This document shows, piece after piece, positions 1-64,000 of a stretch of 64,000 bases of DNA. Origin of the DNA: Roseibium sp. TrichSKD4 (GTDB lineage Bacteria > Pseudomonadota > Alphaproteobacteria > Rhizobiales > Stappiaceae); NCBI RefSeq assembly GCF_000148725.1, contig NZ_GL476304.1:212527-276526 (forward strand), read 5' to 3'. The notes beneath the pieces are model-generated. The model was given only the letters and a program-made list of their open reading frames with translations. It was not told the origin of the DNA and ran no database searches. The stretch's first letter is position 1. Each line of letters opens with the position of its first letter. A program made the position numbers and the translations under genes.

Positions 1-238
1 TAAGGCCCAACCTGGCGTTTGAATAACATTTCAAAACCCGTTTCAATTATTCATCTACAACAACTATGTCTCCCAAAATAGTGTGCTGAACAGACAAATT
101 GATTATTGGGGTAATTAATGATACTCTACTATCCGTGTTCTGAACGCCTCCGGAAGAACGCCTAGCCGTGAAAGTATCTCGCGGCTTTTTCCGGAACCTG
201 CATTGCCACCGCAAAATGCGCGAAGAACGCCTAACTAC

Positions 239-273
239 GGGCAGAAGTCGCAAGACTTCTGCCCGTTCTTCTT
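239..273 (+). terminator. Intrinsic terminator-like hairpin
   Basis: An 11-bp perfect stem (gggcagaagtc / gacttctgccc) with a GCAA loop is followed by gttcttctt. The T-rich tail lies on the + side, so it probably ends a rightward gene that lies before the window. The leftward MBL gene ends 15 bases further right. In the rest of positions 1-238 I see no convincing gene, only a repeated gaagaacgccta near 153 and 221. Confidence 0.6.
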
Positions 274-287
274 GGCAAGTTAAGTGT

Positions 288-1088
288 TCACCCCAGAAGT
301 TTCATGCCATCGAATGCGGGGATGACTCCGTCTGGCAGCTCTGACAGTAAACTCTGATAATCCATATCAACATGCATATTGGTCAGAACAGCCTTTATGG
401 GGCGAAGCTTCTCAATCCAACCAAGTGCGTCATCCAATGAGAAATGGCTCGGATGTGGCGTGCGGCGGAGCGCATCGATAATCAGGGTGTCTAGATCAGA
501 AAGGCTATGGATCGCATCGCTAGAAAGGTCTGAAACATCGGGCATATAGCCAATCCCATTAAAGCGAAATGCAAGCGCATCGATGTCGCCGTGATGAACC
601 GTTATCGGCAGAAACGATATGGTCCCTCCTGCCCCGTCAATCTCACAATTCCGACCTGCTTCCAGCATGTGATGATCGAGTATTGGCGGATAGGACGAGC
701 CTTCCGGCTGTTTGAAACAATAACCAAACGCCTCATGTGCTCGCTGTGTTGTTACCGCATCCATATAGACTGGCATACGTTTGCGATTTCGGATCGTGAA
801 CACACGCAGGTCATCGATCCCATGAAGGTGGTCGGCATGCGCATGTGTGTAGAGAACGGCATCAAGGTCTTGAATGTTTGCATTCAGCATCTGCTGGCGC
901 AGATCCGGTCCGGTATCGATCAGGACCTGTGTGGCTCCGTTCGGCCCACGCTGCTCTACGAGGATTGAACAACGAAGACGGCGATTTTTCGGCTCATTGG
1001 AGTCACACTGCCCCCAGTCATTCCCAATCCTCGGTACACCACCGGAAGACCCGCATCCCAATATAGTGACTTCCAAAGGTCTACTCAT
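288..1088 (-). CDS. MBL-fold metallo-hydrolase, PhnP-like
   Basis: A 266-residue metallo-beta-lactamase-fold hydrolase. It opens with the family's glycine-rich strand (TILGCGSSGGVPR) and carries the metal-binding motif THAHADHLHG near residue 80, followed by further His residues (VHHGDID; PHPSHFS). The closest named relatives are PhnP-type phosphodiesterases and RNase Z-like proteins. The substrate cannot be told from sequence, and cytoplasmic location is inferred from the lack of a signal peptide. Its start overlaps the tatD stop by 4 nt, so the two are very likely co-transcribed and translationally coupled. This pairing is common in Alphaproteobacteria. Confidence 0.88.
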   Translation of the reverse strand: MSRPLEVTILGCGSSGGVPRIGNDWGQCDSNEPKNRRLRCSILVEQRGPNGATQVLIDTGPDLRQQMLNANIQDLDAVLYTHAHADHLHGIDDLRVFTIRNRKRMPVYMDAVTTQRAHEAFGYCFKQPEGSSYPPILDHHMLEAGRNCEIDGAGGTISFLPITVHHGDIDALAFRFNGIGYMPDVSDLSSDAIHSLSDLDTLIIDALRRTPHPSHFSLDDALGWIEKLRPIKAVLTNMHVDMDYQSLLSELPDGVIPAFDGMKLLG

Positions 1089-1882
1089 GCCGCCCTCGGC
1101 AAAGCGTCTTTGGGCACCTTGCTAAAGAGCCTGAAAAAGTTATCCGTGGTTTGTTGGGTCATCTCTTCCAAGCTCACTCCCCGGACATCTGCCAGAACAG
1201 CGGCTGTCATGGCTGTGTAGGCAGGTTCGTTGCGCTTGCCGCGTCTGGGCTGCGGAGCAAGATAGGGAGCATCGGTCTCCAGGAGCAAGCGATCAGCTGG
1301 GAGGTCTCGTGCGATCGCACGCAACTCTTCTGATCGTTTGAACGTCAGAATGCCGGAAAAGGACACATAGAGGCCAAGCTCGACGCCGACTTTTGCAAGT
1401 TCTTCGCCCGAGGAGAAACAATGAAGGAGTGCCGGAAACGCTCCGTTCGCCATTTCTTCCCTTAAAACCGCGATCATATCATCGTCAGCATCCCGCGAAT
1501 GTATGACTAAGGGCAATCCGGTTTCACGAGCCGCTGCAATATGCGTTCTAAGACCGCGCTGTTGGGCATCACGCGGGGATTTGTCATAGAAGTAATCCAG
1601 TCCAGCTTCACCGATTGCCACGACCTTTCGATGCTGTGAAAGCTCAATGATTTCTGACGCCGGTATGCCGTCCTCTGCCCCTGCATTATGAGGATGGGTT
1701 CCAACCGAGCAAAATACTGGATCGTGAGCTTCAGCGAGCGCCAATACCTGCTGAAACTTTCTAATATGTGTGCAGATTGTCACCATGAGCCCGACACCCG
1801 CACCATGTGCTCGGGCAATCAGGTCTTCGTGCTCCCCTTCAAAGTCTGGGAAATCGAGGTGACAGTGGCTATCGACAAGCAT
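1085..1882 (-). CDS. tatD: TatD family metal-dependent hydrolase
   Basis: A 265-residue TIM-barrel metal hydrolase of the TatD DNase family. Visible metal-site motifs in order are DSHCHLD at the N-terminus, GEAGLDY near residue 95, VIHSRDA, LHCFS and ETDAPYLAP near residue 203. The length is normal for TatD. Family members are Mg-dependent 3'-5' exonucleases or DNA-repair nucleases in the cytoplasm. It sits in a leftward operon, 47 nt after the holB stop, and overlaps the MBL gene by 4 nt. In many relatives metG lies between holB and tatD; it is absent here. Confidence 0.9.
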   Translation of the reverse strand: MLVDSHCHLDFPDFEGEHEDLIARAHGAGVGLMVTICTHIRKFQQVLALAEAHDPVFCSVGTHPHNAGAEDGIPASEIIELSQHRKVVAIGEAGLDYFYDKSPRDAQQRGLRTHIAAARETGLPLVIHSRDADDDMIAVLREEMANGAFPALLHCFSSGEELAKVGVELGLYVSFSGILTFKRSEELRAIARDLPADRLLLETDAPYLAPQPRRGKRNEPAYTAMTAAVLADVRGVSLEEMTQQTTDNFFRLFSKVPKDALPRAA

Positions 1883-1929
1883 CGTGAGGCAAATTCCAGC
1901 TAGGAGAGATTAGCATTCGACGCGCTGGA

Positions 1930-3014
1930 TCAGCGCATCGTTTCCTTTAATGTGGAGAGCTTGAGCATCAAATCCAGAACGACCTGTTTTCTATCAAGAT
2001 TCAAGGCGTCCGAATCTCGAACGGATTGATTGAACTTTTCCCAAAGGTCGGTCACGGATTTGGCAAGATCAAGTCGCGGCGGCGCAGTCCGAATAAACCC
2101 TGTCATCAGACCATGAAGATAGCGCTCAACGACATGCTGAAAGCTCTCCCAGTTATCTTTTTGCCCACGCACCGCAACTAAATCGGCAAGACCGTGTAGG
2201 GCTTTGACATTCCGGGATGCGCCCTCCTCCGCCAACTTGCCAAAACCGCGCGCAATCGCCAACCCATCTCCGGATAAAAGGATCAGAGCCGACCGTAAGC
2301 TCCCATCTGCATATTTTGTGACATCAAGAATATCGCGTTCAAGTCTTGAGTATTTTCTGCAAACCTCCGAACGCCATCGCCAATATGTGTGTCGCTCAAG
2401 GGTTCCATATCCAACCGGCGGCATCTGGAACGGATTGTCGGCGACAACCGCCCTGGCGCATGCCACAAAACCAGAAAGACAGAGCGCGGTGGCGGTTCTT
2501 CCAAGATCTTCAACAGTGCGTTGGCTGAACTTTGGTTCATGTCATCTGCCGCATCAACGATGCAGACCCGCCACGCATTCGCTGAAGCCGTTGTTCCGAA
2601 GAAAGAAACCGTCCTGCGGACTTCATCCACCGGCAGATCGGACTTGAAGCGTTTGCTTTTTTCGTCCCACGGTCGGCGCAGGTGAAGTGCGTTAGGATGC
2701 GCTCCATGGGCAACCTGTTGAAACACCGGAGATGTGCTCGGAACGTCCAAAGACTGGGCACTTTGTACAGCTTCACCAAAACGCTCAGGATGTGAAAGGA
2801 CGAACCGGGCAAACCGAAAAGCTAGTGTGGCCTTTCCAATTCCCTTTGGTCCACCAAGTATCCACGCGTGGTGAAACCGCTCAGACCGATAGGCGTCCAG
2901 AAGCGCGCGTTCCGTCTCTTCATGCCCGAACAATATGTCTTGCTCACGCGGCAGTGGCGCACCGATAAGCGCATCCACCTCAGGCGTTTCAACTATTTCT
3001 TTGCGCGCTGCCAT
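1930..3014 (-). CDS. holB: DNA polymerase III delta' subunit, frameshifted
   Basis: This is the clamp-loader delta' subunit. The 5' part (2283-3014) encodes about 225 normal residues: a P-loop-like GGPKGIGKATLAFRFA, a DAADDMNQSSANALLKILEE stretch and the SRC sensor region (IRSRCRR). The reading frame is then lost near 2345-2350. The downstream frame (to 1930) carries the expected C-terminal collar domain, beginning ERDILDVTKYADGSLRSAL. Adding one G (TTG-GAA in place of TTGAA on the coding strand) joins the halves into AENTQDL-ERDILDV. holB is normally essential, so this is either an assembly error or a real lesion compensated elsewhere. It sits 3 nt after tmk in the same operon. Confidence 0.85.
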
Positions 3015-3017
3015 AAA

Positions 3018-3707
3018 CTACCCCTCTGCCGATGTGGCAGTGGTGGAATTGTCTTTTTGCTCTGGAAGTAAATCCTTAAAATGCCGATGGACCGCCCACC
3101 AGATTTCACCAGCAACATGATCAGGGTCATGGCGGCCATCAACGACGACAAAACGTTCCGGTTGTTGCTTTGCAAGGTCCAGAAACAACGAGCGGCGCCG
3201 TTCGTGTGTGGCAATTGTGTCCGCCTCAAACCGATCTGGGCCACCGCTGTCATCAGTCTTTGAGCGGCTGGAAACGCGGCTCAATCCGATATCGGCCGGA
3301 ATGTCGATCAGTATTGTCAAGTCCGGCCGAGTTCCGGCGACAGCAATTGTTTCAAGAAGATCGAGAGTTTCATTGTCGACCCCTGCCTCACCTTGATAGA
3401 CCCGGGTAGAGTCCGCAAAGCGGTCGCATATGACCCAATCTCCACGGACTAAAGCCGGGGCGATGACACCGTCAACGTGATCTGCGCGAGCGGCTGCAAA
3501 GAGCATGGCCTCGCCTCGCGGCCCAAGTTTACGAGCAGCACCGGAAAGCAGCATTTCACGAATTTTCTCGGCGCCCGGCGACCCTCCTGGCTCGCGTGTG
3601 AGGCAGATGGTCTTCCCGAGCTCCTCAAGCCGCTGTTTCAAGCGGGCTATCTGGGTGGTCTTGCCAGCCCCCTCTCCGCCTTCAAAGGTAATGAATTGAC
3701 CTGTCAC
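3018..3707 (-). CDS. tmk: Thymidylate kinase
   Basis: A 229-residue dTMP kinase that phosphorylates dTMP to dTDP in the cytoplasm. The P-loop FEGGEGAGKTTQ lies at residues 8-19, the TREPGGSPGAE segment near 37, the DRF motif (VICDRFADSTRVYQG) near 92, and the lid Arg residues (RVSSRSK) near 145. The length is typical of the family. It is followed after 3 nt by holB, the usual tmk-holB order, and preceded by the dacC-like gene in a leftward operon. Confidence 0.94.
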   Translation of the reverse strand: MTGQFITFEGGEGAGKTTQIARLKQRLEELGKTICLTREPGGSPGAEKIREMLLSGAARKLGPRGEAMLFAAARADHVDGVIAPALVRGDWVICDRFADSTRVYQGEAGVDNETLDLLETIAVAGTRPDLTILIDIPADIGLSRVSSRSKTDDSGGPDRFEADTIATHERRRSLFLDLAKQQPERFVVVDGRHDPDHVAGEIWWAVHRHFKDLLPEQKDNSTTATSAEG

Positions 3708-3763
3708 GTGGTCGGAACTCGCTTAGAAAATGCCAATTGCCTCAGGATATTTTGCATACAAGT

Positions 3764-4933
3764 TTACAGCCAGCCAAACAACAGCTCTCCGAGACTGTCC
3801 TTTGCGCGGGAGAGCAAATCGCCCTTTTCAATGCGTTTTCCACCGGTTAGCAGCCCAACGTGGTGAACTTGTCGATCTCCTGAAAAAACACGAAGCTTTC
3901 CAACACGTTTTCCCGGCTCAACAGGGGCAACAACCGGGCCTGAATAAGTGACCCGCAGCTTGTATCCCAGCGCTCCACTTTTGGGCAAAAGCACGGCAAT
4001 ATTGCGCTCTGCGATCAATGGCACTTCACTCTCGATGCCACCAAAGACCCGAGCCATCGCAACCACGTCTCCTTTGGAATACAACTGTCGAACCGAGAAA
4101 TAGTCCCACGCACCGTCGACAACCTGTTTTAACGCCTTGATCCGGGCCTTTGCAGATGGTGATCCAGCGACAACAGCGATGACACGGCGTCCGTCTCGAT
4201 TAAGGGAGGCAAGTGACGCAAACCCGCCCTTCTCGCTTGAGCCGGTTCCCAAACCATCCAGCCCACGCATTTCGCCTATCAATGGATTGCGATTACGTTG
4301 GTAAATATCATTCCAGGTGAACTCGTTGAGCGCAAAGAGAGGATACCGGTCAGGAAATTCCTGCAACATGTGAAAGCCCAAAGTGGCCATATCTTCGACT
4401 GTGGTTGCTGCGCCGTCAACGTCAAACCCGGCTGGGCTTAAAAACTGGCTGTTGGTAAGGCCAATCTCGCGAGCGTATGCTGTCATCCGGTCCGCAAATG
4501 TTTTTTCATCACCGTCAAGACATTCGGCCAGAATGATCGCAGCGTCATGCGCCTGATGAACAAGCAATCCTTTCAATAGGTCCAGCACAGAGATGGAGGA
4601 CCCCAGCTCGGCAAACATTGTTGTGCCGCCTGCAGGTGCACCACCTGTGCGCCAGGCATGCTCACTTACCTTACATTCCTGCGCTTCAGTCACTTCAACG
4701 TCTTTCAATGCCTTGAAGACAGTGGCTGCAGTCATGATCCTCGATAGGCCGGCAGGTTGGAATGTTTTCTCAGCTGCTTTTGCGTAGAGAACAGACCCGG
4801 TTTTCACCTCCATCAAGAACGCCATCGGCGCAGCAGTATCAAGCGTTTCAGCAGAAGTGATCGGCGCCGCAACGCAACACCCGAATAACGCGATGCAAAG
4901 GCTCGCTAACCGCCCCTTGAAGAAATCAGACAC
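3764..4933 (-). CDS. PBP5/DacC-like protein, catalytic motifs lost
   Basis: A 389-residue protein with an N-terminal signal peptide and the fold signature of D-alanyl-D-alanine carboxypeptidases (peptidase S11 plus C-terminal PBP5 domain). It occupies the normal dacC position between rlpA and tmk. The conserved scaffold is clear (WRTGGAPAGGTTMF, DLLKGLLVHQAHDAAIILAE, FTWNDIYQRNRNPL). The three active-site motifs are all altered: SxxK reads GLSR within QPAGLSRIMT, SxN reads QAH, and KTG reads GTG within DGLGTGSS. It should therefore be unable to acylate or cleave peptidoglycan. It is probably a periplasmic pseudoenzyme or binding protein, and it is otherwise full length with an open frame. Confidence 0.88.
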   Translation of the reverse strand: MSDFFKGRLASLCIALFGCCVAAPITSAETLDTAAPMAFLMEVKTGSVLYAKAAEKTFQPAGLSRIMTAATVFKALKDVEVTEAQECKVSEHAWRTGGAPAGGTTMFAELGSSISVLDLLKGLLVHQAHDAAIILAECLDGDEKTFADRMTAYAREIGLTNSQFLSPAGFDVDGAATTVEDMATLGFHMLQEFPDRYPLFALNEFTWNDIYQRNRNPLIGEMRGLDGLGTGSSEKGGFASLASLNRDGRRVIAVVAGSPSAKARIKALKQVVDGAWDYFSVRQLYSKGDVVAMARVFGGIESEVPLIAERNIAVLLPKSGALGYKLRVTYSGPVVAPVEPGKRVGKLRVFSGDRQVHHVGLLTGGKRIEKGDLLSRAKDSLGELLFGWL

Positions 4934-4957
4934 TTGTTTGCCCCCGCAAGCACCAAA

Positions 4958-4979
4958 GGCCGGACCAATTGGTCCGGCC
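4958..4979. terminator. Perfect 22-bp palindrome between rlpA and dacC-like gene
   Basis: A fully self-complementary inverted repeat lies in the 76-nt gap between the rlpA stop and the dacC-like start. On the leftward transcript it is followed only by TTTGG, so it would be a weak terminator or an RNA-stabilising hairpin. A protein-binding operator is also possible. Confidence 0.45.
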
Positions 4980-5009
4980 CGTTCAGTTTCACAAGCTTAA
5001 AAGATTGTC

Positions 5010-6134
5010 TTAGCGCTGCGCAAGATCTGCAAGTGCGACACTATCCGAGCGGGCAAAATCGAAGACATCGTGCGCAACATGGATGCGTTTGCGCACTGAG
5101 TAGGACGATAATGCGCTGCCATAGACCTCAGCATCAATCCCCTGAAAGCCCTCGTTTTGAACACTGTTTTCCGGCGACGGAAGATCAACAGGTTCCGAGA
5201 AACCAGTTGTTAGGTCGGTTGGCTCTTTCGGAGTAAAAGCGTTCGAGGATGCAATTTTGACCGTGTCCGACCGCACAGCGAACGCGGCAGCTGGATCAAA
5301 CGCCAAACGGTAGCTCTCCGGCGCATCGACACTTTGCGCGATTGAGGCACTGGCGGTCATGTAGGGACGCGGCGCAGGTGGAGGAGCATCTCCGAACAAC
5401 AATTGTGGCGGAACCGCTTGGGCGAGCTGCGTCCCCGGGAAGGTTCCTCCAGGCGCAACCGCGTCTGGCCCATTGTAGGAGGCCATGAGGTATTTTTCAT
5501 CCAGGCCATCCAAACGAGCCTTGCCGACATACTCAACCTTTACCTTCGCAACGCCGCCCTGTTTGGTACCAAGCATGTCCGCGACACGCTCGGAAAGATC
5601 GATAATCCGGTTGCCATGGAACGGACCACGGTCATTGACCCGGACGATCATAGACCGACCGTTCTTGACATTGGTCACACGAGCATAAGACGGCAGCGGC
5701 ATGGTGGTGTGGGCGGCAGTTAGGCCGTAACGGTCAAAAACTTCGCCATTGGCCGTTTTACGCCCGTGGAAGGTTGGCCCATACCAAGAAGCCAAACCCA
5801 CATTCTTGTAGTCCGGATCATGTTTGGGATAATACCATTTGCCGGCAATCTTGTACTTCTTGCCAACCACATACCGTCCACCACCCTTGGGAACCGGCTC
5901 GCCTTTGGCTACCATTTTCGGGCTGCCTTTGACGCCGTATTTCTTCGGGCTGAATTTCGCTTTCGGCGATTCTGGTGTTGACCCGCAAGCCGCTACTAAG
6001 CCTGCTATCACCGCAACTGCTACGGTTCTGCCGCAAATTCTAAACAAGCATTTTTGCCCGGTTCTGGTTTTAGAACCGGTTGCCTTGCTTGTTTGTTGAA
6101 GTGCAAAGGTCGAAAATACGCCCAACCCTGACAT
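5010..6134 (-). CDS. rlpA: RlpA-family septal ring lipoprotein
   Basis: A 374-residue RlpA-like protein. An N-terminal hydrophobic stretch ends in a lipobox-like AGLVAACGS near residue 50, suggesting a lipoprotein. The double-psi beta-barrel domain spans about residues 110-205 (GLASWYGPTFHGRKTANGE, YARVTNVKNGRSMIVRVNDRGPF, RIIDLS). RlpA proteins cleave glycan strands lacking stem peptides or act at the division septum. The remaining C-terminal 170 residues are low-complexity and lack a clear SPOR domain. The start is uncertain: the ATG at 6134 leaves a 30-residue extension before the basic/hydrophobic signal region. It heads the leftward operon with the dacC-like gene, tmk and holB. Confidence 0.85.
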   Translation of the reverse strand: MSGLGVFSTFALQQTSKATGSKTRTGQKCLFRICGRTVAVAVIAGLVAACGSTPESPKAKFSPKKYGVKGSPKMVAKGEPVPKGGGRYVVGKKYKIAGKWYYPKHDPDYKNVGLASWYGPTFHGRKTANGEVFDRYGLTAAHTTMPLPSYARVTNVKNGRSMIVRVNDRGPFHGNRIIDLSERVADMLGTKQGGVAKVKVEYVGKARLDGLDEKYLMASYNGPDAVAPGGTFPGTQLAQAVPPQLLFGDAPPPAPRPYMTASASIAQSVDAPESYRLAFDPAAAFAVRSDTVKIASSNAFTPKEPTDLTTGFSEPVDLPSPENSVQNEGFQGIDAEVYGSALSSYSVRKRIHVAHDVFDFARSDSVALADLAQR

Positions 6135-6482
6135 CCCTACCTGTCCTATTCATCACGCGTCGGCGGCCCCTGGCAAAACGCGTCAAACTCTTCTTGTTCA
6201 GGACAATTACAAGCCAATCAGCCGGAAAAATACGCAACCAGCCTTACAGATCGGCTTAACACCCCTATAAGCGTTCTGCCCCCGCTAGAACGCCAATGCC
6301 CATATTAACAGGATCTTTATTACCTCAAAGTGAATCACCCGTCGAGACGGGACTTGGTACAGTTCATCAAGGGCTCAAGCGACAGGGATTTCAATTGCAG
6401 AATAAGTTATCCAGTATATCAGAGCACATTGCGCACAACCCCTCTTGACATTTGCAGCTGAAAAAACGAAACGGTGTGCAAC

Positions 6483-6572
6483 GGAAGAGTGGTCGAGTGG
6501 TTTAAGGCACCGGTCTTGAAAACCGGCGTGCGGGGAACCGTACCGTGGGTTCGAATCCCACCTCTTCCGCCA
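6483..6572 (+). tRNA. tRNA-Ser (anticodon TGA)
   Basis: A 90-nt class II tRNA with encoded CCA. The acceptor stem is ggaagag/ctcttcc, the anticodon arm is ccggtcttgaaaaccgg with TGA in the loop, there is a long variable arm, and the T-arm is gtgggttcgaatcccac. A TTGACA hexamer at 6445-6450 could be its -35 element; no clear -10 was seen. The 348 nt between rlpA and this tRNA hold no gene that I can support. An integrase begins just past its 3' end, so the 3' half is the likely attachment site. Confidence 0.95.
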
Positions 6573-6683
6573 ATTCCCTTTCCTAATCAAACCCAAATCG
6601 GCCCAAAACAGCTTGTTTTCGCAGGTTGGGCGTGAAATCGTGTTCCCGTTTGTTCCCATCCTTTCCCACACATACCCGCTCAG

Positions 6684-7991
6684 ATGCGGGTACGAATGCG
6701 GGTATCGGGATTTGAAAAGCGGGTATGGCCGGTGTTGAGCGACGCAAAAATCCGAAAAACAAAAGTTCCTGAGAAACCGCAAAAGCTTGCAGACAGCTAT
6801 GGGCTTCATCTCTATCTGACCCCAGCTGGCGGAAAGTTCTGGCGGTATCGGTACCGCTATGAGGGGAAGGAAAAGCTGCCCTCCTTGGGAGAGTACCCGC
6901 ATGTTAGCTTGGCCGATGCAAGGGCGTTGCGTGATGAGGCAAGAGCTATACTGGTCTCCGGAAACGACCCATCCAAGGTCAAAAAAGCAGAAAAATCTGC
7001 TGCAGCCATCGCTCCAGATCGCTCTTTTGAGGCAATCGCACGTGATTGGCACAAACTGAATGAGACCACTTGGACAGAGAAACATCGCGGCGAGGTTTTG
7101 ACGAGTCTAGAGGTCGAGGTATTCCCGACCTTGGGCAAACTCCCCATCGACGAAATCACAGCCTTGCAGGTTCTTGAAACACTGCGAAAAATCGAAGCTA
7201 GAGGTGCAAAGGAAAAGGCTCGCCGAGTTCGCCAGAGAATGTCTGCGGTGTTTGTCTACGGAATCGCCATGGGGATTTGCGAAAACGATCCTGCCGCCCA
7301 AGTCCAAAAGGCTATGGCGCCATTAAAGAAGGGCCGACAGCCCGCTGTTACCGATCTGCTTGAATGTCGGGAGATAATCAAAAGGGTCGAGACTACGCCG
7401 GGGCATCCCGTGACCAAGCTGGCGCATCGCCTTTTAGCGATTACAGCACTTCGACCTGGCGCATTGATAAACACGCCTTGGTCGGAACTAAACGGGCTGG
7501 ATGAGGAAGACCCTGTTTGGGTGCTGCCTGCAGAAAGAATGAAGATGAGACTTCATTTGAAAAATGATGACGCAAGGGATCACCTAATCCCCCTTCCCGC
7601 ACAGGCTGTCGAGATTATTGATGCTCTAAGAAAATTCTCTGGTCGACAACCCTTTGCTTTCCCAAACAGCCGGCACGCGCACAAGCCGATGTCAGAGAAT
7701 GCAATCGGCTATCTTCTCAACAGAGCCGGATATCATCACAAGCATGTACCCCACGGTTGGCGCTCCTCTTTTTCGACAATAATGAATGAACGCCATCCGG
7801 ATAGCCGGGCCATCATAGATTTTACGCTTGCACACGTCCCGAAGGACAAGGTTGAAGCCGCGTATAACCGCGCTCTTTATCTGAAACAACGAAGAGAACT
7901 TCTGCAGGAATGGGCTAATATTCTGCTGGTGGATCAAATGCCTATCTCGGAGGTCGTCAAAACGCCACGCAGGGTGTTTAAGTCGAAGTGA
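6684..7991 (+). CDS. Tyrosine integrase with DUF4102 arm-binding domain
   Basis: A 435-residue prophage/island integrase. The N-terminal arm-type DNA-binding domain (LADSYGLHLYLTPAGGKFWRYRYRYEGKEK) is followed by the SAM-like domain and a C-terminal catalytic domain. Catalytic residues are visible: Arg in ITALRPGAL near 257, HxxR as HGWR near 357, a His in TLAHVP, and the Tyr nucleophile in VEAAYNRAL. Family starts usually lie just before DAKIRK, so GTG 6732 or TTG 6735 is as likely as the ATG at 6684. It starts 112 nt after tRNA-Ser and reads away from it, the standard arrangement for tRNA-targeting islands. It appears intact. Confidence 0.92.
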   Translation: MRVRMRVSGFEKRVWPVLSDAKIRKTKVPEKPQKLADSYGLHLYLTPAGGKFWRYRYRYEGKEKLPSLGEYPHVSLADARALRDEARAILVSGNDPSKVKKAEKSAAAIAPDRSFEAIARDWHKLNETTWTEKHRGEVLTSLEVEVFPTLGKLPIDEITALQVLETLRKIEARGAKEKARRVRQRMSAVFVYGIAMGICENDPAAQVQKAMAPLKKGRQPAVTDLLECREIIKRVETTPGHPVTKLAHRLLAITALRPGALINTPWSELNGLDEEDPVWVLPAERMKMRLHLKNDDARDHLIPLPAQAVEIIDALRKFSGRQPFAFPNSRHAHKPMSENAIGYLLNRAGYHHKHVPHGWRSSFSTIMNERHPDSRAIIDFTLAHVPKDKVEAAYNRALYLKQRRELLQEWANILLVDQMPISEVVKTPRRVFKSK

Positions 7992-8245
7992 AAAAAGAAC
8001 CCATCACCCTTGAGACACTGGCGGACCTGAAACTCCGCAGCTACCGACTGACCGCGCATTGTGGCAACCCGGTTTGTGGTCGCAGCATGACGGGTGCAAT
8101 TGACATTAAAGGCCGTGGCCAAGGAATGGCCACAATTTCCGCCAATTCAACGTTAAAACCGCTTATGAATAACGCATTAGTAGTGGCCACCGGAGAACCT
8201 GAAGATTATGGCACGCGGTTAAATGCAACCGACCTACTATCATAA
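7988..8245 (+). CDS. Small cysteine-pair protein coupled to the integrase
   Basis: An 85-residue open frame starting at a GTG that overlaps the integrase stop by 4 nt. The N-terminal half (LADLKLRSYRLTAHCGNP plus VCGRSM) resembles the short zinc-knuckle proteins often found beside alphaproteobacterial mobile elements, with a C-x4-C pair. The second half is not recognisable. It contains a 12-bp match (8137-8148) to the sequence at the tRNA-Ser 3' end, so the original gene may have been cut by recombination. Function unknown. Confidence 0.5.
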   Translation: MKKEPITLETLADLKLRSYRLTAHCGNPVCGRSMTGAIDIKGRGQGMATISANSTLKPLMNNALVVATGEPEDYGTRLNATDLLS

Positions 8246-8328
8246 GCTAGTTGTCTTCGAGGAAGACAGATTGCACTGTCAAATCCCGTTTGGATTTTCA
8301 AATGCTCGACAGCTATCACCCACTCCCC

Positions 8329-8352
8329 GCCCCCTCACAGGGGCTTTTTTTT
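8329..8352 (+). terminator. Intrinsic terminator after the integrase unit
   Basis: A short G/C stem (gcccc / ggggc) around a ctcacag-type loop is followed immediately by eight T residues. It ends the integrase and small-protein transcript before the acyl carrier protein gene. Confidence 0.7.
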
Positions 8353-8372
8353 AATTAAAACGGACTAAATTT

Positions 8373-8657
8373 TTGCACAATATAGAATCTCGATTTCGCC
8401 GATTGGTCGCGGAAGTTCTGGAAATAGACCCGAAAACTATTAAGCCTGACAGCACCCTTGAACAACTTGGATCAGACAGCTTGCGTGGTCTGGAAATCAT
8501 TATGGAAGCTGAGTTGGCTTTCCTGTGCAACCTACAAGGTCAACAAATTGGGCAGACTGATTACCAAAACTGGCAAAGTTTGACCTTCGTGCAAGCCCTC
8601 AACCAAATTCTACAAGCTTGCCATCACTCTTGGAATTCTTTCGACTATTCAATATGA
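8373..8657 (+). CDS. Stand-alone acyl/peptidyl carrier protein
   Basis: A 94-residue four-helix carrier protein. The phosphopantetheine attachment motif reads LGSDSLRGLEI at about residues 32-42, with Ser in DSL as the expected modification site. The helix I region (RRLVAEVLEIDPKTIKPDSTLEQLG) is standard for acyl carrier proteins. The start is probably TTG 8373, because there is an in-frame stop at 8352 and no ATG; the ribosome site is weak. No ketosynthase, ligase or phosphopantetheinyl transferase is adjacent, so partners must be elsewhere or lost. The C-terminus (HHSWNSFDYSI) is unusual. It lies between the integrase and the IS3-type element. Confidence 0.75.
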   Translation: MHNIESRFRRLVAEVLEIDPKTIKPDSTLEQLGSDSLRGLEIIMEAELAFLCNLQGQQIGQTDYQNWQSLTFVQALNQILQACHHSWNSFDYSI

Positions 8658-9170
8658 ATGAGCCCTATCAAGCGCGAAATTCTTCGCAGCTCATACCACT
8701 TTGGCACTCGCGCGCTCCATCCGAAAATATGGAATGTGCGATAGATCGCAGACTTTCCAATAATGCTTGACTGAAGGTGACTTTGAAATCGGCAATCAAG
8801 TCCGTGGACGATCCGTGCGACCGCCTATCGTACCAAGTGCAACTTACCACGAACTTACCCCACAGAAACGCGTTCCTTACAAAAAAAGCGTCAGCCAGAA
8901 AATTCACAGTGTCCCACTACCCACCTGTGCCAAATGCGGCACAAACAACGGAAAGCTTATCGTGTCGACCGCGGTCAATTAACGCTAACTTACTCCCGAA
9001 AGTTGCGTATGATAATAATCGGGACTCAACCGGCGATCCTCAGTGGGGCACCTGATGGACGATATTGTTCAAGCACTGGTCAATAAATACATTGATGACT
9101 TTAAGGAAATTTCACGCAGTTTCACGGAAAAAAGTTAGCAAAAACGGTTAACGTTTGGTAAGCGTCAGAA
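8658..9170. other. About 510 nt without a supportable gene
   Basis: Open frames here are short and have no recognisable composition or ribosome sites. One 28-codon frame (9055-9138, MDDIVQAL...) could be a small gene, but I cannot support it. The stretch is probably decayed island DNA. Confidence 0.5.
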
Positions 9171-9344
9171 ATGACTGTTGATCCAGCTAGGACTTTGGCC
9201 GCTTTGTACATCCGCGTTGATGAGGAAGGTGTCCCGGTGAAACAAATTTCAGACTTTCCTGACGATGCCGATTTGTTGGTTGACCTTAGGATTGAGTTTG
9301 ATCGCATGTTAAGAACCCGCAACGAATTGATCAGCCCCACCTGA
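9171..9344 (+). CDS. Small ORF running into the IS3-type end
   Basis: A 57-codon frame (MTVDPARTLAALYIRVDEE...) with a hydrophilic, protein-like composition. Its last codons lie inside the left inverted repeat of the insertion sequence that begins at 9328, so its natural C-terminus is missing. No family recognised. It is on the opposite strand to the truncated antirepressor on the other side of the element. Confidence 0.35.
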   Translation: MTVDPARTLAALYIRVDEEGVPVKQISDFPDDADLLVDLRIEFDRMLRTRNELISPT

Positions 9345-9361
9345 GTGGTCCGTTTTGATTG

Positions 9362-10159
9362 TTAGTGCATGACTGGGCTTTGGTCCATCCGGACGATGGT
9401 TTCTGGTGCCGGTGGTCGGTAGCCCAAGGCGCTGTGTGGGCGTTTGGTATTGTAATGTTTCCTCCATTGTTCAATCAGGATTTGTGCTTCCTTTAAGCTG
9501 TAGAAGATTTCACCATTGAGTAGCTCATCTCGGAGGCGGGCGTTGAAGCTCTCGCAGTATCCGTTCTCCCATGGCGAACCTGGTTCGATGTACGCGGTCT
9601 TTGCACCCACAGCGTTGATCCAGTCCCTGACTGCCTGAGCAATGAACTCCGGCCCATTGTCTGATCTGATGTAGGCTGGAACACCTCGCAGGATGAAGAG
9701 ATCCGTTAGCACATCAATCACGTCGGTGGAGTTCAGATTTCGCTTCACCCGGATTGCCAGGCACTCTCGGGAATACTCGTCCAGGATGTTCAGTGTCCGG
9801 AACGCTTTTCCTTCATTGGTTCGGCAGTGCACGAAGTCATAGCTCCAGACATGATTGGGATACTCTGGCCGCAGCCGGACACATGATCCGTCGTTCAGCC
9901 AGAGCCGCCCTCTCTTCGGTTGTTTCATTGGCACTTTCAGCCCCTCTCGTCGCCACAGCCGCTCAACACGCTTGTCATTCACATGCCAACCAGCATCTCT
10001 GAGCAGAGCTGCAATACGCCTGTAACCGTAACGGCCAAACTCACGGGCGAGTGCGATCATATCCGCCACAAGACGTTCTTCGTCAGCACGCCCTGCTGGA
10101 GGTTTCCTCTGCGTAGACCGGTGCTGACCCAGAACACGACAGGTTCGGCGCTCTGACAC
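9362..10159 (-). CDS. IS3-family transposase OrfB (DDE integrase domain)
   Basis: A 265-residue integrase-fold catalytic subunit. An HTH_21-type segment (GRYGYRRIAALLRDAGW) is followed by the rve catalytic core. The DDE residues are visible as VWSYDFV (first Asp), YIRSDNGPEF (second Asp) and SPWENGYCESFNARLRDELL (Glu). The C-terminus ends with the typical NTKRPHSALGYRPPAPE. The real product is probably an OrfAB fusion made by -1 frameshifting from orfA, since the frame is open upstream of the nominal start. The reading frame is intact. Confidence 0.92.
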   Translation of the reverse strand: MSERRTCRVLGQHRSTQRKPPAGRADEERLVADMIALAREFGRYGYRRIAALLRDAGWHVNDKRVERLWRREGLKVPMKQPKRGRLWLNDGSCVRLRPEYPNHVWSYDFVHCRTNEGKAFRTLNILDEYSRECLAIRVKRNLNSTDVIDVLTDLFILRGVPAYIRSDNGPEFIAQAVRDWINAVGAKTAYIEPGSPWENGYCESFNARLRDELLNGEIFYSLKEAQILIEQWRKHYNTKRPHSALGYRPPAPETIVRMDQSPVMH

Positions 10160-10209
10160 GCCGAGATGCTGACGAATGTGATTGATGCAGGCTCGACGAC
10201 GGGCGGGGC

Positions 10210-10488
10210 TCAGAAGTTTCCCTTTGCGGCCTCCGACAAGATCAACTTGTCCAGGGTCAGGTCAGACACTGCCTTGCGCAGCCGCTCGTTCTCTTTCTGA
10301 AGGCGTTTGAGTTCTTTCAGTTGGTCGGTTCCCATCCCACCATACTGCTTTCGCCACCGGTAATACGTCTGTTCGGTGATACGAACCTGCCGAATGGCAT
10401 CAATGCGCGGCATGCCTTGGCCGACAAGGACTTCAACCTGCCGCAACTTCGAGACAATTTCTTCTGGCTTGTGACGTTTCGTAGCCAT
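10210..10488 (-). CDS. IS3-family transposase OrfA (HTH)
   Basis: A 92-residue protein with the HTH_Tnp_1 domain (KPEEIVSKLRQVEVLVGQG, RITEQTYYRWRKQYGGM) and a leucine-zipper-like C-terminus (LKELKRLQKENERLRKAVSDL). It binds the IS ends and combines with OrfB. It starts with ATG just inside the right inverted repeat. Confidence 0.92.
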   Translation of the reverse strand: MATKRHKPEEIVSKLRQVEVLVGQGMPRIDAIRQVRITEQTYYRWRKQYGGMGTDQLKELKRLQKENERLRKAVSDLTLDKLILSEAAKGNF

Positions 10489-10544
10489 GTTGATCCTCCG
10501 TTTTCCTAAACATAACGATGGACCACTTCAAAGGGGGAGGATCA

Positions 10545-11023
10545 AGTCGCTCATGGGCGTCCACTTCCTTTTGCATTCCCTCGATCTGACGGTCCTTCTC
10601 CGCGATCTGAAGGGCGTAACCCTTGGTGATCTCTAGAAGTTGGCGGGGATTGGCAAGGAGACCATCCACCGTGACAGGCTGTTTTGCCCTGCGCTCGCAC
10701 TCTATGAAATATTGGCGGGCCTGCTTGCCCTTGTCGTTCCGCTCAACCATGGCAAGTTCTTTCGCCATGTCTAGGGAAAGAGCGTATTCCTGCCGGGGCC
10801 GACCTTTTTGGGAGTTTTCCCGAAAAGTCACGAAGTCCCGGTTTTCAACGAAACCGTATTGACTGATACGCTGCTTAATCCAGTGAGCAAACTCTTCACC
10901 ACACTCCAAAAACCCGTGCAGTTCTCGTGCATCGACGGTCTGGATTAAATCGTGCCCGATATTTCCTTCAGACACGACAGGAAAGCTGGATTTTTGCTGG
11001 TCTAGGTTCAGTTCGTTTTGCAT
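10545..11023 (-). pseudogene. Phage AntA/AntB-type antirepressor, truncated by IS
   Basis: About 159 residues of a phage antirepressor starting at ATG 11023 (MQNELNLDQQ). The AntA/AntB domain is clear: VDARELHGFLECGEEFAHWI, YGFVENRDFVTF, RPRQEYALSLDMAKELAMVE and ARQYFIECERR. The following linker and coiled coil begin (LLANPRQLLEITKGYALQIAEKDRQ), but the gene stops at the IS end at 10544, so the C-terminal (KilAC/ORF11-type) domain is gone. The frame runs on into IS sequence until 10433. Antirepressors normally inactivate the prophage repressor; this one is probably non-functional. Confidence 0.85.
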
Positions 11024-11173
11024 ATCTAGTCTCCATCGGCGTCCGGCCACCAATCCCGGAAACGCACAGGGGTTCGCTTTCGCAAACACCGGAGCCGATG
11101 AAGCTGGGTGTCTGCGTTTCTTCTCCATTGGGTGCGGAGAAACTGGTGATTTCAGTATTTCAGGTTCGAGCGA

Positions 11174-11485
11174 TCAGCCCGCTACGCAGCTTAGTTCAGC
11201 GCGAATAAGCAGATAATTACCGACATCGTAGAAATTGGCGCCGCTGGCGTGTAACTCGTCAGCAGCATGATTGCGCACGTTATAATCGTGACTGCCGGAA
11301 ACCTTGAGAGAAAACCCCTCTCCCCGATCATCTGCGGTCAGGGTGTAACCGGCGCTTTCCATAACGCTCACATATCGCGCTACAGCCGATGCAACCGATG
11401 GCGGCACATCTGCCAGTACCGGGACCGGAGCTGCCGCCACAGCCCCCACCAACCCGAAGAATGAACGACGGTCCATGTTCATCAT
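11174..11485 (-). CDS. Small Tat-signal exported protein
   Basis: A 103-residue protein with a twin-arginine signal peptide (MNMDRRSFFGLVGAVAAAPV, then an ALA-type cleavage region VPVLAD). The mature part is about 75 residues and of unknown family. The start is placed at ATG 11485, which overlaps the stop of the upstream phage-type gene by 4 nt (ATGA), indicating translational coupling. It may act in the periplasm. The function is not recognisable. Confidence 0.6.
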   Translation of the reverse strand: MMNMDRRSFFGLVGAVAAAPVPVLADVPPSVASAVARYVSVMESAGYTLTADDRGEGFSLKVSGSHDYNVRNHAADELHASGANFYDVGNYLLIRAELSCVAG

Positions 11486-11763
11486 GCCGCCATCCTCCAC
11501 TCAGCCCGCAGGCGATCAACACGAGCAAAGTCCGCAGCGCCCATCCGGGTTTTAAGTTCAATCCGGATGATTTCACCCTTGATTTCGTCCTGCCGGCTAA
11601 CCGGCGCTTCCAGCTTGCCCAAACGAGCGTCCTGCCAGACATATTTCAGAGTGGCTGCAAAAGCTTCCGCTTAGGAAACACTGCCATAGGACACCGGGTA
11701 CAGCTTGCGGTTCTCACGTACCCGCTTGTGTGCTTCCTTCATGATCTGTGACTTGTTCAACAT
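11482..11763 (-). pseudogene. Small phage-type gene with in-frame stop
   Basis: A frame of 94 codons from ATG 11763 reads MLNKSQIMKEAHKRVRENRK, and after an in-frame TAA at 11671-11673 continues as AEAFAATLKYVWQDARLGKL to the stop at 11482. The two halves together resemble short phage proteins of the type NKSQIMKxAH..., whose second half is (F)AExLKxAW. The stop falls exactly where the two halves would join. It is therefore a nonsense-mutated gene, or one that needs readthrough. It is divergent from the HTH regulator at 11856. Confidence 0.6.
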
Positions 11764-11795
11764 TGCCTTGCCATTCGCTCCTTGTTGCCTTACAG

Positions 11796-11843
11796 ATTTT
11801 TTGTAGGCCAACACAAAACAAAAAGAAACACAAATTTTGTAGG
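11796..11843. promoter_or_regulatory. Candidate operator: direct repeats in divergent gap
   Basis: Two copies of ttttgtagg (ending at 11807 and 11843) lie 36 bp apart in the short A/T-rich region between the leftward phage-type gene and the rightward XRE regulator. Such repeats in a divergent phage regulatory region are plausible repressor sites. This is inference only. Confidence 0.3.
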
Positions 11844-11855
11844 ATAACAAATTTT

Positions 11856-12149
11856 ATGTCCGACCAAGACCGGCGAATTGATGCAAGAACACTCAAAGCC
11901 GCGCGAGCCTTACTAGGTTGGAGCGCGGCTGACTTGTCCAATGCATCGGGAGTTCCTCAGGACACAATCCGTTCATTCGAATCCGGGCGCACCAAATCCT
12001 TCACAACACTTAATGGGGAGGCCCTTGTTTCTACCCTTGCAAAAGAAGGCGTCTCCTTCATTTGTGAATTTGACAAGGCAACAGGTCCCGGCGTTTGCTA
12101 CAATCGTCTCAGCACCCGATGGCAAACACCCTCCAATACAACTGATTAG
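11856..12149 (+). CDS. XRE-family helix-turn-helix regulator
   Basis: A 97-residue DNA-binding protein starting at ATG 11856. The helix-turn-helix spans about residues 8-55 (LKAARALLGWSAADLSNASG and VPQDTIRSFESGRTK), the common cI/Cro-like fold of small alphaproteobacterial regulators. The C-terminal segment (LAKEGVSFICEFD) matches the usual short beta tail of these regulators. It stands divergent from the decayed phage genes on its left and probably regulated them. Confidence 0.82.
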   Translation: MSDQDRRIDARTLKAARALLGWSAADLSNASGVPQDTIRSFESGRTKSFTTLNGEALVSTLAKEGVSFICEFDKATGPGVCYNRLSTRWQTPSNTTD

Positions 12150-12220
12150 CAGTCGTTCAACAATTCTCCTTCGTTCACGGTGTTACAGCACCGTGGCCCC
12201 CGCCGGTCAGCGGGGAAGAT

Positions 12221-12499
12221 ATGGAAAGGCAAATGAACCCAACACCCAATGAGTCATGGGCATGCATTGCTCAATCCAATCAGTATTTTCTTTTGATCGC
12301 AGTTTGCGGCGCGATACTTTTATTCGCCTACATCCGGCGGACTTACCGACTGAGCTACACTGAAACTCTTTTGGCTATGGTGGGGCGAGTTCGGCTTAAA
12401 TACACATGGCGACTTGCGCTTCTGCATGCCGGAGTTTTGCTCAGTCCATTTGCGCCAATTACGATACAGATTTATGCCTGCAGCAAATCGCTGACCTGA
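12221..12499 (+). CDS. Hypothetical membrane protein
   Basis: A 92-residue open frame. One hydrophobic helix (YFLLIAVCGAILLFAYI) at about residues 22-38 is followed by a basic loop, and a second hydrophobic segment (LALLHAGVLLSPFAPITIQI) lies near the C-terminus. No family recognised. It follows the XRE regulator by 71 nt. Confidence 0.4.
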   Translation: MERQMNPTPNESWACIAQSNQYFLLIAVCGAILLFAYIRRTYRLSYTETLLAMVGRVRLKYTWRLALLHAGVLLSPFAPITIQIYACSKSLT

Positions 12500-12514
12500 C
12501 TGTTTTTATCAGTT

Positions 12515-12688
12515 TCACCCGTGTGCTTTCGGGCACTTATGCGTCTGGACTTCCTGCCCCCAAGCGATAGTCACCTTCCCTTCCGCAACCTCGATCATGG
12601 CTGCCTTTGGGAAAGCTTCTCTCAGCCGCTCTTTGCAGCCGTAGAAACCGGGGTCGGTATAGACGACCGGAACTCCGTTGATGGTCAT
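12515..12688 (-). CDS. Small hypothetical protein
   Basis: A 57-residue protein from ATG 12688 with a good ribosome site (GGAGAG four bases upstream). The sequence begins MTINGVPVVYTDPGFYGCKE and looks like a compact beta-alpha-beta domain. Family unknown. It is probably an early phage or island gene. Confidence 0.5.
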   Translation of the reverse strand: MTINGVPVVYTDPGFYGCKERLREAFPKAAMIEVAEGKVTIAWGQEVQTHKCPKAHG

Positions 12689-12771
12689 TGTTCTCTCCAA
12701 AGAAAAACCCGCCACCGGTTAGGGTGACGGGTCGCAGTGAAAACGGCCCCGATTTGAGATGAGACAGCATC

Positions 12772-12954
12772 TCAATGGGGCCGCCTCCGGTCCCACCGAA
12801 GCCTTCCAAGACTCATTCGGCAGGCAGTCGAAAGGATGACCTCGCTTTTGTCCCCATCGTCTGCGGTGATCAATCCGCTCGTTTGGGCTTTGTACGAGGC
12901 CCGCTGAAATGGCTCCGATGTAATCCGAGGACGCGGATAAGTGACCGAAGCCAT
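12772..12954 (-). CDS. Possible small ORF
   Basis: A 60-codon frame (MASVTYPRPRITSEPFQRAS...) with no clear ribosome site and no recognised family. It is listed because the orientation matches its neighbours, but it may not be a gene. Nothing else in 12716-13259 can be supported. Confidence 0.25.
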   Translation of the reverse strand: MASVTYPRPRITSEPFQRASYKAQTSGLITADDGDKSEVILSTACRMSLGRLRWDRRRPH

Positions 12955-13259
12955 ATCAGGACCGGCAGCACACTACCGGAGGGTTAAATCTGTGCGCAGG
13001 GCATCCCAATCTGCCGCTAGTATGCTATGGCCGTGTCACGGGTGTTTTGACTTCATCTCCAGACCAGCCGAAACCGGTACACCGTCCATGCCAGGGAGTT
13101 TTGCGGGTTCCAACGACCGTCTATTCGGCCCGCTGCGCAACCTCTTTATGGTCAAGCTGCAACTGCTGCCATCTTACGTGTTCTTATACCCTGTTTTTCC
13201 CGAAAGTGATGCACCAAATCTTCATCAGCACACTCAGGTAAAACGCTTGATTTACAGAA

Positions 13260-13634
13260 CTATACAATCAACACATGAAGTCCTGTGTTAAATCTTCGAT
13301 TCAGCGTTACTCTATTGATCCCGAGTTCCCGCGCAAGGCTGCTTGTCGAACGATCATGCACCCATGCAGCGACCTTGCCGACTACCGCCGTTCTCAGTTT
13401 CAGGTCTTTGATTTCAGCAAGCCATATCCACGTCTCTTCCATACGCGAGATAGCCGCTGCTGAAGGTATCGGAGTTCTGGGATCATCGGCATCGATAGGC
13501 TCAGATTCAGGCATTGCCTCAGGCCAACATGTCGTCGGTCCTTTAGGGCGTGGTCTGGTCACAGAGCGGTCCAAGACCACCTGCGCTTCGACCAGCCGTT
13601 CGATGATGAGAAATTCGAGATGTGCGACAGTCAT
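13260..13634 (-). CDS. DUF6362-like phage HTH protein
   Basis: A 124-residue protein. The pattern of an N-terminal helix (FLIIERLVEAQVVLDR), a Pro-rich middle, a helix (AAAISRMEETWIWLAEI) and a C-terminal helix-turn-helix (SSLARELGINRVTLNRRF) matches short DUF6362-type proteins of alphaproteobacterial phages. Such proteins lie in phage packaging or regulation regions and have no assigned reaction. The last residues (HVLIV) are shorter than expected, so the end may be trimmed. The assignment is from pattern memory. Confidence 0.6.
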   Translation of the reverse strand: MTVAHLEFLIIERLVEAQVVLDRSVTRPRPKGPTTCWPEAMPESEPIDADDPRTPIPSAAAISRMEETWIWLAEIKDLKLRTAVVGKVAAWVHDRSTSSLARELGINRVTLNRRFNTGLHVLIV

Positions 13635-13836
13635 CAGGTGTTCCTTCGGTTATATGTCCGAATAGGTTCACCTGTTAGTTTACTGTCTTTTCTTTCAATT
13701 TACCTAGGTGCAGCTACCAGAGAAAGAGTTTGTTTTCAATTTTTCGAAAGTCGATTATTCCTCGAGGACGAATAATTTTATCCAAAAGTTAGTATTTATA
13801 TGCCAACAGCATAGTAATAGCGCTCTAAAATGCCAT

Positions 13837-15159
13837 ATGGGGAATATACGCAGAATGATTGACACCAATGACACCGGGGAGATGCCCTGTACCGATGCGA
13901 CAGGTGGCTTGCTCTATCGCCTCGTATGGAAATGGCATTTCCTGGCGGCCTTATATGTTCTGCCTTTCATGATGATGTTGTCTTTAACCGGTGGGATTTA
14001 CCTCTTTAAACCCCAGATCGAATCTTGGTTATATGCCGATGCGTTTTACGTTTCACCGGAATCTGATACGCTGTCCTATGAAGACCAAATTGCAGCTGTC
14101 GAAGTCGCTGTTGGCATTACCCGCCTACGCGGTGTGACTACCTATGACGACCCGAACCGCTCGACCAAGATCGAGTTTAACGACATACACAAAGTGCGAT
14201 CTTACGCGTGGGTTAACCCCTACACAGGGGAGGTGTTGAAAGTCGCGTCCCGCGATAAGATGGCGATGCGCGTACTGCGCAAATTCCATGGTGAACTGCT
14301 TTTGGGTAGTTTCGGGACCAAATTCGTCGAAGCGGCGGCCCATTGGGCTGTGGTGATGTTCGCAACTGGCCTGTTTCTTTGGTGGCCACGGGGGCAACGG
14401 ACCCTCATCAAGGCCGTGAGCCTGCCTACAGGTATCGGTCGCTCTTGGTGGCGGGAAACACATTTGTTTACAGGATTCCTAGCTACGATCTTGATTGTGC
14501 CAATCATCTTCTCTGGTCTGCCATGGACGGATGTTTGGGGCGGTAGCTTGAAATATATTCAGGAACAAACCGATACCAAGTCCAAAAGCTTGCGATTTGG
14601 TGGGTCTGCGCCCAACTCAACTACCAACGAAGGAGATACCATTACATATGCAATGGTATTTGAAGTAGCGAAGAAGCAAGGTCTGGTCGCCCCCTATGAA
14701 ACCCGCCCACCAAAAAACAATGAGGCTGCTTTCTGGTTGCGCTCGGCGAGTATCGACCGGACTGAACAGACCGAATTGATCATCGATCAATACTCTGGAA
14801 CGGTACTAAAGAGACACAACTTCGGCGACAATCCGGCTTTGGCGCAAACGGTGTCTTACGGGATTTCGTTCCACCAAGGGGAGCTCTACGGCTGGCTCAA
14901 TATAGCACAAAACACATTTGCAGCCCTGGTAGGCGTCGTCCTGTCCGTCAGCGGATTCGCTGCTTGGTGGATGCGGAGGCCTGCGGGCAGCCTCGGGGTA
15001 CCTGCCGCACCCGACGCGGCCCTGTCGAACGGTATGATCATTCTCATTATCGGTCTTGCTATTTTCTTTCCATTGATGGGAGGGACGCTCGTTTTGGCAC
15101 TAGTTCTGGACTGGCTGATTTTCCGCCATCTAGGTTGGTTCCGTGCCCGCACCAACTGA
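13837..15159 (+). CDS. PepSY-associated transmembrane protein
   Basis: A roughly 440-residue inner-membrane protein of the PepSY_TM family. Helices are visible at FLAALYVLPFMMMLSLTGGI, AAHWAVVMFATGLFLWW, FTGFLATILIVPIIFSGL, FAALVGVVLSVSGFAAWW, and a final pair around MIILIIGLAIFFPLMGG. Periplasmic loops carry PepSY-like segments. Conserved features are the early WHFLAALY and FHGELLLGSFG / FHQGELYG motifs. Relatives often accompany siderophore receptors or act as ferric-siderophore/flavin reductases. No receptor is adjacent here. ATG 13837 or 13855 is more likely than the far-upstream frame start at 13708. It is flanked by phage debris and an IS5-type element. Confidence 0.85.
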   Translation: MGNIRRMIDTNDTGEMPCTDATGGLLYRLVWKWHFLAALYVLPFMMMLSLTGGIYLFKPQIESWLYADAFYVSPESDTLSYEDQIAAVEVAVGITRLRGVTTYDDPNRSTKIEFNDIHKVRSYAWVNPYTGEVLKVASRDKMAMRVLRKFHGELLLGSFGTKFVEAAAHWAVVMFATGLFLWWPRGQRTLIKAVSLPTGIGRSWWRETHLFTGFLATILIVPIIFSGLPWTDVWGGSLKYIQEQTDTKSKSLRFGGSAPNSTTNEGDTITYAMVFEVAKKQGLVAPYETRPPKNNEAAFWLRSASIDRTEQTELIIDQYSGTVLKRHNFGDNPALAQTVSYGISFHQGELYGWLNIAQNTFAALVGVVLSVSGFAAWWMRRPAGSLGVPAAPDAALSNGMIILIIGLAIFFPLMGGTLVLALVLDWLIFRHLGWFRARTN

Positions 15160-15507
15160 CTGATCAAGTGAGGGGTCACAGCTAGAGGCATGTTGTTAAT
15201 TGCAAAATGCGGATATTGAATAAACGTTAAATATATATCTCATGTTGCAGTTTGATACTTGTTAAATTGAACGGAGAGTGTACGAAAACAGCCCCGGTAT
15301 TGAAACGGTCACGTAACAGCCAAATAAATACGCGGTTTTGTGCAGAAACGTGCATTGTGTTGCTGCAATGGCGTACTGTTGCCCTTAAATTCCTCGGGGG
15401 TGGCTATAGCGTCCGCTGTGCCGCAATTTCAAAATTCAAATAACTTTCTAGGGTCCAGACTCAATTCTGAGACTTGAAAGAAAGTTTTTTCCGGCTAGAT
15501 TATCGAT
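15160..15507. other. Intergenic stretch, ~350 nt
   Basis: No supportable gene. Near 15450-15490 a segment reading gggtccagactcaattctga resembles the kind of terminal sequence seen in IS5-family elements and could be an IS scar. I cannot define both ends. Confidence 0.35.
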
Positions 15508-15864
15508 ATGAATACAAACCGTGCTGTTGAGATAGTAGTTGCTGCTGACGAACCAGCTCTTTTCTATGATTCCATTGCTTCCGCAGAATTGCACCTTGAA
15601 TCGACTGACGTTCAGGATGGCGTATATGGCCCTGTTTTCGGCATCAAAGGTGAAGTCTACAGTATCAGAACTGCCGGGGACCGTGTAGCAATCATAGCCG
15701 ATCCTTTGGGACGAACCGATGTAATTGGCCTCAAAGAGGTGCTTTCAACTTTTTTGCGCACAATTAAACCCGACATGGTTATCCCTGACTGTTTGGATAC
15801 GATGTTACAATTGTGCACTCCCTACCTTGAATCTGTTTCCGTTATGCAGAAAACGCAATCATAA
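15508..15864 (+). CDS. Hypothetical protein
   Basis: A 118-residue acidic protein (MNTNRAVEIVVAADEPALFY...). No family recognised. Its last six bases overlap the stop of the leftward IS5-type transposase, so the C-terminus may be altered by the insertion. It is isolated between the PepSY gene and the insertion sequence. Confidence 0.4.
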   Translation: MNTNRAVEIVVAADEPALFYDSIASAELHLESTDVQDGVYGPVFGIKGEVYSIRTAGDRVAIIADPLGRTDVIGLKEVLSTFLRTIKPDMVIPDCLDTMLQLCTPYLESVSVMQKTQS

Positions 15865-16613
15865 CCAAAATGCGACGAGCATTGCCAAAGCGACTGCCGA
15901 GTGGAAGTTTCTGGCGAGCTTGTCATATCGGGTTGCGACACGGCGAAAATCTTTCAGCCTGCAAAACGCATTCTCTATCAAGTGACGATCTTTGTATCGA
16001 ACCTTGTCATATTTGATTTTCCGCAGGCGGTTTGACCTGCCAGGAATGACGGGAACAATTGCCTGTTCTCTCAACCGCTTACGCAAGGCATTTGCATCAT
16101 ACCCCTTGTCCCCGAGTAGATATCTTGCCCCTTTAAGGTCATCCAGCAGGCGCGGTGCGACCGGACTATCTGCTTCATTACCGCGTGTAAGGGTGAAAGC
16201 AAAGGGTCGGCCAATTACGTCTGTAAGGGCGTGAATTTTGGTGGTTTGGCCGCCGCGTGAGGGTCCAATCGCCTGATTTTTTGCCCCCCTTTACCGCCAT
16301 GGGCAGAACGATGAGCTTTCACATAGGTGCTGTCGATTGCAGTGCTTTTGGTAACTGCACTAGAGGTAGCAAGCACCTCCAGAAGTGCACTCCAAAAACG
16401 TTTGTAGGACCAGCGGTTGAAGCGATTGTAGACCGTAGTCGAGGGGCCATACTGTTCTGGGCAATCACACCACCGGCAACCGGTCTTCAGAACATGGATT
16501 ATACCGGAAATTACCCGTCGGTCGTCCACACGGTGCGCACCACCTTTGTGACGAGGCAAAAGGGGGGCTATCCCAGCCCATTGATCGTCTGACAACCAAA
16601 ATAAGTGTGACAT
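15859..16613 (-). mobile_element. IS5-family transposase with -1 frameshift
   Basis: One transposase in two overlapping frames. OrfA (16613 down to ~16260) starts MSHLFWLSDDQWAGIAPLLP and carries the first catalytic Asp in STAIDSTYVKAHRS. After the GGGGGGCAAAAAATC tract near 16275-16290 the frame must slip back one base to read QKNQAIGPSRGGQTTKIHAL and on through YLLGDKGYDA and RLREQAIVPVIPGR to YKDRHLIENAFCRLKDFRRV, ending at 15859. The A-run fits programmed -1 frameshifting known in the IS427-type group of IS5. Both halves are otherwise intact. I could not define matched inverted repeats, so one end may be lost. Confidence 0.82.
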
Positions 16614-16956
16614 CCAAGCCTCCAAATCACTGATATGAAACCTTGAATCTGATTTGTTAAATCTAATCAAGAGTATCAATGAGTTTTGAACCTAAAAGTA
16701 TTCAATTCTGAAGGGTGAAACCGAACCTACGATTTCGAAACTACAAACACTGTGTTCCCGGAATGGCTTGAATTTCGCTTACATTGTACTTGGCGTGGAT
16801 CTCAATCCCGAAACCGAAGCAATTTTGAAACTACTTCACTCGAAACCCGATAAAGTTCTTCCTCTACTCGCTTTGCTGAGTGACTAGCTTCCGAATGCCT
16901 GCGTGATTGCCGCGAAGTGCCTCTCGCATACTGTTGGCGTATTGAACAATTATCAT

Positions 16957-17127
16957 TTAAACGGAACAGCTGACCACGGCAGCAGGAATCCAAATTTCCT
17001 CGACCGGACCCGACAGGCCGTTCTTTTCGTATTTCAGAACCTCAACGTTATCACCCGGTGAGTACCTTGGCTTGTCCGACCAATCAAACACAGCCTCTAA
17101 TTCTAGAATCTCGGAAAGTCCTGCCAT
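16957..17127 (-). CDS. Small hypothetical protein
   Basis: A 56-residue frame from ATG 17127 (MAGLSEILELEAVFDWSDKP..., with a PGDNVEVLKYEKNG loop suggesting a small SH3-like beta barrel). The composition is protein-like. No recognised family. It lies about 150 nt before the peptide precursor gene and reads away from it; a link to that locus is not shown. Nothing else in 16614-17279 is supportable. Confidence 0.4.
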   Translation of the reverse strand: MAGLSEILELEAVFDWSDKPRYSPGDNVEVLKYEKNGLSGPVEEIWIPAAVVSCSV

Positions 17128-17279
17128 AACGCGCTTAGATTCAGCGAAAGACCCTCACCCTCTACTTACGTAGTTTGCTCTAGACTTCGGTACGGAACCC
17201 GAATTTTTCGGCCACGTGCTACTGGTTAATAATGCGTTTATTGATTTTGTACAGTTTTCCGCATTCGAGGGATAAACCC

Positions 17280-17843
17280 ATGAGCAAGATCTTCGATGAT
17301 AAGTGTACTTCCGGAGCCTTAGGGCATCCGCAAGCTGCGAGGGGTGCCGGACAAAAGGACAAGTTTTCCCGCTTGTTAAAAAATAATAATAATGAGGCAG
17401 GTGAGGCTAGCAAGAAGAGTGTTTGGCCCAAAGGACCCGGTCCCCAGAAGCCCGGCAAGGGCGGCTGCCAGATACCGCCCCCAGACGATTGTGGGAAGCC
17501 ATCTGCGGATATCACGACGCTTGCAATTGGCGAAGAAGATGGAGGCGTCTGCCCTGGTGATCCGGGACTGAAACCTCCGACTGACATCACCACGCTTGCA
17601 ATTGGCGAAGAAGACGGAGGCGTCTGCCCTGGTGATCCGGGACTGAAACCTCCTGCGGATATCACCACGGCAGCGATCGGTGAAGAAGACGGAGGCGTCT
17701 GCCCTGGTGATCCGGGACTGAAACCTCCTGCGGATATCACCACGGCAGCGATCGGTGAAGAAGACGGCGGTGTAAACCTTCCAGATCCAGGTTTGAAGCC
17801 CCCGGGAAAGATCACCACTCTGGCGTTGGGCGAAGAAGGCTGA
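17280..17843 (+). CDS. Multi-core graspetide precursor, plesiocin-like
   Basis: A 187-residue repeat protein starting at ATG 17280, with a GAGGG ribosome site about eight bases upstream. Residues 1-73 form a leader (basic, with a helix candidate KDKFSRLLK at 27-34, then a Gly/Pro/Lys linker). Residues 74-186 hold five core units with a strict 25-residue period. TTxxxxEE motifs lie at 79-86 and 104-111 (TTLAIGEE), 129-136 and 154-161 (TTAAIGEE), and 179-186 (TTLALGEE). Linkers read DGGVCPGDPGLKPP, except the fourth, which lacks the Cys (NLPDPGLKPP). TTxxxxEE is the core motif of group 2 graspetides such as plesiocin, where two Thr hydroxyls are ester-linked to two Glu side chains. The ATP-grasp gene follows. 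Product identity is inferred. Confidence 0.85.
   Translation: MSKIFDDKCTSGALGHPQAARGAGQKDKFSRLLKNNNNEAGEASKKSVWPKGPGPQKPGKGGCQIPPPDDCGKPSADITTLAIGEEDGGVCPGDPGLKPPTDITTLAIGEEDGGVCPGDPGLKPPADITTAAIGEEDGGVCPGDPGLKPPADITTAAIGEEDGGVNLPDPGLKPPGKITTLALGEEG
17499..17837 (+). repeat. Tandem 75-bp coding repeats (five cores)
   Basis: Four full 75-bp units and a shortened fifth encode the graspetide cores. Units 1-3 share a stretch of more than 35 identical bases over the linker, and units 3 and 4 share the same Ala-Ala core at DNA level. This implies recent expansion by unequal crossing-over. Unit 4's linker and unit 5 have diverged. Confidence 0.95.
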
Positions 17844-17882
17844 TCCCCTCCTCTCTCTGCCTACCAAAATGGGGGCGTGTCG

Positions 17883-17909
17883 AAGCCGGAAGTTATCAAC
17901 TTTCGGCTT
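17883..17909 (+). promoter_or_regulatory. Hairpin between precursor and ligase genes
   Basis: A 12-bp stem with one mismatch (aagccggaagtt / aactttcggctt) and a 3-nt loop lies 40 nt after the precursor stop. It lacks a T-run, so full termination is unlikely. It could attenuate transcription or protect the precursor mRNA, so that more precursor than enzyme is made. Confidence 0.5.
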
Positions 17910-18043
17910 GACCCTTGATGCCCATATTGTGCTTTGATGCAATTTCGATCCGCGATGGTTGTCGTCGCAGGCAACGAACCGTCACTGCCGGTTGTTTGAG
18001 TTTAGTGACTTGATATTTTCATGTGAAAGGGACGGAGAGTCCA

Positions 18044-18919
18044 GTGTTGCTCCTTGCCGGTGGAACTGAAGATCCTCAAATTGCCCATCTCAAGAACCGA
18101 GCGGAATCGCGCGGCCTTGACCACTTGTTTCTGGATGTCGATGACTCGGAAACCGATTTTTTCTGGGATGTTCGTTCAGGACTTGTGAAAGTCCGGAATG
18201 AACCTCTCAATGTTGCAAGTGTATTTCTCCGGCAGAATGTCTTCCGTTATCTGCGTACAAAGGACGAAACTGACAGCCTCAATGCCCAGGCCTGGAAGGG
18301 GCTTTTGGATGGGTACATTTGGGCAAATTCCAGACTTCGGGTTTTCAATCGCAGGTTTGTCCTGCGCTCAAGCGTCAACAAGCCACTTGCGCTTGCATGG
18401 GCACTGGAAGCTGGCCTCGACATTCCGCGTACTCAAATTCATGTTTCCAGGCAGCGGGCTCTCGATCAGATTTCCGAACATGCGACCGTATACAAACCAG
18501 TGACTGGCGGGGGATATTGTCAGGTTCTGGGAGAGGACATTCTCTCCGCCTTTCCGACCGACAGATTGCCAAGACCCTATATCTATCAGGAACGCTTGCT
18601 TTCCCCGGAAGTCAGGATATTCCGCGTGGGCGAGAAGTTTCTGGCGTTCCGAATTGAATCCGTTGAGCTGGATTACCGGTCGGTGGACCGGGAAAAGATC
18701 GAGATCACCCAGATACCACCGCCCGCGGATCTCGTTGAACCCTTGCGAAAATTGTTGGACCGCATTGGCCTCAACTTTTCTGCCGTCGATTTCAAGACAT
18801 CTTCCGATACAGGGACGCTGTGTTTTCTGGAGGCGAATTCCAACCCGATGTTCGCAGCGTTTGATCAGGTGTCAGATCACGCGCTTTGTGACGCCATGCT
18901 GGACTGGCTCACGGCTTGA
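18044..18919 (+). CDS. ATP-grasp ligase, graspetide macrocyclase
   Basis: A 291-residue ATP-grasp enzyme. The start is placed at GTG 18044, which gives the usual VLLLAG first strand and a purine-rich site GGACGGAGAG just upstream; GTG 18023 is possible. Features in order: N-terminal recognition region (VFLRQNVFRYL), ATP-binding VYKPVTGGGY near residue 155, adenine-contact YIYQERL, the RIFRVGEKFLAFRIES strand, LDYRSVD, and the Mg-binding end DFKTSSDTGTLCFLEANSNPMFAAFD. This C-terminal E-x-N-x-NP-MF signature is typical of graspetide (MdnB/C, PsnB-like) ligases. These activate Glu/Asp carboxylates as acyl phosphates and form esters or amides within the precursor. It lies 200 nt after the precursor on the same strand. 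Confidence 0.85.
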   Translation: MLLLAGGTEDPQIAHLKNRAESRGLDHLFLDVDDSETDFFWDVRSGLVKVRNEPLNVASVFLRQNVFRYLRTKDETDSLNAQAWKGLLDGYIWANSRLRVFNRRFVLRSSVNKPLALAWALEAGLDIPRTQIHVSRQRALDQISEHATVYKPVTGGGYCQVLGEDILSAFPTDRLPRPYIYQERLLSPEVRIFRVGEKFLAFRIESVELDYRSVDREKIEITQIPPPADLVEPLRKLLDRIGLNFSAVDFKTSSDTGTLCFLEANSNPMFAAFDQVSDHALCDAMLDWLTA

Positions 18920-18925
18920 AGGCAA

Positions 18926-19090
18926 ATGGCGGAATCGGCAATCTGTGACACCTATCTGCTGAAAATAGGCCGTCGCTATTATAGAGCTGATCTGGTGAGT
19001 AAAGAGCGTCTATCGGCGGTTTCTCGAGCAAATCAAGCAGCGACATCGGCTTCGTTTTTTCTGAAGTCATTTCCTCACCTGAAACTCTAG
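18926..19090 (+). CDS. Small ORF coupled to the ATP-grasp gene
   Basis: A 54-codon frame from ATG 18926, six bases after the ligase stop (MAESAICDTYLLKIGRRYYR...). It is basic, with several aromatic residues. No family recognised. The tight spacing suggests the same transcript, so it is a candidate accessory protein of the peptide locus. It could equally be the remnant of a larger gene lost at the junction with phage DNA. Confidence 0.35.
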   Translation: MAESAICDTYLLKIGRRYYRADLVSKERLSAVSRANQAATSASFFLKSFPHLKL

Positions 19091-19242
19091 TCGCCACTAG
19101 CTCGATTCGTAAGTGGCTTGTTTTTTGTCTTCAAGGAACAAATTAAGTCTTGTCTAATTTTAGACCGCATGCGCGGGTGTGCTATAGCTTCTATGGAAGT
19201 CTGCCTACAAGGCACTCGATAACAGGGCGCGCGGAGTTTAAT

Positions 19243-19722
19243 CTACCCAGTCATCCATAGCGGCATCTCCTTTTGCTCAGGCGGCTCCATGATGTCCTCC
19301 AACAGATATTGGAGATATCCGGCAAGCAGCATGCGTTGTTTCGGCGGCTTTCCATCAATGCCAGGGCCTTGCTTCGCCATGGTGCGGAGTTCCGCAAGGT
19401 CGATGGCATCCAATGCATCACAGAACTCACCCAGCCGTTCCAGCCAGTTTGGGTAGCGACAGAACAGGTCGCTTATCGCCCCTATCATTGCGCTGGTCAG
19501 GTCCGATTTGTGGTTTTCGGTTTGTGTCAGAGCATATAGAACCGCCCATGTGTGGCGTTCTCCGTGGCGGTTTATCTGCCTTTGGATTAGTAGAACAGCG
19601 TTGGTCCAGCTTCCAGATACCTGCGAAATCCGATGTGGCGCGTTCGACGGCAGACATTTGATGTCGAGGCTCTTGCACAGTTGCTCTGCCTGCGTGGTGT
19701 CTTTGATCTTTTCGGCTGGCAT
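19243..19722 (-). CDS. Phage-type hypothetical protein downstream of helicase
   Basis: A 159-residue protein from ATG 19722 with a strong ribosome site (GGAGG seven bases upstream). Helical, with WTNAVLLIQRQINRHGERHTW, LTSAMIGAISDLFCRYPNWL and KQRMLLAGYLQYLLED segments. No named family comes to mind. Its position as the last gene of a leftward helicase operon suggests a phage replication accessory role (inference). Confidence 0.6.
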   Translation of the reverse strand: MPAEKIKDTTQAEQLCKSLDIKCLPSNAPHRISQVSGSWTNAVLLIQRQINRHGERHTWAVLYALTQTENHKSDLTSAMIGAISDLFCRYPNWLERLGEFCDALDAIDLAELRTMAKQGPGIDGKPPKQRMLLAGYLQYLLEDIMEPPEQKEMPLWMTG

Positions 19723-19912
19723 CCCGTAACCTCCGTTTCAGATCCATGTTCTCGGCTCTTTCAGCCTTCAATTCCGCCTGCAGAAGTGTGTTTCTAGCCC
19801 GTTCAAGTGCCCATTCATCTTCGATGGTGGCGCCGGGTTTGCCGACGATTGAAATTCGAATGGACAGCTGACGCTCGGCTTCCTCGATCTGGTCTTCAAA
19901 ATGCCGCGTCAT
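19427..19912 (-). CDS. Coiled-coil phage protein overlapping its neighbour
   Basis: Starts at ATG 19912, inside the end of the helicase gene. The first ~63 residues (MTRHFEDQIEEAERQLSIRI, then EDEWALERARNTLLQAELKAERAENMD) form a convincing coiled coil. The remaining frame down to 19427 overlaps the better-supported gene beginning at 19722 and looks like out-of-frame translation. The true product is probably only the coiled-coil part, with a downstream frameshift or decay. Confidence 0.4.
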   Translation of the reverse strand: MTRHFEDQIEEAERQLSIRISIVGKPGATIEDEWALERARNTLLQAELKAERAENMDLKRRLRDASRKDQRHHAGRATVQEPRHQMSAVERATSDFAGIWKLDQRCSTNPKADKPPRRTPHMGGSICSDTNRKPQIGPDQRNDRGDKRPVLSLPKLAGTAG

Positions 19913-21160
19913 AGAGGTTTCCTTGATCCATATCGTCGAGGTCGAAGAACGAGGTTCTTGGACCGTCCCAACCAATGACCGCTACACCGCCATCGCGGCC
20001 TCTACGGCGTTTGGCGCAAATGAACTGCGCTTTGTCTTTCCATTCCTCGTACTGAGATTTCAGTTTCGCACGTTCGTTGTCACCGCTGGCGTTCTTGAAA
20101 AGGACATCCTGTATCTTCTTTTGCGGACGGTGCATTAAAAGCACCCATGAGGCTTTGTTTCTGACCCCTTGCCCACCGTACGAGTCTGACAACCTCAGAG
20201 AGATATCAGGGCGGTCATTGTAAATGGTTTTGACCTGACCCAATGCGATGATAGCAACGCCATGCTTCGTGGCGAGTTTGTCGAACTTTCTGCATGAGAC
20301 GATTACTTTTTCGGTGATCCCGGTTACACCGCGTTCCTCTGGCTCGACACCGTCTATAGTGTCAATGAACACGGCACCGCATCTGCCATGCTTGTGCTTG
20401 AATGCCAGGATCAGGGCTTCGATGTTCGATATCCGCATATCGTCGGTGTATTCGAAATAGGACTGGAGCCCGTGCTGTTTCATGTTGGCTGCACAGAGCT
20501 TTTCAAGATCGTCAGGGCGCAGCGTGCCGTCTTCAATATTCCTGCTATCAACACCTGTTCGTGCGATCATATCCTTGATGGCTATGTCTTCCGGCATTTC
20601 TTCATCTGAGATCGTTAGAACCGGATCCCGCAATGCGATGTGATTTGCCAATCCTCGCGCTTTAGCAGACTTCCCGTGACCTGACGGCCCAATCATTAAA
20701 CCGAAATCACCGGGAACAATCCGCCCCATGATGTCATCGAGCGCTCTGATACCCCAGTCATGGCCCCGGCCAGTTCCATTGCGGAGTGTTTGGTCTTGGT
20801 CCTTGATTGCCCGCTGACCGGCCTCGTGAATGGATATGCCAACCATAGGCCGTTGAGCCGCTGCCATGTTTGCAAGGAATGCGGAACCCTCCAGCGCCAG
20901 TTCCTCTCCTGATTTCCTGCCGTCGTTGAGGTCTTTCATCAGCTTGGAGGCAAATTCACTGAGACGAAGCCTTGTGGCTTGGGCACACAAGATTTCTGCC
21001 AGCTCGTCTTGGCTTAGGTCTCCTTTCGCCTTCTGCATGCAGACTGTCAAAAAGGCAGGCAGGCCCGGAATACCAAAGGCCGAAGGATCAATTTTCACCG
21101 CTTCCCGTAAAGCTGGAACCGATAGTGTTGTCCCAGACTTGGAAAGGGCTCGGACCATGC
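19896..21160 (-). pseudogene. DnaB-like replicative helicase, C-terminal part
   Basis: About 420 residues of a phage DnaB-type helicase. The RecA-like domain shows Walker A GPSGHGKSAKARGLANH, the DEEMPEDI segment, Walker B CGAVFIDTIDGV, and the sensor region ALGQVKTIYNDRPDISLRLSDSYGG. The N-terminus of the present frame (residues before MVRALSKSGTT) is foreign. The native N-terminal 46 residues lie on the opposite strand at 21547-21689. Flipping 21161-21682 restores one continuous gene (MIWEGMV-RALSKSGTT). As it stands the gene is broken, although the ATPase domain could still be translated. Confidence 0.85.
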
Positions 21161-21290
21161 GCTGAAAAGGGCGGGGCAATCCGCTTATTCCAAACAGATG
21201 GCTGCACCACGATTGGAGCCTGTGAAGGTGTCGAAAGCGGCTATGGAGCATGGAATATCGCAGGGCGGGAATTTCCGATCTGGCCGATGA
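21161..21290 (+). pseudogene. Tail of a gene split by the inversion
   Basis: A frame reading LKRAGQSAYSKQMAAPRLEP and ending TGA at 21288-21290. Its upstream part lies inverted at about 21690-21765 (minus strand), reading VWRIYLSADGTNFRDETGKK then IKKAS. Joining the two across the proposed inversion gives one uninterrupted frame. Protein family unknown. Confidence 0.55.
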
Positions 21291-21550
21291 TGTCCACCTC
21301 CGGAATGAAGCGGTTCATCCCACCGTTTGAAGTCGAACGGATCGTCGGCTTTCCAGATGGTGACATCGAGTTCGACGATCACAAAAAGACATGGAGAGAG
21401 CCACCGGGTCAAAAGGCTTGGCTGAGCCTTGAAAGCCGTGTGCAGGAAGAGGGCATCGTTACCGGGATGAACCCAACCGAGTGGAACCGCACTGACCCTC
21501 TCGATAACTGGAATGACTTCTACGAACGTTTTGGAGGTGTCGCAGCATGA
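21290..21550 (+). CDS. Small phage protein inside inverted segment
   Basis: An 86-residue protein from ATG 21290, overlapping the preceding TGA (TGATG) and ending with a 4-nt overlap onto the helicase N-terminal fragment (ATGA at 21547). Sequence: MSTSGMKRFIPPFEVERIVG, with FDDHKKTWREPPGQKAW. Family unknown. The tight overlaps on both sides show it belonged to the helicase operon before the inversion. Confidence 0.6.
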   Translation: MSTSGMKRFIPPFEVERIVGFPDGDIEFDDHKKTWREPPGQKAWLSLESRVQEEGIVTGMNPTEWNRTDPLDNWNDFYERFGGVAA

Positions 21551-21702
21551 TCGAGGGTTTCCCTGACAACGAATGCGAGTTTATCGGCCTGATCCTTCAA
21601 TCACCGCCAAGTATCGCAGCCTATCAAACCCGTGTGCCGCCCGAAGCTTTCACAAACCGGCTCACACGCATGATCTGGGAAGGCATGGTGAGGCTTTCTT
21701 GA
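21547..21702 (+). pseudogene. DnaB-like helicase, N-terminal fragment (inverted)
   Basis: Forty-seven residues (MIEGFPDNECEFIGLILQSP ... FTNRLTRMIWEGMV), matching the start of DnaB N-terminal domains (polypeptide E-x-x-x-x-G-x-x-L then F-x-x-x-x-R-x-I-W-x-x-M). After GCATGGT at 21683-21689 the frame runs into unrelated sequence and stops at 21700-21702. The matching 7-base motif in inverse orientation at 21154-21160 marks the other breakpoint. The remainder of the gene is on the minus strand. Confidence 0.8.
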
Positions 21703-21752
21703 TCTTCTTACCGGTTTCATCCCGGAAGTTGGTGCCGTCAGCGCTGAGATAG

Positions 21753-22340
21753 ATGCGCCAGACCCCAATGGACCTCGCCACCACTGGCCTTCCCAGAGGT
21801 CGCAACATCAATGATCCGGACTATCCAAGGATGGTCCAGTTCAGCGGTGTTCTGTTCACCACAGATGGAACGGTACACGGTCGGGCTCAAGACTATATCC
21901 AGCAAGAAGACAAGCGCACATCCAAGAGCGCTGAGAACGTCCACGGGATCACCGACACCAAATCAAGGACGCTTGGCATCCCTGAAGCTATCGCAGTGGC
22001 TTGGTTCACCAATCGCCTCAAGGCTTCGGAGATCGTAACTGGTTGGGCTCTGCCTTTCGATCTGGACATCATCAGAGCGGCACTGATCCGGATGAACAAA
22101 GACCCACTGGCATTGATCCGACCGGGCCTGATCAAAGTCGATCTCCAAGAGCTGATGACCCCGATCATGGGAAAGCAGGCCGAAGACGGCTCCCATATGT
22201 GGCCGAAGCTCAGCGAGAGCTACGAGCACTTGTTCAGCAAGCCGGTTTCAACTGCCGGCACAGAAGCCGACGCCTGCCGGGAAATCTTCATGGAACTGCA
22301 CAAGCGCGGAATGATCGAAGGAATGGAGCAAGCGGCATGA
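21753..22340 (+). CDS. DnaQ-like 3'-5' exonuclease, altered first motif
   Basis: A 195-residue DEDD-type exonuclease. The region DLATTGLPRGRNINDPDYPR corresponds to the Exo I strand, normally DxETTGLP; here the catalytic Glu position is Ala and the preceding beta strand is replaced. Exo II (VTGWALPFDLDIIRAALIR) and the later region (HMWPKLSESYEHLF, TAGTEADACREIFMELHK) are present, including the final Asp. The 5' end abuts the rearranged segment, so the start may have been replaced by recombination around 21765-21780. Catalysis is doubtful. Its stop overlaps the next gene. Confidence 0.7.
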   Translation: MRQTPMDLATTGLPRGRNINDPDYPRMVQFSGVLFTTDGTVHGRAQDYIQQEDKRTSKSAENVHGITDTKSRTLGIPEAIAVAWFTNRLKASEIVTGWALPFDLDIIRAALIRMNKDPLALIRPGLIKVDLQELMTPIMGKQAEDGSHMWPKLSESYEHLFSKPVSTAGTEADACREIFMELHKRGMIEGMEQAA

Positions 22341-22717
22341 CCACAGAAACCAAATGGACGGCGGGGCCTTGGGGTGTGGGCGATTTCGACGCCTATCTTT
22401 TTGGCGGAGATTGCATATCCGACGGTCTTACAGTTGGTCCGGCGCAATTAGACGCGGCTGATTACGGTGCGGCGTTAGGCTTTCGCGCATCCGGCAACGT
22501 GCGGGCGCTCATGCGTGCCGATGCATACCTAATCTCAGCCGCGCCGGAACTGTATGACTTCGGTTATGCAGCCCTCAATGAGGTCAAAGCCGTACTTGCC
22601 GATCTCACGGAACATGGCGACGGTGTTGATTTCGTTCGTAAGGATATCCGACGCCTCAGCAAGATTGTCTCCGATGGAGAAACCGCCCTGTCCAAAGCAC
22701 GGGGGGAAGCACAATGA
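22337..22717 (+). CDS. Phage hypothetical protein
   Basis: A 126-residue protein from ATG 22337 (MTTETKWTAGPWGVGDFDAY...), overlapping the exonuclease stop by 4 nt and the following gene by 4 nt. The N-terminal TAGPW pattern, followed by NVRALMRADAYLISAAPELY, is a common layout of small phage proteins of unknown role. It is part of a tightly packed rightward early-gene operon. Confidence 0.7.
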   Translation: MTTETKWTAGPWGVGDFDAYLFGGDCISDGLTVGPAQLDAADYGAALGFRASGNVRALMRADAYLISAAPELYDFGYAALNEVKAVLADLTEHGDGVDFVRKDIRRLSKIVSDGETALSKARGEAQ

Positions 22718-23490
22718 GAGTTCGCGACACCCTCTTCACCGGCTCCATGGTTATCGGACTTCTGGAGGACAGGAAGAGACAAACGCGCAGGGTGATGAAC
22801 AAGCTCTTGCGCTTCGGTCCTATCACAGAGTTCGGCCCCTCGGACACGCGTGGTTATGACTGGCACTTCCGCGACAGGGAAATGCGCTGGCATGATCTCC
22901 GACATGACAAGCTACTCAAGGTGCTGCCCTATCAGGTTGGCGACCTCCTCTATGTCCGTGAAGCTTGGAAGACCTTTGTCAGCCTAGACAAGGTGAAGCC
23001 AAGCGAGCTGCTGAACGATAAACGTGGCGCAGGGATTCTGTATCTCGCAGACAATGCAGGTCTGTCACTCTCAGCGAACGGCGAACGCCACGAAAGCCAA
23101 GTAAGAGAAGACCTGAATGCTTTTGGTCGTTTGCGTCCCGGCATGCACATGCCCCGTTGGGCGTCTCGGATCACCCTGAAGGTGACAGATGTCAGGGTGC
23201 AACGTTTGCAGGAAATCAGCGAAAAAGACGCAAAGGCAGAGGGCGTTTGTGCATGGGTGGAAAGTCAGGCCAAATACCCTTGGGGTGATATCTCCGATCC
23301 ACTACGCCACCTAATGGTCAAAAATACCTTTGGGAATGCGAAAACCGCTTTCAATTGCCTGTGGGACAGTCTCAATGGCGACCGCGACGCCGGTATCTAC
23401 GCTTGGGATGCCAACCCTTGGGTGGTCGCAGTCTCGTTTGAGGTCATCAAGGCCAATGTCGACACCGTACTGAGCGAGGTGGCGGCATGA
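22714..23490 (+). CDS. Phage ASCH/PUA-like protein
   Basis: A 258-residue protein of the phage family that starts with (R)xxLFTGSMVxxLLExRKxQTRRVM. Other conserved parts are VGDLLYVREAW, MHMPRWASRITLKVTDVRVQ, RLQEISEKDAKAEGV, and the closing FNCLWDSLNG/YAWDANPWVVAVSFEV. The fold is ASCH/PUA-like, a putative RNA or modified-base binding domain. No reaction is established. It is very common in phages of Proteobacteria. Four-nt overlaps link it to both neighbours. Confidence 0.8.
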   Translation: MRVRDTLFTGSMVIGLLEDRKRQTRRVMNKLLRFGPITEFGPSDTRGYDWHFRDREMRWHDLRHDKLLKVLPYQVGDLLYVREAWKTFVSLDKVKPSELLNDKRGAGILYLADNAGLSLSANGERHESQVREDLNAFGRLRPGMHMPRWASRITLKVTDVRVQRLQEISEKDAKAEGVCAWVESQAKYPWGDISDPLRHLMVKNTFGNAKTAFNCLWDSLNGDRDAGIYAWDANPWVVAVSFEVIKANVDTVLSEVAA

Positions 23491-23663
23491 TTGATGTGAT
23501 CACAATTGGCTTGGCTCTTTGCGGGTGTCAGCTCCTTCTGACATCTTTTCTCGTAGAATCACGGGAATGGTGGGGCAAACTTCTACTCAATTTCAATTCC
23601 GCACTGCTTGCGTTTTTGTCTACCCATCTTGCATTCGCTCGATTCATGGGGTGGCCGATATGA
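23487..23663 (+). CDS. Small phage membrane protein
   Basis: A 58-residue frame from ATG 23487, overlapping the stop of the ASCH-like gene (ATGA) and overlapping the next start by 4 nt. Two hydrophobic segments (VITIGLALCGCQLLLTSFLV and FNSALLAFLSTHLAF). No family recognised; a membrane role is inferred. Confidence 0.55.
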   Translation: MIDVITIGLALCGCQLLLTSFLVESREWWGKLLLNFNSALLAFLSTHLAFARFMGWPI

Positions 23664-23830
23664 TCACGCTCCTCAAGTACGCCATTCCATTCGCCGCTCT
23701 CGGAGCCTGTGCCTTCATCGGACTAAGTGCAGCCGCGGCCAATTCGGAAACCTCCAATGATCCAAGGAACATCGCAAGCACCGTTTTAAAATTTCTGGCT
23801 CATGTCATCACCCATGGGAGGAATGCATAA
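23660..23830 (+). CDS. Small phage membrane/exported protein
   Basis: A 56-residue frame from ATG 23660 with a single hydrophobic helix (LLKYAIPFAALGACAFIGLS) and a short polar tail (FLAHVITHGRNA). It overlaps both neighbours (ATGA before, TAATG after). Function unknown. Confidence 0.55.
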   Translation: MITLLKYAIPFAALGACAFIGLSAAAANSETSNDPRNIASTVLKFLAHVITHGRNA

Positions 23831-24270
23831 TGTACGTAATCTTCGACCTCGACGGAACGCTCTGCGACATCTCGCACCGTCTGTTTTGGATCACTGGCGA
23901 CACAAAGAACTGGGATGCGTTCTACAACTGTTGTGTTGATGACACCCCGAAATGGGAAATCCTGCATGTCATGGACGGACTTGTGTCAGGCGGTCATCGT
24001 GTCGAAATCTGGACCGGGCGTTCCGAGCGTGTTCGTGAGGAAAGCGTGGATTGGCTGGATCGCCATGGTGGCTTCGGAAAATACCTGCGGTTCATGAGAG
24101 CGGTAGACGACCGTCGCCCAGACGTTGACCTAAAACGCCACATGCTCATGACCGAACGCGCCAGAGGCAACTTCCCTACCCTAGTTTTCGAAGACCGTCA
24201 GCGCGTTGTCGATATGTGGCGGGCAGAGGGTTTGACCTGCTGTCAGGTAGCTGCCTGGGAGGAACACTGA
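23830..24270 (+). CDS. HAD-superfamily phosphatase, phage type
   Basis: A 146-residue HAD phosphatase. Motif I is FDLDGTLCD at residues 4-12, motif II lies in VEIWTGRSERVREE near 60, and motif III/IV is LVFEDRQRVVDMWRAEG. It resembles the phosphatase half of phage polynucleotide kinases (PseT-like) and small phage 5'/3'-nucleotidases; the substrate is unknown. The start codon overlaps the upstream stop (TAATG). It is tightly packed with the HNH gene that follows. Confidence 0.82.
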   Translation: MYVIFDLDGTLCDISHRLFWITGDTKNWDAFYNCCVDDTPKWEILHVMDGLVSGGHRVEIWTGRSERVREESVDWLDRHGGFGKYLRFMRAVDDRRPDVDLKRHMLMTERARGNFPTLVFEDRQRVVDMWRAEGLTCCQVAAWEEH

Positions 24271-24644
24271 TGCGCAAGATCGAAAACCCATTTGGTGGCC
24301 GATCAATCGACGAGTGGATCGGAGACACCCCGGATAGCCGCGTCCCAGATCGGGTCCGAGATCGTGTCTTCACTCGCCACAAGGGCATTTGCCACATCTC
24401 CGGCACCAAGATCAGAGCCGGTGACGCATGGGAGCTGGAGCACATCACACCGCTTGCTTTGGGCGGAGAGAACCGAGAATCTAATTTAGCCCCTGCCCTT
24501 GTCGAAGCCCACAAGGAGAAGACCAGCAGCGAGAAGGCTCAGATCGCTAAAGCCGACCGGATCAGACGGAAGCACCAGGGGACTTGGCCCGCCTCCAGAG
24601 CGAAAATCAAGAGCCGTGGTTTTGCCAGAACACGGGATGTCTGA
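24270..24644 (+). CDS. HNH endonuclease
   Basis: A 124-residue HNH nuclease starting at ATG 24270 ([10 protein letters not shown]), with GGGAGGA upstream and its A shared with the previous stop. The core reads [40 protein letters not shown] (His-His and Asn of HNH), and [15 protein letters not shown]. One zinc-knuckle Cys pair is incomplete (only ICHIS). Phage HNH proteins usually act in packaging or as homing-type nucleases. Confidence 0.85.
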
Positions 24645-24733
24645 ACCAAGAAAACGATAGGTTTTCTGCCGTTTTGAGAACTGAGCAGAACAGGCGAAAA
24701 TCAGAAACAACAAATACTGTGCAGGTGCAAATA

Positions 24734-25504
24734 ATGGCTGAGAACAGCAACATCGAATGGTGCCACCACACTTATAATCCATGGATTGGTTGTTCCAAGG
24801 TCAGTCCCGCCTGTGACCACTGCTATGCGGAGACCCAGAACAACCACCGAAAATGGGCGGAAGGCTGGGGACCGCATGCCGCGCGGAAGCGGACGAAGAC
24901 CCGATCCAACCTGCAGAAATGGGACAAGAAGGCGAATGAACTTGGTGTTCGGTACCGGGTCTTCTGTGCCAGCCTTGCGGACATTGGTGACAACCACAGA
25001 TCAATTGATCCGATTTGGCGCCGTCAACTGGTTGGGGATATTCGACAGTACACCAATCTGGATATCCTGCTGCTAACCAAGCGCCCTCAGAACATCCCGA
25101 CCCTGTACCCGGACCTTATGGAGGATTGGCCTTCGAATGCTTGGATCGGGACAACGGTTGAGAACCAGGTGGAAGCGGATCGGCGGATACCTCGTTTGTT
25201 GAAGCTTCCAGCACCCGTGCGTTTTGCGTCGGTTGAGCCCCTGCTTGGCCCTGTAGATTTAACTTCGCTTCCCTATGGGATGCCGATTGGCAATGCGCCA
25301 AGCTATCAGGACGCTTTGCGCGGCAAGATCTGGATGCAAGAGGGTTCTGTGACCTGGCCGACAGACAGCCGCGCTACGGTGAATGGCCGTACCTATGTTG
25401 ACCCGCAAGCCTGGCTCACATGGGTCCTTGCCCTAATCGCCGGCCACAAGATCACACGTCTCGACGAGCTCCTCCCATGGCGTTACGCTACTGAAGCAGC
25501 GTAA
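24734..25504 (+). pseudogene. Phage Gp37/Gp68 (DUF5131) protein, 5' part fused to IS66 scar
   Basis: Starts at ATG 24734. The first ~170 residues are a typical Gp37/Gp68 protein: [20 protein letters not shown] and CDHCYAE (three Cys suggesting an Fe-S site), [34 protein letters not shown] and [15 protein letters not shown]. The frame then leaves the family and ends in an IS66 transposase C-terminus. The normal second half (LDWVIVGGETG...) is found 4 kb away at 29359-29946. The gene is therefore interrupted and probably inactive, although a fusion could be made. Confidence 0.85.
25376..25504 (+). mobile_element. IS66-family transposase remnant (C-terminus)
   Basis: The last ~40 codons of the fused frame read [20 protein letters not shown] then [11 protein letters not shown], the distinctive end of IS66-type (TnpC) transposases. 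No other IS66 part is visible. It marks the left edge of the inserted metabolic cassette. Confidence 0.75.
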
Positions 25505-25549
25505 CAGCCACCGCCTAAACGAAACAGGGCGGGATAAGCGGACGGGCAC

Positions 25550-25747
25550 GTGACAAGTTCACTATGGTTTCTTTTAGCGGGAGTATCTGTGCTGAGCCTA
25601 GCAGTAGTTGATGTCGTATGGATTGCCCTAGCTTCACGCGCTCGCGCTCTTCTAAAAACGCTTCGTGCGATGCGGATCGTTAATCGGTGTGGAGCTGTGT
25701 TTCTTGCCGGAGCTGCCGGAGCAATCGCCCTACGCAACCAAGGCTGA
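25550..25747 (+). pseudogene. LysE-family exporter, C-terminal fragment
   Basis: Sixty-five codons: a membrane helix (WFLLAGVSVLSLAVVDVVWI), a basic loop, then RIVNRCGAVFLAGAAGAIAL. This is the end pattern of LysE/RhtB amino-acid exporters (WxxLAxRARxLL...R..NRxxGxxLxxxGxxLA). The N-terminal ~140 residues are missing, cut at the IS66 scar. It probably once belonged to the amino-acid cassette to its right. Confidence 0.6.
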
Positions 25748-25766
25748 AGATGCTTACCTTTTAAGG

Positions 25767-26258
25767 TCAGAGATCGAAGCGGCCATGCTCGGTATTTTTC
25801 TTCAGCAAGCCAGCAGGGAACACACGACCGTTCATAGCCCCCCAAACGCCAGGTTCTAAAAGCTGTGCGGCTATAACCGCGCTGCCGAGATTGAAGCCTC
25901 CGTCTGACGCTGAGAGGGAAAACGGTCGCATTGCACCCGTGAGGACAACAGTTTTGCCTGGAAGTTGGCCTTCCAGAAACCGAGCTGTCACATCCATTGT
26001 CCCTGTTCCATGCGTGATGACCAAAGCGTCTTCAGCACTGCTGGCGGCGGCTTGAAGGATGGCTTGTCGATCTGCATCGTCGAAATAAAGGCTGTCCTTC
26101 ATCAATAGAACTTCAACAACCGGAAAGTAGCAGCGACCAAGTTCCAGAATCTGAGAAAGGTGACTTTCGCCGTTGCTATCAAAGCTCAAAGCCTCGGTTT
26201 GCATGTTATGAACTTTGTCGATTGTGCCACCTGTGGCGATGATCCGAAGGTCTTTCAT
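25767..26258 (-). CDS. Short asparaginase-domain protein
   Basis: A 163-residue protein equal to the N-terminal domain of type I/II asparaginases. IIATGGTID at residues 6-14 holds the nucleophile-type Thr. The second motif is HGTGTM where HGTDTM is usual, so the substrate-binding Asp is Gly. VVLTGAMRPF and FNLGSAVIAAQLLEPGVWGA follow. Short single-domain forms of this length exist in Proteobacteria, so it is probably not truncated. Amidohydrolase activity on Asn or D-amino-acid amides is uncertain. It overlaps the next gene by 4 nt in a leftward three-gene operon. Confidence 0.75.
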   Translation of the reverse strand: MKDLRIIATGGTIDKVHNMQTEALSFDSNGESHLSQILELGRCYFPVVEVLLMKDSLYFDDADRQAILQAAASSAEDALVITHGTGTMDVTARFLEGQLPGKTVVLTGAMRPFSLSASDGGFNLGSAVIAAQLLEPGVWGAMNGRVFPAGLLKKNTEHGRFDL

Positions 26259-27172
26259 TTAGCGTCCACCAGATCAAGGATGGTTTGCGCCACATAAAGG
26301 TCTTGGACAGATAGCCCGGAACTGTCGAACACGGTTATGTCTTCGGGTGTCGTTCGTCCGTTCGTTTTGCCCGACAGAACCTCGCCAATCGCCGTAAGCT
26401 CTGTAGAATCTAGCGCATTTTGAAACTCACCGATCTGTCTGGATTGCGCGGGCAGATCGCAGAACAGATGGGCACGCTGAAAGAGTTCTGGCGGTAATTC
26501 TTGTTTCCCTGTCGAATCTGATCCCATGGACGCAACGTGCGTACCTGGCTGCACCCATGCAGCGTCGAACAATGGCGCATTTGCTGGCGTCACGGTGACG
26601 ATCATATCTGCTGCGTGGCACGCCTCTTCGGCCTCCATCAATTCAGCGAGAATGCCTTCTTCATTGAGTGCAGAGACGAACTGAGCGCCTTTGTCTGGAT
26701 TTCTGGTCACCACCAACACTCGCTTTAGATCGCGGATACGTGCGAGCGCTCTGACCTCGTATTCGGCCTGATGACCTGCCCCAAACACGGCGAGCGTTTG
26801 AGCACCTGCCCGTGCAAGAACATCGGCTGCGACAGCATTGGCCGCGGCTGTTCGGTAAGCGTTGAGCTTTCCCGCCTCCACCGCAGCTCCTATGCGCCCG
26901 CAACTCTGATCAAACAACAAAATGATCGAGTTGTGACGCGGCACGCCAAGCGCATCATTGCCAGGCCAGTAGGAACCGACTTTGAGGCCTGCCAATTCAG
27001 CGACGGCAGAGGACTTGATAGCATAGCTATTGGTGGGTTCGCTCCCATGCGCCAGAACCACGGGAAATATCGTGGCACTTTCGCTTGCAGCGATAAGAGC
27101 TGATTTAACAGCCTTGTACGCTATTTCATGGGACGTAAGCTTGGCTGAGACTTCTTCGGGGATGTAACGCAT
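26255..27172 (-). CDS. Ornithine cyclodeaminase / mu-crystallin family reductase
   Basis: A 305-residue NAD(P)-binding protein from ATG 27172 (good GGAG site upstream; the frame extends to 27190). The N-terminal domain has LKVGSYWPGNDALG and a catalytic-type region; the Rossmann motif is LAVFGAGHQAEYEVRAL near residue 125; the ending is GRTTPEDITVFDSSGLSVQD. Family members include ornithine cyclodeaminase, pyrroline-2-carboxylate reductase and iminosuccinate reductase (BhcD). Beside a D-threonine-aldolase-like enzyme the last is attractive, but BhcA and BhcB are not here, so the substrate is open. Confidence 0.82.
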   Translation of the reverse strand: MRYIPEEVSAKLTSHEIAYKAVKSALIAASESATIFPVVLAHGSEPTNSYAIKSSAVAELAGLKVGSYWPGNDALGVPRHNSIILLFDQSCGRIGAAVEAGKLNAYRTAAANAVAADVLARAGAQTLAVFGAGHQAEYEVRALARIRDLKRVLVVTRNPDKGAQFVSALNEEGILAELMEAEEACHAADMIVTVTPANAPLFDAAWVQPGTHVASMGSDSTGKQELPPELFQRAHLFCDLPAQSRQIGEFQNALDSTELTAIGEVLSGKTNGRTTPEDITVFDSSGLSVQDLYVAQTILDLVDAK

Positions 27173-27183
27173 GGATATTTCTC

Positions 27184-28332
27184 CTACCAACCACCAAACC
27201 GTGGCCAGGCATGCAAGCCGGCCTCTTGATCTGCGGGAATGACATTGTATTGAGTGAATTGAGCGGCCATGGCACAGGCATGGTTGGGCAAGATGCGAAG
27301 ACGAGTGCCTAACGGAAGGGCTTGAAGCTGACCTTTACTACCTGGCCTGAGCGCAATGATCCCGTGTTCCTGATTTGCTTTGATGACAATAAGGTCTGGG
27401 ATCACCTGCCCGGCTTCGTCACAGACAACGCCGTAACCCTGGTCGAGACGTTGATTTGATGTGCCACGATCTTGCGATAACGCCATCCAACCCGCATCGA
27501 CAATGATCCATCCCTTCTCTCGTTGGTGGCCGATAACGGTTGTCAGAACGGAAAGAGCGATGTTGTCAAGATCGCAAACACCAATGCCAGCTTGAACTAG
27601 GTCGAAGAACGCATAGACACCTGCGCGGACTTCAGTCACACCGTCCAGGTTACGGGCAGAATGTGCTGTTGGCGTTGATCCGATGCTGACAACAGGGCTA
27701 GGCATGCCTGCATCCCGCAACGCTTTAGCGGATTGAACAGCAGCATCACGTTCCCGGTCGGCAAACATCTTATGACCGTGACGGCCTTCGATTTCATAGC
27801 TTTCACCTGCGTGCGTAAGAACACCGCGAAGCTCTGCAGCCCCTTCATCCAAAACGCGACCGATCTCAAGCAAGATTGGATCGCCGGGTGCAACACCGCT
27901 GCGGTGCCCGTCACAATCCAACTCAATAAGGGCTGGAATAGCCAAGCCGAGGCGAGCGGAAGCATCTGCAACGGCTTGGGCTTGAGCAACACTATCGAGA
28001 ATGACAGCAAGATCGCAGCCCTTTGACCGAATGTCCGCCACTCGGTCGAGCTTCTGAGGCGTGATCCCTACGGCATAGATCACGTCCTTGATCCCCGCTC
28101 CTGCAAAAACTTCTGCTTCTATGAGAGTGGAAACTGTGGCCGGACCAGTACCATCCGTCAGTAAACGGCGCGCAACCTCTATAGATTTAACTGTTTTAAG
28201 ATGGGGGCGCAAAGAAACGCCCAGACTGTCTACTTGGCTCGCAAGACGTCGGATATTCCGCATCATCTTGGCTTCATCAAGAATGAGTGCAGGCGTCTGC
28301 AAATTTTTGAGTTGGAATTCTTCGAATGACAT
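27184..28332 (-). CDS. D-threonine aldolase / DSD1-like PLP enzyme
   Basis: A 382-residue alanine-racemase-fold enzyme. The PLP lysine is in LRPHLKTVKSIEVA near residue 45; ELDCDGHRSGV and LTHAGESYE follow; SIGSTPTAHSA binds the phosphate; RAGVYAFFDL and the C-terminal metal site LPNHACAMAAQF (HxC) complete the D-threonine aldolase/D-serine dehydratase signature. Known members act on D-threonine, D-serine, D-threo-3-hydroxyaspartate or beta-hydroxyaspartate (BhcC). It overlaps or closely abuts the ornithine-cyclodeaminase-like gene and is first in the leftward operon, divergent from the LysR gene. Confidence 0.88.
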   Translation of the reverse strand: MSFEEFQLKNLQTPALILDEAKMMRNIRRLASQVDSLGVSLRPHLKTVKSIEVARRLLTDGTGPATVSTLIEAEVFAGAGIKDVIYAVGITPQKLDRVADIRSKGCDLAVILDSVAQAQAVADASARLGLAIPALIELDCDGHRSGVAPGDPILLEIGRVLDEGAAELRGVLTHAGESYEIEGRHGHKMFADRERDAAVQSAKALRDAGMPSPVVSIGSTPTAHSARNLDGVTEVRAGVYAFFDLVQAGIGVCDLDNIALSVLTTVIGHQREKGWIIVDAGWMALSQDRGTSNQRLDQGYGVVCDEAGQVIPDLIVIKANQEHGIIALRPGSKGQLQALPLGTRLRILPNHACAMAAQFTQYNVIPADQEAGLHAWPRFGGW

Positions 28333-28422
28333 TGCAGCTCCTGCACGTAATATTAGACTTTTAGCAGTTTTCTAAGTCAGTTTCTATTAACACTAACTGC
28401 ATTTTGAATTAAGTTGGCCTTA

Positions 28423-29322
28423 ATGCTGGAAACACCTGATCTGAAATTTTTCACGACATTGGCTGCGGCGGCGTCATTAGCTGCGGCAGCACGTGAATTA
28501 GGAGTTACACCGTCTGCGGTGTCTCAACGCCTGGCTCAAATTGAAGCGCGGCTTGGGCTTCGTTTGATTGAGAGAGGTCGTGGGCCACTTGTATTGACCG
28601 CTGATGGTGACAGGCTCGCCCGCCGAGCTAAGATGGTTCTTACCGATCTCTCACGACTTAACGATGAGCTTGTTGCTTCACGCGGGGACGTGGCAGGTCC
28701 GCTTCGTATCATCGCGCCCTTTGGTTTTGGCCGCATCCACATTGCGCCAATCATCGGAAAGTTCGCTCAAGAGTATCCAGAAATAACGCCAGACCTAGTA
28801 TTGAGCGATGACCCTTACGGTGCGGCAGCGTCGGACAATTGGGATATCATCATACATATCGGCCAACTTGCTGATTCAACCTTGGTTCAGCGGAAGCTGG
28901 CGTCAAATAAACGCTTCCTTTGCGCTTCGCCGGACTATCTCAGAGCGCACGGAGAACCCGCTCACCCTGATGAGCTTCATAAGCACGCTTGCGGTGTTAT
29001 TCGCGAAGATCAAGCCGATGTAACAATGTGGGGTTTTACAGACCCAGAAGGCTCTCGACATTCAATCCGTATCCGCCCAGCCTTCACGAGTAATGATGGT
29101 GAAGTGGTCAAGGCCTGGGCATGTCAGGGTTTAGGAATTGTGATGCGTTCTGAATGGAATGTAGCCGCTGAGTTGAGGGACGGCAGATTGCGGCAAGCTC
29201 TTAAGAAGTTTGCCCTTCCTGATGCTGATATTGTCATGCTTCTTAGTCCAAAGACGCTCAGAACTGAGCGTATTAAACGCTTGGTGGAAAGGCTCGTTGA
29301 AGGGGTACCTCAAAAGATCTGA
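28423..29322 (+). CDS. LysR-type regulator of the cassette
   Basis: A 299-residue LysR regulator starting at ATG 28423 (TTG 28414 is a poorer choice). The winged HTH is at residues 5-60 (FTTLAAAASLAAAARELGVT, SAVSQRLAQIEARLGLRLIE), followed by the effector domain (PLRIIAPFGFGRIHIAPI ... GIVMRSEW). It is divergent from the PLP-enzyme operon across a 90-nt gap, the usual arrangement for control of the neighbouring catabolic genes. The effector is unknown but probably the cassette's amino-acid substrate. Confidence 0.9.
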   Translation: MLETPDLKFFTTLAAAASLAAAARELGVTPSAVSQRLAQIEARLGLRLIERGRGPLVLTADGDRLARRAKMVLTDLSRLNDELVASRGDVAGPLRIIAPFGFGRIHIAPIIGKFAQEYPEITPDLVLSDDPYGAAASDNWDIIIHIGQLADSTLVQRKLASNKRFLCASPDYLRAHGEPAHPDELHKHACGVIREDQADVTMWGFTDPEGSRHSIRIRPAFTSNDGEVVKAWACQGLGIVMRSEWNVAAELRDGRLRQALKKFALPDADIVMLLSPKTLRTERIKRLVERLVEGVPQKI

Positions 29323-29358
29323 TAGTTTTCTATCGCCGGATTGCAGCTCTGTTGAGAG

Positions 29359-29946
29359 ATGCGGGTTCCGGCACAGGTTCGTTTTGTGTCGGTTGAGCCA
29401 CTGCTCAGCCCTGTCAATCTGATCTCGAATTTTGGAGGCACTCTGTGGATGGGTGGTCAACGCGGCTGTGTTGGCAATAATCAACACAATGGTAGAGTTG
29501 GAGATGTAGTCCACGGTCTTGTGCACGCGACTGATCCGAGGATGCCTCATCATCACCATGATGACAGATGTAAACCAGGGTTGGATTGGGTCATAGTCGG
29601 CGGCGAAACCGGCAAAGGTGCCAGACCGATGCACCCTGGCTGGGTCCGGTCAATCCGGGACCAATGCGCCGCCGCTGGTGTTCCGTTTTTCTTCAAACAA
29701 TGGTGCGATTGGCTACCGTGGGAACCGGAATATGGTCCCTGCTGGAAATCGCAAAACGGCAAGTCCGAAGACCGACACGTCTTATTCCCCTCCGACATAG
29801 ATAACGATCCCAAATGGAACGATGGCCTTTCATTCATCAATGAAGGACTGGACCACGCTGCGTTTCAGAAGGTCGGAAAGAAGACGGCCGGCAGAATGCT
29901 CGATGGTGTCATTCATGACGGCTATCCGCTGTCGTTCGCAGCGTAG
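29359..29946 (+). pseudogene. Phage Gp37/Gp68 (DUF5131) protein, 3' part
   Basis: About 195 codons with VRFVSVEPLLSPVNL at the start, then LDWVIVGGETGKGARPMHPG, RSIRDQCAAAGVPFFFKQW and KKTAGRMLDGVIHDGYP: the C-terminal half of a Gp37/Gp68 protein. It begins within the same motif at which the 5' half (24734-25504) leaves the family. The ~60-nt overlap differs at many positions, so the halves come from two related copies or have diverged. A His-rich insert (MPHHHHDD) sits before the conserved core. Confidence 0.8.
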
Positions 29947-30163
29947 TCAGAAAGGTTCGATAGATGCCGCGCGACCCGCAACAGTAGAGGCCCGATAGAT
30001 GATTTCTACGAAGGTAAATCGAAATTCTTCATATTCAGTAACATCTTACAACTTGCATTAAATGCGCTCCAAAATACGAGAACAAAGAGAACACAGAGAT
30101 AGAACAGGTGGCCTAGACATGCACGAAGTTACGATAATCAAAAGTCAGATCGAAGCCTAACCA

Positions 30164-30559
30164 ATGACCGAGATCATCATCCATCACGGCGCCAGTGAAG
30201 CCCTGCAGAAGCTTTCCGTTCTGGAAGCAGCAGGTAACGGCGAAATGCTGTCCTCAGAACAAGAACAGCTGTTGCTCAAGATGATGGATGACTACCGACC
30301 TCTGATCCGGCTGAGCAATCTGGAACCTGTCAGACGATCAGACATCATCGAAATGATCGAGGTCTTGAGGCAGGAAGCCCGATTCATGGTTGGGAGCAGG
30401 CAACGCCGCGCCATCATCGCATTGAACAAGGTCAGAGCCAGAGGCTTTGACCGGATCGACTTAAACCGATTTCGAGAAGATCAAAACGCCGAGGAATGGG
30501 AAGAAAACGCAAGCCCGGAACTTGACGAAGAAACGATACACCAAGCGTTGACAGGATAG
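30164..30559 (+). CDS. Phage hypothetical protein
   Basis: A 131-residue, mostly helical acidic protein (MTEIIIHHGASEALQKLSVL...). No family recognised. It lies just before the excisionase-like gene (6-nt gap) in the integration module. The 217 nt before it hold nothing supportable. Confidence 0.55.
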   Translation: MTEIIIHHGASEALQKLSVLEAAGNGEMLSSEQEQLLLKMMDDYRPLIRLSNLEPVRRSDIIEMIEVLRQEARFMVGSRQRRAIIALNKVRARGFDRIDLNRFREDQNAEEWEENASPELDEETIHQALTG

Positions 30560-30565
30560 GAACCA

Positions 30566-30805
30566 GTGTCACCTCGCCCGATTCTCGTAAACCAGAAGGA
30601 AGCAGCGGCCATGCTCGGCATGTGCGTAAAAACCTTCGTGCGTTTACGGAACCGGGATTTCCGACTTATGCCCGCTGTTATCCCATAAACCGATATGGAG
30701 CGATATTTGGTCTCAGACCTTGAGGCTTGGGCACAATCAGTAAAATATCCGGCGAGCCAAGATAATGGCGCCGGAGGCATGTGGGATGACGAAAGTGCGG
30801 CTTAA
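30566..30805 (+). pseudogene. AlpA/excisionase-type HTH gene with in-frame stop
   Basis: An 80-codon frame from GTG 30566. VNQKEAAAMLGMCVKTFVRL is the winged-helix start of excisionase/AlpA proteins. TAA at 30686-30688 interrupts it, and in the same frame TDMERYLVSDLEAWAQSV follows, the usual closing helix. It overlaps the integrase start by 20 nt. A nonsense mutation is the simplest reading, which would leave the prophage without its directionality factor. Confidence 0.65.
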
Positions 30806-31856
30806 GGGGCTATCGATATATCAACGCCGCGGCAAGTGGTATGTATATTACCGCGCCAATCGGCATGCATTGGTGCAAGGCTTTGACGGCACGAGGGAAG
30901 AGCTGGACAAGCATTTGGCCTCCCCGGCTATCCTGAAACTGTATTCCGAAATTGCGGACCGTCCAAAGAACAAAGGATTTGGCACCCTTGGCGGTTTGTT
31001 TGAGTTCTACAAAACCAAAGAACGCTGGAAGAAGCTCGCACCGAGGACGAAAGCCGATTATCAGAAAGTGATTGATTGGCTGGAAGAGCGAAACCGCTTG
31101 AAGACACCAGTCATTGTCATTCGTCCGGCGGATATCGCCATGACACGTGACAAGGCCGCACAAGACAAATTTCCGAAGTTCTCGAATGAAACCCTGGCAC
31201 TCCTATCCGCCGCGTTCTCAACCGGTGTCGAATATGGATATGCCGGACTGAAGACGAATTCGGTTCTTGGGATAAGACGCCTGCACAAAAACTCAAAGGC
31301 TGCGAACCGCAGATGGACGATTGAGGAGTGGAACCGGGTCTGGTCAGTAACACCAGATCATTTGAAGATGGTTCTAGGGCTCGCGCGGTGGACAGGTGCC
31401 CGAGGTCAAGACATCGCCGTGTTGCGATGGGACCACCTCGAACGACAAGGCGAGACGTACACTTTCCTTGAGTACATCGCCAAGAAAAATCAGGCGGAGT
31501 GTGTTGTCGAAATCCCTGCCAGCCTGAACGCGCTTCTACAGTCAGAAACGCGCTTGACTCTGACAATCTGCAAGAACTCGAAGGGACGCCCCTATCCATC
31601 GGAAAACGCGATGCGAAAGGTTTGGCAGGAGTTCAAAGCAAGTGCTGAGTTCAAAGAAGCTTGCCCCAGCGGCCAAGATCTGACTTTGCATGGCTTGCGG
31701 GTGACCTATGCCAGTGAACTTCGAGAGAAGGACTTCACAGACGAAGAGATCGCGCGAGCGATTGGTGATAAATCCACAGCTATGGGCAAGCACTATGGGC
31801 GGGGTGCAGATGCGCGGAAATTTGCGCGGAAAGTCAGGGAAGCTATGGACCGCTGA
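30786..31856 (+). CDS. Prophage tyrosine integrase
   Basis: A 356-residue integrase from ATG 30786 (GGAGG-type site upstream; the frame extends to 30765). An N-terminal arm-binding region (KGLSIYQRRGKWYVYYRANR) is followed by a core-binding domain and the catalytic domain. Catalytic residues: Arg in ARWTGARGQDIAVLRW near 207, HGLRVTYASELR (HxxR), and Tyr in GKHYGRGAD. Intact. It lies on the 5' side of tRNA-Cys and reads toward it, the reverse of the usual tRNA-3'-end layout, so its target may not be this tRNA. Confidence 0.9.
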   Translation: MTKVRLKGLSIYQRRGKWYVYYRANRHALVQGFDGTREELDKHLASPAILKLYSEIADRPKNKGFGTLGGLFEFYKTKERWKKLAPRTKADYQKVIDWLEERNRLKTPVIVIRPADIAMTRDKAAQDKFPKFSNETLALLSAAFSTGVEYGYAGLKTNSVLGIRRLHKNSKAANRRWTIEEWNRVWSVTPDHLKMVLGLARWTGARGQDIAVLRWDHLERQGETYTFLEYIAKKNQAECVVEIPASLNALLQSETRLTLTICKNSKGRPYPSENAMRKVWQEFKASAEFKEACPSGQDLTLHGLRVTYASELREKDFTDEEIARAIGDKSTAMGKHYGRGADARKFARKVREAMDR

Positions 31857-31861
31857 GAACG

Positions 31862-31913
31862 TCAGATGAACAGAATTTGCCTAACACATCGGATCAAATT
31901 GCCTAACATCTGA
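31862..31913. repeat. Paired direct and inverted repeats after the integrase
   Basis: Two copies of ttgcctaaca (31877-31886 and 31899-31908) lie 22 bp apart, about two helical turns. They are enclosed by tcagatg and its inverse catctga (31862-31868, 31907-31913). Such spacing suits integrase arm-type or Xis binding sites. This is inference. Confidence 0.4.
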
Positions 31914-31972
31914 AATCTGCTCTTGACCAAATCTGCCAAGTCGTTGATAAGCCTGATCTCACACCACATCGG

Positions 31973-32046
31973 GGCCCTGTGGCGGAGTGGTGACGCAGCG
32001 GATTGCAAATCCGTGTACACCGGTTCGATTCCGGTCGGGGCCTCCA
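31973..32046 (+). tRNA. tRNA-Cys (anticodon GCA)
   Basis: A 74-nt tRNA with encoded CCA. The acceptor is ggccctg/cggggcc with one G-U pair, the anticodon arm is ggattgcaaatcc, and the T-arm is accggttcgattccggt. It marks the right edge of the accessory region. Confidence 0.94.
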
Positions 32047-32057
32047 TCTTCTTCCAT

Positions 32058-32327
32058 TCAGTTCTTGTTCTCACGCTTTTGTCCCTGCCCTTTGGACAGG
32101 CTGGCATGCGAGCGCGCATGGAAGAAGGTTCGGTCGCCCGTCATGACCAAAGCAAACTCATCAATCTCCCCAATCACAGCGTCAGTTGCCCGTGCAAGGC
32201 CTGATTTGGGCCGCATCGTTCGTCGAGCCTCGACAAGAATCGCCCGCGCTTCCCGCAGCTTTGCCATGACTTGCTCTTGATCGAAATCCAGCGGTGTTCG
32301 CGTTCGTCGTGGTGCGGTCATGGACAT
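32058..32327 (-). CDS. Hypothetical alphaproteobacterial protein
   Basis: An 89-residue protein from ATG 32327 (or 32321). It begins MSMTAPRRTRTPLDFDQEQV, followed by a basic helix (LREARAILVEARRTMRPKSG) and ARATDAVIGEIDEFALVM. No function known. It is convergent with tRNA-Cys and divergent from cobC. Confidence 0.5.
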   Translation of the reverse strand: MSMTAPRRTRTPLDFDQEQVMAKLREARAILVEARRTMRPKSGLARATDAVIGEIDEFALVMTGDRTFFHARSHASLSKGQGQKRENKN

Positions 32328-32557
32328 AAGGCTCCAGCACAGGTGATATGTTCTTATTTTGTTCTTTTTGAAGTTAGCATGATGAACTGTCAAGGCAAAC
32401 GATGGTCGAGTTCTGACACTTGCCCAGCGCGGCAAACAAATTCGTCGCCTTCGTAAAAACCCTTGCCGCACATAGCCCACCCCGGATACGCATTTTCCAT
32501 TAGGACACAAAACGCGGGTGATGTGCGCGCATGTTTGGATTGAAAACGGGGAAACAA

Positions 32558-33559
32558 ATGCAACACGGTGGAGACCTTTCTGCAGCCATGGAGCGTTTTG
32601 GCGGTGCGCCGGACGGCTGGCTGGACCTTTCCACCGGAATCAACCCCCACGCCTATCCCCTACCCGATCTGTCTTCGCCAGACATTTGGGCCCGCTTGCC
32701 GGGACAAGCCGAAATGGATCATCTGTTGACACAGGCGCGGCAGGTTTACCGGGTTCCGGACCATCTTGGGTTGGTAGCTGCGGGCGGTACACAGGCGTTG
32801 ATTTCCTTGTTGCCGCATGTTTTGCCCGAAGGCGACGTTGCCTTGGCCGTTCCAACCTATCCAAGTCATGCACACGCTTGGTCTCGTGCAGGTCGAACAC
32901 CTTCCGAACTGTCCAGCGTCTACGCTTTGCCGGCCGATGCGCGCATCGTCATTGTCGTGAATCCGAACAACCCAGACGGACGACTGGTGGATGTGAAAAG
33001 CCTGCTTGAGATTGCACGCACGCTGAAAGACCGTGGTGGCTATTTGGTTCTCGACGAAGCCTTTGCAGAAGTGATCCCCGGCTCCAGCATTCTTCCACAT
33101 ATCACCGATGAGCCCATCGTGGTTTTGCGTTCGTTTGGAAAGTTTTTTGGACTTGCCGGTCTCCGACTTGGTTTTCTGGCAGGCCCAAAAGAGATTACCT
33201 CGCAGGTTTCGGCCAATCTGGACAGCTGGTGCGTTTCCGGCCCAGCGCTTCTTGTGGGTACAGCTGCACTGGCAGACACGGCATGGCAAACCTCAATGGC
33301 GCGCCAACTCTCTGATGAAATGGCCGATCTGACAATCTGTCTGGCTGAAAACATGCTGACGGTTTTTGGCGGTACGCCTCTCTATGCACTGGCAGCAACG
33401 CGAGATGCGGCTGGGCTTCACACTGCATTGGCCCACCAGCATATCTGGACGCGCATCTTTGACTATGCGCCCACCTGGATCCGGATCGGATTACCGGGTT
33501 CAAAAGAGAATATGGAGCGTTTGTCAACCGCTCTTGCGCAAGCCCTGAAAGCTGCTTAA
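32558..33559 (+). CDS. cobC: L-threonine-O-3-phosphate decarboxylase (CobC)
   Basis: A 333-residue class I/II aminotransferase-fold PLP enzyme, start set at ATG 32558 (MQHGGDLSAAMERFG), which has GGGG upstream. LDLSTGINPHAYPLP is the CobC/CobD N-terminal signature; VVNPNNPDGR and VLDEAFAE bind PLP; the Schiff-base lysine is in LRSFGKFFGLAGLRLGF. CobC makes the aminopropanol (phosphate) arm of B12 or supports its attachment. It is followed 9 nt later by cbiB, an operon typical of the aerobic pathway. Confidence 0.9.
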   Translation: MQHGGDLSAAMERFGGAPDGWLDLSTGINPHAYPLPDLSSPDIWARLPGQAEMDHLLTQARQVYRVPDHLGLVAAGGTQALISLLPHVLPEGDVALAVPTYPSHAHAWSRAGRTPSELSSVYALPADARIVIVVNPNNPDGRLVDVKSLLEIARTLKDRGGYLVLDEAFAEVIPGSSILPHITDEPIVVLRSFGKFFGLAGLRLGFLAGPKEITSQVSANLDSWCVSGPALLVGTAALADTAWQTSMARQLSDEMADLTICLAENMLTVFGGTPLYALAATRDAAGLHTALAHQHIWTRIFDYAPTWIRIGLPGSKENMERLSTALAQALKAA

Positions 33560-33568
33560 CCAGAGCGA

Positions 33569-34540
33569 ATGCTATTTGATACACATGCACTTTGGCTTCT
33601 GCTTGCCGTGCTTTTTCTGGATGCGGTAATCGGTGACCCGGATTGGCTTTGGCGTCGGTTACCGCACCCAATTGTCGGGATCGGCAAAATCGTTTCCCGT
33701 CTGGACGCTGCCCTAAACCGGGCCGACTTGCCCAGCGCTCGCAAGCGTGCCCATGGGGTACTGGCGTTGATTGTTCTCGTTATTATGGGGTTTGGGTCCG
33801 GGTATGGGCTTCAAACCCTTTTTACCGCCCTGCCCTTTGGCGAAGTATTGCTGGTCGTTGTCGCTGCAATTTTCATTGCGCAAAAAAGCCTTTCCGATCA
33901 TGTATTAGCTGTTTACTCCGCCTTACGCGACACGGGTCTAGTGGACGGGCGTAAAGCTGTGTCGATGATTGTCGGGCGTGACCCAAACCAGCTGGATGAA
34001 GCTGGCGTTTCCCGCGCAGCAATAGAATCGTGTGCAGAAAACTTCTCCGATGGGATTGTCGCGCCTGTCTTCTGGTTTGCCGTTTTGGGCCTACCTGGTC
34101 TTCTGGCCTATAAGGCCATCAATACAGCTGACAGTATGATCGGCCACAAGAACGAGACTTACGGCGACTTTGGATGGGCTTCGGCGCGGTTTGATGATCT
34201 GGTCAATCTGCCTGCGTCCCGGCTTTCAGGCCTCTTCATTGCGCTCGCTGCCCCCATCGTCAAAGGCTCTGTTTTCACGAGCCTGAAAAGCATTGCGAAA
34301 GATGCAAGCAAACACCGGTCTCCCAATGCAGGTTGGCCGGAGGCTGCAATGGCAGGCGCTCTTGGAATTGCGCTCGCCGGTCCCCGGGCCTATGCGGGCT
34401 ATTCGGTAGACGAACCTTATCTCAACGAGACCGGCCGCAAAAACGCGTCAACCAATGACATTCGGCGCGCTGTTTTGGTCGTCTGGGGTGCATGGGGTGT
34501 GATGACTGTTTTCGTGACCGTGCTAGCGATTGGCAGCTGA
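33569..34540 (+). CDS. cbiB: Adenosylcobinamide-phosphate synthase (CbiB/CobD)
   Basis: A 323-residue inner-membrane protein that attaches aminopropanol to adenosylcobyric acid. Signature segments are LDAVIGDPDWLWRRLPHPIV near the N-terminus, VGRDPNQLDEAGVSRAAIES, ENFSDGIVAPVFWF, INTADSMIGHKNETYGDFGW, and a closing YLNETGRKNAS. Hydrophobic helices lie at residues 10-25, 60-80, 85-105, 175-190 and the C-terminus. It is co-transcribed with cobC and ends at a hairpin terminator. It is called cobD in Pseudomonas nomenclature. Confidence 0.93.
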   Translation: MLFDTHALWLLLAVLFLDAVIGDPDWLWRRLPHPIVGIGKIVSRLDAALNRADLPSARKRAHGVLALIVLVIMGFGSGYGLQTLFTALPFGEVLLVVVAAIFIAQKSLSDHVLAVYSALRDTGLVDGRKAVSMIVGRDPNQLDEAGVSRAAIESCAENFSDGIVAPVFWFAVLGLPGLLAYKAINTADSMIGHKNETYGDFGWASARFDDLVNLPASRLSGLFIALAAPIVKGSVFTSLKSIAKDASKHRSPNAGWPEAAMAGALGIALAGPRAYAGYSVDEPYLNETGRKNASTNDIRRAVLVVWGAWGVMTVFVTVLAIGS

Positions 34541-34544
34541 AAGC

Positions 34545-34569
34545 ACCGGGGGTCATGGATTCCCCCGGT
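34545..34569. terminator. Terminator hairpin between cbiB and PPOX gene
   Basis: A perfect 8-bp stem accggggg/cccccggt with a 9-nt loop lies between convergent genes and is followed by actttgtg. It probably serves cbiB. Confidence 0.6.
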
Positions 34570-34585
34570 ACTTTGTGTTCATTGT

Positions 34586-35242
34586 TCAGGACTTTCCGGC
34601 AATCAGGTGATCCATGTAATCCTCCATGGTGATTTCACCTCCTGCCGACTGCGTTCGTTCGCGGTCCTCGGCCCCAAGAGAGCCCTGGACAAAGTCTATC
34701 CGCTTCCAGCTCGGATGGGGTTGATCTCCGCAAGCGTCAGGAACATAGGGACTGGCTTCCACGCGGTTGTAGCGATGAACATAGCGGGCACAGTTCAGGA
34801 AGCAGTGTTCTACCTCTACTTCCACAACAGCAAATGCTCCCGGGTAAAGATCCAGCTCGGGCCCTTGCCGCACCAGACGTGCTTCGCCTTGTACCCGCAC
34901 CCTGTTTGGCGTTTCAAAGTCAATGAACAACATGCCGACCTTGCCTGTATCGGCGATGTTTCCAAGGCTCTTGAACATCCCGTTGCCATCGTAGGCAGGA
35001 AAGAGCAGCGTCTTTGGGCCTCTCACATGAACAATGCCGACAGGGCCTCCTTTGTAGCTGACGGTCGGACGGCCCACGCCGTCGACTGTTGAGAGAAAGA
35101 AGAAATCGCGGCTTTCGATAAAAGCTTGAGCGGGACCTTCAACGACGTCCCAGACAATTGCCTGCTCCACCGTGTCCGCCAGTTTTCTTGTTCCAAACTG
35201 CTCCTGCAACGAGCGTTGGGAGGTCGTGTAGAAAGACATCAC
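34586..35242 (-). CDS. Pyridoxamine 5'-phosphate oxidase-family protein
   Basis: A 218-residue split-barrel flavin-binding protein of the PPOX family (FLSTVDGVGRPTVSYKGGPV, TLLFPAYDGNGMFKSLGNI, GKVGMLFIDFETPNRVRVQG). Members bind FMN, F420 or heme; the substrate is unknown. It overlaps the upstream nitrilase gene by 4 nt, so the two are coupled and may act on the same nitrogen compound. Confidence 0.85.
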   Translation of the reverse strand: MMSFYTTSQRSLQEQFGTRKLADTVEQAIVWDVVEGPAQAFIESRDFFFLSTVDGVGRPTVSYKGGPVGIVHVRGPKTLLFPAYDGNGMFKSLGNIADTGKVGMLFIDFETPNRVRVQGEARLVRQGPELDLYPGAFAVVEVEVEHCFLNCARYVHRYNRVEASPYVPDACGDQPHPSWKRIDFVQGSLGAEDRERTQSAGGEITMEDYMDHLIAGKS

Positions 35243-36210
35243 AAGGCCTCCTCAAGCTGATCAACCGACCGTTCCTCTGCAGGCCCGGCAAAGGCTTCCA
35301 GAACGAGCCGAGTTACATCGGGGCGAAAATAATGTCCGGCAGGATCGGCAAAGACCTTCGCTCCCTCGATCATGGCGAGGTCGATCTCAGCTATTGCCAA
35401 TCCTTCTTCCGTATCGGGGATCGGGTCGGTCAGCCGATAACCGTCAGGGCCAAAGACTGCGGCAGACCCACCTCCGGCAAAGACGATATTCCGCAGGTCC
35501 GGATTGCCCATAGTGATAGCCTCTAGGCTTTCCTCCGAAATCACCGAATTGGGAGCAATCACGAAGCAGCCGCCTTGCATGGCATAGCTCTGGCTTTCTG
35601 CCATGTTTGCCTCGGCTGAAAGCGCATAGGCCTGCCGCATGCCCTTGAACATGCCGAAGGACGGCCAGCAGGCAACATGTATCTCTTCGCCCAGCTGATA
35701 CATGCCCTGACGATTGACTGGCTGGATGTTTTCCCAACAGCACAGACCGCCAACCTTACCAAAAGGCGTATCCACAACCTTGATATCCGTTGCAGGGCCC
35801 TCGCCCCACACGGTGCGCTCCATGTGGGTGGGTCTCAGTTTTCTGCGTGACAGGACGATCTCGCCCCGATCATCTACGAGGGCTTGCGAACAATAGATGC
35901 TGCCCCGGTCCCGCTCTGCAAAGCCCATCATGACCCACATCCGGTTAGTTCTCGCTGCCTCGCATATCGCGGCCATTTCAGGACCATCGAGTGTAATTGC
36001 ATTCACCCGGTGCTTCATGACCACATCCATGGCGACCATTGGCGCCTGAAGCCAGATCGTGAACGGGTATCCCGGTAGCCAGACTTCTCCGAACGCGACC
36101 AGCTGTACGCCCTTGCCAGCTGCGTCCTCGATGATCGTCAGTGTTTTTTCAAGCGTGCCTTTGGCATCCATCCACACAGGTGCGGCCTGAACAGCTGCAA
36201 CTTTCACCAT
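35239..36210 (-). CDS. Nitrilase-family carbon-nitrogen hydrolase
   Basis: A 323-residue nitrilase-superfamily enzyme. The Glu-Lys-Cys triad is present: E in AFGEVWLPGYP, K in LSRRKLRPTHMERTVWGEG, C in GGLCCWENIQP. The WGEG after the lysine and the CWEN motif are those of branch 1 nitrilases, which hydrolyse nitriles to acid and ammonia. It is first in a leftward two-gene unit with the PPOX-like gene; a LuxR gene lies about 93 nt upstream. Confidence 0.9.
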   Translation of the reverse strand: MVKVAAVQAAPVWMDAKGTLEKTLTIIEDAAGKGVQLVAFGEVWLPGYPFTIWLQAPMVAMDVVMKHRVNAITLDGPEMAAICEAARTNRMWVMMGFAERDRGSIYCSQALVDDRGEIVLSRRKLRPTHMERTVWGEGPATDIKVVDTPFGKVGGLCCWENIQPVNRQGMYQLGEEIHVACWPSFGMFKGMRQAYALSAEANMAESQSYAMQGGCFVIAPNSVISEESLEAITMGNPDLRNIVFAGGGSAAVFGPDGYRLTDPIPDTEEGLAIAEIDLAMIEGAKVFADPAGHYFRPDVTRLVLEAFAGPAEERSVDQLEEAL

Positions 36211-36303
36211 GTCTTCCTCCCTGTTTGAAAACAGATGGAAGAATGAGAGGTCGCAGGTCGGTGCAGAAGTCCCCGAACGGGGACCATTGACGGCGGAATA
36301 CGG

Positions 36304-36972
36304 CTAAGCCACTTCAAGATCCTGCCGCCAGCGGGCAGCCATTGCGCCGCGGCTGGTTGTACCGAATATCCTGTTCAGGGCTTTCAGATGTTTGCGTACG
36401 GCGGCTTCCCCGGTGTGCAGCTCTTCGGCAATTTCACGATTGGAAAGTCCGGCCGAGGCTAGCCGCGCAACTTCGTTCTGGCGAGACGTCAAGGCATGAT
36501 GCTGTTTCGGCAGTCGAATGAGGGCGGTGGAAAGCGCCGATGCCTGAATGCTCAGTTCCGCTATCCCCCGAAAGGACAATTTGGCCTTTGTGGTCCGCGT
36601 AAGCGCACCAAGGTAAAGCACGCCCGAGAGACGCGAAGAATCGTAAAGCGGCAGTGCGGCAAAACCTGTCAGACCGAATTCGCCCGACACCCGTCTGAAA
36701 AGAATGCTCTTTTCCCAACGGTCGCCGAGCAGCGTTTCTGTGGAGGATGGCAGACCGGTCTCCAGAAGGTCCGCAAGCACCGGATCGACCGGAATACCGC
36801 TGATTTCGTACCGGCGCACAAACTGGTCGGGCATTCCACGAATGACACCGCAATCAAACTTACGGTCTGCCGTGAACCGATAGAGGCCCACGCTGTCCAT
36901 GCCGGAGTTCTGCAGAGCGGAATCGGCCAGCATTTCAAACTCGGAACGCATGTCTTTTGGAGGAGCAAGCAT
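36304..36972 (-). CDS. LuxR-family transcriptional regulator
   Basis: A 222-residue regulator. A GAF/autoinducer-binding-like N-terminal domain (about 1-150; SVGLYRFTADRKFDCGVIRG, RVSGEFGLTGFAALPLYDSS) precedes a C-terminal LuxR HTH (LTSRQNEVARLASAGLSNRE, IAEELHTGEAAVRKHLKALN). No adjacent luxI. The same orientation and closeness suggest it regulates the nitrilase/PPOX pair, but this is inference. Confidence 0.85.
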   Translation of the reverse strand: MLAPPKDMRSEFEMLADSALQNSGMDSVGLYRFTADRKFDCGVIRGMPDQFVRRYEISGIPVDPVLADLLETGLPSSTETLLGDRWEKSILFRRVSGEFGLTGFAALPLYDSSRLSGVLYLGALTRTTKAKLSFRGIAELSIQASALSTALIRLPKQHHALTSRQNEVARLASAGLSNREIAEELHTGEAAVRKHLKALNRIFGTTSRGAMAARWRQDLEVA

Positions 36973-37115
36973 GGTGTATCGCCCTCACAGCCGTTTGCAT
37001 GTGCTCTCAAGCGGATCACCTTTGAGCAACTCAACATTAGCTGAATAAGTTTCGTAAGGGTAGAACCAGATTGAAAACCACCTTGCTACCGATAATATGG
37101 AGTTAAGTCGCCTAA

Positions 37116-38096
37116 TTACACGCGCTTCATGCGCGTCAATTTGCGATTCAGGTGGCGTTCGCGCAGGAAGACGATGAGTCCGCCTGCCAAGATGAGCAGC
37201 ATGCCCAGCCCTGCAACGCTGTCCGGCCATTCCCCCCAGAACATCCAGCCAAACAAGACAGCGATTGGCAGGCCCAGATACTCAAACGGAGCAACAACAG
37301 CCACATCAGCTGAGCTGTATGCCTTGCTAAAAGAATATGCCCCAACACCCGAGCATATCCCCAGCAGCAAAAACAGGTAGATATCGTTGCCCTCAGGCCA
37401 GATCCACGCCCGCAGAACAAAGTGAAGGCTCGGATTGTCCAACCCTTCCGCATACCGCCCGTCTCCAGCAACCAAAAAGAAGCCGAGGGATACAAACAGA
37501 AAGATGATCTGCAGATAAACGGTCATGACAGACGCCTTCACCGTCATCCCGAGTTTGCGTGTCACGATCTGCCGAGCCGCATAACAGGCAGCCGCCAGAA
37601 CTGGCAACAAAAGCACAAGGTGACCGCCTTCAACAGGCTCACCCTCCCAAGGCCGCAACATAACGATGACCCCGGCAAATCCGATCAGCACCGCACTCAA
37701 ACGAAACAGCCCTACTCGCTCCTTCAGAAATGGCACGGACAAGACGGTTATCATCAATGGGGCGGCGAAAAAGAGCGCTGTTGCCTCAGCCAATGGAAGC
37801 GCGGCAAGCCCCATGAAAAACAGAATATTGGCAACAACCAGAAAGCCGCCTTGCAGGAACAAGAGCCCATATCGTTTGGCGCGTAACTGTGTAAAGCCAC
37901 CTTCCAGATGCACGAACCACAACACGATGGGCAAGCCGATTAAGGATCGGAAAAACACCATCTCATGCAAGGGATAACCGCCGGACAGCTTTTTGATCAG
38001 CATGTCGTTCACTGAAATCACCAAAACGGCGATCAACATGAAGCCAATGCCAACGGATACCGAGTTCTGTGCAGGGCTGGTCGCGGACTGTGTCAT
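37116..38096 (-). CDS. DMT-family (EamA) transporter
   Basis: A 326-residue inner-membrane protein with ten hydrophobic helices in two EamA repeats (FMLIAVLVISVNDMLIKKLS, FFRSLIGLPIVLWFV, GLAALPLAEATALFFAAPLM; second repeat GVGAYSFSKAYSSADVAVVA, PFEYLGLPIAVLFGWMFWGE). Drug/metabolite exporters of this type export small molecules; the substrate is unknown. It stands alone between the LuxR gene and cobQ, and may be the last gene of the B12 transcript. Confidence 0.9.
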   Translation of the reverse strand: MTQSATSPAQNSVSVGIGFMLIAVLVISVNDMLIKKLSGGYPLHEMVFFRSLIGLPIVLWFVHLEGGFTQLRAKRYGLLFLQGGFLVVANILFFMGLAALPLAEATALFFAAPLMITVLSVPFLKERVGLFRLSAVLIGFAGVIVMLRPWEGEPVEGGHLVLLLPVLAAACYAARQIVTRKLGMTVKASVMTVYLQIIFLFVSLGFFLVAGDGRYAEGLDNPSLHFVLRAWIWPEGNDIYLFLLLGICSGVGAYSFSKAYSSADVAVVAPFEYLGLPIAVLFGWMFWGEWPDSVAGLGMLLILAGGLIVFLRERHLNRKLTRMKRV

Positions 38097-38155
38097 TCTT
38101 CTCGCTTACGCCCGTTTCAAAACCGCGTCCAAGCAAAATAATTGATGAAACTCAT

Positions 38156-39658
38156 TCAAGAGCTTGAATGGGCAATATTCAAAACCGCATCAATATCAAG
38201 CGCGTTTTCCAGATGGTCGGCCAGATCATCGAGCACGGCATCAATGCGCGCTTCATAAGCCAGCTCTGACACATCGCCAAAGCCGGATAAATAGACCTTC
38301 CGGAAGCTGTCATCAGTGAACAGGCCATGGAGATAGGTACCGATCACTCGGCCATCAGCCGATGTAGCCCCATCGAGTTTGGGACGGCCGGTCTCATCGC
38401 GCAAATGAAAGGCAGGGCGTGCGCAATCCAATCCCTCGGTCTGACCAATGTGGATCTCATATCCCTTGACTGGCGCACCGCTGGCCAGATGCTTGCCGCT
38501 GGTTTCAACCAAGGATTTATTCGGCGTGAGGACCGTGTCGACCGCGAGAAACCCGAGCCCCTCAATGGTTCCCGCTTCTCCTTCAATGCCATCTGGGTCA
38601 GAGATTGTTTGGCCCAACATCTGATAGCCACCGCATATTCCGATAATATGCCCGCCGCGCCGGTAATGGGCCTTCAGATCAATGTCCCACCCCTGTTTGC
38701 GGAAAAACTTCAGATCACCAATTGTAGACTTTGAGCCGGGCAACAACACGAGGTCTGCATCAAGCGGCAGAGGTGTGCCGGACTGAACAAGTTCAAGCGT
38801 CACACCCGGTTCCATGCGCAGCGGGTCCAGATCGTCGAAATTGGCAATTCGGGAAATTACCGGCACGACAATCTTGATCGCGCCATTGCCATCCCCCTTG
38901 GCCAGATCGAGCGCATCTTCTGCTGGCAGTTTGCCCGCATCTGCAAACCAAGGTACGACACCCAGTCCTTGCCAGCCTGTGCGGCTTTCAATCTCCCGCA
39001 TCCCGTCGTCGAAAAGGGACACATCGCCCCGAAAGCGATTGATGAAAAACGCCTTGATCCGTGCCTGCTCGTCCGACTCCAGAACAGCATGTGTTCCGAC
39101 GACAGACGCAATTACGCCGCCGCGATCAATGTCGCCGCACAAGATCACGGGAAGATTGGCTATCTCTGCAAAACCCATATTCGCAATGTCGCCCGCCCTA
39201 AGGTTGATTTCCGCCGGACTTCCCGCCCCTTCCACAAGCACCAGATCAGCTTCTGCCCGTAGCTTTTCAAAACTCTCCAACACCTTTGGCAGCAATTCAG
39301 CCTTGTGCTTGCCGTACTCCCGCGCACGCATGGTGCCAAAGCGCTTTCCCTGAACGATCACTTGCGCGCCGGTATCTGTTTCCGGCTTCAACAGAACCGG
39401 GTTCATATGCACGGTCAAAGGCGTGCGGCATCCCATGGCCTGCAGCGCCTGCGCCCGGCCTATCTCCCCGCTATCGGATGTAACGGCAGCATTGTTCGAC
39501 ATGTTCTGCGGTTTGAACGGGCGCACCTTCATGCCGCGGTTTGCAAACAGACGGCACAGACCGGCAACAATCAGGCTTTTGCCAACGTTTGAGCCAGTGC
39601 CCTGAATCATCAACGCAGGAGCGTGCGATTTTTCGCTCTTTCTCGTTGTTGACGGCAT
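38156..39658 (-). CDS. cobQ: Cobyric acid synthase (CobQ)
   Basis: A 500-residue glutamine-dependent amidotransferase that amidates four side chains of adenosylcobyrinate a,c-diamide. N-terminal synthetase domain: [52 protein letters not shown]-terminal glutaminase domain: [26 protein letters not shown] (Cys nucleophile) and THLHGLF-type YLHGLF (His). Full length. Its start abuts the GNAT gene (1-nt overlap) in the riboswitch-controlled leftward cluster. Confidence 0.95.
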
Positions 39659-40125
39659 TAATTCAGTGCCTTTTTCAGCCAGAGACCATCCACGTCCATG
39701 CCGGTCAGTTTGTCGTCGCTCTCCACATAACCAAGCGAGCGGTAGAACCGCGCTGCCGTCACAGTGCTTTTCAGGCGAATTTCAGAGCGGCCATTGTCAC
39801 GGACATAATCCTCAAGCGCCCGCATCATGGCCTTGCTCACACCAGTAAACCGCGCTTCCGGCAACACGTAGTTCAAGAGCACCTCGCCATCCGGACTGGC
39901 CATGGCGACGCCAATCACCTTCTGCATGTCTCTTGCAGCAACAACACGGCCTTGCCCCTCGATCCACTTTTCGACCCAGTCCGGGGTTTTGTTAGCAATC
40001 CACGGCTCGTATTTTTCAGGGTCACCGTCATGGTCTGCCGTGCACAGTTCAATGATCGATCGCCGCAAGAGTGCGGCAATCTCATAGCAATCAATGCTGT
40101 TGGCCCTGTTGACGGTAAATGGCAT
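39658..40125 (-). CDS. GNAT-family N-acetyltransferase
   Basis: A 155-residue acetyltransferase. Acetyl-CoA-binding region: [40 protein letters not shown], then [11 protein letters not shown]. The canonical R/Q-x-x-G-x-G/A loop is reduced to ARFTGVSK. Substrate unknown. It lies inside the cobalamin operon between cobO and cobQ, so an association with B12 metabolism is possible but unproven. Confidence 0.82.
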
Positions 40126-40135
40126 TCGCCTGCAC

Positions 40136-40771
40136 CTAAAACTCTATGCCTTCCTGTGGCTTAACACCGGAACGGAACGGATGTTTGACTTGTGTCATGT
40201 CCGTAACGAGATCGGCGATCTCGATCAATTCGTCTTTGGCATTGCGACCGGTGATAACGACATGCACATCTTCCGGCTTCTCGTTTTTGAGAAAGTCGAC
40301 GACCTCAGAAATATCGAGATAATCATAGCGCAGGACGATGTTCAGCTCGTCACACAGGACCAGTCGCTGCTCGCCGGACAGGATCATTTTCTTGGCCGCC
40401 TCCCAAGCCTGTTGGGCCGCCTCAATATCGCGCTGACGATCCTGTGTTTCCCAGGTAAAGCCCTCGCCCATGCGCTTGATGGTCACCAGATCAGAGAACC
40501 TTTCCAGAGCCATACGCTCGCCGGTCTCAATCCGCCCTTTCACAAACTGCACAACACCAACCTTGTGACCATGACCGAGCGAGCGGAACACCATGCCAAA
40601 GCCGGCGGTTGACTTGCCCTTACCTTTGCCGGTGTGGACAATGACCAGACCTTTTTCGATGGTCTTGGTCGCCATGATCTTGTCGCGCGCGGCCTTTTTC
40701 TTGCGCATTTTTTCCGCGTGGCGCTCGTTAAGTTCCTCTTCGGTCAAACCGTCCGTGTTTTTGTCTACCAT
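40136..40771 (-). CDS. cobO: Cob(I)yrinic acid a,c-diamide adenosyltransferase
   Basis: A 211-residue CobA/CobO-type ATP:corrinoid adenosyltransferase. P-loop VHTGKGKGKSTAGFGMVFRS near residue 45, VGVVQFVKG, RMGEGFTWETQDRQRD, and LVLCDELNIVLRYDY then HVVITGRNAKDELIEIADL. It adds the upper adenosyl ligand to the reduced corrinoid. The start is 1 nt from the cobN stop, so the genes are co-translated. Confidence 0.95.
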   Translation of the reverse strand: MVDKNTDGLTEEELNERHAEKMRKKKAARDKIMATKTIEKGLVIVHTGKGKGKSTAGFGMVFRSLGHGHKVGVVQFVKGRIETGERMALERFSDLVTIKRMGEGFTWETQDRQRDIEAAQQAWEAAKKMILSGEQRLVLCDELNIVLRYDYLDISEVVDFLKNEKPEDVHVVITGRNAKDELIEIADLVTDMTQVKHPFRSGVKPQEGIEF

Positions 40772-43700
40772 TTATGATTTTCCTCCCGAAAAGGCTGTTT
40801 TCAATTCGTCCAGATGAGCATGAGTAGAATTGCGGCGCGGTGTCCAGAGGTCCCGCTGAATGGCTTCCTCGAACCGAATCAGAATTTCGCCATAAGCTGC
40901 CGGATTGGCGTCTTCCAGAAAGTCCCGTACTTCTGAATTATTCAGGTAAGCCTCGTAGAGCTGATGGAAGTGGTGATCCCCGACAGCCCGCGTTGTGGCC
41001 GAGAAAGCAAACAGATAGTCGAGAGTTGCCGCGATCTCAAAAGCGCCCTTATAGCCGTGGCGCATCACACCTGCGATCCATTTCGGATTGGCCGCTCTTG
41101 CGCGCACAACACGGCCAATTTCTTCTGACAAAGCCCGCACAACCGGGCGCTCCGGTCTAGAATGGTCGTTGTGATAGATAGCAGGCGCTTCGCCTTTTAG
41201 CGTGTCAACCGTTGCGGCCAGTCCGCCTTCAAACTGGTAATAATCGTCACTGTCGAGCAGATCGTGTTCACGGTTGTCCTGATTGTGCAGAACCGCGTCG
41301 ACGGCACCAAGGCGTATTTCAAGCTCGCCGCGTGAGGCTGTGCCAGATGCTCCGCCGCCATAAGCATAACCGCCCCAAGTCAGAAACGCTTCAGCAAAGT
41401 CACCACGCTCTTGCCAGATGCCTTCATCGATCAGCGCTTGCAGTCCCGCCCCATAGGCTCCCGGCTTGGACCCAAACACGCGGAACCCGGCGCGCTGGGA
41501 CGCCTCGGCTTCCGGCACCCCATCGGCCACAAGGGCCTGCATATCCGCCCTTACCCGAGCCGCGATGGGATTTGCGTCATCCGGCTCGTTCAGCTTGGCG
41601 ACCGCACGAACGGCGCTGTCAAAAAGGTCCATCTGGTGCGGGAACGCGTCCCGGAAGAACCCGGACACCCGCAACGTGACATCAATACGAGGGCGTGCGA
41701 GTTCAGAAAGGCTGATGATTTCAAAACCAGTCACACGACCAGATGCAGGCTCCCAAACCGGCCTTGCGCCGATGAGTGCAAGAGCCTGCGCAATGTCATC
41801 ACCGCCTGTGCGCATGTTGGCCGTACCCCAACAGGTCAGCACCAAAGCGCTGGGCCACTCGCCCTCGTCCTGAAAATACCGTTCCGCGACCAGCTGCGCT
41901 GATTTTCGCCCGAGCCGCCATGCGGTTTCGGACGGCACAGCACGCACATCAACCGAGTAGAAGTTTTTGCCCGTTGGCAAAACATCCGGGCGGCCACGGC
42001 TCGGCGCGCCAGATGGTCCTGGAGGCACGAACCCGCCTGACAATGCAGTCAGGACAGCCTTGGTTTCTTCTGTGCCTGAAGACGTAACAGCCGGGGTCAG
42101 GCTTGATGCCATTTCATCGAGAACGGTAATCGTCTGCACACAATTTTCGTGCACCCTTTTGTCGCCAGCGACAATCTTTTGCACGAGCAATTCAATGCGC
42201 TCGACAGTGTCGCCATTTGACCGCCACGGCGCATCGGATACGCTCTGCAAACAGCAGGGCTTGAGCCCCGCCCAATTGGCAGAAAAATCGCAGTCGAGCG
42301 GGTCAAAGTCATCAAGCCCAAGGTCTGCCGCCAAAGCACGGTGAAGGCTTTCCTGATGAGGTTCCTTGCCGCGCGGCACACGGACCAGAGCCACCAGCAA
42401 ATCCGTCAGCAAGCCCTCCTTTGGGCTTTCACCAAGAATGTGCAGGCCATCGCGAATTTGCAGCTCTTTCAGATCACACAGATGTGCATCCAGACGCGCC
42501 AGCCGCGTATCCTCATCCATATCCGGCGTCAGGCCGATATCCTTGTCGAGACCATGCTGGCTGGCCAGAGCCAAAATATCCTGCGTCAACGCCTTCAGGC
42601 GGCGCGGATCGACACCGCTTGCCAGATAATATTCATCCAGCAGCGTCTCAAGCTCACCGGAGACACCATGGCTTTCTGCGCGTGTCAGCGGCGGTGTCAG
42701 ATGATCGACAATGACCGCTGAGGTGCGCCGCTTGGCCTGCGCGCCTTCGCCGGGATCATTGACGATGAATGGATAGATGTTCGGAACAGGCCCTAGAACA
42801 GCTTCAGGAAAGCACCCTTCCGAGAGCGCCAGCGCCTTGCCGGGCAACCATTCCAGATTTCCGTGCTTGCCAAGGTGAATGACTGCATCCACGCCAAAAT
42901 GCTCACGCAGCCAGATATAGAAAGCGAAGTAGTTGTGCGGCGGCACAAGGGCCGGGTCGTGGTAGGTCTCTTTCGGGTCAATATTGTAACCGCGTGCTGG
43001 TTGAATACCGACAACCTGATTGCCAAACTGGTGCAGAGCCAGCCGGAATTCATCACTGACCACAAATGGATCACTTTCCGGAAGCCCCCAACGCTCAATA
43101 ACCGCGTTTTGGACGCTATCAGGCAGCTTACCGAATGATGTTCTGTATTCTTCCAGAGACAGGGCCTGATAAGCCCCGCGACTTTCGCGCCCCTCAAGCG
43201 CGTTCGTCGCACCAGCGCTGAGAATTGCCATTAGCTCCGCAGATGTTCTTGGAGCATTGCCAACCGAATACCCCGCTGCCGCCATATCTTGCAGAAGCTT
43301 GGCGCAAGATGCTGGCGTATCCAGCCCGACGCCATTTGTCATCCGGCCATCCTTGTTTGGATAGTTGGCCATGATTAGCGCGGTTTTCTTTACATCTGCA
43401 GGCCTATGCCCAAGCCTCGCCCAATTGGCGGCAAGCTGTGCGACGAAGGTAACCCGATCTGCAACCGGAACAAATTGAACCGGCGTTGATTGGGTCAGCG
43501 CGTCAAATGCACCTTCCTCTTTGAAGGAAACGGCGCGGGACAAAATCCGCCCGTCAACTTCCGGGAGTACCACATGCATCGCCAGATCACGGATTGAAAG
43601 GCCCTGATCGCTTTCCTCCCATCCTTCGCGAGAGTATGAGGAAAACACCACTTGCAGAACCGGCTTTCCCGGAGCATCAAGCGGCGTTCCAGTATGCGGC

Positions 43701-44536
43701 GCACCTGCCTTTGAAACGGCAAATGCCGTAGCGTTGATGACCACATCCGGCTGGGCATCGTCGAACAAGCTCGACAACACACCGATGCTCTCAGCCTCTT
43801 TCAAACTGGCAACAAAAACCGGCAGCGCATTGACCCCGGCTCGATCCAAAGCCTTGACGAGCGCATCAACTGGCGGGGTCTGCGCGCCTTGCACCAAGGC
43901 TCGGTAAAACACGATTGCCGCAACCGGACCATTTAGATGGTTCCAGTTGGACTTGAGCGCGGCAAAATCAGAGAGCGTTTGTCCGGACCAATAGACCCCT
44001 GCCCGTGGCAGTGGCACCGGGTGTGCGGGTTCTTCAGCACCGCCAATCAGATGGGACGCGAATTGCAGCGCGTTGGCGTAGTTTTGCGTGCCACCTTCCA
44101 CCAAATAGCGCCACAGGCGGTGGGCCTTTTCGACATCTATCGTGGATCGGCTTGCGAGATCAGGGTCCCATTTGTCGTCACCGGGCAAGACAACAAGGCC
44201 GACATCTCCGGCCCGCGCTTCTTCTTCCAGCCGCTCCACTCCATATTGCCAATAGGCGGCCCCTCCCAAGAGCCGCAGGACAACGAGTTTTGAGCCCTTC
44301 ACTGTTTGATCGGCATAAAGGTCTACCGAATAAGGGTGCTGGAGCGCCATAATGCTTGCCAGCCGAAGGCTTGCGGGTTCGCCCTTCGCCTCGTTTAACC
44401 GCGCCTGAGCTGCCGCAAGGCTGCCAAGCTCGGTGTCGGCAGCAGACAGAAATACAAGATCGGCCGGGTCTTGGCCGAGGTCGACCGCATCCCCACCATC
44501 GTCAATTCGGCGGGTCTGGCTGGCAAGAATATGCAT
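40772..44536 (-). CDS. cobN: Cobaltochelatase subunit CobN
   Basis: A 1254-residue large subunit of the aerobic ATP-dependent cobaltochelatase that inserts cobalt into hydrogenobyrinate a,c-diamide with CobS and CobT. Recognisable landmarks: MANYPNKDGRMTNGVGLDTP, PPHNYFAFYIWLREHFGVDA, VIHLGKHGNLEWLPGK, NDPGEGAQAKRRTSAVIVDH, and NPKWIAGVMRHGYKGAFEIA near the C-terminus. The length is normal for CobN. cobS and cobT are not in the window. It lies between cobW and cobO in the riboswitch operon. Confidence 0.96.
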   Translation of the reverse strand: MHILASQTRRIDDGGDAVDLGQDPADLVFLSAADTELGSLAAAQARLNEAKGEPASLRLASIMALQHPYSVDLYADQTVKGSKLVVLRLLGGAAYWQYGVERLEEEARAGDVGLVVLPGDDKWDPDLASRSTIDVEKAHRLWRYLVEGGTQNYANALQFASHLIGGAEEPAHPVPLPRAGVYWSGQTLSDFAALKSNWNHLNGPVAAIVFYRALVQGAQTPPVDALVKALDRAGVNALPVFVASLKEAESIGVLSSLFDDAQPDVVINATAFAVSKAGAPHTGTPLDAPGKPVLQVVFSSYSREGWEESDQGLSIRDLAMHVVLPEVDGRILSRAVSFKEEGAFDALTQSTPVQFVPVADRVTFVAQLAANWARLGHRPADVKKTALIMANYPNKDGRMTNGVGLDTPASCAKLLQDMAAAGYSVGNAPRTSAELMAILSAGATNALEGRESRGAYQALSLEEYRTSFGKLPDSVQNAVIERWGLPESDPFVVSDEFRLALHQFGNQVVGIQPARGYNIDPKETYHDPALVPPHNYFAFYIWLREHFGVDAVIHLGKHGNLEWLPGKALALSEGCFPEAVLGPVPNIYPFIVNDPGEGAQAKRRTSAVIVDHLTPPLTRAESHGVSGELETLLDEYYLASGVDPRRLKALTQDILALASQHGLDKDIGLTPDMDEDTRLARLDAHLCDLKELQIRDGLHILGESPKEGLLTDLLVALVRVPRGKEPHQESLHRALAADLGLDDFDPLDCDFSANWAGLKPCCLQSVSDAPWRSNGDTVERIELLVQKIVAGDKRVHENCVQTITVLDEMASSLTPAVTSSGTEETKAVLTALSGGFVPPGPSGAPSRGRPDVLPTGKNFYSVDVRAVPSETAWRLGRKSAQLVAERYFQDEGEWPSALVLTCWGTANMRTGGDDIAQALALIGARPVWEPASGRVTGFEIISLSELARPRIDVTLRVSGFFRDAFPHQMDLFDSAVRAVAKLNEPDDANPIAARVRADMQALVADGVPEAEASQRAGFRVFGSKPGAYGAGLQALIDEGIWQERGDFAEAFLTWGGYAYGGGASGTASRGELEIRLGAVDAVLHNQDNREHDLLDSDDYYQFEGGLAATVDTLKGEAPAIYHNDHSRPERPVVRALSEEIGRVVRARAANPKWIAGVMRHGYKGAFEIAATLDYLFAFSATTRAVGDHHFHQLYEAYLNNSEVRDFLEDANPAAYGEILIRFEEAIQRDLWTPRRNSTHAHLDELKTAFSGGKS

Positions 44537-44542
44537 AAAGGA

Positions 44543-45640
44543 TCAGGCCGCTTTTCTGTGGGCGCCGAGCAATCCGCTGATCGCGGCAAGGTCCATGCCC
44601 TTCAGGCCAATCACAACGAGCTGACCCGCCTTGTCTGCTCCGGCAGCAAACCAGGTTTCAACACGTGGCCCCACCGCCTGAACCATGGCTGGCGCGGCTT
44701 TCCCTTCAATCGCCACAGCACCTTTGATACGCAGCACGCCCTTTTGCCCCATGGCCTCCAGAACCTTGGCTTCTGCCTCCTTCAGACTCGCAAAGGAAGC
44801 TACCGGCAGAACGTGACTTTCAAAATCATCATGGTGATGATGGTCATGATGGTGATGGTAACCCTCGTGGTCGTGGTCATGGTCGTGATGATGATCATCA
44901 TCGTGGTGATGGTGATGATGCTCATGGCGGGCAGCCATGTCATTTTCTGCGCCAGAACCCCGCCCGAGCAACACTTCGATCGGCAATAGGCCTTTTTCCG
45001 AGGAGACCATATGGACGTTTGCACGAAGGTCTTTTGCAATTTGTTCTTGAACCGCAGTCAGCTTTTCTGAAGCCACAAGATCGGCCTTGTTCAAAACCAC
45101 AAGATCCGCGCAGCGCAGCTGGTCTTGAAACAGCTCTTCTACGGGACTTTCATGGTCGAGCGCTTCATCTTTCGCACGCTGTGCCTCCAGCGCGGCCTCA
45201 TCCATTGCGATGCGGCCTTCAGCGAGCGCGGCGGCATCCAGCACCGTTACCACACCATCAACCGTGACTTTTGGTTTGACCGACGGCCACGAGAACGCAC
45301 GGACCAAAGGCTGAGGAAGGGCGAGCCCAGATGTTTCGATGACAATGTGCTCCGGTGGGTTTTCCCGCGCCAGCAGTATTTCCATGGTCGGGAGAAAGTC
45401 GTCTGCCACGGTGCAGCAAATGCAGCCATTGGTCAGTTCCACCACCTCTTCTGCGGCGCAGTCCGGATCGGCGCAGCCGTTGACCAGTGACCCATCAAAG
45501 CCCATATCGCCAAACTCATTGACAATCAGGGCAATCCGCTTTCCGTCCGCGTTTTGCAGAAGGTTGCGGATCAAGGTCGTCTTGCCGGCACCGAGAAATC
45601 CGGTGACGATGGTTGCCGGGATTTTTTGACCTGTTGTCAT
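44543..45640 (-). CDS. cobW: CobW GTPase / metallochaperone
   Basis: A 365-residue COG0523 GTPase. Walker A is TGFLGAGKTTLIRNLL, the metal motif GCICC appears as TNGCICCTVAD, ETSGLALPQPLVRAF is the switch region, and NKADL is the guanine-specificity motif. A His/Asp-rich stretch (about 25 of 35 residues; encoded near 44825-44935) precedes the C-terminal CobW_C domain and probably binds metal. CobW is thought to supply cobalt to CobN. It overlaps cobU by 4 nt and is 6 nt from cobN. Confidence 0.94.
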   Translation of the reverse strand: MTTGQKIPATIVTGFLGAGKTTLIRNLLQNADGKRIALIVNEFGDMGFDGSLVNGCADPDCAAEEVVELTNGCICCTVADDFLPTMEILLARENPPEHIVIETSGLALPQPLVRAFSWPSVKPKVTVDGVVTVLDAAALAEGRIAMDEAALEAQRAKDEALDHESPVEELFQDQLRCADLVVLNKADLVASEKLTAVQEQIAKDLRANVHMVSSEKGLLPIEVLLGRGSGAENDMAARHEHHHHHHDDDHHHDHDHDHEGYHHHHDHHHHDDFESHVLPVASFASLKEAEAKVLEAMGQKGVLRIKGAVAIEGKAAPAMVQAVGPRVETWFAAGADKAGQLVVIGLKGMDLAAISGLLGAHRKAA

Positions 45641-46218
45641 AGTGTTATCTCTGGTTCTTTACGTGGTTTGAGAAGTATCGGCTGCCCCGCAGCGACAAAT
45701 ACAACTTGCGCGCTTGCTGCGGCAATATCCTGATTAAGACGGCCTTGCACGTCCCGAAACGCCCTGGCGAGGCGGTTTTCCGGCACGATCCCGTGCCCGA
45801 CTTCGTTCGACACAAAAACGCAAGGGCCCTGCAGCGTCGGCATTTGTTGCGTCAGCCGCTCGGCTTCTGCCGCAACGTCTTTCTCTTCATAGAGGAGATT
45901 GTTCAACCAAACTGTCAGGCAATCGATGAGAATGACACGACCCGGAGCAGCGTGAGTTTCCAGAGCTCCCGCGATATCGAGAGGCTCTTCAATTGTGGTC
46001 CATCCACTCCCACGCTGCTGTTTGTGGCTTTCCACCCGCGCAGTCATTTCCGCGTCGAAGGGTACGCTGGTTGCCAAATACACCCGCTCAAGACCGGATT
46101 GGAGACATAAGTCTTCTGCAAACCGGCTTTTGCCAGAGCGAGCACCACCAAACACCAGAGTAGAGCGCGCGCCGCCCGAATAGGCCCGGCCGGGCATGCT
46201 AAAGCGCGCCCAGTGCAT
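45637..46218 (-). CDS. cobU: Adenosylcobinamide kinase / GTP:cobinamide-P guanylyltransferase
   Basis: A 193-residue CobU/CobP. P-loop LVFGGARSGKSRFAEDLCLQ near the N-terminus, ESHKQQRGSGWTTIEEPLDI (the His that carries GMP lies here), LIDCLTVWLNNLLYE, FVSNEVGHGIVPENRLARAF and FVAAGQPILLK. It activates adenosylcobinamide for nucleotide-loop assembly. The start may be ATG 46197 rather than 46218. It is the first gene after the cobalamin riboswitch. Confidence 0.93.
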   Translation of the reverse strand: MHWARFSMPGRAYSGGARSTLVFGGARSGKSRFAEDLCLQSGLERVYLATSVPFDAEMTARVESHKQQRGSGWTTIEEPLDIAGALETHAAPGRVILIDCLTVWLNNLLYEEKDVAAEAERLTQQMPTLQGPCVFVSNEVGHGIVPENRLARAFRDVQGRLNQDIAAASAQVVFVAAGQPILLKPRKEPEITL

Positions 46219-46299
46219 TTAGAGACCAATTTGGTCGTCTTGACCTGTGTGCCATGCTTTTCCTCCCACCGTCCGCCCGACGGTTTGACACTTGAGTTG

Positions 46300-46510
46300 A
46301 CCAAGTCACGGCCGGTCTCCTGGCTTGCGGCTCAGCGCGGCACCTGCCCCTTCCCAGCCTTTTTGAAAAGCCAGTGGGCGTCGCAGGTCGCTCACCGCCA
46401 ACAGTTGCGGGGGCAGCTTCGGAATTGCAAGGACAGCCCTCACGCACCGAATTCCCGTTTCTTTTCCGGCACAACGCGCACCGAAAAACCGTGACCGTTC
46501 GTGTTTATAA
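46300..46510 (-). ncRNA. Cobalamin riboswitch
   Basis: On the minus strand, upstream of cobU, the canonical B12-aptamer elements occur in order: a 5' GGTGCGTGAGGG-type block, GAAGCTGCCCCCGCAACTGT, GGGAAGG, and the B12 box AAGCCAGGAGACCGGCC (rightmost bases near 46307-46325 on the + strand). It should repress the cobU-cobW-cobN-cobO-GNAT-cobQ operon when adenosylcobalamin is abundant. The remaining 290 nt to tRNA-Asn hold no gene. Confidence 0.93.
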
Positions 46511-46802
46511 GGTCTTGAGGCGCGGGACAAGGAACTTCCGTTCAACGCCGAAACATTGATAGCGCGTGACCTAAAACCGACATGGGCATCCGCTTTTCCG
46601 CTTTCAGCACCGCTTCACGTGCCCTGCTCGCTAAATCAACAAATAATTAACACTCTGAAATATCGATGGTTTTCCACAATCCACATATCGATTCATCATT
46701 TGACATAAAAAAATGAAATGGGGGCTTGGCAAACCGGCAAAGCGTTTGTTATACGCATCTTCATCGACGGGGGCGACGCATCGCCGAGCCCCGCATGGTT
46801 GA

Positions 46803-46878
46803 TCCCTGATAGCTCAGTTGGTAGAGCAAGCGACTGTTAATCGCTGGGTCGTAGGTTCGAGTCCTACTCAGGGAGCCA
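46803..46878 (+). tRNA. tRNA-Asn (anticodon GTT)
   Basis: A 76-nt tRNA with encoded CCA. The acceptor is tccctga/tcaggga, the D-arm is agctcagttggtagagc, the anticodon arm is gcgactgttaatcgc, and the T-arm is gtaggttcgagtcctac. Confidence 0.96.
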
Positions 46879-47056
46879 TACTTTTTCCGCGAAAATCAAT
46901 AAGTTGAACGTTTCGGTGTCTGCACACTGAGATTTTCGTATTTAATGCTGATTTTACCTCATTTGACATTTTCTATGAGCTGAGCGACGTCAGGTTTCCG
47001 ACGATGCGCAAGTATGATGCGCTTGCGATCACCTCGGTAGCCAATGAGGTTTCTCT

Positions 47057-48250
47057 ATGTCCAAACCCCTTTCCGGAATTCGCGTTCTTGATCTGACCAA
47101 TGTGCTGGCAGGACCCTTTGCCTGCCATCAGCTTGTCCATATGGGGGCTGAGGTGATCAAGGTGGAAGCCGTTGGGCGCGGGGATCTTGCCCGTCAACTT
47201 GGCGCGGATCCTGATCTTAACAAGAAGAATATGGGCGTCTCTTTTCTCGCACAGAATGCTGGCAAGAAATCGGTGACGGTCAATCTGAAAAAACCGGACG
47301 GCAAAGCCCTTTTTGAAAAGCTGGTGGCGACTGCTGATGTCTTGGTGGAGAATTTCCGCCCTGGAGTCATGGACCGCTTGGGTGTTGGATATGAGGCGCT
47401 GAAGCAGATCAAACCTGACCTGATATATTGCGCTATTTCGGGCTTCGGGCAGGACGGCCCCTGGGTGCACCGCCCTGCTTACGATCAGATCATTCAAGGC
47501 GCGTCAGGTGTCATGTCGATTACCGGGAACAAGGAGAGCGCGCCCTTGCGGGTCGGCTACCCGATTGCGGACACGGTCGGCGGGATGACGGCGGCCTTTG
47601 CAATCGCCGCTCAACTCAACGCAAGTCCGCGTGGCGCGTTTCTTGATGTGTCCATGCCGGAATCAGTTCTGGCGACAATGGGATGGGTGGTATCCAACCA
47701 TCTGATCGCTGGAGTGGAGCCATCTGCAAACGGCAATGAAAACCCGACCTCCGCACCCTCAGGCACTTTCGAAACGGCTGAAGGTCTCATCAACATTGAG
47801 GCCAACAAAGATGAACAATGGTTGCTTTTGACCGACCATCTGGGTCTGGCCACCTTACGTGATCGCCCCGAGTACAAGACCCGAGAGGATCGCAAGGCCA
47901 ACCGCCTGCAGCTCAAGGCAGATCTGGAAACGGCCCTAAAATCACGGTCTGCACGGGAATCGGCAAAGGATTTGAACCGGATTGGCGTTCCTTCCGGCGC
48001 GGTGTTGAGTGTTCCGGAAGTACTGTCGATGCCGCAAGTCGCCGATCGCGGTTTTCTTGCCCATTTCGAAGATGTGCCGGGAGTTGGGCGTGCCATTGAT
48101 GTGGCAACGACCGGGTTCAAAGTGGATGGCTCTGCACCCAATGTTGGTTCTCCTCCACCACAATTGGGCGAACACAATGACGAGATCTGGGCTGACCTCG
48201 GTGTCAGCGCCAAAGACCTCGCAGCTTTGAAAGAAGGCGGAGCAATATGA
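47057..48250 (+). CDS. CaiB/BaiF-family CoA-transferase
   Basis: A 397-residue class III CoA-transferase. LSGIRVLDLTNVLAGPFACH at the start, VEAVGRGDLARQLG, VENFRPGVMDRLG (with the catalytic-type Asp preserved downstream), CAISGFGQDGPW, and PAYDQIIQGASGVMSITG. Class III enzymes move CoA between carboxylic acids. It overlaps the next gene by 4 nt, so the two act together; in that context it may load CoA onto a tricarboxylate. Confidence 0.92.
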   Translation: MSKPLSGIRVLDLTNVLAGPFACHQLVHMGAEVIKVEAVGRGDLARQLGADPDLNKKNMGVSFLAQNAGKKSVTVNLKKPDGKALFEKLVATADVLVENFRPGVMDRLGVGYEALKQIKPDLIYCAISGFGQDGPWVHRPAYDQIIQGASGVMSITGNKESAPLRVGYPIADTVGGMTAAFAIAAQLNASPRGAFLDVSMPESVLATMGWVVSNHLIAGVEPSANGNENPTSAPSGTFETAEGLINIEANKDEQWLLLTDHLGLATLRDRPEYKTREDRKANRLQLKADLETALKSRSARESAKDLNRIGVPSGAVLSVPEVLSMPQVADRGFLAHFEDVPGVGRAIDVATTGFKVDGSAPNVGSPPPQLGEHNDEIWADLGVSAKDLAALKEGGAI

Positions 48251-49068
48251 GCGGCACGAAAAAAGATGTTTCGGACTGGTGGTCTACGTCCATCATCGAC
48301 ATGGCTCCGGGGCAAATCCGGATGCGCGGTACGCCAATTGAGGAACTGATTGGCAACGTCTCGTTTACGCAAATGATCTGGCTGATGACGCGCGGCGGAT
48401 TGCCAAGCGAGGCTGAAGCGCAGCTATTTGAAGCAGCTCTTGTGGCAGCCGTCGATCATGGCCCGCAGGCCCCTTCGATTGCTGCGGCCCGCATGGCTAT
48501 CACCTGCGGGCTTGGCCTAAACGGCGCAATGGCCTCTGCCGTCAACATGCTGGACGATGTCCATGGTGGTGCAGGTGAACAAGCCGTTGAACTCTATCAC
48601 ATGATTTCAGCGCGCCTTGATGCTGGTGAAGAAGTGGAAGCGGCAACAAGCGCTGCACTCGATCACTGGCAAAGCACGTATGGCAAGTTCATTCCGGGCT
48701 TTGGACATCGGTTTCACAAGCCGGAAGACCCACGTGCACCGCGCCTTTTGGGGCTTGTTGATGATGCGGCTCAAGCTGGAAAAGTGACCGGTCAATTTGC
48801 TCACATTGGACGAGCCATTCAATCCGTCTTGAACGCACGCAAAGGCAAACCGGTTCCAATGAATATCGACGGGGCCACAGCGGTCATTTACGCAGAACTT
48901 GGCTTCGCACCGCCCCTCGCTCGCGGACTGTTTTGCTTGTCCCGGTCCGTCGGCATTCTGTCTCATGCATGGGAACAAATGAACCAGGGCGGTCGCAACA
49001 AAGGCCCAACACCACCTGCCTATCGGTGGACCTATACTGGCCCCAATCCGATTGAAAACAATAACTAG
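48247..49068 (+). CDS. Citryl-CoA lyase-like (citrate synthase superfamily)
   Basis: A 273-residue short member of the citrate-synthase superfamily. The three catalytic positions are present: His in DDVHGGAGEQAVELY, His in GFGHRFHKPEDPRAPRL, and Asp in NIDGATAVIYAELGF. It lacks the N-terminal domain of citrate synthase, as do stand-alone citryl-CoA lyases. With the overlapping CoA-transferase it could cleave citryl-CoA or a related acyl-CoA to acetyl-CoA and a keto acid. The reaction direction and substrate are inferred. Confidence 0.85.
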   Translation: MSGTKKDVSDWWSTSIIDMAPGQIRMRGTPIEELIGNVSFTQMIWLMTRGGLPSEAEAQLFEAALVAAVDHGPQAPSIAAARMAITCGLGLNGAMASAVNMLDDVHGGAGEQAVELYHMISARLDAGEEVEAATSAALDHWQSTYGKFIPGFGHRFHKPEDPRAPRLLGLVDDAAQAGKVTGQFAHIGRAIQSVLNARKGKPVPMNIDGATAVIYAELGFAPPLARGLFCLSRSVGILSHAWEQMNQGGRNKGPTPPAYRWTYTGPNPIENNN

Positions 49069-49841
49069 CTCTCCAGCTTCAAAGCCTCCGCAACAAATTC
49101 TTCGGGATCAGCGGTAAAGGACTGGTAGAGTTTAAAGTGCGTCGTTTCGCGAAAATCGGTTTCCTGCAATCCAAATCTGGTCATTTCGAGCAACGTCGCA
49201 TTCGGTAAGGCCATCAAGATCGGCGAGTGCGTCGCCATGATCAGTTGCGCGTCAGCAGCTTCGTTCATTCGGTTAAGGATAGACAGCAACTCCATCTGTC
49301 GACGCGGCGATAGAGCACTTTCCGGTTCATCCATGAAGTAGATTCCGCGACGAGACAGACGCTCTTCGAAAAATCTGATGAAGCCTTCACCATGGCTCCA
49401 GGAAAGATAATCTGGTGGAGGCCCGCTCAATGGCTCTCGGGCTGCTTCGTCCAAATACCGTGCGACGGAGAAAAAAGATTCAGCTTTGAAAAACCATCCA
49501 CTTGTAACTTTAGGCAACCAAGCAGCGCGCATCACTTCGCCCAAGCGGGCACCGCTTTTGTCAAGCGCTATAGAATGATCAACGGGCCGGTATCCTTTGC
49601 CACCCCCAGATTCGTCATATCCACAAAAGCCCGCAATCGCTTCGATCAACGTGGATTTTCCAGTCCCATTTTCGCCAACAATAATGGTCACGGGTGTTGT
49701 GAAATTTAGTTCGAATTCCTGATCCTTGATCCAAGGCAGGTCAAAGGGATAGCCGGATTGTTTTGCCAAGAGCCTCTTATCGATAGATACTTTCTTCAAA
49801 AATGGCGCAAATAAACTGCTTCCTGTCTTACGGCTACCCAA
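49065..49841 (-). CDS. AAA/ABC-type ATPase (RecF/SMC-like)
   Basis: A 258-residue soluble ATPase. Walker A is IIVGENGTGKSTLIEAIAGF near residue 52, the signature-like LSWSHGEGFIRFF, Walker B is GIYFMDEPESALSPRRQMEL, and a His switch lies in LIMATHSPILMALP. Such stand-alone AAA_15/AAA_21 proteins occur in many bacteria with unknown roles, some in defence or DNA metabolism. No partner nuclease is adjacent. Its end overlaps the convergent lyase gene by 4 nt. Confidence 0.85.
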   Translation of the reverse strand: MGSRKTGSSLFAPFLKKVSIDKRLLAKQSGYPFDLPWIKDQEFELNFTTPVTIIVGENGTGKSTLIEAIAGFCGYDESGGGKGYRPVDHSIALDKSGARLGEVMRAAWLPKVTSGWFFKAESFFSVARYLDEAAREPLSGPPPDYLSWSHGEGFIRFFEERLSRRGIYFMDEPESALSPRRQMELLSILNRMNEAADAQLIMATHSPILMALPNATLLEMTRFGLQETDFRETTHFKLYQSFTADPEEFVAEALKLES

Positions 49842-49872
49842 AACAAAAATCCTCTATATTTCAAATTATTAT

Positions 49873-50892
49873 TCAATCCTGCAAAATGGCGCTTTGCCAT
49901 TCACTGACGAAGCTTCGGCGCTTGAACTTGTCGAGATAAACCAAAAGACCCGGCCCCAAACGTATCCGCCGCAGGCTGTTTTCATCGACCTGACCATTTG
50001 ACCCACCGAGTTGCAACAGGGATGGCCCGGCTGCATTGGTTTGTGCGATCAGGTGATCAATAAAAAGTCCTGCAAGATCGGTTCGCTTGGCGGTTACTGG
50101 TATAAGGGCCGTCCGGAGCATGACGGTGATGAAATCGCTCGGCAAAACAAGCGTGAAGGCCTCCTGATCCGTCCGGTTCATGGCATAGCTGCCAAGCACA
50201 TTATAGGCGATGGCCAGTTCGCCAGAGACCACCGCATTGATCATTGTTGACGATGACGCATAAAGCTGAACATCCAGCAAGCCCATCACTTCCGACAGCC
50301 GCCAATAGGTTTCAGATGTGCGGGCATCTTGCGTGGCAAACAGGTATCCAAGGCCTGATTTGCGGACATCATATGTTCCGACCCTCCCCTCAAATACATC
50401 CGGGTTTTGCCGGAGAACGGACAAGAGTTCTTGCCGACTTCTTGGAATAGGCAGGTTTTCAAAGGCTTTGGTCGACAACACAATTGCAGCGGATTCCTGC
50501 GTGAAAGCGAACACGAGGTCTCCCCAATTGGCCCACCCCGGCAACGCTTCTGTTGCAGGAGAGGAATAGGAGATCGCCAACCCGTCATTTGCCAATTTGG
50601 TTTGAAGGTCCATGGCGCTAGAAATAACCAGATCGTAGGACTGCGCTTCTTCAAAAATTGCCTTCATCACTTCCGAAGACGAAGCCACCGTGTAGTCCAC
50701 GGCAATAGCTGGATTGTCCGCGAGAAACGGCAGGAGCATGGGGCGAATGAATGCAAGGTCTGCCGTAGAAAGCACGCGCAGGACATCCTCGGTCTCCGCC
50801 GCCCCGAAGCGCGACTGCTCTTCAATCTCAAAGGCCTTGACCGGCCCAAGGACCCCAACAATTACAAGCAGGGAAAGGATAAGGTAACGCAC
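49873..50892 (-). CDS. Periplasmic substrate-binding protein next to TctDE
   Basis: A 339-residue exported binding protein (type 2 periplasmic fold) with a signal peptide MRYLILSLLVIVGVLGPVKA. Internal landmarks: VLSTADLAFIRPMLLPFL, SSSEVMKAIFEEAQSYDLVI, GRVGTYDVRKSGLGYLFATQ. It resembles ABC iron/sulfate-type binding proteins, yet no ABC permease is nearby. Its start overlaps the histidine kinase gene by 31 nt, so it may act as a periplasmic ligand sensor for the kinase (inference). Confidence 0.8.
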   Translation of the reverse strand: MRYLILSLLVIVGVLGPVKAFEIEEQSRFGAAETEDVLRVLSTADLAFIRPMLLPFLADNPAIAVDYTVASSSEVMKAIFEEAQSYDLVISSAMDLQTKLANDGLAISYSSPATEALPGWANWGDLVFAFTQESAAIVLSTKAFENLPIPRSRQELLSVLRQNPDVFEGRVGTYDVRKSGLGYLFATQDARTSETYWRLSEVMGLLDVQLYASSSTMINAVVSGELAIAYNVLGSYAMNRTDQEAFTLVLPSDFITVMLRTALIPVTAKRTDLAGLFIDHLIAQTNAAGPSLLQLGGSNGQVDENSLRRIRLGPGLLVYLDKFKRRSFVSEWQSAILQD

Positions 50893-52241
50893 GCTCCGCC
50901 TCCCGGTTTGTTATTGTAGTTGAGCGTGCCGTCATGCGCCCGCACAACTTCATCAACGATGGTGAGACCCAATCCTGAGCCAACAATTCCGGCGACATTG
51001 TCGCCCCGTGCATAACGCTTCAACAAAGCGTTGTCCGGATCATCGGGAAAACCCGGGCCAGTGTCCGTGACAGTCAGAGTAGCCGTTTGTTCGGCAGTAT
51101 GAACGCTCACCTCCACCTGCCCCTCCGAACCGGAGTACTTGATGGCATTATCAATGACATTGCGCAGCGCATTCTGGATCAAAATGCCGTCACCGATGAC
51201 CACCGCAGGCTCAAGCTTCGCAGCGGACAGATCAACATCCCGCAGTTCCGACATCGGGCGTAAACTCTCTACCAGGTCAAGCACCAGCGCTGGCAGATCG
51301 ACTTGCTGTTGTTCAAGATGATCGGCCCGAAAGGTCACCATGGCATGATCAAGCAACTGCCCCGCAGAGCGCGAACTTTCATCAATCGCGCGGATCATTT
51401 CGCGCACGGTTTCACGGTTTTCCGGCTTCTCCACCCGTCGCAAGGTTGTTTCTGCACGTGTCCTCACCACCGCCAACGGGGTGCGCACCCGATGCGCGGC
51501 TTCAGCAATAAACTCTTCCGATTCGGCCAGCGAGTGTTTCAGTCGGAGCATGAAACTATTGAGAGATGTTACCAAAGGCGCCATTTCCGACGGCACGGGA
51601 GCCTCGACCGGTCGCAAATCTCTTGGCCCTCGACGTGACACAGAGGCGGCTAATCTGTGCAGAGGACGGGTCGCACTTTTGGCTGCGATTGTTGCCAAGA
51701 GCGCAGTGAGGAGAAAGAAACTCACACCGATCAGGAGGGAGACCAGAGAGATGCCCGCCAGCTTCTTGCGCTGTCCGTCCATGGTTTGGGCCACAGAAAC
51801 GGTCAGCTTTCCAGCCTCACTGCCGAGAAAAATCGGGCGCTGCAAGGTGGCAAGGCGAATGTCCTCGCCGCGAAACTGGGTTGATTGAAAAACCTGAGCA
51901 GATCCTTCTTCAAGGCCAGCGACGGGTAAATCGCCGTACCCGGACAAAAACTCACGACCCAGCCGGATTGCATAATAAACGCGTTCATCAGAGGCGTTTC
52001 CCAACATTGAGAACGCTGAATACGGGACGTCAATCATGATCTCGCCATCCACCACCGAGGCGTTGTCAAGGATCGATGTGGCAGAGGCAATCAGGATGTT
52101 GTCGTGACTTTCCTGCGCGATCTGGCGGGCGACAGACTGGACCACGAAGTAAAGCAGCACCGCGAGGAACGCCGCTCCGATCAAAAGCAGGGTGATCAAC
52201 CGCCGATGGATTGAACCGCGAATGTGGACGTAAGCTGACAT
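50862..52241 (-). CDS. tctE: Sensor histidine kinase, TctE-like
   Basis: A 459-residue membrane kinase. TM1 (LITLLLIGAAFLAVLLYFVV) and TM2 (ISLVSLLIGVSFFLLTALLA) flank a periplasmic domain, followed by HAMP, the H-box EFIAEAAHRVRTPLAVVRTR, the N-box LRNVIDNAIKYSGS, and DTGPGFPDD / GSGLGLTIVDEV. It is paired with the response regulator (1-nt overlap) and divergent from tctCBA, the arrangement of the TctDE tricarboxylate system. Confidence 0.9.
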   Translation of the reverse strand: MSAYVHIRGSIHRRLITLLLIGAAFLAVLLYFVVQSVARQIAQESHDNILIASATSILDNASVVDGEIMIDVPYSAFSMLGNASDERVYYAIRLGREFLSGYGDLPVAGLEEGSAQVFQSTQFRGEDIRLATLQRPIFLGSEAGKLTVSVAQTMDGQRKKLAGISLVSLLIGVSFFLLTALLATIAAKSATRPLHRLAASVSRRGPRDLRPVEAPVPSEMAPLVTSLNSFMLRLKHSLAESEEFIAEAAHRVRTPLAVVRTRAETTLRRVEKPENRETVREMIRAIDESSRSAGQLLDHAMVTFRADHLEQQQVDLPALVLDLVESLRPMSELRDVDLSAAKLEPAVVIGDGILIQNALRNVIDNAIKYSGSEGQVEVSVHTAEQTATLTVTDTGPGFPDDPDNALLKRYARGDNVAGIVGSGLGLTIVDEVVRAHDGTLNYNNKPGGGACVTLSFPCL

Positions 52242-52903
52242 CAGACTTCCAGCTTGTAGCCAAGACCGCGGACGGTCACGATGTTCGCAGCAGAAGCAGA
52301 AAGGTGTTTGCGAAGCCTGCCGACATAAACTTCAATCGCGTTTTCCGACACATCTTCATCATAGGAAAACAGCCGGTCGACCAGTTTGGATTTGGAAAAT
52401 ATCTGTCCTGGTGCGTTGATGAAGATTTCAAACAAGCGGAGTTCCCGGTTCCTCAGTTGGATTTGTTCCCCGGCGACCTGCAATGTTCCTGCAAGTGTAT
52501 CGAACTTCAGATCGCCACGGGAAATCCGATTGCCAGACGCGCCACCCTTTCGGCGTAAAACGGCACGGCACCGGGCCTCAAACTCCGAAAAGTCAAATGG
52601 CTTTACGATATAATCGTCCGCGCCTAAATCGAGCACACCAACTCTGTCTGAAACTTCAGAACGGGCGGTCAGGACGATCACCGGCGTTGCGTTTTCGCGC
52701 CCTCGGTGGTCGGCGAGAAACGTGCGGCCATCCCCATCCGGTAACATGATGTCCAAGAGGATCAGATCATATTCCGCTGTCGCACAATGCGCACGCGCAT
52801 CTGCAAGACACGGCGCAAGATCCACGACATGCCCGTCCAGACTCAGTCGTTCTACAATGGCACTAGCCAGCTGGACGTTGTCTTCAATCAGTAAAAAACG
52901 CAT
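52241..52903 (-). CDS. tctD: OmpR-family response regulator, TctD-like
   Basis: A 220-residue two-domain regulator. Receiver: MRFLLIEDNVQLASAIVERL, phospho-acceptor Asp in DLILLDIMLPDGDGRTF, K in DDYIVKPFDFSE. DNA-binding: ELRLFEIFINAPGQIFSKSK, VYVGRLRKHLSA, VRGLGYKLEV. It probably activates the divergent tctCBA operon in response to tricarboxylates. It is 97 nt from the tctC start. Confidence 0.93.
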   Translation of the reverse strand: MRFLLIEDNVQLASAIVERLSLDGHVVDLAPCLADARAHCATAEYDLILLDIMLPDGDGRTFLADHRGRENATPVIVLTARSEVSDRVGVLDLGADDYIVKPFDFSEFEARCRAVLRRKGGASGNRISRGDLKFDTLAGTLQVAGEQIQLRNRELRLFEIFINAPGQIFSKSKLVDRLFSYDEDVSENAIEVYVGRLRKHLSASAANIVTVRGLGYKLEV

Positions 52904-53000
52904 TTCTGTGCGTCCGTGTCAGGTTTGTGTCAGCTTCTTCCATCAAGGTCGCTATTCTTGGTTGGTTCCAACCGCCCCTGTCAATTGGGAGGAAAACATC

Positions 53001-53984
53001 ATGCCTTTGAAACTAGGCCGTCGTACGTTCATCGCTGCAGCCGCAGCACTTTCTTTCACATACCCGAATTTTGCATCTGCAGCCGATCAGGTTGTTGATG
53101 AAATTCACTTCCTGATCCCCGGCGGTGCCGGTGGTGGCTGGGATGGTACAGCACGTGGTACCGGCGAAGCATTGACCAAATCCGGCCTCGTTGGACAAGC
53201 TTCTTATGAGAACATGTCTGGCGGCGGCGGCGGTAAGGCAATTGCCTACCTCATAGAAAACGCTGAAAGCCTCGACAACACGATGATGGTGAACTCCACC
53301 CCAATCGTGATCCGGTCTTTGACCGGCGTGTTTCCGCAATCTTTCCGTGACCTGACGCTCGTAGCAGGCACCATCGGCGATTATGCAGCCGTGGTTGTTG
53401 GCAAAGACAGCCCTATCAACTCCATGTCCGATCTGGTTGCAGCCTATAAGGCTGACCCGTCCAAGGTCGCGATTGGTGGTGGCTCTGTTCCTGGAGGCAT
53501 GGACCACCTTGTGGCAGCCATGGCCATGGAAGCTGCTGGCGAAGATCCAACAGCGTTCAAATACATCCCGTATGATGCAGGCGGCAAAGCCATGGCCGGC
53601 CTTCTGTCCGGCGAAATTGCAGCCCTGTCCACCGGTTTTTCTGAGGCTGTTGACCTTGCCAACGCTGGCGAAGTCAAGATCATCGGCGTAACTTCCGGCG
53701 AGCGCGTTCCGGCTTATCCGGACGCACCGACCATGAAAGAGCAAGGCCTCGATACCGAGTTCGTCAACTGGCGCGGGTTCTTTGCAGCTCCTGGTCTGGA
53801 TGCCGCCAAAGTTGCGGCCTATCAGGATGCGATTGCCAAAATGTACGACACCCCTGAGTGGGAAGAAGTGCGTGCGCGCAATGGCTGGGTCAACATCCAT
53901 AACCCGGGCGATGACTTCAAGGCGTTTCTGGAAAACCAGGAAAAGCAAATCGGCGATCTGATGAAGAAGCTGGGCTTCCTCTAA
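53001..53984 (+). CDS. tctC: Tripartite tricarboxylate transporter binding protein
   Basis: A 327-residue TctC/Bug-family periplasmic receptor. Start ATG 53001 follows GGGAGGAAAACATC. The signal peptide MPLKLGRRTFIAAAAALSFT has an RR pair. Mature landmarks: VDEIHFLIPGGAGGGWDGTA, YENMSGGGGGKAIAYLIENA, VAIGGGSVPGGMDHLVAAMA. It binds citrate, tartrate or related tricarboxylates and delivers them to TctAB. It is first of the tctCBA operon. Confidence 0.94.
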   Translation: MPLKLGRRTFIAAAAALSFTYPNFASAADQVVDEIHFLIPGGAGGGWDGTARGTGEALTKSGLVGQASYENMSGGGGGKAIAYLIENAESLDNTMMVNSTPIVIRSLTGVFPQSFRDLTLVAGTIGDYAAVVVGKDSPINSMSDLVAAYKADPSKVAIGGGSVPGGMDHLVAAMAMEAAGEDPTAFKYIPYDAGGKAMAGLLSGEIAALSTGFSEAVDLANAGEVKIIGVTSGERVPAYPDAPTMKEQGLDTEFVNWRGFFAAPGLDAAKVAAYQDAIAKMYDTPEWEEVRARNGWVNIHNPGDDFKAFLENQEKQIGDLMKKLGFL

Positions 53985-54070
53985 GCTGATCTGACCTTTC
54001 AGGCGCGCCCGGTTTTCCGGGTGCGTTCTGCTATCTCACAAAAACAATAATCAATCGCAGGGGGAGCATC

Positions 54071-54565
54071 ATGGCGCTCGATCGATGGATCGCGTTGATT
54101 ATTTTGATCATCTGCAGCATTTACGGCTACACAGCCTTTTTCACCATGGACGCCGGATTGCCGCCCTTTATGCAGCGCAATCCCATGTGGCCCTCGACCT
54201 TCCCGAAGGTCCTCTCGGTTCTCGCAATCATTACCTCGCTCATCGTTCTACTGGGTCTTGAAAAAGGGAATGGCGAGGAAAAGGCACCGGAAATCAACTA
54301 TCGCCGTTTGACCGACTACAAGCTGGGCCAAGCTTTGATGCTGCTCGGATTGATGGTGGCGTATGCGCTGTTTTTGCGTCCCGCCGGGTTCCTGATTTCG
54401 ACCACCGTGTTTCTCGTGGCAGGCGCCGCCATTTTGGGCGAACGCAAAATGCACATCCTGATCCCGGTTGGTTTGGTGGCTGCAGGTAGCATCTGGTATC
54501 TGGTGCAAGAAGTACTCGGCATTTTCCTGCGGCCATGGCCGTTCTTCATGATCGGAGGCGCGTAA
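54071..54565 (+). CDS. tctB: Tripartite tricarboxylate transporter small subunit
   Basis: A 164-residue four-helix membrane protein of the TctB family (WIALIILIICSIYGYTAFFT, VLSVLAIITSLIVLLGL, ALMLLGLMVAYALFLRPAGF, HILIPVGLVAAGSIWYLVQE). It lies 86 nt after tctC and 1 nt before tctA, with ribosome site GGGGGAGC. Confidence 0.92.
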   Translation: MALDRWIALIILIICSIYGYTAFFTMDAGLPPFMQRNPMWPSTFPKVLSVLAIITSLIVLLGLEKGNGEEKAPEINYRRLTDYKLGQALMLLGLMVAYALFLRPAGFLISTTVFLVAGAAILGERKMHILIPVGLVAAGSIWYLVQEVLGIFLRPWPFFMIGGA

Positions 54566-54566
54566 C

Positions 54567-56081
54567 ATGCTTGAAGGTATTCTGATCGGCGTGGGAAGCG
54601 CGCTTTCCGTAACAAATATCCTGATGGTGATTGGTGGCTGTCTGATCGGCACATTCATTGGAATGCTGCCGGGCCTTGGGCCAATGTCAATTATCGCCAT
54701 CATGATCCCTGTCGCGATCACAATTGGCGATCCATCCGCTGCCCTTATTCTGCTGGCAGGCGTTTATTATGGTGCCATTTTCGGTGGCTCTACATCTTCC
54801 ATCCTGATCAATGCACCGGGGGTTGCCTCTACCGTTGCAACATCATTCGACGGTTATCCCCTCACCCGTCAGGGCAAGGCAGGTAAGGCTCTCACTGTTG
54901 CTGCCATCTCCAGCTTTGTTGGAGGTACGGTTGGCGCAATCCTGCTGATGATTTTCGCGCCGATGTTGGCATCGGTCGCCCTGCTGTTCCATTCAGCTGA
55001 GTACTTCGCGTTGATGGTGGTTGGGCTTTCGGCCATTGCCGCATTTGCCGGAACCGGACAAGTCGGCAAAGCCATGTTGATGACGCTGCTTGGCTTGATC
55101 ATGGCAACGGTTGGCGAAGGCGCGCTCTTCAACATGCCCCGCTTCACCATGGGCGTGATGGATCTTCAGTCCGGCTTTGGCTTCATTACACTTGCAATGG
55201 CTATGTTCGCGCTTCCGGAAGCTATTTTCCTTATTCTGGATCCCAATCGTTCCAAGACCGGTTCGAGCAACGAGATCAAGGACCTGCGCATAACCAAGGA
55301 AGAAGCCAAGTCGATTGCTCCGGTCATAGGGCGTCAATCCATTCAGGGCTTTCTGGTTGGTGTTCTGCCGGGTGCCGGAGCAACAATTGCGAGTTTTCTC
55401 GGCTATGCGGTTGAACGCAATATTGCGAGCAAGGAAGAACAGGACAAGTTCGGCAAAGGCTCCGTCAAAGGACTGGCTGCACCGGAAGCTGCCAACAATG
55501 CCGCCTGTACTGGCTCATTTGTTCCGCTGCTCACGCTTGGCATTCCGGGTTCCGGCACAACAGCGATCCTTCTTGGTGCCCTGATTGCCCTGAATGTGAC
55601 CCCCGGCCCTCGCCTCATGGTCGATGATCCTCAGATCTTCTGGGCGGTGATCATCTCCATGTATATCGGCAATGTGATCCTTCTGATCCTGAACCTGCCG
55701 CTTATCCCGTATATCGCCAAGGTTCTTGCGGTCCCACGGAACTATCTGATCCCCTTCATTTTGTTCTTCACCTTGATGGGAGCCTATATCGGGCAGAACA
55801 ATGCGACCGAACTGTTGATCCTTGTCGGGTTCGGAGTTTGTGCGACTATTCTCAGGTTTGCGGACTATCCGCTTGCCCCTCTGCTCATCGGCTTCATTCT
55901 GGGCCGGATGCTGGAAGATAACTTCGCACGCTCCATGCAGCTTTATGACGGGTTCAGCTTTGTCTTAGAGCGGCCAATGACAATGGGACTTTTGGTTCTC
56001 GCTGCCATTCTGGTTGTTCTTCCAAGCTACCGCGCCCGCCGTGCGCGGCTGCGCGCAGAAGGCACAGCAGACGGCGATTGA
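54567..56081 (+). CDS. tctA: Tripartite tricarboxylate transporter large subunit
   Basis: A 504-residue permease with about twelve helices. The TctA signatures are CLIGTFIGMLPGLGPMSIIA and, in the second half, FLVGVLPGAGATIASFLGYA plus AAPEAANNAACTGSFVPLLT and LGIPGSGTTAILLGAL. It is the proton- or sodium-driven import channel of the TctABC system. It ends before a strong terminator hairpin. Confidence 0.95.
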   Translation: MLEGILIGVGSALSVTNILMVIGGCLIGTFIGMLPGLGPMSIIAIMIPVAITIGDPSAALILLAGVYYGAIFGGSTSSILINAPGVASTVATSFDGYPLTRQGKAGKALTVAAISSFVGGTVGAILLMIFAPMLASVALLFHSAEYFALMVVGLSAIAAFAGTGQVGKAMLMTLLGLIMATVGEGALFNMPRFTMGVMDLQSGFGFITLAMAMFALPEAIFLILDPNRSKTGSSNEIKDLRITKEEAKSIAPVIGRQSIQGFLVGVLPGAGATIASFLGYAVERNIASKEEQDKFGKGSVKGLAAPEAANNAACTGSFVPLLTLGIPGSGTTAILLGALIALNVTPGPRLMVDDPQIFWAVIISMYIGNVILLILNLPLIPYIAKVLAVPRNYLIPFILFFTLMGAYIGQNNATELLILVGFGVCATILRFADYPLAPLLIGFILGRMLEDNFARSMQLYDGFSFVLERPMTMGLLVLAAILVVLPSYRARRARLRAEGTADGD

Positions 56082-56109
56082 TCCCGCTGTCCTGAATTTA
56101 TCCAACGCC

Positions 56110-56153
56110 AATAGCCGATGTGAGGTTTGTCCATATCCCTCACATCGGCTATT
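56110..56153 (+). terminator. Terminator after tctCBA
   Basis: A perfect 16-bp stem (aatagccgatgtgagg / cctcacatcggctatt) with a 12-nt loop is followed by tcatctt. The remaining ~340 nt to the next gene contain A/T-rich sequence without a supportable gene. Confidence 0.75.
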
Positions 56154-56500
56154 TCATCTTCAAGGGAAACAGGCTTCTGTGACCCCAAACACTGGGGACG
56201 CAGTGCGCGTCAACGCACTTTCCGTAAAGTTTGTTTGTAACGCGATTTTCCATCGCAATGAATTTCGCGTGATTAACCTATTGAGGTTCTTTTATTTTTT
56301 CCAAGAACGCCCAAATCATTAACACTAGCACCACATTTTAAGGTGGATTTGTCCGTTTTAATACACTCATCGCACGAAATGTGGTGCAATAATGGCAAGA
56401 TCATGGCGCAGTTGCTGACTGGAAATTAGCCAAAAAGAGCTAATTCCTGAGCACCTTAACCATGGAACACAATGGTTGTATTGGCCTCGGGAGGCGTGAA

Positions 56501-57097
56501 ATGCACCAGAATATGAAAGCCACAGGACTAGCATTGGCAGCCGCGCTGTTTATGACAGTGCCAGCTGCCGCGTATCAAACATCTCAGGAAACCATTGCCC
56601 TGCCGCATGACGATCTGTCGGTGACAGTGGCAGCCGCCCCGGACACCGGAAAAGGTCCACTTGACGAGGACATGTCGATCTGGGTTGGTGAAATAGAGCT
56701 CAACGGGCGCAATGTTCTTTGGGTGGAGCTGATCGACGCCTATGGCGAGGTCATTTATGATGCGGAAGTCAGGTCGAATGAAACGCACCTCCTTCCAGAT
56801 GGCCGCGCAATTGTCGTGCGATCCAATATCTCCAAGACGTCAATTGTCAAACTTCAGACAGATCGCGTTCCGGCCGATCAGGCAGCTTTTATAAGCCGTC
56901 AGGTGGTTCAAGTTGCCGACACCGGTACATCGGTTGAATTTGTTGAAACGCCGTCTGAGGCAGAAGACGGCTCGCTTTTGCTAGAAGCAGCTCGGTTCGG
57001 CGAGAGCCTTTGGGCGAGTTTTATCGGATTCTTTTCCTCGGCAGCCGACCGTGTCCAAGTCGCCTGGAACTGGATGTTTGAACCGACACAAGCCTGA
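56501..57097 (+). CDS. Exported hypothetical protein
   Basis: A 198-residue protein from ATG 56501 (GGGAGGC upstream). Signal peptide MKATGLALAAALFMTVPAAA. The mature part is acidic with a beta-rich core (MSIWVGEIELNGRNVLWVEL, VIYDAEVRSNETHLLPDGRA) and a C-terminal amphipathic/hydrophobic stretch (LWASFIGFFSSAADRVQVAW). No family recognised. Probably periplasmic. Confidence 0.6.
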   Translation: MHQNMKATGLALAAALFMTVPAAAYQTSQETIALPHDDLSVTVAAAPDTGKGPLDEDMSIWVGEIELNGRNVLWVELIDAYGEVIYDAEVRSNETHLLPDGRAIVVRSNISKTSIVKLQTDRVPADQAAFISRQVVQVADTGTSVEFVETPSEAEDGSLLLEAARFGESLWASFIGFFSSAADRVQVAWNWMFEPTQA

Positions 57098-57199
57098 TAC
57101 CGCGCAGTTGCATCAGGACGATTATCAAAAAGTGGCCTGACCATTGGCGGGCCATTTTTGTCTTCCCCTCACCCTCCAGATTACATGCAACTTTTTGCA

Positions 57200-57229
57200 T
57201 GATCCGGTTTAACAGTTGCAGCGTATCTG
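57200..57229 (+). promoter_or_regulatory. Candidate sigma-E (RpoE-ChrR type) promoter
   Basis: TGATCC (57200-57205), an 18-nt spacer and TATCTG (57224-57229) lie 85 nt before the FAD-oxidoreductase operon. TGATCC is the -35 element I recall for Rhodobacter sigma-E promoters, which drive homologous cfa-containing operons under singlet-oxygen stress. Recognition from memory; not computed. Confidence 0.45.
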
Positions 57230-57313
57230 TTTTGTAATTGGCTCATGGCTTTGACACTGCACGGTGTTTTCGGCCCAAGCTGCAAGATGAATTTAAAATA
57301 ATAAGGACATGCC

Positions 57314-58609
57314 ATGCGGATCGCCGTCATTGGCGCCGGGATTTCCGGCAACATTGCAGCACGAGCCTTGAGCGCCCAGCACGACGTTGCAATCTATGAA
57401 AAACGAGACCGACCCGGCGGCCACAGTGCAACAGTCGACATTGAGTATGATGGTGTCTCGATCAGTGTCGACACCGGTTTCATCGTCTACAACGAACTCA
57501 ACTATCCCAACTTTACGGCGCTTTTGAACCATCTCGACGTGGCTACAGAAGCCAGTGACATGAGCTTTGGCTTTTCGGCAGACAATGGCCGGGTCGAGTG
57601 GGCAGGCAGTTCGCTCAACACGATCTTTGCACAGCGTAGCAACCTCATCTCGCCGCGCTTCTTGTCCATGTTGCGGGAGATCCTGCGCTTTAACAAAATA
57701 GCTGCCGATGATCTCGCCAACAACCAACTTGGCGCTATGTCACTGGGCGATTATCTGGACGCAAATGGTTTTTCCGATACCTTCGCAAATCAATATCTTT
57801 TGCCAATGGGCGCAGCAATCTGGTCGACCCCTATAGCGGAGATGAAAGACTACCCAGCCGAGAGCTTCATATCGTTTTTTGAAAACCACCGCCTGATCCA
57901 TTTTGACCGCCCAACCTGGCGTACGATCAAAGGCGGCAGCCGCAACTACGTGTCCAAACTTTTGGCTCCATTTCAGGACAAACTCCGTCTCGGGGCCGAA
58001 GTGGTCGGTATTCGGCGCGAAAATGGTCTGGTCCATATCAAGGATGCGGCCGGACACAGCGACACGTTCGACCATGTCATCCTCGCCAGTCACACAGATC
58101 AAAGCTTGGCGATGCTGGAAGATCCGAGCGAGGAGGAACGCTCGCTCCTCTCCAGAATGCGCTATCGCCCCAACACGGTTTATCTGCACCGCGATACACG
58201 GTTGATGCCAAAACGCGAGCGTGTCTGGTCGTCGTGGAATTTCATGGCAGATACCAAAGCCGGAGCTACATCTGATGTGACCGTCAGCTACTGGATGAAC
58301 CGCCTGCAAAACATCGATCCATCCAAACCCTTGTTTGTGACGCTGAACCCCTCTGAAGCTCCGGCCGATAACAAGACTTTCGCGCAGTTTACATATGACC
58401 ACCCGCAATTTGATGCTGCGGCCCTTTCCGCCCGCAAGCAGCTGGAAAAACTGCAAGGTACGAACAACATCTGGTTCTGTGGAGCGTGGGCCGGAAGCGG
58501 TTTCCATGAAGACGGGATTTCATCCGGACTGCGCGTTGCGCGCGCCCTAGGGGCTGACGCACCTTGGGAAGCACCTGTCGAATCTCAGGTTCTGGAAGCA
58601 GCCGAATGA
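57314..58609 (+). CDS. FAD-dependent oxidoreductase (amine-oxidase fold)
   Basis: A 431-residue flavoprotein. The dinucleotide motif is IAVIGAGISGNIAARALS at the N-terminus; YEKRDRPGGHSATVDIEYDG, LPMGAAIWSTPIAEMKDYPA, FHEDGISSGLRVARAL near the end. In other Alphaproteobacteria this gene precedes DUF1365 and cyclopropane-synthase genes. Rhodobacter homologues of this set belong to the sigma-E/ChrR regulon and have been tied to fatty-acid (furan/cyclopropane) modification. It overlaps the next gene by 4 nt. Confidence 0.88.
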   Translation: MRIAVIGAGISGNIAARALSAQHDVAIYEKRDRPGGHSATVDIEYDGVSISVDTGFIVYNELNYPNFTALLNHLDVATEASDMSFGFSADNGRVEWAGSSLNTIFAQRSNLISPRFLSMLREILRFNKIAADDLANNQLGAMSLGDYLDANGFSDTFANQYLLPMGAAIWSTPIAEMKDYPAESFISFFENHRLIHFDRPTWRTIKGGSRNYVSKLLAPFQDKLRLGAEVVGIRRENGLVHIKDAAGHSDTFDHVILASHTDQSLAMLEDPSEEERSLLSRMRYRPNTVYLHRDTRLMPKRERVWSSWNFMADTKAGATSDVTVSYWMNRLQNIDPSKPLFVTLNPSEAPADNKTFAQFTYDHPQFDAAALSARKQLEKLQGTNNIWFCGAWAGSGFHEDGISSGLRVARALGADAPWEAPVESQVLEAAE

Positions 58610-59451
58610 GTAAGGTCACCCCCGAACAGCAACACGGCAACGGGGCGGATGCCCCGGAACAAGCCGGTTTGTATGTCGGCAAAGTCATGCACCAACGGAT
58701 GAAACCGAAAGCGCATCGGTTCACCTACGATGTGTTCAACTTACTGCTGGATATTGACCACTTGCGCGAGATTGGCCGGCGCAGTCAGTTTTTCTCGGTT
58801 GGTCGGTTTAATCTCATTTCGTTCAACGAAAAGGACCATGGGCCGCGGGATGGCTCTTCCCTGCGCGAGCACATTGATAAACTGCTTGATGCAAAAGGTG
58901 TCGAACGTCCTGAAAAGGTGATGATCCTCGCCTACCCACGTATCCTTGGCTATGTGTTCAATCCATTGAGCGTTTATTATTGCTATGATGGACGCGGCGA
59001 CGTGACCGCTCTGGTTTATGAGGTGCGCAACACGTTTGGTGACCTTCATACTTACGTTTGCCCGGTTACGGATGCAGAGCTGAGTGAGGCCAGTATTCGG
59101 CAGACACAGTCAAAGGACTTTTATGTGTCGCCTTTCATCGACATGGAGCAGACCTACCATTTCCGCATGGTTCCGCCGAGGGATGGTGTCCGCGTCCGTA
59201 TCCTTGAGACCGACGCAGATGGTCCGCTGTTATCAGCAACGTTTTCCGGTGAACGCCTGACGTTCACATCCTCTAATCTCCTACGCCTCTTCTTCAAAGT
59301 GCCGCTTATGACCATGAAGGTCATGGCAGCCATTCACTGTGAGGCGTTCAAGCTGTGGCGCAAGCGCCTGAAATTCCACTCGCGAAACCAGATTGCTGCC
59401 AGCAGCCCTGCTGCAAGGAAAGCAACAAACAGTCAAATGATGACCGGGTAA
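58606..59451 (+). CDS. DUF1365 family protein
   Basis: A 281-residue protein from ATG 58606, overlapping the previous stop (ATGA). Signature: LYVGKVMHQRMKPKAHRFTY, VMILAYPRILGYVFNPLSVY, YCYDGRGDVTALVYEVRNTF, KDFYVSPFIDMEQTYHFR. No reaction is established. It is found consistently between the FAD oxidoreductase and Cfa-type methyltransferase, so a role in lipid modification is likely. Confidence 0.9.
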   Translation: MSKVTPEQQHGNGADAPEQAGLYVGKVMHQRMKPKAHRFTYDVFNLLLDIDHLREIGRRSQFFSVGRFNLISFNEKDHGPRDGSSLREHIDKLLDAKGVERPEKVMILAYPRILGYVFNPLSVYYCYDGRGDVTALVYEVRNTFGDLHTYVCPVTDAELSEASIRQTQSKDFYVSPFIDMEQTYHFRMVPPRDGVRVRILETDADGPLLSATFSGERLTFTSSNLLRLFFKVPLMTMKVMAAIHCEAFKLWRKRLKFHSRNQIAASSPAARKATNSQMMTG

Positions 59452-59455
59452 TCCA

Positions 59456-60706
59456 ATGAGCGTTATTGATAGTTTTGAGACACTTTCACCTGTGTGGCTA
59501 CGACCAGACAATGCGCGCCATGAACTGGCCAGTCTGCCACGAGTTGCCCGCATGGGCTTCAACTTGCTGCTGTCGCTGAAATATGGATCGTTGGTCGTCT
59601 GCCTGCCCAATGGCCGCACTTATCAAATCCGCGGCGCGGAGCCCGGACCGGATGCCCATCTAAACATCGATGATATGCGATTTGCCCGCATGGTCGTTCA
59701 ATCCGGCGATGTTGGCGTCGGTGAAGCCTATATGGCGGGATATTGGTCCTCACCCGACATCACGACGTTTCTGGAACTCTTTTGCATCAACCGGGATGCG
59801 ACTGTTGAAGCGCTGAAGGGACGCCCGGTCATGCGGCTCCTTTTGTCCTTGCGACATTGGCTGAATGCAAACACCAAACGCGGTTCAAAACGCAACATTT
59901 CAGCTCATTATGATCTTGGCAATTCCTTTTATAAGGAGTGGCTGGATAAGACGATGACCTACTCCTCCGCCCTTTATGAGGATGGAACACAGTCTCTGGA
60001 AAGCGCCCAAAACGCCAAATACGCTTCGCTTGTCAAAGGAGCTGATATTCAACCAGACCATACGGTTCTGGAGATTGGCTGCGGTTGGGGTGGCTTTGCA
60101 GAGTTCATCGGAAAGGAAGTTGGAGCCAAGGTAAAGGCGCTGACCATCTCTCAAGAGCAGTATGATTTCGCACGCGAGCGGACTTTCAAGGCTGGCCTTA
60201 ACGAGAAGGTTGATGTGTGTTTTCAGGACTATCGCGATGAAACCGGAAAATACGACCGGATCGCATCCATTGAGATGTTCGAAGCGGTGGGTGAAAAATA
60301 TTGGCCGACATACTTTGAAAAGCTGTCTTCCTGTTTGAACCCCGGTGGTCGCGCTGGTCTTCAGATCATCACCATTCAGGATCGGATGTTTGACGATTAT
60401 CGCAGTGGGACAGACTTCATTCAGCGTCACATTTTCCCGGGCGGCATGCTGCCTCCGCCGACAAAGCTCGCGAATATGGGCGCTCATTTGGGCCTGCATC
60501 TTAAGGCAGAACGCATTTTCGGGCAGGATTATGCGCGCACGCTGGCAGAATGGCGCGAACGCTTCCATGACGCTTGGCCACGGATCAAGCCACTTGGTTT
60601 TGATGATCGCTTCAAGCGGCTGTGGGAGTTTTACCTTCACTATTGTGAAGCCGGGTTCCGCTCTGAAAACATAGATGTCCGCCAATTGGTCTATGTAAAA
60701 GCTTGA
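59456..60706 (+). CDS. cfa: Cyclopropane-fatty-acyl-phospholipid synthase-like methyltransferase
   Basis: A 416-residue SAM-dependent methyltransferase of the Cfa/Mma family. Landmarks: SVGEAYMAGYW-type GVGEAYMAGYWSSPDITTFL, KRNISAHYDLGNSFYKEWLD, MTYSSALYEDGTQSLESAQ, SAM loop VLEIGCGWGGFAEFIG, and QRHIFPGGMLPPPTKL. It acts on unsaturated acyl chains in membrane phospholipids. It is last of the three-gene operon, 4 nt after the DUF1365 gene, and followed by a terminator. Confidence 0.92.
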   Translation: MSVIDSFETLSPVWLRPDNARHELASLPRVARMGFNLLLSLKYGSLVVCLPNGRTYQIRGAEPGPDAHLNIDDMRFARMVVQSGDVGVGEAYMAGYWSSPDITTFLELFCINRDATVEALKGRPVMRLLLSLRHWLNANTKRGSKRNISAHYDLGNSFYKEWLDKTMTYSSALYEDGTQSLESAQNAKYASLVKGADIQPDHTVLEIGCGWGGFAEFIGKEVGAKVKALTISQEQYDFARERTFKAGLNEKVDVCFQDYRDETGKYDRIASIEMFEAVGEKYWPTYFEKLSSCLNPGGRAGLQIITIQDRMFDDYRSGTDFIQRHIFPGGMLPPPTKLANMGAHLGLHLKAERIFGQDYARTLAEWRERFHDAWPRIKPLGFDDRFKRLWEFYLHYCEAGFRSENIDVRQLVYVKA

Positions 60707-60717
60707 TAGTCTGAATC

Positions 60718-60745
60718 AAAAAACCGGCTCAAGGGCCGGTTTTTT
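60718..60745. terminator. Bidirectional terminator after cfa
   Basis: aaaaaaccggc and gccggtttttt pair around a 6-nt loop, with an A-run on one side and a T-run on the other. It sits between the convergent cfa and SDR genes and overlaps the SDR stop. Confidence 0.9.
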
Positions 60746-61544
60746 TTGTCTTTTTGCTCCAACCGGTGCTTTTTGAAACGGCTTTAAAATACAGACTGTA
60801 AGGCAACGCTTTCAGGAACTTGAGCTGGCGAACGAACGGTTTGGGAAACGCAATTTCAAAAGCCTTGGGATCTTTCAACCCCTTGATGATTTCGCCGACA
60901 GCCTCATCTGCGCTCATCAAATAGGGCATTGGAAACGGATTGGACTTCGTCGCAGGCGTATCCACAAAACCTGGATTGATGATCTGAATTCGGATACCAG
61001 CCAGATCAAGGTCGAACTTCAAGGCCTCGGCCATATTGATCAGCCCCGCCTTTGTTGCGCCATAGGCTGCAGACGTTGGAAGACCCCGATATCCTGCGAC
61101 AGATGCGACAACACCAATCTGCCCCTTGTGCCGCTGCTTCATGCAATCAATGACTGGCAACAAGGCGTTGACCGTACCCTTCAGATTGACATCAATCGTG
61201 CGGTTCCATTCCTCCACACGGCCGTTCAGTCCATCTTGCGGCAGATAGACACCCGCATTGGCTATCAGGAGCGCAATCGGCCCGACGTCTTCTTCAATGG
61301 ATGTGACGATCGATTGCATTTTCTGAGCGTCAGTCACATCTGCGGGGAAAGCAACGATTGAGCCGCGAAAATCCGACGCCTCAGTAACCATTTCCTGCAG
61401 TGCATTTTCTGAACGAGCTGTCACTGCAACGCACCAGCCATCCTGCGCAAGCTTAAGCGCCAAGGCACGGCCAATCCCCGAGCTTGCACCTGTTATCCAG
61501 GCACAGCCATCAGCAGATCGAGCAACATATTGATGTAATGACAA
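60729..61544 (-). CDS. Short-chain dehydrogenase/reductase
   Basis: A 271-residue SDR. Cofactor motif WITGASSGIGRALALKLAQD near residue 17, NAGVYLP, catalytic Ser-Tyr-Lys as VVASVAGYRGLPTSAAYGAT-K, and NPGFVDTPATK. The start is TTG 61544 with GGAGG five bases upstream. It has a basic C-terminus (GWSKKTKKTGP). SDRs of this type accompany the sigma-E-linked cfa operon; the substrate is unknown. Confidence 0.9.
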   Translation of the reverse strand: MSLHQYVARSADGCAWITGASSGIGRALALKLAQDGWCVAVTARSENALQEMVTEASDFRGSIVAFPADVTDAQKMQSIVTSIEEDVGPIALLIANAGVYLPQDGLNGRVEEWNRTIDVNLKGTVNALLPVIDCMKQRHKGQIGVVASVAGYRGLPTSAAYGATKAGLINMAEALKFDLDLAGIRIQIINPGFVDTPATKSNPFPMPYLMSADEAVGEIIKGLKDPKAFEIAFPKPFVRQLKFLKALPYSLYFKAVSKSTGWSKKTKKTGP

Positions 61545-61563
61545 GATATCCTCCGGTTTTTGG

Positions 61564-61591
61564 TTCTTATACGAACGACCGGAGGGGATCA
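61564..61591 (-). promoter_or_regulatory. Candidate sigma-E-type promoter for the SDR gene
   Basis: On the minus strand TGATCC (61586-61591), a 16-nt spacer and TAAGAA (61564-61569) lie just before the SDR start. The segment also folds through cctccgg/ccggagg. The shared TGATCC with the operon at 57.2 kb supports common control; spacing differs by 2 nt. Confidence 0.35.
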
Positions 61592-61598
61592 GATTGCT

Positions 61599-62267
61599 TT
61601 AATTACGAACAAACGGATTGAGGAACCGGCCAACGAGGCCGGTCAAATGCAAGCGACCTTCTGTTACCGCAAAACAGATGCAGTCTTCACCATCATCATC
61701 GGCAACCGGGCTGTGATCCACGTCGTGATCGGCAAAGGCAATATCACCGCGCACGTAATGCCCGTCCGCATCCTTGAACCCGCCTTTAAGGACGAGGGTC
61801 AATTCGGTGCCATCATGCGTGTGTGACGGCATGGCACGCCCCCGGCGCACCCAGAGCAGGTTCACATTGCAGCCATCGATCTCGCCAAACTTCACTTCGC
61901 GAACGCCCGGCAAAAGCGTTTTCCATGGAAGCGACTCCAAAGGCCCATCTACAATGCTCTTCAGGCTCTGAGGCAAATCCACATCGTCATTGGCTGCATT
62001 CGCAGTTTGGACCGAAATAGGATCGCTCGGCGCTGAAGAAAAAATTGCTTCAAGTGCAGCGTCTCGGTTGGACAAGGACACCGGTGCAGTTTCTTCAAGC
62101 ACCTGACCAGCCAATGTTTCCAACGACGTAACAAAACCACGATTGGCGCCGGATAATTCCAGATGAGCGCCCACCAAAGCATGCGTGGGAGATGCGAGTG
62201 TTCCAGCAGCATAGCCAGCCAGCAACTCATCCATCCCGGTTACATTTCGTTCCATGTCTACACTCAT
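61599..62267 (-). CDS. ChrR-like cupin protein without zinc-binding cysteines
   Basis: A 222-residue homologue of ChrR, the anti-sigma factor of RpoE. The N-terminal anti-sigma domain is recognisable (MDELLAGYAAGTLASPTHAL, VGAHLELSGANRGFV), but the Zn ligands normally in H-x3-C-x2-C read H-L-E-L-S-G-A-N, so both Cys are gone. The C-terminal cupin keeps its metal site (MPSHTHDGTELTLVLKGGF ... HDVDHSP). No rpoE gene precedes it. The start is ATG 62267 or 62255 rather than 62318. It may sense or bind metal without classic sigma control. Confidence 0.8.
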   Translation of the reverse strand: MSVDMERNVTGMDELLAGYAAGTLASPTHALVGAHLELSGANRGFVTSLETLAGQVLEETAPVSLSNRDAALEAIFSSAPSDPISVQTANAANDDVDLPQSLKSIVDGPLESLPWKTLLPGVREVKFGEIDGCNVNLLWVRRGRAMPSHTHDGTELTLVLKGGFKDADGHYVRGDIAFADHDVDHSPVADDDGEDCICFAVTEGRLHLTGLVGRFLNPFVRN

Positions 62268-62522
62268 TCCAGCCAACCGGCCAATCTCCCTCAAGCGATG
62301 TTCAGGCAGCATTCGCAAGGCTTACGCGAAGATCACTTGATCAGATCAAACCGCCTCGACTTTTATTCTAGTTTGTTTTGCCAGACAATCCATAGCCGCA
62401 GCGGAACAAGCAAAAGATCACTTTCAATGGACAAGCGCATATACAAGGCAGTTCTGCTTGATCCTTCGGGAAAGGGCGATTAGCGTCGCCGCAAAATCAA
62501 ATCTTCAAATGGGACCTGCTTC

Positions 62523-63557
62523 ATGCCCCTCCACGCTTCTGTCATCGACGCAATTGGAAACACGCCACTTATACGGCTCAACGCCCTGTCAGATGAAACA
62601 GGCTGTGACATTTATGGTAAGGCTGAGTTCATGAATCCGGGCCAGTCCGTCAAGGATCGCGCGGCCCGCCACATGATTTTGGAGGCGGAAAACCGCGGTG
62701 ACCTGAAGCCGGGCGGCGTTATCGTGGAAGGAACGGCTGGCAACACCGGCATTGGCCTTGCACTTGTTGCAAGTGCTCGCGGTTATCGAACAGTGATCGT
62801 GATTCCGGAAACACAAAGCCAGGAAAAGAAGGACATGCTGCGCCTATGCGGTGCTGAACTTTTGGAGGTCCCGGCCCTGCCCTTCAAAAACCCCAATAAC
62901 TATCAGCATGTTGCGCGCCGGTTGGCGGAAGAGCTGGCAGCGAGTGAGCCCAACGGTGTTCTTTTCGCCGATCAATGGAACAACATGGACAACCGCAAAG
63001 CCCATTTTGAGACCACAGGTCCGGAGATCTTCGAGCAGACCGGCGGAAAAGTAGACGGCTTTATTTGTGCCGTCGGCACCGGCGGCACCCTGTCTGGCGT
63101 TTCTTCCTACCTCAAAGACAAGAAGCCCGATGTCGCCATCGGCTGCGCTGACCCCTTGGGTGCAGCGATGGCGAGCCTGTTCTCGACCGGCGAAGCCAAG
63201 GCCAGCGAGGGCGGATCCGTCTCCGAAGGTGTCGGACTTGGCCGCTCCACACCGATTGTTGAGGCTGCCAAGGTTGATCATGCATGGTCGATCTCGGACG
63301 ATGAGGCTCTTCCACTCGTGTTCGATTTGGCCGAAAAAGAAGGTCTTCTGCTGGGTGGTTCGTCTGCCATCAACATCGCCGGTGCTCGGCGTCTTGCGCA
63401 AGAGCTCGGCCGCGGCCACACCATTGTGACGATCCTCTGTGACCATGGAACGCGCTACCAGTCCAAACTATACAATCCGGAATTCCTGCGCTCGAAAAAC
63501 CTGCCGGTCCCAGCTTGGCTCGAGCAAAAGACTGCGCTCGAGGCTCCAATTGTCTGA
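62523..63557 (+). CDS. cysK: Cysteine synthase A / O-acetylserine sulfhydrylase family
   Basis: A 344-residue fold-type II PLP enzyme. IGNTPLIRLNALSDETGCDI, PLP lysine in NPGQSVKDRAARHMI, GTAGNTGIGLALVASARGYR (phosphate loop), VGTGGTLSGVSSYLKDKKPD, and EGLLLGGSSAINIAGARRLA. It makes cysteine from O-acetylserine and sulfide. It is slightly longer than E. coli CysK but of a common alphaproteobacterial size. It is 16 nt from the cardiolipin synthase start. Confidence 0.92.
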   Translation: MPLHASVIDAIGNTPLIRLNALSDETGCDIYGKAEFMNPGQSVKDRAARHMILEAENRGDLKPGGVIVEGTAGNTGIGLALVASARGYRTVIVIPETQSQEKKDMLRLCGAELLEVPALPFKNPNNYQHVARRLAEELAASEPNGVLFADQWNNMDNRKAHFETTGPEIFEQTGGKVDGFICAVGTGGTLSGVSSYLKDKKPDVAIGCADPLGAAMASLFSTGEAKASEGGSVSEGVGLGRSTPIVEAAKVDHAWSISDDEALPLVFDLAEKEGLLLGGSSAINIAGARRLAQELGRGHTIVTILCDHGTRYQSKLYNPEFLRSKNLPVPAWLEQKTALEAPIV

Positions 63558-63573
63558 GTAAGGCCTTCTCCCA

Positions 63574-64000
63574 ATGACCGTCCAACCGACGTCCACACCG
63601 GAAGACCTTACGGGTAGAAGTCTGCTGTTTCGGACGTTGGTTGAAGACGCAAACTTTCTGGACATGATTGCCAACAATCTCGGCCTTTTGGCCGGCCTGT
63701 TGCTGGTCATCTACGTTCTTGCGTTTATCTGCGCGGTCCGGGAAATCATGAACAGCCGAACGTCGCAGGGCACGATTGCCTGGCTCTTGTCGCTGTTTTT
63801 CATTCCCTATGTCACGGTGCCCCTCTATTTCATTTTCGGGTGGCGGTCATTTTCAGACTACAAGCATATCCAGCACCGGTTGGGCCGCTTGCAGCGAAGC
63901 AAACGCGCTGAAGACATGCAGTTGGTCGACCGGCATGAGACCCGGGATTGGCAAGTCCTGGCACGCATTGCGAACCTGCCGTTTTTATCGGGCAACAATG
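63574..64000 (+). CDS. cls: Cardiolipin synthase, N-terminal part (runs off window)
   Basis: 142 codons of a rightward gene cut by the window end. Two hydrophobic helices (LGLLAGLLLVIYVLAFICAV; TIAWLLSLFFIPYVTVPLYF) with REIMNSRTSQGTIAW between them and IFGWRSFSDYK after them form the N-terminal membrane anchor of phospholipase D-type cardiolipin synthases. The HKD catalytic motifs would lie beyond 64000. Confidence 0.88.
   Translation, partial: MTVQPTSTPEDLTGRSLLFRTLVEDANFLDMIANNLGLLAGLLLVIYVLAFICAVREIMNSRTSQGTIAWLLSLFFIPYVTVPLYFIFGWRSFSDYKHIQHRLGRLQRSKRAEDMQLVDRHETRDWQVLARIANLPFLSGNN

Follow-up and report, generated by a model that had tools for sequence, protein, structure and literature searches.

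A putative five-core plesiocin-type graspetide locus in an alphaproteobacterium, with relatives whose core motifs lie in larger proteins and in phages

Introduction

Does a tandem array of TTxxxxEE motifs beside an ATP-grasp ligase specify a handful of small released peptides, or a single protein that is stapled several times and stays whole? The question is raised by two genes in a 64,000-nucleotide stretch of the Roseibium sp. TrichSKD4 genome (contig NZ_GL476304.1, positions 212,527 to 276,526; hereafter the window), which an original prediction made from the sequence alone had described as a group 2 graspetide locus in an alphaproteobacterial mobile island, making up to five bicyclic peptides from one chain. 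The usual picture of graspetides is of small products, guided by a leader and encoded in compact clusters, and genome mining expects to find the precursor beside the ligase. The plesiocin core motif, which we take to be TTxxxxEE in tandem, is the one repeated here. We followed the locus through its own sequence, its surroundings and its relatives in bacterial genomes, plasmids and viral contigs.

Results

A precursor with five evenly spaced cores

The features of the locus and of its surroundings, in window coordinates, are as follows.

6684-7991: integrase 1, adjoining tRNA-Ser (pair 6483-7991)
15859-16679: IS4/5-type transposase pieces, upstream of the precursor
17280..17843, + strand: precursor/substrate protein, 187 aa; N-terminal 77 aa, then five cores
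17514..17537, + strand: core 1, TTLAIGEE, residues 79-86
17589..17612, + strand: core 2, TTLAIGEE, residues 104-111
17664..17687, + strand: core 3, TTAAIGEE, residues 129-136
17739..17762, + strand: core 4, TTAAIGEE, residues 154-161
17814..17837, + strand: core 5, TTLALGEE, residues 179-186
17879..17912, + strand: stem-loop in the gap between the precursor and ligase genes (folding against shuffles)
18023..18919, + strand: ATP-grasp graspetide-type ligase; ORF start GTG 18023, likelier start GTG 18044
19896-21251: DnaB-type helicase, first of the prophage-type genes, downstream of the ligase
30765-31856: integrase 2, adjoining tRNA-Cys (pair 30765-32046)

The precursor frame opens with an ATG, with GAGG 8 nt 5' of it by eye, and its five TTxxxxEE motifs recur at a spacing of exactly 25 residues. 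Their loops read, in order, LAIG, LAIG, AAIG, AAIG and LALG, the linkers are Gly/Pro-rich, and the protein ends TTLALGEEG, with a single residue between core 5 and the stop. In the DNA this array is a 75-nt tandem repeat (17503-17767; TRF score 404), and the window holds just two other tandem arrays, with scores of 73 and 59. As none of 20000 composition shuffles of the precursor contained at least two TTxxxxEE per protein, the shuffles and the TRF array together exclude repeats by chance, and the predicted 187-residue precursor with its 25-residue period stands.

The 77 residues ahead of the first core are leader-like and lack a hydrophobic signal. Their hydropathy maximum is -0.04, against 1.6-2.2 in four lipoprotein relatives; hydropathy found no signal-like segment anywhere on the precursor, and an alternative upstream ATG at 17232 contributes no obvious signal by eye. 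No homologue of this N-terminal part was found among the fetched sequences (best E 0.08), none of the whole precursor in 72,556 plasmid records, and no Pfam family for either the precursor or the ligase. The precursor also lacks both the TxKxPSD core and the GGIGDGA linker discussed below.

The ligase resembles PsnB and belongs to a clade of its own

The ATP-grasp ligase that had been predicted downstream on the same strand is confirmed by its open frame (18023-18919) and by a PsnB-like profile and fold. The more likely start is GTG 18044, giving 291 aa: this is where the majority of homologues start in the alignment, and by eye it is preceded by a GGAG at 6 nt. The C-terminal end of the frame reads ...LEANSNPMFAAFD..., and the positions that are invariant in the homologue alignment are retained. 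PsnB, the plesiocin ligase, is the best solved match by profile (E 1.6e-29; next 1.6e-15), and a fold comparison against the PDB again places PsnB as the nearest solved relative; D-Ala ligases, synapsin and glutathione synthetase also appear in the fold listing, which we read as the common ATP-grasp fold only. The microviridin-type enzymes MdnB, MdnC, AMdnB, CdnC and PruB give weaker profile matches than PsnB does (E 1.6e-15 to 1.3e-11).

A search against graspetide families and a tree with known groups had both been proposed as checks on the original prediction. The first singles out PsnB by profile, and no family cut-off is reached: the ligase scores 77.2 bits against a cut-off of 350 for NCBIfam TIGR04187 (GRASP_SAV_5884 ATP-grasp maturase; E 1.2e-21), about 31 bits with the MvdC and MvdD models (microviridin, group 1), whose cut-offs are 425 and 475, and 32.4 bits against 143.4 for TIGR00768 (RimK-type glutamate ligase). 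Plasmid records yielded ligase matches in 8 of 72,556, all below 60% identity, the best being 28% over 96%.

The tree (LG+G4, several long branches, drawn with a midpoint root) omits 6 of 72 rows, of which five are near-copies from viruses and the sixth is short, and its microviridin-type rows are MdnB (5ig8), MdnC (5ig9), CdnC and PruB, AMdnB being absent. The window ligase falls in a clade of 47 rows with support of 100/100, which comprises the window, 11 Neomegalonema, 10 other alphaproteobacterial and 25 phage ligases; within it the window ligase is sister to those of Neomegalonema (100/97). PsnB, to which it is about 22% identical, lies outside, as do a ligase from Halocatena and those of the microviridin type, and a forced clade of these 47 rows with PsnB is not rejected (p-AU 0.095). 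The Halocatena ligase is PsnB's sister (100/97) and has a TTMAMGEE core in the frame upstream of it, so TTxxxxEE-type motifs occur on both sides of the PsnB branch. In that Halocatena salina plasmid, the frame upstream of position 3989 ends ...VHFIEELEERENATPIGVTTMAMGEEVGDLSLPLI and looks like a single-core, group 2-like precursor.

Judged by its sequence, the window locus belongs to the plesiocin type of graspetide systems and is group 2-like. Of the predicted group 2 assignment, the cores, the ligase and the nearest solved match hold good; membership of group 2 as a clade is possible, in that the ligase clade excludes PsnB while the joining is not rejected, and the N-terminal 77 residues are unmatched among the fetched sequences.

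The locus lies among mobile-element genes

Along the window the order is transposase pieces, precursor, gap, ligase and prophage-type genes. We saw no protease or exporter gene adjoining the locus, which has IS4/5-type pieces upstream and prophage-type genes downstream, in agreement with what had been predicted. The 216-nt intergenic stretch folds with a z of -2.46, and 4 of 200 shuffles fold equally well; its stem-loop is possibly an attenuator or an RNA-stability element. Terminator-like sites number 3 in the region, with 3.2 expected by chance, and no sigma-70-like promoter matched on the locus strand, a weak test for this kind of host.

Two integrase/tRNA pairs bracket the region. A search for att sites of the two integrases found no direct repeat of at least 14 bases at either tRNA-Ser or tRNA-Cys; a 13-base direct match to tRNA-Cys was taken as chance, and a 15-base inverted match between the tRNA-Cys 3' end (32040-32054) and the DNA of core 1 (17532-17546) is probably chance as well. 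The two integrases at tRNA genes are consistent with the mobile island of the original prediction, but no att repeats were found. Elsewhere in the island is a solitary acyl-carrier-protein-like gene (PP-binding; 8373-8657), and a DUF5131 gene is in two pieces about 4 kb apart (24584-25501, profile 1-174; 29359-29943, profile 150-243), between which lie the end of an IS66-type element and D-serine dehydratase-like, ornithine cyclodeaminase-like and LysR genes. A window protein that reads as CobN-like has matches in 151 of 372 alphaproteobacterial genomes, the best full-length ones at 55-60% identity, which is consistent with the alphaproteobacterial host that had been proposed, the search having been made within that class. 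Near the CobN-like gene there is an 18/21-nt tandem repeat (44825-44916).

Putative substrates of the nearest ligases are mostly elsewhere in the genome

Scanning genome contigs with the window ligase returned nine loci, all in uncultured Neomegalonema MAGs and 48-60% identical over the best segment; over the alignment, the window ligase shares 46-49% identity with those of 11 Neomegalonema genomes and 34-38% with three more that came from the class and family samples. One of the nine loci (L010, 8001-8243) is a truncated second copy, of which only the ligase C terminus is present, in a genome (G002) that also has a full one.

The cores themselves were found in every genome of this genus that was searched. 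A whole-genome pattern, TTxA[.]GEE[DGNS], gave 71 matches spread over all eight ligase genomes, against zero for the backwards control, and across 14 of 14 Neomegalonema genomes there are 4-16 motif matches each (116 in total; backwards control 1). The ligase is present in 11 of these 14, and the remaining three, one of them of 1.9 Mb, have motif matches without a ligase match, possibly through genome incompleteness. All 11 ligase genomes have at least one TTxAxGEE match off the ligase contig, and seven have none at all on it; in G007 the contig with the ligase measures 154 kb and the two with the motif 118 and 182 kb, so that short contigs do not account for the separation there. A TTxAxGEE protein adjoins the ligase in four Neomegalonema genomes (L007, L008, L110, L112).

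Three architectures, which we call A, B and C, cover the 33 Neomegalonema substrate loci (14, 5 and 14, respectively). In class A, a hydrophobic segment with a lipobox precedes the first core in all 14, making these lipoproteins; they carry 2-10 cores per open frame, with two frames truncated where the contig stops, and a gene containing a masked run gives 11 matches to the pattern. Three of them (L059, L065, L066) adjoin a GntR-aminotransferase regulator gene, an assignment checked with Pfam in L065 only. Class B proteins have 1-3 N-terminal cores and no lipobox, followed by RTX-like repeats (Pfam HemolysinCabind in both proteins scanned, with E 7.2e-12 and 3.2e-20). Class C proteins are Ala/Pro-rich, mostly about 350-620 aa and again without a lipobox, and at their C terminus the exact TTxxxxEE is found in 10 of 14, a degenerate form in three and none in one. 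A GGIGDGA-containing linker occurs in 10/14 of class A, 4/5 of class B and 0/14 of class C. Linkers like GPIPVEPDGGIGDGAGP are repeated in otherwise different lipoproteins and RTX proteins (L052, L054, L057, L059, L065-L067, L053, L058, L062 and others), and the GGIGDGA type is a candidate recognition element for the unlinked ligase.

Ligase and motif were also followed in wider samples. Among 385 genomes of the class, four have a ligase at E 1e-8 or better: G001 and G108, which are close and have 9 and 5 motif matches, and two with weak ligases (26-27%) and no matches; single motif matches occur in three further genomes (backwards control 1). The family sample (149 genomes) has the ligase in four and motifs in the same four (9, 4, 2 and 1 matches; control 1). 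A lone match in that sample, in a protein of G471 that is outer-membrane-like by reading, looks like chance. The order sample (390 genomes) gave 18 ligase matches at 1e-12, of which eight are strong (G001 and seven more). The other ten (E 1e-13 to 1e-24) were not counted as relatives, because their fetched flanks have no TTxAxGEE and they fall outside the window's clade. In six of the seven strong genomes besides G001, the flank that was fetched contains an ORF with several cores; in the seventh (G769, L119) a KTxxxxEE repeat array adjoins the ligase, with Lys replacing the outer Thr and Glu retained, which would possibly give a Lys-Glu amide instead of an ester. In G108 (L116), six TTxAxGEE-like cores with a period of mostly 20 directly precede the ligase and follow a weakly Nif11-like leader (E 0.005, below the Pfam cut-off), and G790 (L124) encodes a short precursor in which a GG leader is combined with two cores.

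Phage relatives carry cores in late-region proteins

A single-sequence ligase scan of viral contigs had no matches; an alignment scan found 28 ligase loci, 25-40% identical over the best segment, and the INPHARED phage records gave one distant partial match. A looser pattern, TxxA[.]GE, is present in 13 of the 28 ligase-bearing phage records (control 0/28), and 15 have no core pattern, the records being perhaps fragments. At six loci (L149, L150, L152-L155) the gene immediately after the ligase encodes a protein of 518-1061 aa with an N-terminal core array. In G889, G894 and G895 it lies beside a DNA-polymerase-type gene (called by a PHROG scan in the near copy L137, with the same frame in L136, L141 and L142), the substrate being 10-13 kb off: directly 3' of a portal gene in G889 and G894 (phrog_1216; 3.8e-51 and 4.1e-52), and in G895 inside a protein with lytic-transglycosylase/tail matches. 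The motif scan reported 82 viral stretches, of which 80 were examined: 31 have at least two cores per frame, up to eight (L241), and 49 have a single core per frame, which may be chance; in 10 of the 80 a ligase is also in the fetched stretch. Six of seven phage array proteins scanned have no PHROG match. From gene order and family matches, the phage core proteins may be part of the virion particle. The phage arrays, of the form TT[MQR]A[MVI]GE[ED] (L135-L162, L186-L188, L189-L267), come after the portal or in tail-region proteins.

The outer Thr and the outer Glu vary together in phage cores

Single phage proteins alternate cores that have both outer residues with cores that have neither, and covariation of the outer pair offers a sequence-level read-out of ring topology. 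We anchored the comparison on T2-x-[A etc.]-x-G-E7, which fixes the inner pair and leaves the outer pair free to vary, in 42 phage proteins selected for at least one full motif, most of them from contigs without a ligase in the fetched stretch. The 144 distinct sites comprise 79 with Thr/Ser1 and Glu8, 15 with Thr/Ser1 only, one with Glu8 only and 49 with neither, an association of p 8e-24 that is inflated by kinship (control position before Thr1, p 0.06). Restricting the count to 20 dissimilar proteins, outer Thr and Glu agree at 68 of 74 sites, an agreement reached by none of 20000 within-protein permutations; five of the six discordant sites have Thr1 without Glu8 and one the reverse. Covariation of this kind is what a Thr1-Glu8 staple predicts and lends it in-silico support.

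Neomegalonema offers little variation for such a test, because only four sites there lack Thr1 and none has Thr1 without Glu8 (0/103); Glu8 is kept in three of the four, against the pairing. Other alphaproteobacteria keep Glu8 in 9 of 12 sites without Thr1, and all nine have Lys at position 1, which would allow a Lys-Glu amide. In the phage sites Lys1 is mostly paired with Asp.

Discussion

In the model that we favour, the two genes form a plesiocin-type system whose product is probably a chain of five nested ester hairpins and may inhibit serine proteases multivalently. The ligase would activate the side-chain carboxylates of both Glu in each TTxxxxEE core, and these would be joined to Thr as nested esters, the outer Thr1-Glu8 and the inner Thr2-Glu7, so that a single protein would carry five bicyclic hairpins of eight residues each on Gly/Pro-rich linkers, with an expected mass loss of 10 x 18 Da. 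By analogy with plesiocin, the stapled LAIG, AAIG and LALG loops may act as multivalent serine-protease inhibitors, and the chain would function whole, without being cut into five peptides. Plesiocin is described as tetravalent, each repeat carrying two esters (PMC12291112), and as a potent serine-protease inhibitor whose potency grows with motif number (PMC13097080); the graspetides characterised by 2022 are described as protease inhibitors (PMC8939145). A short leader element is reported to suffice for recognition at either end (PMC13003496) and an engineered form of a related synthetase to accept whole proteins (PMC12291112), which together make natural protein substrates chemically plausible. 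It is the protein substrates of the relatives, taken with the published inhibition by plesiocin, that favour a multivalent stapled inhibitor.

Of the alternatives, the conventional one is that the linkers are cut and five small bicyclic peptides are exported as separate protease inhibitors. We regard this as possible but doubtful. The leader-core layout with its leader-like N terminus, the compact two-gene arrangement and the relatives G790 and G108, with their GG- and weakly Nif11-like leaders, are what it would lead one to expect, but neither a protease nor an exporter was seen nearby, and the Neomegalonema cores, from the closest relatives, are parts of lipoproteins, RTX proteins and long proteins. 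Since those cores are in larger proteins, and 10 of the 14 long ones terminate in a core, release of individual cores appears unnecessary. The five predicted bicyclic units are retained as cores, and the relatives argue that the chain may stay one stapled protein.

It is also conceivable, although we think it unlikely, that the esters merely stiffen disordered Gly/Pro-rich proteins and have no protease target. Protection or rigidity would be plausible where the cores recur in low-complexity parts of lipoproteins, of RTX proteins and of late-region proteins from phages, but the loop pattern x-A-hydrophobic-G, which is in part the anchor that we used, is narrower than stapling alone should require, and plesiocin, with the same core motif, is described as an inhibitor (PMC13097080). 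That the pair is a decayed remnant, imported by a mobile element and unexpressed or non-working, would suit its place between transposase pieces and prophage-type genes and the lack of a promoter match (a weak test in such a host), but is quite improbable with both frames intact, the four linked residues retained in all five cores and the invariant ligase positions kept.

Returning to the proposed stapled inhibitor chain, its likeness to plesiocin (PsnA2/PsnB) extends to tandem TTxxxxEE cores, a single ATP-grasp ligase and PsnB as best solved match. It differs in having five cores where plesiocin is described as having four, in a ligase that shares little identity with PsnB and groups without it (a joint clade not being rejected), and in an N terminus unlike anything in the fetched set, which did not include the plesiocin leader. 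With Neomegalonema it shares the TTLAIGEED core, and several substrates there also end ...TT.A.GEEG; whereas the lipoprotein, RTX and long-protein substrates of that genus are for the most part encoded away from the ligase, the window genes are adjacent and the window substrate has no signal-like segment. The microviridin types differ in their lower profile scores; MdnB, MdnC, CdnC and PruB are in another clade, and the window precursor is without the microviridin core motif, given as TxKxPSD (PMC7823629). The five-core locus is ordinary as a class, a modest step past plesiocin's four, and is unusual in its kin.

On balance we lean towards a broader reading, in which the plesiocin hairpin is a portable protein modification: one ligase would staple, in trans, several unlinked TTxAxGEE proteins. 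In Neomegalonema the targets would be multi-core lipoproteins, RTX proteins and long proteins tagged at the C terminus; in phages they would be late-region proteins, just after the portal or of the lytic-transglycosylase type, with doubly and singly stapled cores alternating. The window would hold a compact, mobile two-gene version. A literature search, outside which lay the 2020-2021 subscription graspetide surveys, found no account of graspetide cores in lipoproteins or phages, of alphaproteobacterial graspetides, of ATP-grasp enzymes in pelagiphages or of ATP-grasp ester cross-links in virions. The closest relatives of the window ligase have their putative substrates elsewhere in the genome, within larger proteins and in some cases with lipoprotein signals. 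If the chemistry is as proposed, ester stapling would be a protein modification with possible roles in surface display and in the virion, cluster-based genome mining would have overlooked many substrates, and the role of graspetides for their producers would become testable in whole proteins.
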